Source of the DNA: Desulfuromonas sp.
Lineage (GTDB): Bacteria > Desulfobacterota > Desulfuromonadia > Desulfuromonadales > BM501
Assembly: GCF_002868845.1 (NCBI RefSeq)
Contig: NZ_PKUB01000048.1
Coordinates: 11,489 to 46,822, forward strand
Length of the DNA: 35,334 nucleotides
Direction: 5' to 3'
Part shown: in pieces, positions 1 to 35,334 of the stretch
Numbering within the stretch: the stretch's first letter is position 1
How the letters are laid out: each line of letters opens with the position of its first letter
The notes under the pieces: model-generated
Seen by the model: the letters and a program-made list of their open reading frames with translations, nothing else
Databases searched by the model: none
Told to the model about the DNA's origin: nothing
Translations under genes and position numbers: made by a program

Positions 1-534
1 ATCCTGGTGGAGAAGGAGAGCTACCTGCTCGAGCTCTGCCGCTACATCGTCCTCAACCCCGTCGCCGCGAACATGGTCGAGGCCCCTGAGGCGTGGCCCT
101 GGAGCAGCTTCCTGCCGACCGCCGGTCTCGCCCCGGCCCCCGATCTTCTCACCACCGATTGGCTCCTGGCCCAGTTCGCTCCCCGACCGGAGGAGGCTCG
201 CAAGCGTTACGCCGCTTTCGTCTACGACGGCCTCGGCCGTCTTTCGCCTTGGGAAGAGCTGCGAGGGGGCGTGCTGCTGGGGGGAGAGGAATTTGTGGAG
301 GGGTTTCAGCAGAGGCTGGCCGAGAAGGGGGGCGAGGACGAGGTTCCCCGGGGCCAGCGCCTTGCCTGCCGACCTCTGCTGGAGGATCTCTTCGGCCCCG
401 ATATGGACCGGGAGAAAAGGGCGGCCTCGGCCCTGGAGGCCCACGGTGATTGGGGGTACACCCTGAAGGAGATCGGGGCCTTTCTGGGGCTGCACTACGC
501 GACGGTGAGCAAGATGGTGAACCGGGCGGGGTGA
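1..534 (+). CDS. REP-associated Y1 transposase, C-terminal part (5' end outside window)
   Basis: The reading frame is open from base 1 and starts ILVEKESYLLELCRYIVLNP, so the gene begins upstream of the window. The stretch CRYIVLNPVAANMV followed by WPWSSF is the characteristic C-terminal signature of the REP-associated tyrosine transposases (Y1_Tnp/TnpA-REP), single-strand DNA transposases related to IS200/IS605. The HUH motif and probably the catalytic Tyr lie upstream and cannot be checked. The last 30 residues (TLKEIGAFLGLHYATVSKMV) look like a helix-turn-helix, as in the long form of this family. A GTG at base 7 is an internal codon rather than a start. Whether the element is intact or active is unknown. 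The family call is firm; completeness is not. Confidence 0.8.
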   Translation: MLVEKESYLLELCRYIVLNPVAANMVEAPEAWPWSSFLPTAGLAPAPDLLTTDWLLAQFAPRPEEARKRYAAFVYDGLGRLSPWEELRGGVLLGGEEFVEGFQQRLAEKGGEDEVPRGQRLACRPLLEDLFGPDMDREKRAASALEAHGDWGYTLKEIGAFLGLHYATVSKMVNRAG

Positions 535-542
535 AAAAGTGG

Positions 543-569
543 CAAGGCAAGACCTGACCCCGACCCCCT
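543..569. repeat. possible transposase-associated terminal sequence
   Basis: Just past the transposase stop codon lies a CAAGACCTGACCCC-type string (543-569) with a tandem GACCCC duplication. Strings of this kind are, from memory, commonly found at the ends of Y1/REP-type elements in Proteobacteria. The matching left end would be outside the window, so this is inference from one copy. Confidence 0.3.
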
Positions 570-593
570 CGTGGAAAATTTTCTATCGACCAG

Positions 594-634
594 TGCAAAA
601 ATATTCTTGCAAATATGACAAATGCGGTTATCTT
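594..634 (+). promoter_or_regulatory. putative promoter with overlapping inverted repeat upstream of the octaheme cytochrome
   Basis: TTGCAA at 607-612 and TATCTT at 629-634 are spaced by 16 bases and make a plausible sigma-70 promoter about 40 bases before the cytochrome ATG. An inverted repeat TGCAA-N8-TTGCA (594-598 and 607-611) overlaps the -35 hexamer, which would suit a dimeric regulator such as a CRP/FNR-family protein. The region is clearly AT-rich against the surrounding DNA. No direct evidence ties it to a named regulator. Confidence 0.35.
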
Positions 635-672
635 TTTCTGTGTTGCCATTTCACATCACCAAGGAGGTAGAG

Positions 673-1944
673 ATGAAAAGAATGTTTGGGTTGGTGCTCG
701 GGCTGCTGCTTGTTGCAGGCGCGGTCTGGGCAGAGGAGGAAGGGTGCGTCACCTGCCACAGCGAAATCTCCCCCGGTCAGGTCGCCGACTGGCGGGTCAG
801 CGCCCATGCCGAAAACGGCATTTCCTGCTCGGCCTGCCACGGCGAGGCGCACACCGGCGAGGCCGATATCGCCAAGGCGGCCTTCCCCGATGAGCGGGTC
901 TGTCAGGAGTGCCACGAAGAGCAGTTCGACCAGTTCTCCAAGGGGAAGCACAACCATGGCTGGACCTCCATGAATGCCATGCCCATCACCCATGTCGAGC
1001 CTGAAGAGCTGATGGAGGGGGGGCGCGGCTGCGGCGGCTGCCACAACATGGGCATCAAGACCGAGGCGCAGAAGGCCGACCAGCTGGCCAAGGGGTATCG
1101 CTACCAGACCAACTCCTGCGACGAGTGCCACACCCGCCACAGCTTCTCCAAGAAAGAGGCCAAGGACCCCCGCGCCTGCCAGCAGTGCCACATGGGCTAC
1201 GACCATCCCCAGTGGGAGATGTGGAGCAGCTCCAAGCACGGCAGCCGCTGGTTCGCCAGGGACTCGGGCAACCTGCCTGAAGGCGCCCCGGCGCCGGCCT
1301 GCCAGGACTGCCACATGACCGGCGGCGACCACAACAACCACACCGCCTGGGGCTTCCTCGGCGTCCGCCTGCCGCTGCCCGAAGACCCCCAGTGGCGCGA
1401 CGACCAGGTCACCATCCTCAAGGCCCTCGGGGTCCTCAACCCCGAAACGGGCGAGCCGACAGAGCGCCTGGAGGCCGTCAAGGCGGTCGACCTGGCCCGG
1501 CTGACCAAGGAGGATTTCGACCGCGAGCGGGAGAAGATGATCGGCAACTGCAAGAAGTGCCACTCGGAGACCTACGCCCGCAAGCAGTTCGAGATGGGCG
1601 ACAAGATGATGCAGGAGGCCGACGTCCTCATGGCCAAGGCGATCCGCATCGTCGCCGCCCTCTACAAGGACGGGATCATCGAAAAGCCGGCCGACTACGC
1701 CTTCGCCTATCCCGACTTCCTCTACTTCATGCGCACCAACGGCTCTGAGATCGACGGCATGTCCGCCATCGACCAGGAACTCTTCGAGATGTACATGAAG
1801 CACCGCATGCGCACATACCAGGGGCAGTTCCACTTCAACCCGGACTACGCCTACTGGTACGGCTGGGCCATGATGACCAAGTCCTTGGGCAAGATCGAGA
1901 AACTCGGCAAGACCATGCGCGCAACCCACAAGAAAAAAGGCTGA
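673..1944 (+). CDS. periplasmic octaheme c-type cytochrome, hydroxylamine oxidoreductase (HAO)-like family
   Basis: A 423-aa protein with a clear Sec signal peptide (MKRMFGLVLGLLLVAGAVWA, residues 1-20) and exactly eight CxxCH haem-binding motifs: CVTCH, CSACH, CQECH, CGGCH, CDECH, CQQCH, CQDCH and CKKCH. The first Cys is residue 25. The spacing, the long helical C-terminal part after haem 8 and the segment NPDYAYWYGWAMM match the octaheme HAO/HAO-like family (multi-haem cytochrome PF13447 type). Members act in the periplasm as hydroxylamine or nitrite redox enzymes or as electron carriers. Whether the Tyr that crosslinks the P460 haem in true HAO is present cannot be settled by eye, so direction and substrate stay open. 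The ATG at 673 is chosen because AAGGAGG sits at 661-667 and the signal peptide starts there. No partner gene is adjacent: a transposase lies upstream and a terminator directly downstream. Confidence 0.8.
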   Translation: MKRMFGLVLGLLLVAGAVWAEEEGCVTCHSEISPGQVADWRVSAHAENGISCSACHGEAHTGEADIAKAAFPDERVCQECHEEQFDQFSKGKHNHGWTSMNAMPITHVEPEELMEGGRGCGGCHNMGIKTEAQKADQLAKGYRYQTNSCDECHTRHSFSKKEAKDPRACQQCHMGYDHPQWEMWSSSKHGSRWFARDSGNLPEGAPAPACQDCHMTGGDHNNHTAWGFLGVRLPLPEDPQWRDDQVTILKALGVLNPETGEPTERLEAVKAVDLARLTKEDFDREREKMIGNCKKCHSETYARKQFEMGDKMMQEADVLMAKAIRIVAALYKDGIIEKPADYAFAYPDFLYFMRTNGSEIDGMSAIDQELFEMYMKHRMRTYQGQFHFNPDYAYWYGWAMMTKSLGKIEKLGKTMRATHKKKG

Positions 1945-1966
1945 TACGCTTGGGAAAATGCAACAT

Positions 1967-1998
1967 ACAAAGGCCGCCGGGTTACCGGCGGCCTTTGT
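1967..1998. terminator. bidirectional hairpin between convergent cytochrome and permease genes
   Basis: A perfect 14-bp inverted repeat (1967-1980 with 1985-1998) encloses a GTTA loop. The arms end in ACAAAGG/CCTTTGT, so each strand carries a short T run in the 3' arm. It lies between the stop of the cytochrome (1944) and the stop of the convergent permease (2044). Confidence 0.8.
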
Positions 1999-2043
1999 GC
2001 GTTGGTGGGGTTGGAAAACAGGGGGGCGTCGCCTGGGGCAGGG

Positions 2044-4275
2044 TCAAAGGCCGAAGGTGGGGCCGCGCTCGCCGATCAGAACGAGCGGGCCCTCGGTCTG
2101 GTTGGCGATGGCCACGGGGATCTTGCCGATGCGCCGCTGGCGCCGGTCCGGGTGCTGCAGGCCGAGGATGGTCAGGTCGTACTCCCGGGCCTGGCTGCAG
2201 ACCTCGGCGACCACGTCCTCTGCCTCGACCACCAGTTTCTGGCAGTCGCGGTGGACCTCGTCCCGGGCCAGCAGGGTCACCTCCCGCTCGGCGATGCGGC
2301 GGGCGCGGCTGGAGGTGCCGGGGGGGACGGTGCGCATGTAGGTGATCTCCTCGGTGCCGGAGCGGCAGAGGGTGGCCAGCAGGCGGGCCCGCAGGGTGCT
2401 CTGATCGGCGTGGCCGCCCACCGGCACCAGGATGCGCTTGACGCTGGTCAGCTGCCAGCCGTAGGGGGCCCGCAGGACCACCACGTCGCAGTCGACCTGG
2501 GCCATGATCCGTTCGATTTTCTCCGCGCTCGCCTCGGTTTCGAAGCGCCGCAGGCCGAGGAGCAGGCTGGCGCAGCGGTGTTCCCGGGCGACCCGGCTGA
2601 TCTCCTCCCGCGGCCGGTCGGCCACCGTGGTCAGCACCTCGGGGGCGAAATCGCTCTCCAGCGAGGTGCTGAGGATCTCCCCCAGCACCGACTGAAAATC
2701 GGCCAGGGTCCGGCCGCTGGCCAGGGCCTCGGGGCTGACCACCGACAGCATCAGGGCCCGCCCGCCCCCCGGGGGAGCGAGGGCGTTGGCCACCGCCATC
2801 AGGCCCGGGGCGCTGCCCGGGTTGGCCACAGGCACCAGCACCAGCGGGCTGCGCCCGCGCAGGCGGGTCAGGTGGGGGTCCAGCCCTTCGGCGGCGGCGT
2901 CGACCACCCGGGCGCGGCGGGCGAAGAGGGCCCAGTAGAGCAGGCCGCCGATGGCCAGCCAGCTGCCGGTGATCAGGCCCGCCTCCGGCACCGCTACCGC
3001 CTGGAAGAGGCCGAGCAGGGCGCAGGCGATGCCGCCGATGACCGGCACCAGGGGCAGTCGGGCCAGACCCCGGCGGGGCTGGCGCTCCTTGCCGCGGCGC
3101 CGGGCCAGGATGGCGGTCCAGTGGACCAGGGCGAAGGTCACGAGAAAGATCAGGCTGGCTGCGGCGCCGGCGGCCGCAACGTCGCTGAGGAGCAACACCA
3201 GAAAGAGCATCGGCGCCCCGCTGGCCAGCACCGCCGCCACCGGGGTGCCGCGCCCTTCGTGGACAGCGCCGAACTGGTGGGGCAGGGTCCGGTCCCGGGC
3301 CATGGTCAGGGCCATGCGCGAGGCGGCGAAGAGGTTGGCGTAGAGGGCCGAGAGCATGGCCAGCACGGCGCCGCCGATGACCAGCCAGAACCCGGCGGGC
3401 CCCAGGTAGTTCTGCGCCGCCAGGGCGAGCAGGCCGTCCGGGTTGGCGCGGCTGAATTCGACGATCGATATCCCCGGCGGTGCGCCCACCGTGGCCACCA
3501 CGAAGACCAGCGGCAGGTAGATCACCAGGGCCGCCCCCAGGGAGAGCAACATGGCGCGGGGGATGGTGCGCTCCGGCTGGCGGACCTCGCCGGCCACGGC
3601 GGCGATCAGGTCGAAGCCCTGCAGGGTGATGAAGGTGTAGCCCATGGCCTGCAGCACGCCGAGGCCGCCGCTGGGGAAAAAGGGGCTCAGGGCCGCCTCG
3701 ACCGTATCCTCCGGGCGCCCCCCCAGCGCCCAGAGCCCGCCCAGGATCAGAATGACAAAGAGGATCATCTTGCCGAAATTGACCCACTGCCGTCCCTCGC
3801 CGCTGCGGCGGCAGAGCAGGGCGGCATAGGCCGCAATCGGCAGGTGCGCCAAGAGCAGCATCGCCCCCCGGCCGCCGAACAGGTCGGAGATGTCGGCCAT
3901 CAGGGCGGGGAAGAGGCGGGTCAGGGCCAGCGAGGCGTAGGAGGCAAAACCGACGGCGTAGAGGGCCCCGGCCATGATCGAGGCGAACCATGCAATCCAG
4001 CCGATCATGAAGGCCTAGCGCACCGAGAGGACCTTTTTGGCAAAGGTGTAGGTGCCCCCCGACTCGGGGAAGGCCTTGGCCATTTCGGCGAAGCTCAGTG
4101 CGGTCAGCAGGGCGATGACGCCGTTCAGGGCGAAGGCCACGATCGCCGCCGGCCCGGCCGTGGCGAAGGCGACCCCGGCCAGGGCCAGGATGCCGCCGCC
4201 GACAATCGCTCCGATGCCGACCCCGGTCGCGCCCATCAGGCCGATGGTGCGCAGGTCTTTAGAGTTTGTCGTCAT
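2044..4275 (-). pseudogene. APC-superfamily amino acid permease with C-terminal USP-like domains, interrupted by an in-frame TAG
   Basis: Read through, this is a 743-residue protein. The N-terminal part (GLMGATGVGIGAIVGGGILALAG) is the first helix of APC amino-acid transporters, and about twelve hydrophobic segments follow. The last roughly 300 residues look like two universal-stress-protein-type domains (VLVPVANPGS..., RILVPVGG..., ending near LTILGLQHPD). Codon 87 is TAG (4015-4017): the protein reads ...AKKVLSVR, stop, AFMIGWIAWFA... in the same frame with no shift. Homologues from memory have Glu at this place, so GAG to TAG is the simplest change. The rest of the gene is open and shows no decay, so the lesion is recent, a sequencing error, or read through. 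An internal ATG (4006-4008) follows the stop but would lose the first two helices. No good ribosome binding site precedes the ATG at 4275. The gene could still be functional if the TAG is an error. Confidence 0.75.
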
Positions 4276-4496
4276 ATGCTGTTTTTGGGAAAATGACCCG
4301 CCAATTTCAAAAGACAGGAGAGAGGGGCGGGTGGGGTTGCGCTTGAGTTTAAACTAAATTTTAGCGCAAGTCTCCAAGATGTCTTGCAGCCCTCGATCCG
4401 CTCGTCCAGCCAGTCGAGAAGCCGCTTCTGCACCGGGGAGTCGAGCTTGCGCAGCTGTCGCTCGGCATAGTCGCTGACCTCAACCGTCCAGGCCAA
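4272..4496 (-). pseudogene. truncated RelE/ParE-type toxin
   Basis: A TTG start at 4496 is preceded by GAGGAAA and overlaps the end of the antitoxin gene by 17 bases. The first 38 residues (WTVEVSDYAERQLRKLD..., DWLDERIEGC) match the N-terminus of the RelE/ParE toxin fold. Near 4383 the homology stops. The next frame reads RHLGDLR, resembling the usual continuation of the family, and then stops, so there appears to be a small frameshift followed by loss of the C-terminal half that carries the catalytic residues. The remaining codons of the open frame (to 4272) run into the permease promoter region and look like non-coding DNA. The toxin is probably inactive. Confidence 0.6.
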
Positions 4497-4692
4497 GATC
4501 TTTCCTCAGCTCTTTCAGGGACCGGCTGCCGCGGGCCTCGGCGAGGGCCTGCCGGGCCAGTTCGAGGTCTTCGTTGTCCTCGAGGTAACGGACGATCGCC
4601 TCGCGCACCACGGCACTGCGATTGCTCCCCCTGGCTTTCGCCAGCAGGTCGATCTCCTGCTCCAGCTCTTTTTCCAGACGAATCGCGAGCAT
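4480..4692 (-). CDS. ribbon-helix-helix antitoxin (RelB/CopG-like)
   Basis: A 70-aa protein starting MLAIRLEKELEQEIDLLAKA. The beta strand followed by two helices with SNRSAVVREAIVRYLED is a standard ribbon-helix-helix DNA-binding dimerisation fold, and the acidic C-terminal tail would bind the toxin. The start at 4692 is preferred over the in-frame ATG 12 bases upstream because GGAGGTGA lies just before it. The gene overlaps the truncated RelE-like toxin gene, the normal arrangement for such a pair. With the toxin broken, this may be an orphan antitoxin or a regulator only. Confidence 0.75.
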   Translation of the reverse strand: MLAIRLEKELEQEIDLLAKARGSNRSAVVREAIVRYLEDNEDLELARQALAEARGSRSLKELRKDLGLDG

Positions 4693-4891
4693 GGTCACCT
4701 CCATTTGAGTTGTAAGAAAAGGTATGACGCGGTGGGGTGTATGTCAAATCGCAAAAACGATGAGGATCCGGGACGGGGTGGGGAGGTCGTCCGGTTCTGA
4801 ATCCGACCTTTTCATTCCGCCCTTGAAGGGGTGCGCACGATCGACTATATTCGCTGGAAATGCGCCCATCACCCCTGCCGGAGATCAGAAT

Positions 4892-5119
4892 ATGGAAATC
4901 GACCTGAACGCGCTGAGACACCTGATAACCGACCGAATCGACGAGATCGAAGAGATCGTGGCCGGGACCGGCTACCTGCCCCGGACCGTCATCGGGGTCG
5001 GCACCTTTTTGCTCGATAACTACGGGGATACCGATCTGCTGACCGCCAAGCAGCAGGTCACTTTCGAAAAGTTTCTCAAGCCGCTGCTGGAACCATCGGG
5101 CGGCCGCGATCGACAGTGA
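4892..5119 (+). CDS. hypothetical protein, 75 aa
   Basis: The small acidic protein MEIDLNALRHLITDRIDEIE... has no signal peptide or membrane segment. The ATG at 4892 has GGAG at 4880-4883. Its sequence looks like a real coding region (balanced amphipathic helices, clean ending SGGRDRQ), and a strong hairpin follows it. The family is not recognised. The TVIGVGTFLLDNYGD segment suggests a compact globular domain, but no function can be assigned. Confidence 0.55.
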   Translation: MEIDLNALRHLITDRIDEIEEIVAGTGYLPRTVIGVGTFLLDNYGDTDLLTAKQQVTFEKFLKPLLEPSGGRDRQ

Positions 5120-5155
5120 GGCGCCCTGCCGCCGCCTGCCGCCCGTTTCTCGAAG

Positions 5156-5192
5156 CAAGGGCCCATCAACCGCTATGGTCGATGGGCCCTTG
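5156..5192. terminator. bidirectional hairpin terminator
   Basis: A perfect 12-bp stem, CAAGGGCCCATC (5156-5167) with GATGGGCCCTTG (5181-5192), encloses a 13-base loop that can itself pair ACC with GGT. TCGTTTTG follows on the plus strand. It lies between the small hypothetical gene and the convergent RNA helicase gene. Confidence 0.75.
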
Positions 5193-5210
5193 TCGTTTTG
5201 CGGGCGGGAA

Positions 5211-6968
5211 CTACTTCCCCTTCTTGGGACCCCGCCGGTCGATGAACGGTTTCTTTCCGCCCGGCTTGAAGCGCCGGTCCTCCCCGCCCTTCTTGAAAGG
5301 CGTCCGTCGGTACTTGCCAGGGTTCTCGGGGGCCTTGGCGCCGCTGTCGACGCTGATCTTGATAGGCCGGCCGCAGATCCGGATCTTTTGCAGCAGGCTG
5401 AAGGCTTCGGCGGGCATGTCGTCGGGCAGGTCGACCAGGCTGAAGGTGTTGAAGAGCTTGATCGCGCCGATGTGGCTGCCGCTGAGCTTCGCCTCGTTGC
5501 TGATGGCGCCGACGATGTGCTTCGGTTCGACGCCGTGGTCGCGCCCGACCTCGATGCGGTAGCGGCGCATCCCCGCGCCGGCCGGCCCCGCGGAGCGCTC
5601 CCGCCGGGGCGGGGTGTCGCGCGCTTCGGCCCTCCTCTCCACCGGGATCTCCTCGGGTTGCAGGGGGCGCTCCTTCTGGGCCAGGTAGGCCAGGGCCGCG
5701 GCGATGCGGCGGTGGCCGGCGTCGTACTCGGTCTGGAAGCTGTCGATCATCTCCTCGAAGAACTCCAGATCCTGCGCTTCGAGGGTTTCGGCGATCTGCT
5801 CCTTGAACAGGCCGATGCGGCGGTCGGTGATGTCCTGTCGGCTCGGCAGGCGCATCGGCTTGATCGGCTGGCGGGTGGCGTGTTCGATCGCCGCGAGCAT
5901 CCTTTTTTCGCGCGGGGCGACGAAGAGGATCGCCTTGCCCTCGCGGCCGGCCCTCCCGGTGCGGCCGATGCGGTGAACGTAGGCCTCGGTGTCGTAGGGG
6001 ATGTCGTAGTTGACCACGTGGCTGATGCGCTTGACGTCGAGGCCCCGGGCCGCCACGTCGGTGGCGACGACGATGTCGAGGTCGCCGTTCTTGAGGCGCT
6101 CGATCGTCTTCTCCCGCATCTGCTGGGTCATGTCGCCGTTGAGGGGCGCGCAGGAGAAGCCGCGGGCCTCGAGCTTCTCGGAGAGCTCCACGGTGGCGAT
6201 CTTGGTGCGGGCGAAGACGAGCATCGCCTCGATCTCCTCGGCCTCGAGGATGCGGGTCAGGGCGTCGAGCTTGTGCAGCCCCTTGACCTGCCAGAACCAC
6301 TGGGAGATCGTGTCGACCGTCGAGGTCTTGCTCTTGATGCGGATCTCGACCGGGTCCTTGAGATGGCGCCGGGCGATGCGCAGCACGCCGGCCGGCATGG
6401 TCGCGGAGAAGAGGGCGGTCTGCCGCTCTTCCGGGGCGTGCTCCAGGATCTGCTCGACCTCGTCGACGAAACCCATCCGCAGCATCTCGTCCGCCTCGTC
6501 GAGGACGACGCAGCGCAGCCGATCGAGCTTCAGGGTGCCGCGGCGCAGGTGGTCCTGGATGCGGCCGGGGGTGCCGACCACGGCCTGGACGCCCCGATGC
6601 AGCTGGCGCAGCTGCTGGACCATGTTCTGGCCGCCGTAGACGGGCAGCACCTGGAATCCGGGGAGGTGGCGGGCGTAGGTCTGCATCGCCTCGGCGACCT
6701 GCAGCGCCAGCTCCCGGGTGGGGGTCAGGACCAGGATCTGGGGGGCCTTCAGGGCCGGGTCGAGGCGGCTGAGCAGGGGCAGGGAAAAGGCGGCCGTTTT
6801 GCCGGTGCCGGTCTGGGCCTGTCCGAGCAGGTCGCGGCCCTCGAACAGGGGGGGGATGCTCTTGGCCTGGATCGGCGAGGGGGTCTCGTAGCCGACGTCC
6901 TCGATCACCCTGGCAACGGCAGGGGCGAGGGCCAGCTCGGCGAAGCCGGGAAGCGTTTCTTCGGTCAT
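5211..6968 (-). CDS. deaD: DEAD-box ATP-dependent RNA helicase (DeaD/CsdA type)
   Basis: A 585-aa protein with all core motifs: Q motif region GFAELALAPAVARVIEDVGY...SPIQ, Walker A AQTGTGKT, DEAD in VLDEADEMLRMGF, SAT in FSATMP, and HRIGRTGRAGREG near residue 335. A DbpA-type RNA-binding domain occupies roughly residues 490-565 (RYRIEVGRDHGVEPKHIVGA...), followed by a basic tail rich in Lys/Arg/Gly. This is the organisation of DeaD/CsdA, which unwinds structured RNA in ribosome assembly and cold adaptation. The gene ends in a genuine TAG after PKKGK. A 208-base region without a gene precedes it (6969-7176), long enough for a regulated 5' leader, but nothing specific was recognised there. Confidence 0.93.
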   Translation of the reverse strand: MTEETLPGFAELALAPAVARVIEDVGYETPSPIQAKSIPPLFEGRDLLGQAQTGTGKTAAFSLPLLSRLDPALKAPQILVLTPTRELALQVAEAMQTYARHLPGFQVLPVYGGQNMVQQLRQLHRGVQAVVGTPGRIQDHLRRGTLKLDRLRCVVLDEADEMLRMGFVDEVEQILEHAPEERQTALFSATMPAGVLRIARRHLKDPVEIRIKSKTSTVDTISQWFWQVKGLHKLDALTRILEAEEIEAMLVFARTKIATVELSEKLEARGFSCAPLNGDMTQQMREKTIERLKNGDLDIVVATDVAARGLDVKRISHVVNYDIPYDTEAYVHRIGRTGRAGREGKAILFVAPREKRMLAAIEHATRQPIKPMRLPSRQDITDRRIGLFKEQIAETLEAQDLEFFEEMIDSFQTEYDAGHRRIAAALAYLAQKERPLQPEEIPVERRAEARDTPPRRERSAGPAGAGMRRYRIEVGRDHGVEPKHIVGAISNEAKLSGSHIGAIKLFNTFSLVDLPDDMPAEAFSLLQKIRICGRPIKISVDSGAKAPENPGKYRRTPFKKGGEDRRFKPGGKKPFIDRRGPKKGK

Positions 6969-7176
6969 GAAAAGCCTGTTCGGGATGTGCCCGGCGGGGA
7001 TGGCAGGCGGAGAGCCGGGCGGAGTGCGGTGAGAAGCGACTGTTACAGGAACATTGTCCTCACTGGCGGAGGAAACCGCAACCCCTTATCTTGCATATAG
7101 AGCAAGGGCTAATGTCCGGGAGGGGAAACGCGGCGGGGGAGGAGCCGGTCTCGCGCGCCGGTCTTCCGCTTTTCGC

Positions 7177-7737
7177 TCAAGGCTCCAGCTCGTCCCGCGG
7201 GGGCCCGGCGAGATGTTCGAGGGTCCCTTCCAGGGTCTCCTCTCCGACGGTCAGGTAGAGGGTGCCGCCGGAGACGGTCAGGGTCCAGTCGATGGTGCGC
7301 TCCAATCCGGCGGCGAGGCGGGCGGTGAGCTCCGCGTCGGGGGCCAGGACGCAGAGGCCTGGCACGGTTTCGAGCCGTTCCAGGTGGGCCTCTTTCCAGC
7401 GCCAGAGGTTGGCGCCGCCGGCCACCAGGATCACCTGCCGGCAGTGGCGGGCGGCCTTGACCAGGCGCTCCGGGTCGGGCTGGCCGACCTCCACCCAGAG
7501 CCGCACCCGGCCGTCGGGCTCGTGGCTCCACAGGTCGGGCTCGTCCCCCGCGGAGACCCCGCGGGTGAAGGCCAGGTCCGGGCTCTGGCACAGGGCCCAG
7601 GCCAGCACCCGCAGCACCAGGCGCTCGGCGGTCTCGGAAGGGTGCCGGGCGACGCGCGCCTGCAGGCGGGTGAAGAGCTGGCGGTCGACGTCGGCGAGTT
7701 CGACGGCGACCCGGTGGATGGTCGATGGTGCGGCCAT
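7177..7737 (-). CDS. yaeQ: YaeQ family protein
   Basis: A 186-aa protein starting MAAPSTIHRVAVELADVDRQ, with the family hallmarks ARHPSETAERLVLRVLAWAL and the C-terminal half TIDWTLTVSGGTLYLTVGEET. YaeQ proteins have a PD-(D/E)XK nuclease-like fold; the D-x-W and WVEVGQPDPERLVKAARHC parts supply the acidic/Lys core. Its biological role is unsettled. A GAGGA lies upstream of the ATG at 7737. It stands alone between the helicase and the uracil operon, all on the minus strand. Confidence 0.85.
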   Translation of the reverse strand: MAAPSTIHRVAVELADVDRQLFTRLQARVARHPSETAERLVLRVLAWALCQSPDLAFTRGVSAGDEPDLWSHEPDGRVRLWVEVGQPDPERLVKAARHCRQVILVAGGANLWRWKEAHLERLETVPGLCVLAPDAELTARLAAGLERTIDWTLTVSGGTLYLTVGEETLEGTLEHLAGPPRDELEP

Positions 7738-7834
7738 GGGCGTGGTCCTCGAGAAGGGGGGCGGATGACGAGGCGACAGGGTAGCAGATTTGTCACCGCT
7801 CGGGGGAAATTCCTGCTCGCAGGCCGGCTTATCC

Positions 7835-9112
7835 TCAATGCGGAGCCGGCGGGACGCCGATTTCGCCCTCTTCTTTGGGCCGGCAGGGAAGGACCAGGTT
7901 GAGGATCACCCCGGCCAGGCCCGCCAGGCCGATCCCCTTGAACGATACCGCCCCCAGGGAGAGTTCCATGCCGCCGATGCCGCACACCAGGATCAGCGCC
8001 ACAACCGCCAGGTTGCGCGGTTCGAGCAGGTCCTGGCCGGCGCGCACGAGGGTGTTGAGGCCGACCACGGCGATCGCCCCGAACAGCAGCAGCATGATCC
8101 CGCCCATGACCGGCACAGGCACCGTCTGCAGCAGGGCGCCGACCTTGCCGACGAAGGCGAGCAGGATGGCGCAGAGGGCGGCCCAGGTCATGACCGCCGG
8201 GTTGAAGACCCGGGTCAGGGCGACCGCGCCGGTCACTTCCGAGTAGGTGGTGTTGGGCGGACCGCCGCAGAAGGCGGCCAGCGAGGTGGCCAGGCCGTCG
8301 CCGAGCATGGTGCGGTGGACCCCCGGCTGCCGGAGGTAGTTTTTCCCCGAGACGGAGGAGATCGCCAGGAGGTCGCCGAAATGCTCGATGGCCGGGGCGA
8401 TCGCCACGGGCAGGATGTAGATGATCGCCTGGGCGTGGAACCGGGGCAGGACGAAGGCGGGGACGGCGATCCAGGGGGCGGCGGCAACGGCGGTGAAATC
8501 GACCAGGCCGAAGGCGAGGCTCAGGAGGTAGCCGACGACCAGACCGCTGAGGATCGGCAGCAGTCGCAGCATCCCCCGCCCCTTGAGGGAGACCAGGACG
8601 GTCACGGCGAGGGCGCTCAGCGACACGACCAGGGCCGTGCTTTGCGGCACCAGCTGCAGGGCGCCGTCGCCGCTGCGGCCGTTGGCCATGTGCACCGCCA
8701 CCGGGGCGAGGATCAGGCCGATGACCATGATCACCGGGCCGGTCACCACCGGCGGGAAGATCCGGGCGACGACCCGGGTGCCCCGCCAGGAGACGATCAG
8801 GCTGAGGACCACGTAAAAGATTCCGGCGGCCGCCAGCCCCGACATGGTCGCGGGAATCCCCCAGGTCTGCACCCCGTAGATGATCGGGGCGATGAAGGCG
8901 AAGGAGGAGGCGAGAAAGACAGGCACCTGGCCGCGGGTCACCAGCTGGAAAAGGAGGGTTCCTGCGCCGGCGGTGAAGAGGGCCACGTTGGGGTCGAGCC
9001 CGGTCAGCAGAGGCACCAGCACCAGTGCGCCGAAGGCGACGAAGAGCATCTGCGCGCCGAGCAGGGCGTCCTTGCCGCGAAACCGGTAGTCGGTCTGGGA
9101 CGGTTCCGTCAT
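7835..9112 (-). CDS. uraA: uracil permease (NCS2/NAT family)
   Basis: A 425-aa inner membrane protein with about 12-14 hydrophobic segments. FLASSFAFIAPIIYG and the C-terminal half containing EHFGDLLAISSVSGKNY (the conserved Glu-His region of the NAT family) and FCGGPPNTTYSEVTGAVALTR are typical of UraA uracil:proton symporters. The adjacent upp gene (10 bases upstream, same strand) supports uracil as the substrate. The start at 9112 has AGGGG just before it. It is very probably co-transcribed with upp for pyrimidine salvage. Confidence 0.92.
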   Translation of the reverse strand: MTEPSQTDYRFRGKDALLGAQMLFVAFGALVLVPLLTGLDPNVALFTAGAGTLLFQLVTRGQVPVFLASSFAFIAPIIYGVQTWGIPATMSGLAAAGIFYVVLSLIVSWRGTRVVARIFPPVVTGPVIMVIGLILAPVAVHMANGRSGDGALQLVPQSTALVVSLSALAVTVLVSLKGRGMLRLLPILSGLVVGYLLSLAFGLVDFTAVAAAPWIAVPAFVLPRFHAQAIIYILPVAIAPAIEHFGDLLAISSVSGKNYLRQPGVHRTMLGDGLATSLAAFCGGPPNTTYSEVTGAVALTRVFNPAVMTWAALCAILLAFVGKVGALLQTVPVPVMGGIMLLLFGAIAVVGLNTLVRAGQDLLEPRNLAVVALILVCGIGGMELSLGAVSFKGIGLAGLAGVILNLVLPCRPKEEGEIGVPPAPH

Positions 9113-9122
9113 GAGGCCCCTC

Positions 9123-9749
9123 TTACTTGGTGCCGAAAATCTTGTCCCCGGCGTCGCCGAGCCCGGGCAGGATGTACCCCTTCTCGTTGAGCCGCTCGTC
9201 GACCGACGCCACGTAGATATCGACGTCGGGATGGGCCTCCCGGAGGCGTTCGATCCCTTCGGGGGCCGCCACCAGGAAGAGTCCCTTGATCTGCCGGCAG
9301 CCCGCCTTCTTTAGCAGGTCGATGGCGGCGACCAGGCTGCCGCCGGTGGCGAGCATCGGGTCGAGCACGAGGGCCGTGCGGTCGGCCATCCGGCGGGTCA
9401 TTTTCTCGAAGTAGCAGACCGGCTCGAGCGTCTCTTCGTCGCGGTACAGGCCGATCACGCTGACCCGGGCGCTCGGGATCAGGCTGAGCACGCCGTCCAT
9501 CATCCCGAGCCCGGCCCGCAGGATCGGCACCACGGTCACCTTGATCCCCTTGAGCTGCTCCACCGTCACCGGTCCGGCCCAGCCGGTAATCGAGCAGGGC
9601 TCGGTCTCGAGGTCCGCGGTCGCCTCGTAGGTCAGCAGCCGCGCCACCTCGGAGGCCAGCTCGCGGAAATCCTTGGTACTGATGTTCTTCTTGCGCATCA
9701 GGCCCAGCTTGTGCCGGACCAGGGGGTGCTTCACTTCGACGACGGCCAC
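9123..9749 (-). CDS. upp: uracil phosphoribosyltransferase
   Basis: A 208-aa enzyme converting uracil and PRPP to UMP. Visible motifs are [13 protein letters not shown], the PRPP-binding loop [11 protein letters not shown] and the uracil-binding C-terminus [18 protein letters not shown]. The GTG at 9749 is chosen because AAGGAGG lies at 9755-9761, and it gives the family's usual length; a longer frame to 9797 adds an unlikely N-terminus. It forms an operon with uraA. Confidence 0.95.
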
Positions 9750-9797
9750 GGCGGCCTCCTTGTCAAACGGTTGTTTCTGTGAAAGAGAGCTCGCCAA

Positions 9798-9825
9798 AGT
9801 CTACCAAGGCTGGGCGGGAAGGCAA
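9798..9825 (-). promoter_or_regulatory. putative promoter of upp-uraA
   Basis: On the minus strand TTGCCT (9820-9825) and TAGACT (9798-9803) are separated by 16 bases, giving a transcript start near 9791 and a leader of about 40 bases. Matches to the sigma-70 consensus are moderate (4/6 at -10). Confidence 0.3.
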
Positions 9826-9897
9826 AGGGAGCGGGGGGTGCGGCCCGCCTTCAGTCGGCTATACTCTGAGGGTGCCCGGGCCGCCGCCGGGAGTAAT

Positions 9898-9960
9898 TTG
9901 TTAGCTTTGTGTTAGGGCGCTACTTGGCGGTTGACGGGCATTGAAGGGGTAGAGTATCGT
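9898..9960 (+). promoter_or_regulatory. putative promoter region of the phosphate permease, with a Pho-box-like direct repeat
   Basis: Two 7-base direct repeats, TTGTTAG (9898-9904) and GTGTTAG (9909-9915), are 4 bases apart: the 7-4-7 spacing of a Pho box, though the sequence differs from the enterobacterial CTGTCAT. Downstream, TTGACG (9931-9936) and TATCGT (9955-9960), spaced 18, form a plausible -35/-10 pair. A PhoB-type control of a phosphate permease would make sense but is inference. Confidence 0.35.
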
Positions 9961-10028
9961 TGGGCCGCTTGGGCGAACAGAAACCTGGCTGGATCCTAAC
10001 ACATTAGACGGAAGGGCTATTTCGAGCT

Positions 10029-12293
10029 ATGGGCACTGAAATCTTAATGGTCGGCGTCGGCATCCTCGTCCTCGTCGCCGTGTTCGACATCATGGTCGGG
10101 GTCAGCAACGACGCGGTGAACTTCCTCACGCCCTCGATCGGCTCGCGGGTGGCACCGAGGACGGTGATCATGCTCATCGCCAGCCTTGGCATCCTTGCCG
10201 GGGTGACCTTCTCCAGCGGCATGATGGAGGTGGCGCGCAAGGGGATCTTCCATCCGCAGTTCTTCACCATGCCGGAGCTGTTGACGATTTTCCTGGCCGT
10301 CATGCTCACCGACATCATCCTCCTCGACCAGTTCAACACCTACGGCCTGCCGACCTCGACAACGGTCTCCATCGTCTTCGAACTGCTCGGCGCAGCGGTG
10401 GCCGTCTCCCTGCTCAAGATCGTCCAGGCCGGCGACAGCCTTGTCACCGTGGTGGAGTACATCAACACCGCCAAGGCGATCACCATCATCATGGGGATCC
10501 TCTTCTCGGTGGCGATCTCGTTCTTCTTCGGCGCCCTCGTCCAGTTCCTCACCCGCCTCCTCTTCACCTTCGACTACCAGCAGCGCATCAAGCGCTACGG
10601 GGCCCTCTGGGGCGGGGTGGCCCTCTCCTCGATCACCTACTTCATCCTCGTCAAGGGGGCCAAGGGGGCTTCCTTCATGAGCAAGGCCGATGTCGCCTGG
10701 ATCAAGGCGAACTGGCTGCTGCTCATCGGAGTGATCTTCGTCGTCTCGGCCATCCTCCTGGCGATCCTGCAGGCGCTGAAGTTCAACATACTCAAGCCGA
10801 TCGTTCTGGTCGGGACCTTCGCCCTGGCGATGGCCTTCGCCGCCAACGACCTGGTCAACTTCATCGGGGTGCCGATGGCCGGTGTCCACGCCTACACCTC
10901 GGCGATGGCGACCGCAGACCCGCTCACCGTGACCATGGGAGCTTTAGCCGAGAAGGTTCCGGCCCAGACGACTTATCTGCTGATTGCCGGCGGCATCATG
11001 GTGTTGACCATGTGGCTGTCGCGCAAGGCACGCACGGTCACGGCGACCTCGATCAACCTTAGCCAGCAGGAAGAGGGCAACGAGCGTTTCGAGTCGATTT
11101 TCCTCTCGCGCGCCATCGTGCGCCTGGTGCTCAATACCCTCGATATGGTCAAGGGCGTCTTCCCCCAGTCGCTACGGACCGTGGTCAGGGACCGCCTCGA
11201 TCCGGCCAACGCCCCCAAGGTCGAGATGGTCGAGGGGCGCCCCTCCTTCGACTTGCTGCGCGCCTCGGTCAACCTGATGGTCGCCAGCGCCGTGGTCTCC
11301 TACGCGACGGCCAACAAGCTTCCCCTTTCGACGACCTACGTCACCTTCATGGTCGCCATGGGGACCTCCTTCGCCGACAAGGCATGGGGCCGGGAAAGCG
11401 CGGTCTACCGCGTCACCGGCGTGTTGACCGTCGTCGGCGGCTGGTTCATGACCGCCATTATCGCCTTCACCTTCGCCGGCCTCTTTGCGACGGTCATTTT
11501 CTACGCCAAAGGGTTCGGAGTGCTTCTGCTGGCGGTGTTTGCGGTCTACCTGATCTGGAACACCCACCGCAAGCACCGTGTCATGGAAGAGGAGGCGCAG
11601 AAAGGCGAGGTCTTCAACCTCGAGAAGGTCAAGGACCCGCACGAGTGCGTCGAGACCACCTTCAAGCACATGAGCTTCCTGCTCAAGGAAATCCACCAGT
11701 CCCTCGACAAGACCCTCGACGGGCTCTTCAAGCAGAACTTCGACCAGATCGGGGTGGAGCGCAAGAAGCTGATCAAGTCGCAGCAGTGGTCGAACATCAT
11801 CAGCGCCAACGTCTTCAAGGCGATGCGCCTGCTCGAACAGCAGGGGGTGGCCGTCTCCCACAAGTATCCGCAGACCATCCGGCGCCTGCAGAAACTCTCC
11901 GACGGGCACCGCGACATCGTGCTGCGTGCCTACACCCACATCGGCAATCACCACAAGGGGCTGTTGCCGGAGCAGGTCGAGGAGCTCGAGCAGGTGCGCA
12001 GGAAGCTCGGCGTGATCCTCGGCGAGGTCGAGAGCACCTTCGATCGCATGCAGACCAGCAACGTCGAGCGGCTGCGCGAGCTCGACGCGGACCTGCGGGC
12101 CTACGCCAACGAGCTCAACGACCGCCAGGTGCCGCGCATCAAGGACATTACCTCCAAGACCCGCCTGAGCATCCTCTACTACGCCATCGTCGGCAACGCG
12201 ATGATGCTCTCCAAGCAGAACCTGGAGCTGGTGGAGATCTTCGACGAGTCGTTCGGAGCCCTCTCGGATAAGGGGGGGGCGGGGGGGCGCTAG
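10029..12293 (+). CDS. PiT-family inorganic phosphate permease with C-terminal PhoU-like domain
   Basis: A 754-aa protein. The two PiT signature repeats are visible as GVSNDAVNFLTPSIGSR near the N-terminus and AFAANDLVNFIGVPMAGV about 250 residues later. LPTSTTVSIVFELLG and LPLSTTYVTFMVAMG are the paired pore motifs. Around residues 500-520 the last membrane helix gives way to a long soluble alpha-helical part (KVKDPHECVETTFKHMSFLL... to the end) resembling PhoU/DUF47. Such PiT-PhoU fusions occur in Bacteroidetes and Deltaproteobacteria. It moves phosphate (possibly as metal-phosphate) across the inner membrane using an ion gradient. The ATG at 10029 is preceded by GGAAGGG. A strong terminator follows the genuine TAG stop. 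Confidence 0.92.
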   Translation: MGTEILMVGVGILVLVAVFDIMVGVSNDAVNFLTPSIGSRVAPRTVIMLIASLGILAGVTFSSGMMEVARKGIFHPQFFTMPELLTIFLAVMLTDIILLDQFNTYGLPTSTTVSIVFELLGAAVAVSLLKIVQAGDSLVTVVEYINTAKAITIIMGILFSVAISFFFGALVQFLTRLLFTFDYQQRIKRYGALWGGVALSSITYFILVKGAKGASFMSKADVAWIKANWLLLIGVIFVVSAILLAILQALKFNILKPIVLVGTFALAMAFAANDLVNFIGVPMAGVHAYTSAMATADPLTVTMGALAEKVPAQTTYLLIAGGIMVLTMWLSRKARTVTATSINLSQQEEGNERFESIFLSRAIVRLVLNTLDMVKGVFPQSLRTVVRDRLDPANAPKVEMVEGRPSFDLLRASVNLMVASAVVSYATANKLPLSTTYVTFMVAMGTSFADKAWGRESAVYRVTGVLTVVGGWFMTAIIAFTFAGLFATVIFYAKGFGVLLLAVFAVYLIWNTHRKHRVMEEEAQKGEVFNLEKVKDPHECVETTFKHMSFLLKEIHQSLDKTLDGLFKQNFDQIGVERKKLIKSQQWSNIISANVFKAMRLLEQQGVAVSHKYPQTIRRLQKLSDGHRDIVLRAYTHIGNHHKGLLPEQVEELEQVRRKLGVILGEVESTFDRMQTSNVERLRELDADLRAYANELNDRQVPRIKDITSKTRLSILYYAIVGNAMMLSKQNLELVEIFDESFGALSDKGGAGGR

Positions 12294-12329
12294 GCGGCGG
12301 CCGTCCGAAGAAGATCATTGGGAAAAGTC

Positions 12330-12359
12330 GAGGGGGCTTCGCACAAGCGGAGCCCCCTC
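12330..12359. terminator. hairpin terminator between PiT permease and PHP gene
   Basis: A 13-bp stem with one T-G wobble (12330-12342 with 12347-12359) encloses an ACAA loop. It is GC-rich (GAGGGGGCT/AGCCCCCTC) and followed by TGTCTTT. It can serve both convergent genes. Confidence 0.75.
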
Positions 12360-12474
12360 TGTCTTTGGGTTCGGGGAGAGCTTGGCGACCCGGCGAATTG
12401 CCGGAGGTCACGGGGTGAGAGGGAACACGCAGGGGAGGGGACCGGAAGAGCCTTGACGCGATGGCTCGGGGGGC

Positions 12475-13317
12475 TCATTTCATCATTTTAACGAGCCATT
12501 TCGGCGGCGGGACTTTTACGCCCCTCTTGTAAAGGCGCCTTGCCATTTCATAAAAATTATGGTGAATCAGGGAGAGGCGGGGCAAAAATCCAAAGAGCCT
12601 GTGCCGGGGCTTGAACGTTCCATCCGGCCGGAGGTCCCATCCCTTCGTGAATAGTTTGTATTCACCGCCGGCCAGGGAGGAAAGTATGGCCTTTTCGGAG
12701 AGAGCTGTTCCCTCCCGACGCATCTCAATGGCAGGGAACCTGTCTTTTTCGCGGAAGCCGTGGGTGTCTCGGCTGGCGAGAAATCGGCCTTTGAAATCGG
12801 CTCTTTTTGCCTGTGCGACGATGCCACGGTTCGGAGCGTACCTGATGTCGTGACGCAGGTTCCAGGCTTCTATGAAATCGAAGCCTTGGAGCGTTTCATT
12901 TCCGAAATCTCCAATAACTCTTGAGGGGTGGTGCAGAATGGAAAAACCTCCCTGTTTTCGGACCGCCTCAAGAAAGGGTTGGATGGCCATTCCGGTCTTG
13001 GGGAGGTCGAAAAAGGTCTCTATCCCGACCACGCCTATGTGGATCTCGCGGTCATCGATTCGGAAAGAGTACTCCATCCCGGGGATAAACGTAATTTTGT
13101 CGTTTCCGCGGCATTGCGCCAAATAACGCTGAAACTTTTGCTCACAGAATCCGGCGTCATGCTCTGTTAAAACGACAAAACTCAGGCCGTGGCTTCTGGC
13201 CCAGTCAGCGATTTCATCAAGGGTTTTTTCTCCGTCATATGAAAAAACGGAATGGGAATGGTAGATGCCTCGGGTCGATTCCCTTTGGCGGGAGGTATGG
13301 TCTGTGGTTTTAGACAT
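12475..13317 (-). CDS. PHP-domain metal-dependent phosphoesterase
   Basis: A 280-aa protein with the PHP-family metal ligands: HSHSVFSYDG (HxH), TEHD, GMEYS, ILHHPS and SRDTHG in the expected order. PHP enzymes hydrolyse phosphoesters through a trinuclear metal site, and the substrate is not evident. It has no signal peptide or membrane segment. The C-terminal 70 residues (RLFGFLPRLSLIHHNFYEMARRLYKRG) are basic and may touch membrane or nucleic acid. Its base composition is clearly lower in GC than the flanking genes, as for the next two genes, with which it shares strand. A role in surface-polysaccharide metabolism is suggested only by context. Confidence 0.8.
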   Translation of the reverse strand: MSKTTDHTSRQRESTRGIYHSHSVFSYDGEKTLDEIADWARSHGLSFVVLTEHDAGFCEQKFQRYLAQCRGNDKITFIPGMEYSFRIDDREIHIGVVGIETFFDLPKTGMAIQPFLEAVRKQGGFSILHHPSRVIGDFGNETLQGFDFIEAWNLRHDIRYAPNRGIVAQAKRADFKGRFLASRDTHGFREKDRFPAIEMRREGTALSEKAILSSLAGGEYKLFTKGWDLRPDGTFKPRHRLFGFLPRLSLIHHNFYEMARRLYKRGVKVPPPKWLVKMMK

Positions 13318-13377
13318 GCATTCGGTATGAGGATGTCCTGATTGATAGCCGTGTCGGTCCGTTGTCGATTTCTGGCT

Positions 13378-14424
13378 TTAAAAGTTGTCTACCCTTTCCC
13401 CCGATAGCGTCACGGACTCTCCGGTTTGCGCCATGTTCTCCACGTCTTCTGACGCGACGAAAACATCATCGAAAACCCTGAAAAAATAGCCCGTTGTCGT
13501 TTCCGGCCTGCTGAGGGGTTCATTTAAAACAAAATGCCTGATGCACATTTCGGGCATGTTGAAATTGTAGTAGGCCCTTGCGGATTCAGTGCTTGAAAAT
13601 CTTGGGTTGATTTCGAAAATTACGGGACCCCGGTCCGTTAATCGCAATTGCAGGTTCGACGGGCCGACAAGGCCGATTGCCCTGGCAACTTTTTCACAAT
13701 ACTGGGAAATTCTGGGGTCGTCAACGACCTGTGCCTTGTGGGTGAGACCGTGGCCCAGTCTCCTTTTCATGGCAATGCTTCCAACCGGGTTGCTGTCGGA
13801 GTCACAAAAACACCCCACGGTGTACTCCTCGTCATCGGGGAAGAGGTATTCCTGCAGGACCGGGTGTTTGATTTTCGCCAAAGCATGAGCAAGGTTCTCT
13901 TTTTCTCTGACGATCGAAAGGTTTTTCGATCCTGCACCGAAACGGTCTTTGACGACGTAGGGCAGAGGGACTTCTTTCAAAAAATTTTCAAGATCGTCTT
14001 TTTCTTCTGGAATCGCTGACTTCGGATGGTCGAATCCATATTCCTTGAGAAATACCGCCAGCCTCCACTTGTCTTTCGCGATGTCCAGGGCTTTCGGGGG
14101 GGGCGCCACCACGTATGCCCCCGTCTCCCTTTCTATCGAGGCGGCCTGTTTCGATAAAACCTCCATCTCAGCCATGTTGCCCGTCATGATAATGTGCACG
14201 TTCTCTTTTTTGACGATGTCGATTATTTTTTGAACATAATCGCTGCTGCCCGCAGGGGGGACGGTGTAGGACTTTTCCGTTCGGTACAGTCCCGCAGACA
14301 TGTGACTGCAATCGCAGGCGATAATCTTTAATGCCATTTTGGATTGCCTGAGCGCTTTCCAAAAAAGAATCGCCTGCTCCCCTCCGGCCCCTGTGATCAA
14401 TACATGTGTGCTCTTTGTTTTCAT
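13378..14424 (-). CDS. ATP-grasp enzyme (carbamoyl-phosphate-synthase-like)
   Basis: A 348-aa protein starting MKTKSTHVLITGAGGEQAIL, a Rossmann-like preATP-grasp domain. The ATP-grasp fold follows: LPYVVKDRFGAGSKNLSIV (ATP-binding Lys and glycine loop), VLQEYLFPDDEEYTVGCF, and the Mg-binding VIFEINPRFSST. Enzymes of this type ligate a carboxylate to an amine or thiol and are common in capsule and O-antigen clusters. The exact substrate cannot be read from sequence. AAGGGAT precedes the ATG. It lies between the PHP gene (60-base gap) and the sugar transferase gene (82-base gap) on the same strand, in the low-GC block. Confidence 0.8.
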   Translation of the reverse strand: MKTKSTHVLITGAGGEQAILFWKALRQSKMALKIIACDCSHMSAGLYRTEKSYTVPPAGSSDYVQKIIDIVKKENVHIIMTGNMAEMEVLSKQAASIERETGAYVVAPPPKALDIAKDKWRLAVFLKEYGFDHPKSAIPEEKDDLENFLKEVPLPYVVKDRFGAGSKNLSIVREKENLAHALAKIKHPVLQEYLFPDDEEYTVGCFCDSDSNPVGSIAMKRRLGHGLTHKAQVVDDPRISQYCEKVARAIGLVGPSNLQLRLTDRGPVIFEINPRFSSTESARAYYNFNMPEMCIRHFVLNEPLSRPETTTGYFFRVFDDVFVASEDVENMAQTGESVTLSGERVDNF

Positions 14425-14506
14425 ATCCCTTTTCTTTGTGAAATGGGGCGCTAGACAGAAGGGCTCCGTTCGGTTTTGCCGGGGCCCATAGCGCTTTCGT
14501 TGCTTC

Positions 14507-15103
14507 TCAGGAGGTTTTCTTCAGCCGCGACGGAAGCATCTGCCCGGGCGGATGGATGCCTTTCCGCTTGAAAACCTTCATGGCGGTAAGGTAAAGAATC
14601 TTGGCGTCTGTCCACAGGGAATGGTTGTCGACATACCATAAATCAAGTTTGAACTTTTCCTCCCAGTCGATGGCGTTTCTGCCGTTGACCTGGGCCCATC
14701 CCGTAATGCCGGGCCGCACCTGATGCCGCCTCATTTGCTCCGGAGTGTAGATCTCAAGGTACTCCATTTTCAAAGGCCGCGGGCCGACCAGACTCATGTC
14801 TCCCCTCAGGACGTTAAACAACTGGGGCAATTCGTCCAGGCTGGTTTTGCGCAGAACCTTGCCCAGTTTTGTAAGCCGGTCCTTTCCCGGAAGAAGAACG
14901 CCATTGGCGTCACGCGTTTCATCCATCGTCCTGAACTTGTAGATTCGAAAGGGCTTTCCCGCTAATCCGGGGCGTCTTTGGTCAAACAACACGGGCCGCC
15001 CCATTGTCATCCAGATAACCAGGGCTGTCGCCAGCATTGCCGGGGATAAAAGAATTATCCCGAGAAAAGAAAAGAGACGATCAGTAAAACTTTTGATTTT
15101 CAT
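14507..15103 (-). CDS. monotopic phosphoglycosyl transferase (PglC/WcaJ-type sugar transferase)
   Basis: A 198-aa protein with one N-terminal hydrophobic re-entrant helix ([19 protein letters not shown]) and the family core: [50 protein letters not shown] and [14 protein letters not shown]. The Asp-Glu pair in SLDELPQ is the catalytic dyad of small PglC-type enzymes, which move a sugar-1-phosphate from a UDP-sugar to undecaprenyl phosphate at the cytoplasmic face and start glycan assembly. The length fits the minimal family. No strong ribosome binding site was seen. A 438-base region without a gene lies upstream. Confidence 0.9.
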
Positions 15104-15541
15104 ATGGATATTCGGCGGGTTGAGTATTCATTCGCGTATCGACCAAAGCGGGAATGCGTTTCCCCCTTTGTCGCCACCGGAATGATTGGTCTGCCTCCTC
15201 ATTCCGGCAGGGTCGGGGGCTCTGAAGGGTGGATTCCTGAGCTTCCACTTCTTTCCTTAGAGCCTACTAAAGTTTTAACACGAGAAACCCTCCTGTCAAT
15301 TCAACCCGCCTGTGAAGGTTTACCCGCCTCCGGGCTTTTCCCTCATGCCGAGGCGCGCAGGGGAGCGATGCGGCCCCAGGGAAACCCGTTTCCGGGGGAA
15401 TTCCTCGCCAGGGGAGGGGCCGGAAACCGTCCGAGAGCAGACGCCTTATTGCAAGCACAATCTTAAGGTTGACGAATAGCAATAAAATACAGTAACTTAC
15501 GTTGCCGTTTTGTTGAAACAGATAGCGCAATGGTGGACGCC
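15104..15541. other. gene-free region between divergent sugar transferase and SPOR protein genes
   Basis: No convincing gene is present; short open frames here lack ribosome binding sites and family resemblance. The right edge has TTGACG at 15469-15474 and an AT-rich stretch to 15497, a weak promoter candidate for the SPOR-domain gene. The sharp GC rise across the region marks the edge of the low-GC polysaccharide block. Confidence 0.4.
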
Positions 15542-16837
15542 ATGAAAAAGTATTTCCCTATCGCTTTGCTGGCAGCTTTGGTCGTCTTCGCTCCGGCCGT
15601 ACACGGGGCCGGAGGGGATAGCCCGTCGGCCACGGTCCATATGCAGCGCGGGCGACTCCAGGTCCGCCAGGGGCGCCTCTTCGAGGGGCTGCAGGAGTAT
15701 CGCCACGTCGCCCGCAAGGGGCAGTCGAACTCCCGCCTTCACAGGGACATGGCCCTGACCCTTTACCAACTGGGGCTGCTGGGCGAGGCCACCGCCGAGA
15801 TGGAAAAGGCGGCGGGATTGTCCGAAAAACCCGAAGAGTTCGACCTCGGCCTCGGCGTCCTTTACCTGGCCGGCGGGCGCATGGAAGAGAGCAAGGAGCG
15901 TTTGAGCGCCGCCCTGTTCAGAGACCCCGCCCTCGCCGTCGCCTATTATTATCTCGGGGAGCTTTACCTGAAGGCCGAAGAGCCGGGAATGGCCTGGTTC
16001 GCCGCGCAAAGGGCCCGGAATCTTGGCCTGCAAAGCGAGGAACTGCTTCGCAGGCTGGAACTCCGGGGGCCGGCTCCCCGGGAGCGGGACGCGGCTGCCG
16101 ACGATCTCTGCCTGAGGCAGGCGTTCACGGCCGAGCGGAAAAAGGCCGAGGCTTTGCAGCGCAGGATGGCGACGGATATCTCCTGGGGGGGACTTCTCTC
16201 TTTGCGCAGGGCGTCGGCGCCCGACTTTCCAGGATCCTGCAGGCCGGACGACCTTCCCGCTCCCGTTGAAACCGCACTCGCGGGCCTGGAACCGTTCTCT
16301 TCGCCGGTGACGGTCGAGACCGAGCGCGGTTTTTACGTCGTGCAGCGGCTGTTGCCCTACAGCGAGGAGAATTGGCGGGCGCAACTGGCCGGCCGGACAG
16401 CTGTTGTCGTCAGGGCTCTCGAAAGGGTGGAGACGCCTCTCCCGCCCTCGCCTCCGGAGCCGACTCCCGAAAAATCGAAGGCAAAGATTCAGGAAGAGGC
16501 TCTGGCGCAGGTAGCTGCGCAGGTAAAGAAGCAGGCAGCGGCGAAGGCAGGGAGGCGGGTTTCCCTGCCCCTCTCCGAGTCGGTCCCCGCCCGCCGGCAG
16601 GCCGAAGGCCGGTTCGTGCTCCACGCCGGATGCTTTAAAAACGACGAGAGAGCCTACTCCCTGGTGGCCAAGTTGAAGAGCCTGGGCCTCTCCAGTTTTA
16701 CGAAAGAAATTCCCAGGAAGGACGGCGGCGTGCTGTTGGGCGTCGTGGCGGACCTTTATCCCAGCCTCGCCGAGGCCGAAAAGGCCAAGGAACTACTCCG
16801 CGGCAAGAACCTCGATTCGTTCATCTCGCCCAAGTAG
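15542..16837 (+). CDS. exported TPR protein with C-terminal SPOR domain
   Basis: A 431-aa protein starting MKKYFPIALLAALVVFAPAVHG, a Sec signal peptide. Residues of about 35-170 form tetratricopeptide-like repeats (ARKGQSNSRLHRDMALTLYQLG..., LGLGVLYLAGGRMEESKERL, AVAYYYLGELYLKAEEPGMA). A Pro/Lys/Ala-rich linker follows. The last 75 residues (RFVLHAGCFKNDERAYSLVAKLKSLG...) are a SPOR domain, which binds denuded peptidoglycan. The start at 15542 is preferred to the in-frame ATG 12 bases upstream because the charged n-region MKK fits a signal peptide. It is probably periplasmic; the role may be envelope or division-site scaffolding. TAG is the genuine stop. Confidence 0.78.
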   Translation: MKKYFPIALLAALVVFAPAVHGAGGDSPSATVHMQRGRLQVRQGRLFEGLQEYRHVARKGQSNSRLHRDMALTLYQLGLLGEATAEMEKAAGLSEKPEEFDLGLGVLYLAGGRMEESKERLSAALFRDPALAVAYYYLGELYLKAEEPGMAWFAAQRARNLGLQSEELLRRLELRGPAPRERDAAADDLCLRQAFTAERKKAEALQRRMATDISWGGLLSLRRASAPDFPGSCRPDDLPAPVETALAGLEPFSSPVTVETERGFYVVQRLLPYSEENWRAQLAGRTAVVVRALERVETPLPPSPPEPTPEKSKAKIQEEALAQVAAQVKKQAAAKAGRRVSLPLSESVPARRQAEGRFVLHAGCFKNDERAYSLVAKLKSLGLSSFTKEIPRKDGGVLLGVVADLYPSLAEAEKAKELLRGKNLDSFISPK

Positions 16838-17206
16838 ACGGACCGGCGGGGCGGCTTTGCCGTCCTGCCTGGTTCCCCGCGAATGCCCTCCTCACCGCAG
16901 ATCGTTCGAGTCAGCCGAAGGCTCGCTGCGCCCGGACATCCGGCCCCGAACGCCTCAACCGGCCCGTTCCGCTTCGGCGGCGAGGGGACGGCCGGGCATC
17001 GCCCGATCCCCTTTCCGCAAATCCCCAAGAACCATAACCTCCCGGGGTGTCCGCTGTGCAGGCGAGCGCTCGGGGCCGGGACGCTTTTCGATTCCCGTGC
17101 TTTTTGCCGGCAGGAGGTTTCCCCCGGTGCCGGCTTGTAATCGACCCGTTTCCTTGTACTAATTAGAGAAGGCGCGTACCGATACCTGCATGGAAAAGGG
17201 AGAGCC
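16838..17206. other. gene-free region upstream of the disulfide oxidoreductase
   Basis: No gene is supported in these 369 bases. An inverted repeat GCCGGCA/TGCCGGC (17106-17112 and 17128-17134) precedes a weak promoter candidate, TTGTAA (17135-17140) and ACTAAT (17158-17163) with 17-base spacing. These could drive the oxidoreductase gene. Confidence 0.35.
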
Positions 17207-18700
17207 ATGACGACCTACGAGTATGACCTCGGCATTATCGGCGGGGGGGCCGCGGGGCTCACCGCGGCGGCCGGGGCCGCCCAGTTCGGCGCCCGGACGG
17301 TCCTCTTCGAAAAGGCGCCGGCCCTCGGCGGGGACTGTCTTCACCACGGCTGCGTCCCCTCCAAGAGCCTCATCCGCGCCGCCGGCGTGTGGTCCCTGGC
17401 CCGGCGCAGTTCCGAGTTCGGCCTGCCGCCCCTCGATTTGCCGGGCGTCGATCTGGGGGCGGTCATGAGGCGGGTCCGGGAGGTGATCGAAAGGATCCAG
17501 GAACACGACTCGCCCGAGCGTTTCTGCCGGCTCGGGGCCGAGGTCCGTTTCGGGGAGCCCCGTTTTCTGGACGAGCACACCGTCGAGGCCGGGGGCTAGC
17601 GCATCTCGGCCAGAAGCTGGATCGTCGCCACCGGTTCGCGGCCGGCCCTGCCGCCGGTGGAGGGGCTTGAAAGCGTGCCCTTCTGGACCAACGAGACGCT
17701 TTTTTCCCAGGCCGAGCTGCCGGGGAGGCTTCTGGTGCTGGGCGGCGGGCCGATCGGCCTGGAAATGGCCCAGGCCTTTCAGCGCCTCGGCTCGCAGGTG
17801 ACGGTGGTGGAGTTCATGGAGCAGATTCTCGGCCCCGAAGACGCCGACCTTGCGGCCATTCTGCGGGAGAGGCGCGAGGCCGAAGGGATGAAGGTCCTTA
17901 CCGGGACCCGGGCGACCCGGGCCGAGGCGGCCGGTTCAGGGATCCGTCTGACGGTCGTTCCCGCCGAAGCTGAGGGGGAGGAAAAGGCCCTGGAGGGGGA
18001 CGCCCTGCTCGTCGCCACCGGCCGCCGTCCCAATGTCGAGGATCTGGGCCTGGAGGCCGCAGGGGTCGAGTCTTCCCCCCGCGGCATTCCGGTCGATGCC
18101 CGCATGCGCACCAACGTTCGCCACATCTACGCCTGCGGGGACGTCACCGGCGCGTACCCCTTCACGCACGTGGCCGGCTACGAGGCGGGGATCGCCCTCT
18201 CCAACGCGGTGCTGCGCCTGCCGCGCAAGGTCGATTACGCCAAGGTTCCCTGGTGCACCTACACCGATCCCGAGGTGGCGAGCGTCGGCCTGAACGAAAA
18301 GCGCGCCCGCAAGGCGGGGGTCGAGTACCGGCTGCTGGAGGAACCGTTTGCGGGCAACGACCGGGCCCTGGCCGAAGGCGAGACCGCGGGCAAGATCAAG
18401 GTGCTGCTCAGCCCGGGGGGGAAACTGCTCGGCTGCCAGATCGCCGGTCCCCATGCAGGCGAGCTTATTCACGAGTGGATCACCGCGGTCAGCGGCGGCG
18501 TCAAGCTGGCGACGGTCGCCGGGGCGGTGCACGTCTACCCGACCCTGGCGGAGATCTCCAAGCGGGCCGCCGGGGCCTATTTTTCCGAGAAATTGTTCAG
18601 CGAGCGGACCAAGAGTGTGCTGCGCCTGCTGTTCCACCTCAAGGGGCGGGCCTGCGTTCCGCCGCCGGACGAGGAGACCCCTCCCACGAAGGAAAACTGA
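17207..18700 (+). pseudogene. FAD-dependent pyridine-nucleotide disulfide oxidoreductase (mercuric reductase/Lpd-like), interrupted by an in-frame TAG
   Basis: Read through, this is a 497-residue class I flavoprotein. The FAD motif is IIGGGAAGLTAAAGAAQFG, the redox-active disulfide CLHHGCVPSK, the NAD(P)-binding site LVLGGGPIGLEMAQAFQRLG, the second FAD motif IYACGDVTGAYPFTHVAGYE, and the dimerisation domain ends with HVYPTLAEISKRAAG, which carries a His but not the usual HPTxSE form. There is no C-terminal vicinal Cys pair of true MerA, so the substrate is unknown. Codon 131 is TAG (17597-17599): the frame reads ...TVEAGG, stop, RISARSWIVATGSRP, with nothing else disturbed. Glu is the likely original residue (GAG to TAG). 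No start codon with a ribosome binding site lies just after the stop, so the second part could not make a flavoprotein by itself. Good ribosome binding site GGGAGA precedes 17207. Confidence 0.8.
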
Positions 18701-18742
18701 CGCAAAAAGGCCCGGAGCCGAAAAGCCCCGGGCCTTTTTGCG
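18701..18742. terminator. strong bidirectional terminator
   Basis: A perfect 15-bp stem, CGCAAAAAGGCCCGG (18701-18715) with its complement at 18728-18742, gives a TTTTT run inside the 3' arm on both strands. It lies directly after the oxidoreductase stop and before the convergent GGDEF-EAL gene's end. Confidence 0.88.
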
Positions 18743-18772
18743 TTCTGGCGTCGAAAGGGTCGCCGGGCGCGT

Positions 18773-20971
18773 CTAATCCGGCGCGCCGTTGTGCCGGGCC
18801 AGGAAGCGGGAGAACTGGGCGGGGGGCAGGGGTCGGCTGACCAGGAAGCCCTGAACCATTTCACAGCCCTGGCCGCGCAGGTACTCCAGCTGACGATCTG
18901 TTTCCACGCCTTCGGCGATGACCTGAAGGCGAAGGCTGCGGGCCATGGCGATGATGGCTGAGACCATGGCCGCCCCCTCCCTGCCCTGATCGATGTCCTT
19001 GACGAAGGAGCGGTCGATTTTCAGGAAGTCGAGGGGGAAACGCTTGAGGTAGCTGAGGGACGAGTAACCGGTGCCGAAGTCGTCGAGGGAAAGCCGGATT
19101 CCCATGGTCTCCAGGGCGTTGAGCATGGCGATGGTCGACTCCCCGTTCTGCATGAGGATGTTCTCGGTGATTTCCAGGTGCAGCAGGCTCGGATCGAGCC
19201 CGGTTTCCTGCAGTACCTGGGAGACCATGCCGATGAGATCCTCCTGCCAGAACTGGCGGCTGGAGAGGTTGACCGACACCGGCACCGGAGGCAGGGAAAG
19301 GTTCTGCCACTCCATGATCTGGTCGCAGGCCTGGCGCAGGACCCATTCGCCGATCGGCACGATCAACCCGGTCTCCTCGGCCAGGGGGATGAAGTCGGCC
19401 GGCGCCACGCTGTCCTGGTCCCCCTGCTGCCAGCGCAGGAGCGCTTCGGCCCCGAGGATTCTGCCCGAGCGGGGGTCCATCAGCGGCTGGTAGTGGAGGC
19501 AGAGCTCTTCCCGCTCCACGGCCTTGCGCAGCCGGTTCTCCATGGCCAGCATCTTCAGGGCGGCGGCGTTCATGGACTGGGAATAGAATTGGTAGTTGTC
19601 CTTGCCCAGGCTCTTGGCGTGGTACATGGCCGAATCGGCGTTTTTCAGCAGGCTGTCCACGTCCTCGCCGTCGTCAGGGTAGATGGCCATGCCGATGCTG
19701 GCGGTGATGAAGACCTCGTGCCGTTTCAGGGGGAAGGGCTTGGAAAAAGCATCGAGAATCCGCTGCGCCAGCTTGGCCGCATCCTGGCTGTTTTCTATGT
19801 CCGTGGCCCAGATCGTGAATTCGTCGCCGCCGAGCCGGGCCACGGAAAGGGTCTCGTCCTCGTTCTCCTGGCGGGCTACCACGTCGGTGGAGCGCAGGGC
19901 GGAGATCAGGCGCTGGGCCACCTCCTGCAGGAGCAGGTCGCCCATGCTGTGTCCCAGGGAGTCGTTGATCAGCTTGAAGCGGTCCAGGTCGAGAAACAGC
20001 AGGGCGACCTGGCGCCCGTAGCGCTTTGCGTGATTGAGGATATAGCCGAGCTGTTCGTTGAACAGCACCCGGTTCGGCAGCTGTGTGAGGGAGTCGTAGT
20101 AGGCCAGGAAGCGGATCTGCTCTTCCGACTCCCGGCGTTCGGAGATGTCCTGGAACGTCCCCATCATGCGCGCCGGGGTCCCGGAGGCGTCGAGGCCGAC
20201 TTCCGCCTGGCCCAGCAGGTAGCGCTGCGAGCCGTCCTTAAGGACGATGCGGTGGTCGATGCGAAAGGGGGTCTGGCGGAGCTGGGCATCGAGGAGGGAC
20301 CTCTCCACCCGGGCACGGTCTTCCGGGTGGATGAACTCGAGAAAGGCCTGGAAGGGGAGGTCGATCTCCTTGTCGCCAAGGTCGAAGATGCGGCAGACCT
20401 CCTCGGAGAAGAGTATCCGGTCCGGCTCGAAAACCCACTCCCAGTTGCCGAGGCGGGCGATGCGCTGGGCCAGGGCCAGCTTGGCCTGGTTCCCCTTGAG
20501 CTCCTCGAAGGTGCGGCTGGAGCGCAGGATGTAGAGGATCCGGTGTGCGAGAATGGTGTAGTTGAGGGGCTTGGTGATGAAGTCGGTGGCGCCCGCCTCG
20601 TAGGCCTGGCAGATCGATTCCGTGTCCTCAAGGCCGGTCACCATGAGGACCGGGACGTGGGCGCCCTCGGGGAGCAGGCGCAAGGCCGCGCAGGTGGTAA
20701 ACCCGTCCATCCCGGGCATGAGAACGTCCAGCAGCACCATGTCGGGGCAGGTCTTCTGGATCTGTTCCAGGGCCTCTCGACCCCCTTCGGCCTCACACAC
20801 TTCGAAGCCGAACTCTTCCAGGGCGTCGCGCATGGTGGTGCGCATGAACTTTTCGTCGTCCACGATGAGGACCACCGGTTTGTTGACCGGCGAGAGGGGG
20901 AGGACGGGGAGTTCGTCTTCCGGGTTATCGACCGAGAAGGGGTCTTTATGCAGCGAGCTCAAATGCGCCAT
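18773..20971 (-). CDS. REC-PAS-GGDEF-EAL response regulator (cyclic di-GMP turnover)
   Basis: A 732-residue protein from the ATG at 20971 (the frame is open to 21055). Domains in order: a receiver domain ([13 protein letters not shown]... with phospho-acceptor Asp in [11 protein letters not shown] and Lys in ITKPLN), a PAS/PAC domain ([19 protein letters not shown]... [15 protein letters not shown]), a GGDEF domain with intact ARLGGDEF, and an EAL domain with GAEALLRW and [10 protein letters not shown]. Both catalytic signatures are complete, so it could make and degrade c-di-GMP. The RxxD inhibitory site usually found just before GGDEF is not seen. A roughly ten-residue insert precedes the GGDEF loop, as in one common subfamily. 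No histidine kinase is adjacent. It ends in a genuine TAG. Confidence 0.93.
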
Positions 20972-21143
20972 TCCCGCCCTTATGGGGTGAAATCGGTTCT
21001 CCCCAACTAAAGTTTGTGTCAACACATGAACATAAGTACCTAAGTAAGATACCACAAAAAAACATTTTTTGTGAAAAGCTTCGATTTTATGGCTTTTTTC
21101 GGCGGAGGCTTAGGCGGAGGGGGGGAACGGTCCGGTTGAGGAA

Positions 21144-21953
21144 TCACCCCATGCTGCCGAGGGAGGCCAGGGCGACCAGGCCTCTTTGGCCCGGGGGCGT
21201 CGCCGGGCCTTTGGCCATCAGGCGACACTCTCCCTGGGCGACGAAGCCGGCCGCGGTCAGCAGTTGGCCCATGGGGGAGGACTTCAGGACGTCGGCCACC
21301 AGCTCTTCCCTTTCGCAGGAGTAAAGGGCTGCGGCCAGCAGAAGGCGGTTTTCGCGGGGGCAGAACTCCTGGGAACTCCAGGGGCCAAAAACCTGGAAAT
21401 CCACTCCTTCCTGGAGCAGGGCGACGCTCTGTCCGCAGGTCAGAACCCGGCCCCGGCGGGCCAGGGGCTCGAGGAGCCCGCGACGGGATTCCCCCCAGAC
21501 GCGGGCATCCTCCCGGAACAGGGCTTCGGGTCGGGCGGTCGGCTTGGCCCCCCCGGAGGGCGTAGAATCCCGGCGGACCCAGCGTACAACGCTGTCTATT
21601 GTCTGAAATCCCCTTTTCTCGTAGATGGGGTGGCCCAGGACCGAGGCGGTGAGCCAGATGCCCTGCGCCCCCCGGCGCTCCAGCACGTCGGTCGCGTGGT
21701 CGAAGAGCAGGCCACCGTAGCCGCGCCCCCGGTAGGCGGCGGGGACGATCAGGTTGCCGACCCAGCCGCTGCGCTCGTGGGAGACGGCGGTAACCAGCCC
21801 GCGCACCTCCCCGTCGGCCCGCAGCACGAAGGCCGAGCCTGCCAGGGGGCCGCGGTAGAGTTCCAGCTCCTGTGCCGGGACCCGCCAGCCCTCCCTGCGG
21901 GTCCAGCGTAAAAATACTTCCCAGTCCGAGTCCTTCGACGTGCGTATCTCCAT
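21144..21953 (-). CDS. GNAT-family N-acetyltransferase, downstream of nifV
   Basis: A 269-aa protein. The N-terminal half is a GNAT fold with the acetyl-CoA-binding motif VPAAYRGRGYGGLLFDHA (Q/RxxGxG/A) and the later GHPIYEKRGFQTIDSVVRW. The C-terminal half resembles the second domain of two-domain GNATs of the YitH type (VLTCGQSVALLQEGVDFQVFGPW). The substrate is unknown. The gene starts 14 bases after the nifV stop on the same strand, so it is almost surely co-transcribed with nifV, which makes a link to nitrogen fixation or amino-acid metabolism possible but unproven. Confidence 0.85.
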   Translation of the reverse strand: MEIRTSKDSDWEVFLRWTRREGWRVPAQELELYRGPLAGSAFVLRADGEVRGLVTAVSHERSGWVGNLIVPAAYRGRGYGGLLFDHATDVLERRGAQGIWLTASVLGHPIYEKRGFQTIDSVVRWVRRDSTPSGGAKPTARPEALFREDARVWGESRRGLLEPLARRGRVLTCGQSVALLQEGVDFQVFGPWSSQEFCPRENRLLLAAALYSCEREELVADVLKSSPMGQLLTAAGFVAQGECRLMAKGPATPPGQRGLVALASLGSMG

Positions 21954-21967
21954 CGCGTCCCCCCCGG

Positions 21968-23110
21968 TCAGGCGACCCGCCGGGCGGAGCGGCTCAGGGA
22001 AAGCAGCTCCCCGTCGGTCAGGGGGCGCTTGTTGCGCTGGGAGATGCCGCGCACCTTCTCCAGCAGGTCAAGGGCGTCGAGCCGGTCCAGCTCCAACCCC
22101 AGCTGCCGCAGCCGGTACAGCAGGCCGTGGCTGCCCGAGTGCTTGCCCAGGACCATGTGCCGGCTCAGGCCTACCTCCGCCGGGTCGAACCCCTCGTAGT
22201 TGCCCGGATGCTTCAGGACCCCGTCGGCGTGCAGGCCCGACTCGTGGGAAAAGACCTTCTCCCCCACCACGGCCTTCCATTCCGGCACCGGCCGGCAGCT
22301 CGCCTTGCCGACCAGGCGGGAAAGCTCCACCAGGCGGCCGGTGGCGATGCCCGGGTCCTGGCCGCATGCGTGCTTGAGGGCCATGACCACCTCCTCCAGG
22401 GCGGCGTTGCCCGCCCTCTCTCCCAGCCCGTTGACCGTGGTGTTGACGTAGGTCGCGCCGGCCTTGATCCCCGCGATGGCGTTGGCGGTGGCCATGCCGA
22501 GGTCGTTGTGGGTGTGGACCTCCAGCTCCAGCTCGGGAACCCGCTCCCGCAGGGTGCGGATCTTCTCGTAGGTGGCGAAGGGGTCGAGGATTCCCAGGGT
22601 GTCGCAGAAGCGGAAGCGGTCGGCGCCGAGGGCGCGGGCGACCTCCAGCAGCTCGGTGAGAAAGTCGAGGTCGGCGCGGCTCGCGTCCTCGCCCCCGACC
22701 GAGACGTAGAGCCCGTGCTCTTTGGCGAAGCCGAGGGCCGTCTTGAGCTGCTCGGCCACCCAGGTCCGGTCCTTGCGCAGCTTGTGGCGGATGTGGATGT
22801 CCGAGACCGACAGGGAGACGTCCACCGCCGTCACACCCGCGTCGATGGAGGCCTGGCTGTCCGGGACGACCGCCCGGTTCCAGGTGATGAGGCGGGCCTT
22901 GAGGTCCATCTCCACGAGGGCCCGAACGCTCTTCTGCTCCTCTTTTCCCATGGCCGGGATGCCGCACTCGATCTCCCCGACCCCCATCTCGTCAAGCATC
23001 CGGGCGATGCGCTTCTTCTCTTCCAGGGTGAAGACGACCCCGGCGGTCTGTTCGCCGTCGCGCAGGGTGGTGTCGTCGATGACGATCGGGTTTCGGATAT
23101 CCTGTTTCAT
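21968..23110 (-). CDS. nifV: homocitrate synthase
   Basis: A 380-aa enzyme of the DRE-TIM (HMGL-like) superfamily condensing acetyl-CoA and 2-oxoglutarate to homocitrate, the organic ligand of FeMo-cofactor. Visible features are VIDDTTLRDGEQTAGVVF, the metal-binding HTHNDLGMATANA, VNTTVNGLGERAGNAALEEV and FSHESGLHADGVLKHPGNYE. The absence of the C-terminal leucine regulatory domain and the setting beside nifEN argue for NifV rather than 2-isopropylmalate synthase. The ATG at 23110 has GAGG just upstream. A longer frame to 23284 runs through the promoter and leader and is not translated. Expression appears controlled by a sigma-54 promoter and a leader terminator (separate entries). Confidence 0.93.
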   Translation of the reverse strand: MKQDIRNPIVIDDTTLRDGEQTAGVVFTLEEKKRIARMLDEMGVGEIECGIPAMGKEEQKSVRALVEMDLKARLITWNRAVVPDSQASIDAGVTAVDVSLSVSDIHIRHKLRKDRTWVAEQLKTALGFAKEHGLYVSVGGEDASRADLDFLTELLEVARALGADRFRFCDTLGILDPFATYEKIRTLRERVPELELEVHTHNDLGMATANAIAGIKAGATYVNTTVNGLGERAGNAALEEVVMALKHACGQDPGIATGRLVELSRLVGKASCRPVPEWKAVVGEKVFSHESGLHADGVLKHPGNYEGFDPAEVGLSRHMVLGKHSGSHGLLYRLRQLGLELDRLDALDLLEKVRGISQRNKRPLTDGELLSLSRSARRVA

Positions 23111-23127
23111 GGCGACCTCACAAAAAA

Positions 23128-23153
23128 GCCCCGGGACCTGTCGGTCTCGGGGC
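23128..23153 (-). terminator. intrinsic terminator in the nifV leader (attenuator)
   Basis: On the minus strand an 11-bp stem with one G-T wobble (23153-23143 with 23138-23128, GACA loop) is followed directly by TTTTTTG (23127-23121). This is a textbook Rho-independent terminator placed only 17 bases before the nifV ATG and downstream of the nifV sigma-54 promoter, so it would stop nifV transcription unless overridden. Confidence 0.85.
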
Positions 23154-23184
23154 GGCGTTGCCAGAAGCCAGCGGCGCTGCTGGC
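23151..23184 (-). promoter_or_regulatory. tandem hexaloop hairpins in the nifV leader (ANTAR-type antiterminator RNA)
   Basis: On the minus strand, hairpin P1 is GCCAGC-AGCGCC-GCTGGC (23184-23167), a perfect 6-bp stem with a six-base loop. After the 4-base linker TTCT, hairpin P2 is GGC-AACGCC-GCC (23162-23151), again with a six-base loop; its stem may continue across a 2x2 mismatch. Both loops have A at position 1 and G at position 4, the conserved bases of ANTAR-binding dual-hexaloop RNAs. The 3' arm of P2 is the start of the terminator stem, so the two structures exclude each other. Geobacter nitrogen-fixation genes are known to be controlled by an ANTAR-domain response regulator (GnfR); its gene is not in this window. 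Confidence 0.7.
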
Positions 23185-23207
23185 GGGTTCTTCTGCGAGT
23201 CCTGAAA

Positions 23208-23223
23208 TGCATGGGGCGTGCCA
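23208..23223 (-). promoter_or_regulatory. sigma-54 promoter of nifV
   Basis: The minus strand reads TGGCACGCCCCATGCA: GG and GC separated by exactly ten bases, with a full TGGCACG -24 box. Transcription should begin near 23197, giving a leader of about 87 bases that contains the hexaloop hairpins and the terminator. Confidence 0.85.
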
Positions 23224-23320
23224 CTTCCAGAAGGCTGCGAAAGGGGCGCTTTGTTGCATGGCCGGGGGCGGGGATGCCGACCATTTAGGCAGAGCTTCGG
23301 GGGGCCTGCCTGCCGAAAGA

Positions 23321-23989
23321 TCAGGGACCGGCCAGGTCGAGGAAGTTTTCCAGGAGGCGGCCGGCGAGGCGGCGATGCTCGGCCTCGACGGCGGCGAACT
23401 CCTCCGCCACCGGTCCCGTCTCCCCGACCGCCCGGCACCAGGCGGCGACGATCCCCATCGTGACCTCGGGGTGGAACTGCAGGCCGTAGGCCCTGCCGAG
23501 GCGGAAGGCCTGCCCGGGACAGGCCGGAGAGGCGGCGAGATGGGCGGCGCCCTCGGGAACGGCGAAGCTGTCGCTGTGGAACTGGAAGGCCGGGAAGGTC
23601 TTAGGCAGGCCGGCGAAGAGGGGGTCGGAGAGCCCCGCGTCGGTGAGGGCGACGGCACGGGGGCCCCGCTCTCCGTTGCGGGCCGGGAAGACCTCGGCGC
23701 CCAGGGCCGCGGCGAGCAGCTGCCCTCCGAGACAGATGCCGAGCTGGGGGGTTCGGGCGTCGAAGGCCCTTTCCAGAAAGCGTGGGAGTCCGGCCAGGTG
23801 GGGGTGGGCCGCCAGTTCGTGGACCCCCATGTAGCCGCCGAGCAGGATGATCCCGGAAAGGGCTGAGGGGGCGGGCAACTCCGGGGCCTCGAAGAGTCGG
23901 GCTTCTCGGTAGGGCACGCCGCGGTCGGCGAGAATGTCGGTGATGATGCCGGGGGGGACCCGGACGTCGTTCTGGATGAGGAGGATCAT
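23321..23989 (-). CDS. class I glutamine amidotransferase (GMP-synthase-like)
   Basis: A 222-aa protein with the catalytic triad of class I amidotransferases: nucleophile Cys86 in LGICLGGQLL, and His173 and Glu175 in QFHPEV. IILLGGYMGV contains the oxyanion-strand glycine pair. No synthetase domain is attached, so it is a stand-alone gamma-glutamyl hydrolase or amidotransferase with unknown acceptor. The ATG at 23989 gives the family N-terminus MILLIQND; no strong ribosome binding site was seen and upstream in-frame ATGs are possible. It lies between nifE (divergent) and nifV (same strand, 210 bases away, with its own promoter). Confidence 0.82.
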   Translation of the reverse strand: MILLIQNDVRVPPGIITDILADRGVPYREARLFEAPELPAPSALSGIILLGGYMGVHELAAHPHLAGLPRFLERAFDARTPQLGICLGGQLLAAALGAEVFPARNGERGPRAVALTDAGLSDPLFAGLPKTFPAFQFHSDSFAVPEGAAHLAASPACPGQAFRLGRAYGLQFHPEVTMGIVAAWCRAVGETGPVAEEFAAVEAEHRRLAGRLLENFLDLAGP

Positions 23990-24227
23990 GGGGCACCCGT
24001 ATCTGGGAAGAGGGGTCATTATGGATACAGTTGCTCGATTGAGCAAGAGGTGTGCCGGTCCTTCCCGGGCTGGGGGTGTCTTTTGGGAGGATCAAGGGCA
24101 AAAGGAGCTTTTTGATTCCGGTCTTCGTTCCATTTGAGAGGGCGCCCGTCGGGGGGGGCGGCGGTTTTGGTTCTTAATGATCGACCCATGTGTGCCCAAA
24201 AAATGACCATAAGTTTCGTGCTCTGCC

Positions 24228-24250
24228 CCTGTAATGCAACTTCCGACAGG
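24228..24250. promoter_or_regulatory. inverted repeat upstream of the nifE promoter, possible activator site
   Basis: CCTGT-N13-ACAGG (24228-24232 and 24246-24250) lies about 70-90 bases before the expected nifE transcript start, where a sigma-54 activator would bind. The spacing differs from the classical NifA site TGT-N10-ACA, so assignment to NifA is not supported; an NtrC-type activator such as Geobacter GnfM is possible. Confidence 0.3.
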
Positions 24251-24293
24251 ACCGGCCTTCAGAGATTTGACCAATTTGCGGGCATTTTTCCCC

Positions 24294-24309
24294 TGGCGAG
24301 ACTCTTGCA
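24294..24309 (+). promoter_or_regulatory. sigma-54 promoter of nifEN
   Basis: TGGCGAGACTCTTGCA has GG (24295-24296) and GC (24307-24308) separated by ten bases and a perfect TTGCA -12 box. The transcript would start near 24320 and have a leader of about 118 bases. The leader ends with a CTGAA/TTCAG hairpin (24406-24424) just before the ribosome binding site. The rest of 23990-24293 holds no gene. Confidence 0.85.
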
Positions 24310-24437
24310 ACGGGAAGGACAAGAGTTCCCCATCACCCCCACGGCCGCCATAGCCGCCGGCCGCAGCGGGTTCCCTCCCAACGACGCGACGGGACTGATG
24401 ACGATCTGAAGGCAACGCATTCAGAAAGGATCAGCCC

Positions 24438-25790
24438 TTGACACCCAAACCGAAGATCAAAGACCTTCTCGACGAAAGCGCCTGCGCCCACAACAAGACG
24501 CGGAAGACCGCCTGCAACGCGCCGACTCCGGGGGCGACGACCGGCGGCTGCGCCTTCGAGGGGGCGCAGATCACCCTCTTTCCCTACGCCGACGCCGCCC
24601 ACCTGGTCCACGGGCCGATGACCTGCCTCGGCGCCTCCTGGGAAACCCGCGCCACAAAGACGGGCTGGGAGGGGCGCGACCTGACCCAGGTCGGCTTCAC
24701 CACGGGGATCTCCACGAAGGACGTGGTCTTCGGCGGCGAGCAGAAGCTTCTCGACGCGATCGGCTACATCGTGGAGCGCTACGCCCCCGAGGCCGTCTTT
24801 GTCTACGCCACCTGCGTCACCGCCCTCATCGGCGACGACATCGACGCGGTCTGCAGGCACGCCGAGGGCAAGCACGGTGTCCCGGTCGTCCCGGTCCACG
24901 CTCCCGGCTTCGTCGGCAGCAAGAACCTCGGCAGCCGCCTCGGCGGCGAGGCGGCCCTGGCGGGCCTGATCGGCACGGCGGAGCCGGAAGAGGCCACCCC
25001 CTTCGACATCAACCTCATCGGCGAGTACAACGTCACCGGCGACATGTGGCAGTATTCGCACCTGCTCGAGGAACTCGGCATCCGCGTTCTCTCCACCCTG
25101 AGCGGCGACGGCCGCATCGCCCGGATCCGCACCGCCCACCGCGCCCGGCTCAACGTCATCGTCTGCGCCAAGTCCCTCGTCTCCCTGACCCGCAAAATGG
25201 AGGAGCGCTACGGCATCCCCTCCGTCTCTCTCTCCTTCTACGGCAAGCGCGATACCAGCGCAGGCCTTCTCGCCATCGCCGAAGCCCTGGGGGATGCGGA
25301 GCTGGTCGCTCGGACCAGGCGCCTGGTCGCCCGGGAGGAGGCGAAGCTGGAAGAAAAGCTCAAGCCGTACCGGGAGGTTTTCCGCGGCAAGAAGGCGGTG
25401 CTCAATACCGGCGGCAACAAGAGCTGGTCGATCGCCTCGGCCCTGCAGGACCTGGGGATCGAGGTGGTGGCCACGGCGGTGAAGAAGGCCACCGAGGCCG
25501 ACCGCGAAAAGGCGCGGGAGCATCTGGGGGAGAAGGGGGTGCTGATGATGAACCCCGGCGCCGAGCAGTCGAAAATCATCGACGAGACCGGGGCGCATCT
25601 GCTGCTGGCCGGCGGGCGCAGCCTTTACACGGCGATCAAGAAGGGGATCGCCTTCGCCGACGTCAACCAGGAGAAGAAGAAGAGTTACGGCGGCTACGGC
25701 GGCCTGCTGAACCTGGCCGAAGATCTCAAAAACGCGCTGGAGAACCCGGTCTTTACAAACGTCGCCCGGAGGGCCCCATGGGAGAAGTGA
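24438..25790 (+). CDS. nifE: nitrogenase FeMo-cofactor biosynthesis protein NifE
   Basis: A 450-aa protein starting at TTG 24438 with AAAGGA at 24425-24430. The segment PTPGATTGGCAFEGAQI, then DAAHLVHGPMTCLGASWETR, is the NifE form of the nitrogenase alpha-like family. Further Cys occur in FVYATCVTALIGDDIDAV, and the domain with VLNTGGNKSWSIASALQDLG follows. NifE forms an alpha2-beta2 complex with NifN on which the NifB-derived cluster gains molybdenum and homocitrate before delivery to NifDK. The stop codon overlaps the start of nifN, so the two are translationally coupled. Driven by the sigma-54 promoter at 24294. Confidence 0.95.
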   Translation: MTPKPKIKDLLDESACAHNKTRKTACNAPTPGATTGGCAFEGAQITLFPYADAAHLVHGPMTCLGASWETRATKTGWEGRDLTQVGFTTGISTKDVVFGGEQKLLDAIGYIVERYAPEAVFVYATCVTALIGDDIDAVCRHAEGKHGVPVVPVHAPGFVGSKNLGSRLGGEAALAGLIGTAEPEEATPFDINLIGEYNVTGDMWQYSHLLEELGIRVLSTLSGDGRIARIRTAHRARLNVIVCAKSLVSLTRKMEERYGIPSVSLSFYGKRDTSAGLLAIAEALGDAELVARTRRLVAREEAKLEEKLKPYREVFRGKKAVLNTGGNKSWSIASALQDLGIEVVATAVKKATEADREKAREHLGEKGVLMMNPGAEQSKIIDETGAHLLLAGGRSLYTAIKKGIAFADVNQEKKKSYGGYGGLLNLAEDLKNALENPVFTNVARRAPWEK

Positions 25791-27073
25791 GCCGCAAGTC
25801 GAAGAAACCGCTGCAGGTCAACCCCTTCAAGCTTTCCCAGCCGATGGGGGCGGCGCTCGCTTTTCTGGGGGTGGACCGCTGCATGCCGCTGATGCACGGC
25901 GCCATCGGCTGCACCAGCTATACCAAGGTCTACTACACCCGTCACTTCGCCGAGCCGATCGCCATCCAGACCACCGCCGTCTCCGACGTCACGGCGATCC
26001 TCGACGGCGGCGACTACAGCATCGTCGAATCGGTGAAGAACATCACCGGCAAGGTCACCCCCAGCCTGATCGGCCTGCACACCACGGGGCTGACAGAAAC
26101 CAAGGGGGACGACATCCGCGCCGTCGCCGGCAAGATCGACTTTCCCCTGGTTCACGTCAACACCCCCGACTACGAGGGGGGGCTCGAGAGCGGCTGGGCC
26201 CTGGCGACGAGGGCGATGATCGAGCAGCTGGTCACGCCGACCGAGTCCATCGACGACGACAAGCTGGCGCTCCTGCCCCACGCGAGCCTGACGCCGGTCG
26301 AGGTGGAGAAGATCAAGGAGTTCATCGCCTCCTTCGGCTACGAGGTGCTGGCGCTGCCCGACCTGTCGACCTCCCTCGACGGCCATCTCGGCGAGAAGCA
26401 GGCGGCCCTCTCCGGCGGCGGCATCTCTGTCGAGCAGATCCGGGGGCTGGCCGACGCCGGACTGGTCGTCACCGTCGGCGACTCGATGCAGGGGTGCGCC
26501 AGGGCGCTTCTCGAGAAGAACCCCTTTGTCCGCCACCTTCACTTCCGCCACCTGGGAGGTCTCGAGGCGACCGACGCCCTGGCGGCGCGGCTGATGAAGG
26601 AGACGGGGGTCGAAAGGCCGCAGCCGCCCATCGCGCGTTGGCGCAAGCGCCTTCAGGACGCCATGCTCGACGGCCATTTCTCTCTCGGCCAGACCCGCGT
26701 CCTGGTCGTCGGCGAACCGGACCAGCTGGCCGGGTTCTGCCAGGCCCTGAACGAGGCGGGGGCGAGGGTCGCCGTGGCCGTCTCCACCGTCGACTCGCCG
26801 CAGCTGGAAACGATCCCGGCGGCCAAGGTGCTGGTCGGCGACCTGGAGGATGCCGAGAACCTGCGCGATGAGTACGGCCTGATCGTCGGCAACGATCACG
26901 CCGAGGCCCTGGCCCGCCGGTTCGGCAAGGCCCTGGTGCTGCGCGGTTTCCCCAACTGGGAACAGGTCGGCAACCAGTTGAAGAATGACGTGCTCTACGA
27001 GGGGGGGGCGTATTTCCTCTTCGAGGCGGCGAACGCCGCCACCGCGTTGCGGGAGCACAAGGAAGGGCATTGA
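25778..27073 (+). CDS. nifN: nitrogenase FeMo-cofactor biosynthesis protein NifN
   Basis: A 431-aa protein that starts at the ATG at 25778 inside the last codons of nifE, with GGAGGG at 25768-25773. VNPFKLSQPMGAALAFLGVD followed by MPLMHGAIGCTSYTKVYYTR and IQTTAVSDVTAILDGGDY are typical of NifN, the beta-like subunit of the NifEN scaffold. The C-terminal half (RVLVVGEPDQLAGFCQALNE...) is the nucleotide-fold-like domain shared with NifK. The open frame extends far upstream (to 25046) but only in the nifE shadow. A 109-base gap separates it from the NifU-NifQ gene. Confidence 0.94.
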   Translation: MGEVSRKSKKPLQVNPFKLSQPMGAALAFLGVDRCMPLMHGAIGCTSYTKVYYTRHFAEPIAIQTTAVSDVTAILDGGDYSIVESVKNITGKVTPSLIGLHTTGLTETKGDDIRAVAGKIDFPLVHVNTPDYEGGLESGWALATRAMIEQLVTPTESIDDDKLALLPHASLTPVEVEKIKEFIASFGYEVLALPDLSTSLDGHLGEKQAALSGGGISVEQIRGLADAGLVVTVGDSMQGCARALLEKNPFVRHLHFRHLGGLEATDALAARLMKETGVERPQPPIARWRKRLQDAMLDGHFSLGQTRVLVVGEPDQLAGFCQALNEAGARVAVAVSTVDSPQLETIPAAKVLVGDLEDAENLRDEYGLIVGNDHAEALARRFGKALVLRGFPNWEQVGNQLKNDVLYEGGAYFLFEAANAATALREHKEGH

Positions 27074-27182
27074 CCACCCCGACAAGATCGCCCTGAGGCT
27101 TCCCTAGCTGCAGCCGCCCCCCCCGGAGGAAACGTCCTTCGCTCGGCGACCTTGAAGGGGGAGAAGAAAACCTGGAGAATCA

Positions 27183-28190
27183 ATGGCCGGCTACACCGAT
27201 ATCATTCGCCGCTACGCCACCGACGACAGCCGCGCAGGCGCCCTTCCCGACGCCCACGGCACCGGCGAGGTCGGCCTGGAGGCGGGGGAGGCCGGCACGC
27301 GCCTGGCGGTGCGCTTCGCCATCCGGGTCGAAGGGGGCGCGGTGGTGGATATCCGCTTTCAGGTCTTCGGCTGCGGTTTTACCGTCGCCGCCTGCGCCGC
27401 CCTGGCGGAGCTGGCCGAGGGGCACCCGCTCGCCGAGGTCGATGCCATCGCCCCTGCCTGGGTCGACGCCGTCCTCGGCGGCCTGCCCGAAGAGCGCGCC
27501 TACTGTGCCGAACTCGCCGCGGAGGCGCTTCGGGGGGCTGTGAAAAGCGCCTCCGGCGGGGATGCGGTCCGCTCCTCGGTCGCGGCCGGAGCAGGGGACC
27601 ACGCCCCGCGGCTGAGCCCCTCCGATCCGGTCTACCGCCAGCTGATGGAAAGCCCGGCCCCGGTCGGCGCCGCGGGCGAGGACCGCCACCTCTTCGCCTG
27701 CCTGATCGCCGTCGCCGCCGGGGAGCCATCCGGTCTGCCGGCGGCCCTCGGCCTGGAACAGGAGGGGGTTACTGCCGTCATGGAAACCTATTTCCCCGGC
27801 GCCGACCCGGACGCCCTGTTCCAACATGCGACCCCGGCCAGGGGAGTTCCCCCCGAAACCAACGGGGACGTCCTCGCGATCCTCCTCTCCCACGTCCCGC
27901 AGGACGCTCAGGGGAGGGACCTCCCCGCCTCCGCCTTGTTGGCCCGCATCCTCGCGGCGCGGGCCGCCCATCCCGGGCACCTGTGGAGGGCGATGGGCCT
28001 GTTCGAACGCCCCGAACTCTCCGCTGCCATCGCCCGTCACCTCCCGACCCTCGCGGAGGCCAACGACAGGGGGATGCGCTGGAAGCGCTTTCTCTTCAAG
28101 GAGGCCTGCGACCTGGGCGGCGGGACGATGTGCAAGTCTCCCGACTGCGGGGCGTGCAGCGACTACGCGCTCTGCTTCGCTCCCGATTAG
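27183..28190 (+). CDS. fusion of an IscU/NifU-type scaffold domain with NifQ
   Basis: A 335-aa protein. Residues 1-120 follow the IscU/NifU N-terminal domain: DIRFQVFGCGFTVAACAALAEL (Cys64 in FGCG) and AYCAELAAEALRGAV (Cys108). The first scaffold Cys and its Asp (CGD in IscU) are missing; the region reads VGLEAGEAG (30-38). After a linker of about 40 residues, residues of about 160-335 are NifQ: ILAARAAHPGHLWRAMGL, NDRGMRWKRFLFKEAC, and the C-terminal CKSPDCGACSDYALC (Cys 317, 322, 325, 331; C-x4-C-x2-C-x5-C), the NifQ Mo-Fe-S ligand motif. NifQ supplies molybdenum to NifEN/NifH, so a position directly after nifEN fits. The scaffold half may host or transfer the Fe-S cluster used by NifQ. GGAG precedes the ATG. 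TAG is the true stop. Confidence 0.85.
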   Translation: MAGYTDIIRRYATDDSRAGALPDAHGTGEVGLEAGEAGTRLAVRFAIRVEGGAVVDIRFQVFGCGFTVAACAALAELAEGHPLAEVDAIAPAWVDAVLGGLPEERAYCAELAAEALRGAVKSASGGDAVRSSVAAGAGDHAPRLSPSDPVYRQLMESPAPVGAAGEDRHLFACLIAVAAGEPSGLPAALGLEQEGVTAVMETYFPGADPDALFQHATPARGVPPETNGDVLAILLSHVPQDAQGRDLPASALLARILAARAAHPGHLWRAMGLFERPELSAAIARHLPTLAEANDRGMRWKRFLFKEACDLGGGTMCKSPDCGACSDYALCFAPD

Positions 28191-28262
28191 ATTTTCTGCC
28201 CTTCGGGTCCCCACCGCTCCGGCTGCGTCACAGGGGGGGGCAGCGGCTCCCCGTAATTTCCG

Positions 28263-28325
28263 CATGATTTTTTATGGCGTAGACGCGTCTACATGATTGC
28301 CCCGCCCGATTCGCCGTGCTAGCCT
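28263..28325 (+). promoter_or_regulatory. palindromic operator candidate and weak promoter before the MTD1-type gene
   Basis: A perfect 14-base palindrome GTAGACGCGTCTAC (28279-28292) is flanked by two direct copies of CATGATT (28263-28269 and 28292-28298). The second copy overlaps a possible -35 (TTGCCC, 28297-28302), with TAGCCT at 28320-28325. It looks like a binding site for a dimeric repressor. No regulator family is recognised. The remainder of 28191-28417 holds no gene. Confidence 0.45.
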
Positions 28326-28417
28326 CGCAACCTTCTTTTCGTGGCTGTATCAACCTTCTCCCGGGCGGGGCGCGAACCGGCCCCCGGCCGGGCAGATCGG
28401 AAAAAGGAGATTGTCCA

Positions 28418-29314
28418 GTGCTTGTAACACCCTCCATCGTCGCGGCGCGCTACCGGGCGGAAATCAGGCAGGAGATCCGGGCCCTCGGCACCCGGCTCAA
28501 GGTCGTCGGCTTTCTCGCAGGCGACTACGGCCCTTCGCTCACCTACGCTGAGTACACCCGGAACGCCTGTGAAGAACTGGGCATCGCCTACGAACTGCGG
28601 GTCCGCAACCGGCTGGAGCTGGAGGGGGCCATCGGCGAGGCCAACGAGGACCCGGCAGTTCACGGCATCATGGTCTACTACCCCGTCTTCGGCAACGAGC
28701 AGGACCGCTACCTGAAGGACGTGGTCGACCACCGCAAGGACATCGAGGGGCTGCACTCCTACTGGATCCGCAAGCTCTACGAAAACGAGCGGCTCGTCGA
28801 CGGTGCCGTCGCCGCCGGCAAGGCGGTGGTCCCCTGCACCGCCCTGGCGGTCCTGAAGATCCTCGAGGCCAACGGCGCCTACGGCGCCAGCGGCACCCGG
28901 CCGGCCGAGCACAAGACGGTCACCATTTTCAACCGCAGCGAGGTGGTGGGCCGCCCCCTGGCGGTGATGATGTCCAACGACGGCGCCCGGGTCTACTCCT
29001 TCGACGAGTTCGGCCCCATGCTCTACGAAGTGGGGCAGGCCGTGGAGACGGAGATCTCACGGGCCGAGGCCCTCGCCGGCTCGTCCATGGTTATCACCGG
29101 GGTTCCCTCCCGGGCCTTCCCCAGGATCGGGGCCGGGGAGATCTCCCCCCGCACCATCTGCCTCAACTTCGCCACCATCAAGAACTTTTCCCCGGAGGCG
29201 GAGGAGAAGGCCGAGCTCTTCATCCCCCGGGTCGGGCCGGTGACCGTGGCGATGTGCATGCGCAACACTCTGCGACTCTTCCGCAGCTACCACGCCCATC
29301 GATTGGCCGTCTGA
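28418..29314 (+). CDS. methylenetetrahydrofolate dehydrogenase, yeast MTD1-like (NAD-dependent, probably monofunctional)
   Basis: A 298-aa protein from the GTG at 28418, which has AAAAAGGAGA at 28401-28410. The sequence follows the FolD fold but matches, from memory, the yeast cytosolic MTD1 subgroup: VYYPVFGNEQDRYLKDVV, HRKDIEGLHSYW, VPCTALAVLKIL, the dinucleotide loop NRSEVVGRPLAVMMSNDGA, ITGVPS and LNFATIKNF. In ordinary FolD, YxxxK supplies the Lys needed for the cyclohydrolase step; here the corresponding motif is Y43-AEY-T47, so the Lys is absent, as in MTD1. It likely oxidises 5,10-methylene-THF with NAD. It is downstream of the nif genes but has its own promoter-like region, so the link to nitrogen fixation is only positional. 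Confidence 0.85.
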   Translation: MLVTPSIVAARYRAEIRQEIRALGTRLKVVGFLAGDYGPSLTYAEYTRNACEELGIAYELRVRNRLELEGAIGEANEDPAVHGIMVYYPVFGNEQDRYLKDVVDHRKDIEGLHSYWIRKLYENERLVDGAVAAGKAVVPCTALAVLKILEANGAYGASGTRPAEHKTVTIFNRSEVVGRPLAVMMSNDGARVYSFDEFGPMLYEVGQAVETEISRAEALAGSSMVITGVPSRAFPRIGAGEISPRTICLNFATIKNFSPEAEEKAELFIPRVGPVTVAMCMRNTLRLFRSYHAHRLAV

Positions 29315-29338
29315 GACCTCTATCGGCGTCCCGGCAAG

Positions 29339-29374
29339 AGAAAGCCCCGGTTCCGCAAGGAACCGGGGCTTTCT
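29339..29374. terminator. strong bidirectional terminator
   Basis: A 16-bp stem (29339-29354 with 29359-29374) with a GCAA tetraloop, arms AGAAAGCCCCGGTTCC and complement, is followed by TTTAT on the plus strand. It separates the MTD1-type gene from the convergent dynamin-like gene. Confidence 0.88.
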
Positions 29375-29401
29375 TTATGCAGTGCGGGTGTCTCTGAAGG
29401 G

Positions 29402-31210
29402 CTAGGGGCAGGCGCCCAGGGCCTTGCGGATCGCCTGCAGCTCCTCCAGTTCCTTCTTCAGCCGGGCCTCGTCCGGAGCGGTCTCCCGGGCTTGTGCCTC
29501 GCGGCGGCCGAGGGCGACCTCGACGGCTCCCCTGGTGGCGCCGACCGTCTTCTCCAGCTGCTCGCGCAGCTCGTAGTCGAAGTGGCGGAAACTCTCGTCG
29601 AGGCTTCTGCGCAGGGTCCAGCTGATCTGCTCGACGTTCTGGTTGAGCAGGGACCGGCAATGCTCCCGCAGGCGCTTGACGGTGCGCCTGCGGCGGAATC
29701 GTTGCGAAAAGAGCTTGCGGGAGATGCGCTGGCCGAGGGGGTCCATGTCGGAGACCCAGACCTCGCTGCTCCAGGAGGGGGGCGAAAAGGGGGTGTAGGC
29801 GGCGGCGCCGGCCGGGGCCCGGTAGGGGACCTGGAACAGCTCGGCGGCGGTCTGGCGGACCTTCTCGATGATCCGGTTGCTGCGCTGCTGGTTCAGGGTC
29901 AGCAGGTCGGTCGCCTCCTTGCGGACCGTCTCTCCCACGGAGCGCATCGCCGCGCTGAAAAAGGGCGGGGTCTCCCGCGCCATGAGCAAGCGCACCAACT
30001 CCTCCATCTCTTCGGGATCCTCTTCGCCGTCGAGGTATTCCTCGACCCGGGGCAGTATCGCGCTGCGGGCCCTCTCCCGAACCTCTTCGACCTTCGCGTC
30101 GAGAAGGGCGATCGCCCGCTTCCGGTCCCCGGCCAGGACGTCGGCGGCGGCATGCTGCTCGCGCTCGACCTCCGGCAGGACCTGGGCGAAGGTGTCGAGG
30201 CGCTGCTGCAGGTCCTCGAGGGGAAGCTCCAGGGAGCGCAGCGTCAGCTGCAGCCGCATCGCCCCCTCGTCGACCATGTCGCAGGCCTGGCGGGCCAGGG
30301 CGGCCTGCAGGGTGTGCTGCTTCTCCTTGGCCAGAAAGTCGATGAGATGCTCCTCCACCTCCTGCAGGCCGCTGGACTTCCAGCCGCTCTCGTCCCCGGA
30401 GACGCGGGACTGCAGGGCCTTGCGGGCGGAGATGGGGAAGATTCTCGGCGCCTCTTCAAGGTCGCCGTGACGCTCCAGGTTCTCCCGGAGGAACTGCAGG
30501 GAGGCCTGCAGGTCGCCGGCTTCGAGAAAGTCGACCTTGTTGAGCAGGAAGAAGATGCGCGGCAGGCGGTCGCGGATCCGGCCGAGGTACTCGAGCTCCA
30601 TTTCGGTCAGGGGCGGATCGGGCGAAACCAGGAACAGGGCGGCGTCGCACTGGGGCAGCACCTGGTGGGCGGCCTCGGTGTTGTGGCGGAGGGTCGAGCC
30701 GACCCCGGGCGTGTCGATGAGGACCACCCCCCGGCGCAGCAGGTCGGCCGGGTGGGCGATTTCGACCCGCCTGACGCTGCGCTCGTTATGCGGGTTGCCC
30801 GCTTCGGTGACGTAGTCGGCCAGGATCGCGGCGAGGGGCCGGTCCGGCCCGGGGGCGTGGACCTCGGCGGGGCGCTCCCCGTCGAAGACCACCCGCACCT
30901 GCAGGGTCTCTCCGGCTTCGATAAAGGTGGGGATGGCGGTCACCGGCAGGATGTCGGTGGGGAGCAGGTCCTCGCCGAGCAGCGCGTTGAGCAGGGTGCT
31001 CTTGCCCCGCTTGAACTGGCCGAGGACGGCGAGGTGGAAACGCCCCTCTGCGAGGCGCCCCTGCAGCGACTCCAGCCCCGCGCGGGAGTCGGCGTAGTCG
31101 TCCCCGAGACGGGACAGGCAGGCGGCGGAGCGCTCCAGCAGGCCGGCCAGGTCTCTCTCCTCGGCTTCTTGGGGGGGGATCGCCGTCCCCCCGCTGGGCA
31201 GTTCGGTCAT
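29402..31210 (-). CDS. bacterial dynamin-like GTPase
   Basis: A 602-aa protein with the GTPase motifs of the dynamin superfamily: G1 VLGQFKRGKSTLLNALLG (Lys70), G2 region LPVTAIPTFIE, G3 IDTPGVGST and G4 LLNKVDF. A long alpha-helical region (residues of about 290-600, with heptad-like stretches) and the basic segment RISRKLFSQRFRRRRTVKRL would form the stalk and membrane-contact parts. Such proteins remodel or protect membranes and are often found as pairs; no second copy is nearby. AGAGGG precedes the ATG at 31210. It ends with a genuine TAG. The 120 bases upstream to the next gene hold only a small inverted repeat (31272-31287). Confidence 0.85.
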   Translation of the reverse strand: MTELPSGGTAIPPQEAEERDLAGLLERSAACLSRLGDDYADSRAGLESLQGRLAEGRFHLAVLGQFKRGKSTLLNALLGEDLLPTDILPVTAIPTFIEAGETLQVRVVFDGERPAEVHAPGPDRPLAAILADYVTEAGNPHNERSVRRVEIAHPADLLRRGVVLIDTPGVGSTLRHNTEAAHQVLPQCDAALFLVSPDPPLTEMELEYLGRIRDRLPRIFFLLNKVDFLEAGDLQASLQFLRENLERHGDLEEAPRIFPISARKALQSRVSGDESGWKSSGLQEVEEHLIDFLAKEKQHTLQAALARQACDMVDEGAMRLQLTLRSLELPLEDLQQRLDTFAQVLPEVEREQHAAADVLAGDRKRAIALLDAKVEEVRERARSAILPRVEEYLDGEEDPEEMEELVRLLMARETPPFFSAAMRSVGETVRKEATDLLTLNQQRSNRIIEKVRQTAAELFQVPYRAPAGAAAYTPFSPPSWSSEVWVSDMDPLGQRISRKLFSQRFRRRRTVKRLREHCRSLLNQNVEQISWTLRRSLDESFRHFDYELREQLEKTVGATRGAVEVALGRREAQARETAPDEARLKKELEELQAIRKALGACP

Positions 31211-31330
31211 GCGGGCCCTCTCGCTGTGTCTCGGTGCGGCGGGTTCAAGGCGTCGTTAAAAGATAGCACAAGCCCGAAAGGGCGGGCCCGGTTTTTCCCT
31301 TCCCCGCCCCGAGTCTTTCGGTTCGGGAAT

Positions 31331-31531
31331 TCAGCCCTTCTTGTCGGGGCGATTTCCCTCACCGGGAATCAGGGCCAGAAAAAGCCCGATCACCGCTCCG
31401 TACAGAATCCCTGACCAGGGAGTCGAAAGGATGCCTCAGGTGCTGCCCGCGCACTGGCCCGCATAGCCGAGCAGACCGCCGGCGGCCCCTCCGATGGACA
31501 TGAGGATGGCAAACTTCATCACGTGTTTCAT
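31331..31531 (-). CDS. probable selenoprotein: 66-residue membrane protein with in-frame UGA (DUF6132-like)
   Basis: The ATG at 31531 has GGAGG at 31536-31540. The frame reads MKHVMKFAILMSIGGAAGGL, LGYAGQCAGST, then TGA at codon 32 (31436-31438), then continues GILSTPWSGILYGAVIGLFL and ALIPGEGNRPDKKG to a TGA at 31331. The part after the UGA is clearly coding: a second hydrophobic helix with YGAVIG, then a charged tail. The whole resembles a two-helix family recalled as DUF6132, with a GC-x-SGTC-PITSNP-YGA pattern. The second Cys of that pattern falls exactly at the UGA, so Sec would replace Cys and give a C-x4-U redox pair with Cys27. A SECIS-like hairpin follows (separate entry). A nonsense mutation is the alternative, but a UGA at a conserved Cys position with a fitting hairpin is unlikely by chance. 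Confidence 0.75.
31408..31438 (-). promoter_or_regulatory. SECIS-like element after the in-frame UGA
   Basis: On the minus strand, 14 bases after the TGA (31438-31436) comes the hairpin TCCCT-GGTC-AGGGA (31421-31408). The apical loop GGUC starts 19 bases after the UGA. The Escherichia coli fdhF SECIS has the same GGUC loop about 18 bases after its UGA. The G at the loop start is the feature recognised by SelB. The lower stem is only partly paired by eye. Confidence 0.65.
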
Positions 31532-31655
31532 GGGGCCTCCATAAAGGTGTCAGGCATTTTCCCATCCCCGCCGGGAATCTGTCAAGGCGGCGCCGATGAT
31601 GTTTTCGGTTCCGGAGAGCGCGCGGGCGGGGGCTGCTGGACTCTTTTTGAGGGCC

Positions 31656-33287
31656 TCAGGCCGCGGCCCCCTCCCCGTTCTTGCGCAGGTAGTAGTCGTA
31701 GTCCCCCTCGTAGGCGGTCAGCGCGCCATGGTCGATTTCGAACACCCGGTCCACCAGGGCTCCGAGGAAGTAGCGGTCGTGGCTGACCAGGAGCACGGTC
31801 CCGGCGAACTTCTGGAGCGCCTCGAGGAGCACCTCCCGCGAGGCGATGTCGAGGTGGTTGGTCGGCTCGTCGAGGATGAGGAGGTTGTGCGGGCGGGCCA
31901 GGAGGGTGGCGATGACCACGCGGCTCTTTTCGCCGCCGGAGAGGTTGGCGATGCGCTTGTCGACGTCGTCCCCGCCGAAGAGAAAAGCGGCGCAGAGGTT
32001 GCGGATCACCCCGACCGAGGCGGTGGGCAGGGCCGCCTGCACCGTGTCGTACACGCTCATCCTCGGGTCGAGCACGTCCATGGAGTGCTGGCTGAAATAG
32101 CCGATGTCGACGGCGGCGCCGGCCACGGCGCGGCCTCCGCTCGCCTCTGTCTGCCCCGCCAGCACCTTGAGGAAGCTCGACTTGCCGGCGCCGTTGACGC
32201 CGACCACGGCGATCTTCTCCCCCCGCCGAACCATCCCCGAGACCCCGCCGAAGACCGGCGTCTGCCCCCCCTCGGGAAGGGGCCAGCTCTTGGCGAGGTC
32301 CTCGAGCACAAGGACGTCGTCCCCGCTGCGCGGCGGCGGGGAGAACTCGAAGCTGATGACCTTCTGCTCCGGGGGGATCTCGATGCGCTCGATCTTCTCC
32401 AGCTTCTTCACCCGCGACTGCACCTGGGCGGCGTGGGAGGCGCGGGCGGCGAAGCGGGCGATGAACTCCTCCTCCTTGGCGAGCATCTCCTGCTGGCGGC
32501 GGTGGCTGGCGAGGAGCTGCTCCCGGCGGATCTCCCGCTCGCGCAGGTAGAAGTCGTAGTCGCCGCCGTAGGTGGTGATGGTCCCCCCGGCCACCTCGAC
32601 GACGCGCGACACCAGGCGGTTCATGAAGGCGCGGTCGTGGCTGGTCATCAGCACCGCCCCCTTGAACTCCTCCGACAGCCACTGCTCGAGCCAGATGATC
32701 GACTCCACGTCGAGATGGTTGGTCGGCTCGTCGAGCAGCAGGACGTCGGGGTTGATGGTGAGGATTTTCGCCAGGGCGATGCGCATCTTCCAGCCGCCGC
32801 TGAAGGACTCCACCGGGCGGCCGTAGGCGTCGGGGCCGATGCCGAGGCCGGTGAGGACCGCCTGGGCGCGGCTCTCCAGGTCGTAGCCGCCGCGGTGCTC
32901 GAACTCCTCCTGGGCGTTGCCGTAGCGCTCGAGCAGGGCGGCCAGGGCGTCGTCCTCCATCGGCTCGCACATCTGGGCCTCCATGGCCCGGATCGCCTCG
33001 CCCAGCGCCATCGTCTCGGCGGAGGCGGCCATCACCTCGGCCAGGGCCGAGCGCCCGGACATTTCGCCGACGTCCTGGGAAAAGTAGCCGATCACGGTCT
33101 TCTTGGCGCACTGGATCTCGCCCCCGTCGGCCTGTTCCTCGCCGGTGATAAGGCGGAAGACCGTGGTCTTTCCCGCGCCGTTGGGGCCGACCAGGCCGCT
33201 GCGCGACCCGGGGAGGACCTGGAAGGAGGCGTTGCGGAAGAGCACGTGCGAGCCGTGCTGGCGGGTGATGTTGTTCAGGTGGATCAT
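31656..33287 (-). CDS. ABC-F family ATPase
   Basis: A 543-aa soluble protein with two ATP-binding cassettes and no membrane segment. Cassette 1 has Walker A GPNGAGKTT, signature ESFSGGWKMRIALAK and LLLDEPTNHLD; cassette 2 has GVNGAGKSS, NLSGGEKSRVVIATLL and LILDEPTNHLD. The linker (residues of about 240-320) is rich in charged helix (REREIRREQLLASHRRQQ, ARASHAAQVQSRVKKLEKI), the P-site tRNA interaction motif of ABC-F proteins. These act on ribosomes as translation factors; resistance-type function is not indicated. GGAG lies before the ATG at 33287. Confidence 0.9.
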   Translation of the reverse strand: MIHLNNITRQHGSHVLFRNASFQVLPGSRSGLVGPNGAGKTTVFRLITGEEQADGGEIQCAKKTVIGYFSQDVGEMSGRSALAEVMAASAETMALGEAIRAMEAQMCEPMEDDALAALLERYGNAQEEFEHRGGYDLESRAQAVLTGLGIGPDAYGRPVESFSGGWKMRIALAKILTINPDVLLLDEPTNHLDVESIIWLEQWLSEEFKGAVLMTSHDRAFMNRLVSRVVEVAGGTITTYGGDYDFYLREREIRREQLLASHRRQQEMLAKEEEFIARFAARASHAAQVQSRVKKLEKIERIEIPPEQKVISFEFSPPPRSGDDVLVLEDLAKSWPLPEGGQTPVFGGVSGMVRRGEKIAVVGVNGAGKSSFLKVLAGQTEASGGRAVAGAAVDIGYFSQHSMDVLDPRMSVYDTVQAALPTASVGVIRNLCAAFLFGGDDVDKRIANLSGGEKSRVVIATLLARPHNLLILDEPTNHLDIASREVLLEALQKFAGTVLLVSHDRYFLGALVDRVFEIDHGALTAYEGDYDYYLRKNGEGAAA

Positions 33288-33426
33288 GCGGGGTCTCCAA
33301 GGAAAAACAGAATCTGGCTGTACGCTTCGTTATCGTCAGGTTCGGACGTGCTGCAGAAACCTTGCCATCTGGCGGGGCAGCGGGGGCGAAAAATCGAAAT
33401 CGGCCTCTCGCCCGTTCGCCTGCGTT

Positions 33427-33476
33427 GTCTCAAGCCGCAAGGATGCAAAGAAGGTCGATGCGGCTTTGCGTGAGAC
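33427..33476. repeat. imperfect inverted repeat in the gap upstream of the ABC-F gene
   Basis: GTCTCA (33427-33432) pairs with TGAGAC (33471-33476), and AAGCCGCA (33432-33439) pairs with TGCGGCTT (33459-33466); 4 bases (TGCG) bulge on the right arm. It forms a hairpin of about 13 bp in the 267-base gene-free region 33288-33554. It could be a structured RNA, a repeat element remnant or part of termination; no family is recognised. Confidence 0.4.
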
Positions 33477-33484
33477 AGGGTGTT

Positions 33485-33513
33485 AAAAGCCCCGCACTGG
33501 TATCATAGGGGGC
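33485..33513 (-). terminator. weak terminator after the FRG-domain gene
   Basis: On the minus strand GCCCC (33513-33509) pairs with GGGGC (33493-33489) across a 15-base loop, followed by TTTTAA. The stem is short, so confidence is limited. Confidence 0.4.
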
Positions 33514-33554
33514 GTTGACGGGACAAGCTTTTTTATTCATGGGGAGGAGGGGCG

Positions 33555-34346
33555 CTACCGTTCCTTGGTGCTGTAGTGGCGCTTGAGCCAGCGGCTCAGG
33601 CCGTCCAGGCCGGGGAAGAGGACCCGCTCGGTGATGTTGGCCTGGTCGAGCTTGTCCCGGACCTCCCACTTGAGCTCGGCGGGGATGACGATCTTGCGCC
33701 AGATGGAGCGGTGGCGGGCCAGCCAGGCGTCGACGCCGTGGCGGGGGCCGGACATGATGGAGAAGAAGGCGAACTGGTTGACGATGCGGTCCTCCATCGA
33801 GGGCGGTTCGAAGAAGAGGGCGAATTCGTCCCGCCCCAGGGCGTCCAGGGCTTCGAAGGAGGTCACCGCCTCGTCGAGCATCTCCACGGTGAAGACGTTG
33901 GCCCCCTCCTTCGCCAGCTTCTGTCCCAGGCTTTCCGGGAGCAGCTCGTGGGCCTGCACGTAGTTGACGGCCCAGATGACGCCGTCCACGTCGAACTTCT
34001 CGATGTTGGCCGTGGCGAAGTGCATGGCCACGAAGGGGGAGTAGGTCCAGTAGAGCAGGCGGGTGGGCAGGCCGTAGTGCTGGGCCACCGAGAGCCAGTG
34101 CCAGAAGGAGTCGCGCTGGACCACGTCGCGGTGGGCGTACTTCTTGAAGTTGCGAAGGAGGTGGCGCTCGATCTGAACGAAGTCCCCCTCCAGGCGGATC
34201 AGGGTCGAGAGGAGGGGGAAGGATGCGTCGGAGAGGCCGCGGAAGGCGTTGCGGGATCGGAACCGCCCCAGGGGTTCGCTCCACGAATCGGCGAAGAGTT
34301 CATCCTGCAGCTCGTTCCAGCTGGCGACGCGGACTTCGTTCTTCAT
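33555..34346 (-). CDS. FRG-domain protein
   Basis: A 263-aa protein with the FRG signature AFRGLSDASFPLLSTLIR (Phe35-Arg-Gly37) and the second conserved block SVAQHYGLPTRLLYWTYSPF. Most FRG proteins have TRLLDWT here; Asp is replaced by Tyr99. The rest (VDGVIWAVNYVQAHELL..., PPSMEDRIVNQFAFFSIMSG) follows the family, which includes phage-defence and toxin-like proteins, but the biochemical role is not established. No partner gene adjoins it. GGAGG lies just before the ATG at 34346. A genuine TAG stop ends it, followed by a weak terminator. Confidence 0.85.
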   Translation of the reverse strand: MKNEVRVASWNELQDELFADSWSEPLGRFRSRNAFRGLSDASFPLLSTLIRLEGDFVQIERHLLRNFKKYAHRDVVQRDSFWHWLSVAQHYGLPTRLLYWTYSPFVAMHFATANIEKFDVDGVIWAVNYVQAHELLPESLGQKLAKEGANVFTVEMLDEAVTSFEALDALGRDEFALFFEPPSMEDRIVNQFAFFSIMSGPRHGVDAWLARHRSIWRKIVIPAELKWEVRDKLDQANITERVLFPGLDGLSRWLKRHYSTKER

Positions 34347-34531
34347 GGGGCCTCCCTGGTCCGGGGGGAAGGGGATGGGCCTGCGGCCTGCCTAATAATT
34401 AAAGACGGCGCCCGCCGCGGTGTCAACCGGAAGGGGGAATTGTCTGTCGCCCACTTGCTTTTCCCCGTGCGCCTGGGGCATCATGAAGCGTTGCCCGGGA
34501 TGCTCCGGGGCGGCTCCGAAGGAGGAACTGA

Positions 34532-34963
34532 ATGACTCTCGATACCGCACTGATCGCCCTTGGCTGGGGGGTGCTTTCCGGATATCTCGCCATCCGCACC
34601 TCCGACAGCCTGCTGGCGGTCGGCTTCTGCCTTCACGGCCTCCTTATGGGCCGCTGGAAGCGCCTGGCAAGCAAGGCCTCCACGGGCCTGATCCGGCCCG
34701 AAATCATCCTGCGCCTGCTCTTTCGGGTCGGCCTCTATGCCGCCGTCTACGGGGCCCTGCTCCGGTTCGGCTACGACTATACCCGCGGGGAGTTGTGGTT
34801 CGACTACGGCGGACGCGGCGGCGCCCTCTGTCTCGCGGTCGCCATCGCCGTGGCCCTGAGCCGCCTGCCCTCGGCGCGGCGCCGGCTGGCCGTCGTCTGG
34901 CGGATGAGCCACGAGTTCGATTACGCCGAGAAGCGGCAGCGGACCCTGCTGCTGAAGGTCTGA
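34532..34963 (+). CDS. hypothetical membrane protein, 143 aa
   Basis: AAGGAGG lies just upstream of the ATG at 34532. The protein begins MTLDTALIALGWGVLSGYLA and has about three hydrophobic segments (residues of about 3-22, 60-85 and 95-115), then a basic cytoplasmic tail (RLPSARRRLAVVWRMSHEFDYAEKRQRTLL split by the last helix). No family is recognised. It is followed within 10 bases by another small membrane gene, and the two probably form an operon. Confidence 0.65.
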   Translation: MTLDTALIALGWGVLSGYLAIRTSDSLLAVGFCLHGLLMGRWKRLASKASTGLIRPEIILRLLFRVGLYAAVYGALLRFGYDYTRGELWFDYGGRGGALCLAVAIAVALSRLPSARRRLAVVWRMSHEFDYAEKRQRTLLLKV

Positions 34964-34973
34964 GGCGGACGGC

Positions 34974-35168
34974 GTGACGAACTTTATCCTGATCGGATTT
35001 TTCGTCCTGCTCGGGATCGGAAGGACCGCGGCGGACATCGCGGTCTTCGAGGCGGTGGAGGCCGGGATGGAGGTGGAGCTCGCCGGCGCCTTGGCCGGCT
35101 TCGGCATCGTCTTCTCCTTCGCCTTCGCCCCCCTCCCGGTCCTGTACGCGGCGATCCATCTTTTCTGA
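34974..35168 (+). CDS. small hydrophobic membrane protein, 64 aa
   Basis: A GTG start at 34974, with GAGG at 34962-34965, 11 bases after the preceding stop. Two membrane helices are visible (NFILIGFFVLLGIGRT and ALAGFGIVFSFAFAPLPVLY) joined by an acidic segment (FEAVEAGMEVELAG). Function is unknown. Coupling to the preceding membrane gene suggests a small membrane complex. Confidence 0.6.
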   Translation: MTNFILIGFFVLLGIGRTAADIAVFEAVEAGMEVELAGALAGFGIVFSFAFAPLPVLYAAIHLF

Positions 35169-35220
35169 CCGGCTGCATTTCCTTCGATTTTGAAAAATAG
35201 AAAAAGGGGGCCGGTCAGAA
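35163..35220. terminator. inverted repeat spanning both convergent stop codons
   Basis: TTCTGACCGGC (35163-35173) and GCCGGTCAGAA (35210-35220) form an 11-bp perfect stem around a 36-base, A/T-rich loop. The stop codon of the plus-strand gene and that of the minus-strand gene both sit in the arms. It may act as a bidirectional terminator, though the loop is long. Confidence 0.4.
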
Positions 35221-35334
35221 CAACTCGATGTCCCCCTCTTGGGCGCTCTTTTGCGGATGCAGGTCGGCCAGCGCCAGTGCGTCTTCCACCGTAGCGCCGG
35301 AATGGATCGCTTCGAACATCTTGCGGTCGCCGTC
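35215..35334 (-). CDS. C-terminal end of an unidentified gene (runs off the window)
   Basis: On the minus strand the frame is open from the window edge to a TGA at 35215-35217 and encodes 39 residues (DGDRKMFEAIHSGATVEDAL, ALADLHPQKSAQEGDIELF). The helix and acidic tail look like a real protein end, and the gene is convergent with the small membrane gene. Too short to assign a family. Confidence 0.5.
   Translation of the reverse strand, partial: DGDRKMFEAIHSGATVEDALALADLHPQKSAQEGDIELF

Follow-up and report, generated by a model that had tools for sequence, protein, structure and literature searches.

The window (the whole stretch of DNA analysed, 35,334 nucleotides) carries on its minus strand a short gene, 31531..31331, of 66 codons plus a TGA stop that lies within these coordinates. 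Its ATG begins at 31531, and its frame is interrupted at codon 32 by an in-frame UGA (31436..31438), predicted here to encode selenocysteine (Sec). With this TGA translated as U, the 66-residue product is MKHVMKFAILMSIGGAAGGLLGYAGQCAGST-U-GILSTPWSGILYGAVIGLFLALIPGEGNRPDKKG, followed by the stop. A preliminary description, made from the sequence alone, had claimed a gene split by a UGA at codon 32 with a product of 66 amino acids; this held, the strand, which had been left unnamed, being the minus strand. The plus-strand reading of 31331..31531 was rejected as non-coding. A GGAGG resembling a ribosome-binding site (31536..31540, minus strand) lies 4 nt before the ATG. On the same strand, consensus scans gave a promoter-like TTGACA-18-GAAAAT (31556..31585; 1 against 0.1 in shuffles, without proof of function) and a terminator-like hairpin 3' of the gene (31269..31290), and since these two elements flank it, the gene looks like a one-gene unit. 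Its neighbours in the window are genes for a dynamin-like GTPase and an ABC-F type ABC protein. No Rfam model matched the window at gathering scores, the plasmid collection searched held no match, and the alignment of related loci around it contained no sufficiently conserved stretch.

The read-through product matches the Pfam family DUF6132 (PF19628; E=7e-15) with 54.9 bits against a gathering cut-off of 23.2, covering positions 1-56 of the 60-position profile on both sides of the UGA, and meets the criterion for membership (a score above gathering over most of the profile). Estimated from homologues, dN/dS is ~0.18 before the UGA and ~0.21 after it; both sides are conserved, and the latter value places the part after the UGA under purifying selection. 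Comparison thus shows the gene, and the preliminary description was right both in recalling DUF6132 and in claiming that coding character continues past the UGA. No NCBIfam model matches the window protein, and among 27 members only chance-level matches were obtained; the single match among the solved structures searched with the window protein was likewise at chance level. In an AlphaFold model, residues 2-28 and 38-54 form helices that flank the motif; the model is weak (pLDDT 65), too weak for a fold search.

The UGA column and the Sec machinery

A search with the Pfam model in 244 species of the window's class returned 39 DUF6132 matches (~16% of the sampled species), every one of which carries exactly one TGA, in the same column; in Dehalococcoidia, the Pfam search found TGA in 5/5 DUF6132 genes. 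When 395 genomes of the phylum were searched at the protein level, 28 had matches, with TGA at the same place in all but two, both of them weak, unrelated matches, and the homologues with TGA reach down to ~33% identity. We also scanned ~85,000 named genomes with a DNA pattern permitting TGA, TGC or TGT at the column. Most matches were due to chance and were sorted out by translation, and the true members carried only TGA (Desulfuromusa, Pelovirga, Geobacter MAGs, Dehalococcoidia, Victivallales, Pontiellaceae MAGs and others). Because the pattern also required the hairpin, it is biased towards Sec forms, a bias from which the Pfam searches are free. A locus filed as Cloacimonadota (L087) was not taken to add a phylum, since the protein it encodes barely differs from that of a Geobacter MAG (L125) and selA is missing from its genome.

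Bacteroidia homologues have Cys at the column, within CxSGTC, at every locus read out except that of G504. The class of the Pontiellaceae genome holds both forms, with UGA in G449, G451 and G838, all of which have selA, and Cys in many others; G451 has one copy of each form. Both the conservation of the UGA and the exchange of Cys and Sec are shown by these comparisons, and the criterion that the in-frame UGA of a selenoprotein be conserved as UGA or Cys in homologues is met. The preliminary description had placed the UGA at the second Cys of a C-x-S-G-T-C motif, which the Bacteroidia forms bear out, and the homologue search for Cys or UGA at this column, which it had proposed as a check, was favourable.

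One alternative is that the UGA is an ordinary stop, the gene being a pseudogene, a sequencing error or the gene of a 31-residue peptide. In its favour, gene callers would end there, and the Bacteroidia homologue in G504 has TGA at the column in a genome without selA. Against it, the sequence following the UGA shows purifying selection and can be aligned with Cys homologues, the TGA is fixed throughout the class members, and a conserved hairpin follows. The recurrence of this TGA in all 39 class homologues and in other lineages excludes a sequencing error, which had been named as a possible refutation. We regard an ordinary stop as very unlikely. In G504 itself (L182, near 2931-3062), the TGA stands exactly at the second Cys column, in GCASGT-TGA-AITSKP; it is likely to be a nonsense change or an error, and an undetected Sec system remains possible.

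The Sec machinery of the window's genome (99.84% complete) is shown: tRNA-Sec (75.7 bits), selB, selA and selD all lie on contig C56, which meets the selenoprotein criterion that all four be present and answers favourably the earlier proposal to look for selA, selB, selC and selD. This selD has an in-frame UGA of its own (SSG-U-AAKM; L147 near 3443, minus strand) and would therefore be called too short; a yedF-like gene, named from its sequence only, adjoins tRNA-Sec. Among the genomes tested, selA was present in 13/17 with the UGA form vs 2/26 with the Cys form (p=5e-6), and selB was found in 14/14 with the UGA form. The four UGA-form records without selA are G504 and three MAGs, perhaps incomplete or misbinned (G445, G452 and G635). 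At one locus (L076, the same place as L223; 784-2452, minus strand), the gene immediately downstream of Sec-DUF6132, in the same orientation, is selA, a linkage seen in no other examined locus.

The SECIS-like hairpin and two UGA subtypes

A 5-bp SECIS-like hairpin, UCCCU-GGUC-AGGGA, occupies 31408..31421 on the minus strand, its GGUC loop beginning 19 nt after the UGA, as had been described earlier. The support for it is comparative (covariation, codon bias and a synonymous recoding control) and does not come from single-sequence folding, which was not significant for the window hairpin (z ~+0.4). The hairpin alone reaches -5.3 kcal/mol, a 30-nt stretch -7.7 and 48 nt -12.5, no better than shuffles; the published criterion is a minimum free energy of -7.5 kcal/mol or lower, with a spacing of 16-37 nt (PMC13188914), and against that source the window hairpin offers a GGUC loop, 5 bp and a spacing of 19.

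Across 41 distinct sequences, the main-subtype hairpin reads CC[C/A/U/G]U-GGUC-A[G/U]GG plus outer pairs, with 95.1% of cells paired, three pairs showing two-sided changes (23 cells) and a covariation score matched by 0/500 shuffles; when the partner is slid by 1-3 columns, pairing falls to 32-64%. The pattern that supplied 16 of the 41 fixed part of the stem but placed no constraint on the outer pairs 17-32 and 18-31, where most of the compensatory changes are found. In genes not chosen by the pattern, the loop Ser codon is TCA in 25 and TCG in 1 of 26, TCA making up 2.5% of Ser codons in the genes of the window, and the Gly codon is GGG in 20/20. Synonymous recoding kept the GGUC hairpin in 1.5/26 on average vs 21 observed, and the hairpin test was passed by 37/44 PWS-type UGA genes vs 7/44 Cys homologues. 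Covariation of the SECIS-like element is thus shown. Among 20 further class members obtained without the pattern, three (L241, L242 and L245) have a natural GGAC loop in place of GGUC, an intact stem and Thr instead of the Ser of PWS, and these loops provide a test case for loop recognition by SelB.

A second rival reading is that the UGA is read through with an amino acid other than Sec, or that read-through is a regulatory leak. This cannot be excluded without protein data. Against it, Cys is the exchange partner at the column, the Sec machinery co-occurs, and the hairpin is of bacterial SECIS type at the published 16-37 nt spacing (PMC13188914); we consider it very unlikely. Decoding of UGA32 as Sec is, in our judgement, very likely, with Sec insertion itself inferred and no protein or ribosome-profiling evidence at hand.

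A second UGA subtype has the motif IGST-U-xLTCNPY without PWS and a longer hairpin ~30 nt after the UGA, with covariation support in 12 sequences; this hairpin is less certain because several members lack a good G-loop. Of the 57 distinct UGA genes in the comparison, every one has a single Cys within reach; its position is -5 or -6 in all 44 of the PWS type and +4 in the 13 of the CNPY type (one of the 44, L096, is cut at the locus edge in the alignment, and its Cys is visible in a separate readout). In the window gene this is Cys27 (31451..31453, minus strand), the presumed resolving partner of Sec32; the C-x4-U motif claimed by the preliminary description therefore held for the window gene, and is refined by the +4 partner of the second subtype. 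A Cys form from the Pontiellaceae class (L215, GGSCPLTCNP) mirrors the CNPY type. These Cys positions point to a likely Sec-Cys redox pair in which the partner has changed its place between the subtypes. A later-found UGA copy from the Dehalococcoidia class (L206, G716:C109) has the PWS hairpin and no Cys near Sec, and its genome also holds a second, ordinary UGA-form copy.

Proposed mechanism, possible role and known systems

We propose a model in which the gene encodes a 66-residue, two-helix DUF6132 membrane selenoprotein. SelB with Sec-tRNA-Sec would read UGA32 as selenocysteine, directed by the downstream hairpin CCCU-GGUC-AGGG, and Sec32 would lie five residues from Cys27, in the short loop that joins two Gly-rich membrane helices. 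The two would most likely form a reversible selenosulfide, which is inferred, and in Cys-form relatives a Cys-Cys pair would occupy the same place. The motif had been placed at the membrane surface by the preliminary description, and charge counts refine this: Lys/Arg counts are higher in both tails than in the loop in 51/60 proteins, favouring tails inside and the motif loop on the outer side. This topology is inferred from charge counts only, and sits uneasily with the leaderless, presumably cytoplasmic thioredoxins that adjoin some copies.

The function is likewise inferred, from neighbouring genes. Thioredoxin, rhodanese or ETHE1-like genes (the latter metallo-beta-lactamase plus rhodanese) occur near Cys forms at 27/30 Bacteroidia and 14/19 other loci vs 0/59 background loci, the last drawn from mixed phyla and only a rough control. 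A thioredoxin gene lies directly upstream of the UGA forms L023, L027, L029, L034 and L124, and that of L124 is also next to a gene for a rhodanese-TusA-DsrE2 protein. On this basis the protein may act in thiol/selenol redox at the membrane surface, partnered by thioredoxin or rhodanese, its substrates being disulfides or sulfane sulfur (persulfides). Membrane thiol/sulfane-sulfur redox is the best single role we can offer, and it is unproven, with the balance slightly against it. The Bacteroidia neighbourhoods also hold, with the rhodaneses and thioredoxin, a small membrane protein rich in Cys, ~85 residues long and unmatched in Pfam (L168, 1226-1477, minus strand, with comparable genes at nine further Bacteroidia loci).

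A selenoprotein with another role, such as peroxide or quinone reduction, metal handling or part of a transporter, is as plausible as not. The Desulfuromonadales neighbourhoods examined show no linkage to sulfur, thioredoxin or rhodanese genes, so the function proposed above is borrowed from distant relatives; one Dehalococcoidia copy has an MsrB-like gene, named from sequence only, 350 nt downstream, and a Sec/Cys pair suits many redox roles. Against such a role, thioredoxin, rhodanese and ETHE1-like genes recur beside Cys forms in two classes, and thioredoxin adjoins some UGA forms. Returning to the sulfur reading, a bolder version, which we hold only tentatively, is a widespread, overlooked membrane selenoprotein that would relay electrons or sulfane sulfur between partners of the thioredoxin and rhodanese types at the membrane, in two subtypes that differ in where the SECIS lies and between which the resolving Cys moved from -5 to +4.

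In a 2026 review, 119 families of prokaryotic selenoproteins are tabulated (PMC13188914). DUF6132/PF19628 is absent from that table, and the criterion of a match to a family listed there (NCBIfam, TIGR or Pfam domain) is not met. The literature searched contained no text on DUF6132/PF19628 as a selenoprotein, a lone match for DUF6132 being about DUF6 transporters, consistent with the preliminary description, which did not recall it as one; supplementary lists and NCBI annotation were outside the scope of this search, and an earlier sighting there is possible. The deep-Sep study included Desulfuromonas soudanensis WTL among its scans and reported 13 known and no new selenoproteins for it (PMC12013277); a genome of the same order, which we take to be that strain, has a UGA-form DUF6132 gene at 2125323-2125475. 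Sec-DUF6132 is very probably a selenoprotein family, present in many bacteria, and one that gene annotation and published selenoprotein lists appear to have overlooked, its UGA codon being taken for a stop. It would add an atypical family, of only 66 residues with two membrane helices and without a thioredoxin fold, connect an unknown Pfam family with sulfur and thioredoxin genes, and offer a named gene with which to approach the question of why anaerobic bacteria that metabolise metals and sulfur spend selenium at the membrane. PWS is also a clean natural example of a protein motif shaped by a SECIS hairpin.

Among known systems, SelB/SECIS selenoproteins of the type of Escherichia coli formate dehydrogenase H share with the window gene a UGA followed by a GGUC-loop hairpin at 18-19 nt and the Sec machinery; the UGA-to-loop spacing of fdhF used here is general background. 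The window protein differs from that type in being tiny and membrane-embedded, with a short stem and neither a thioredoxin fold nor a molybdenum enzyme. The YeeE/YedE thiosulfate transporter selenoprotein (PF04143) is also a membrane protein with a sulfur link and Sec in a Gly/Ser motif, GUxSG (PMC13188914), but it is a large transporter, and the window protein has no PF04143 match. Also close are the Cys-form DUF6132 proteins of Bacteroidia (CxSGTC). The family function is unknown in the Cys and UGA forms alike, and both share a curated family model, two Gly-rich helices and paired redox residues five apart, whereas in the UGA form the second Cys is replaced by UGA/Sec and the motif, CxGST-U and PWS(G/W), is shaped by the hairpin.
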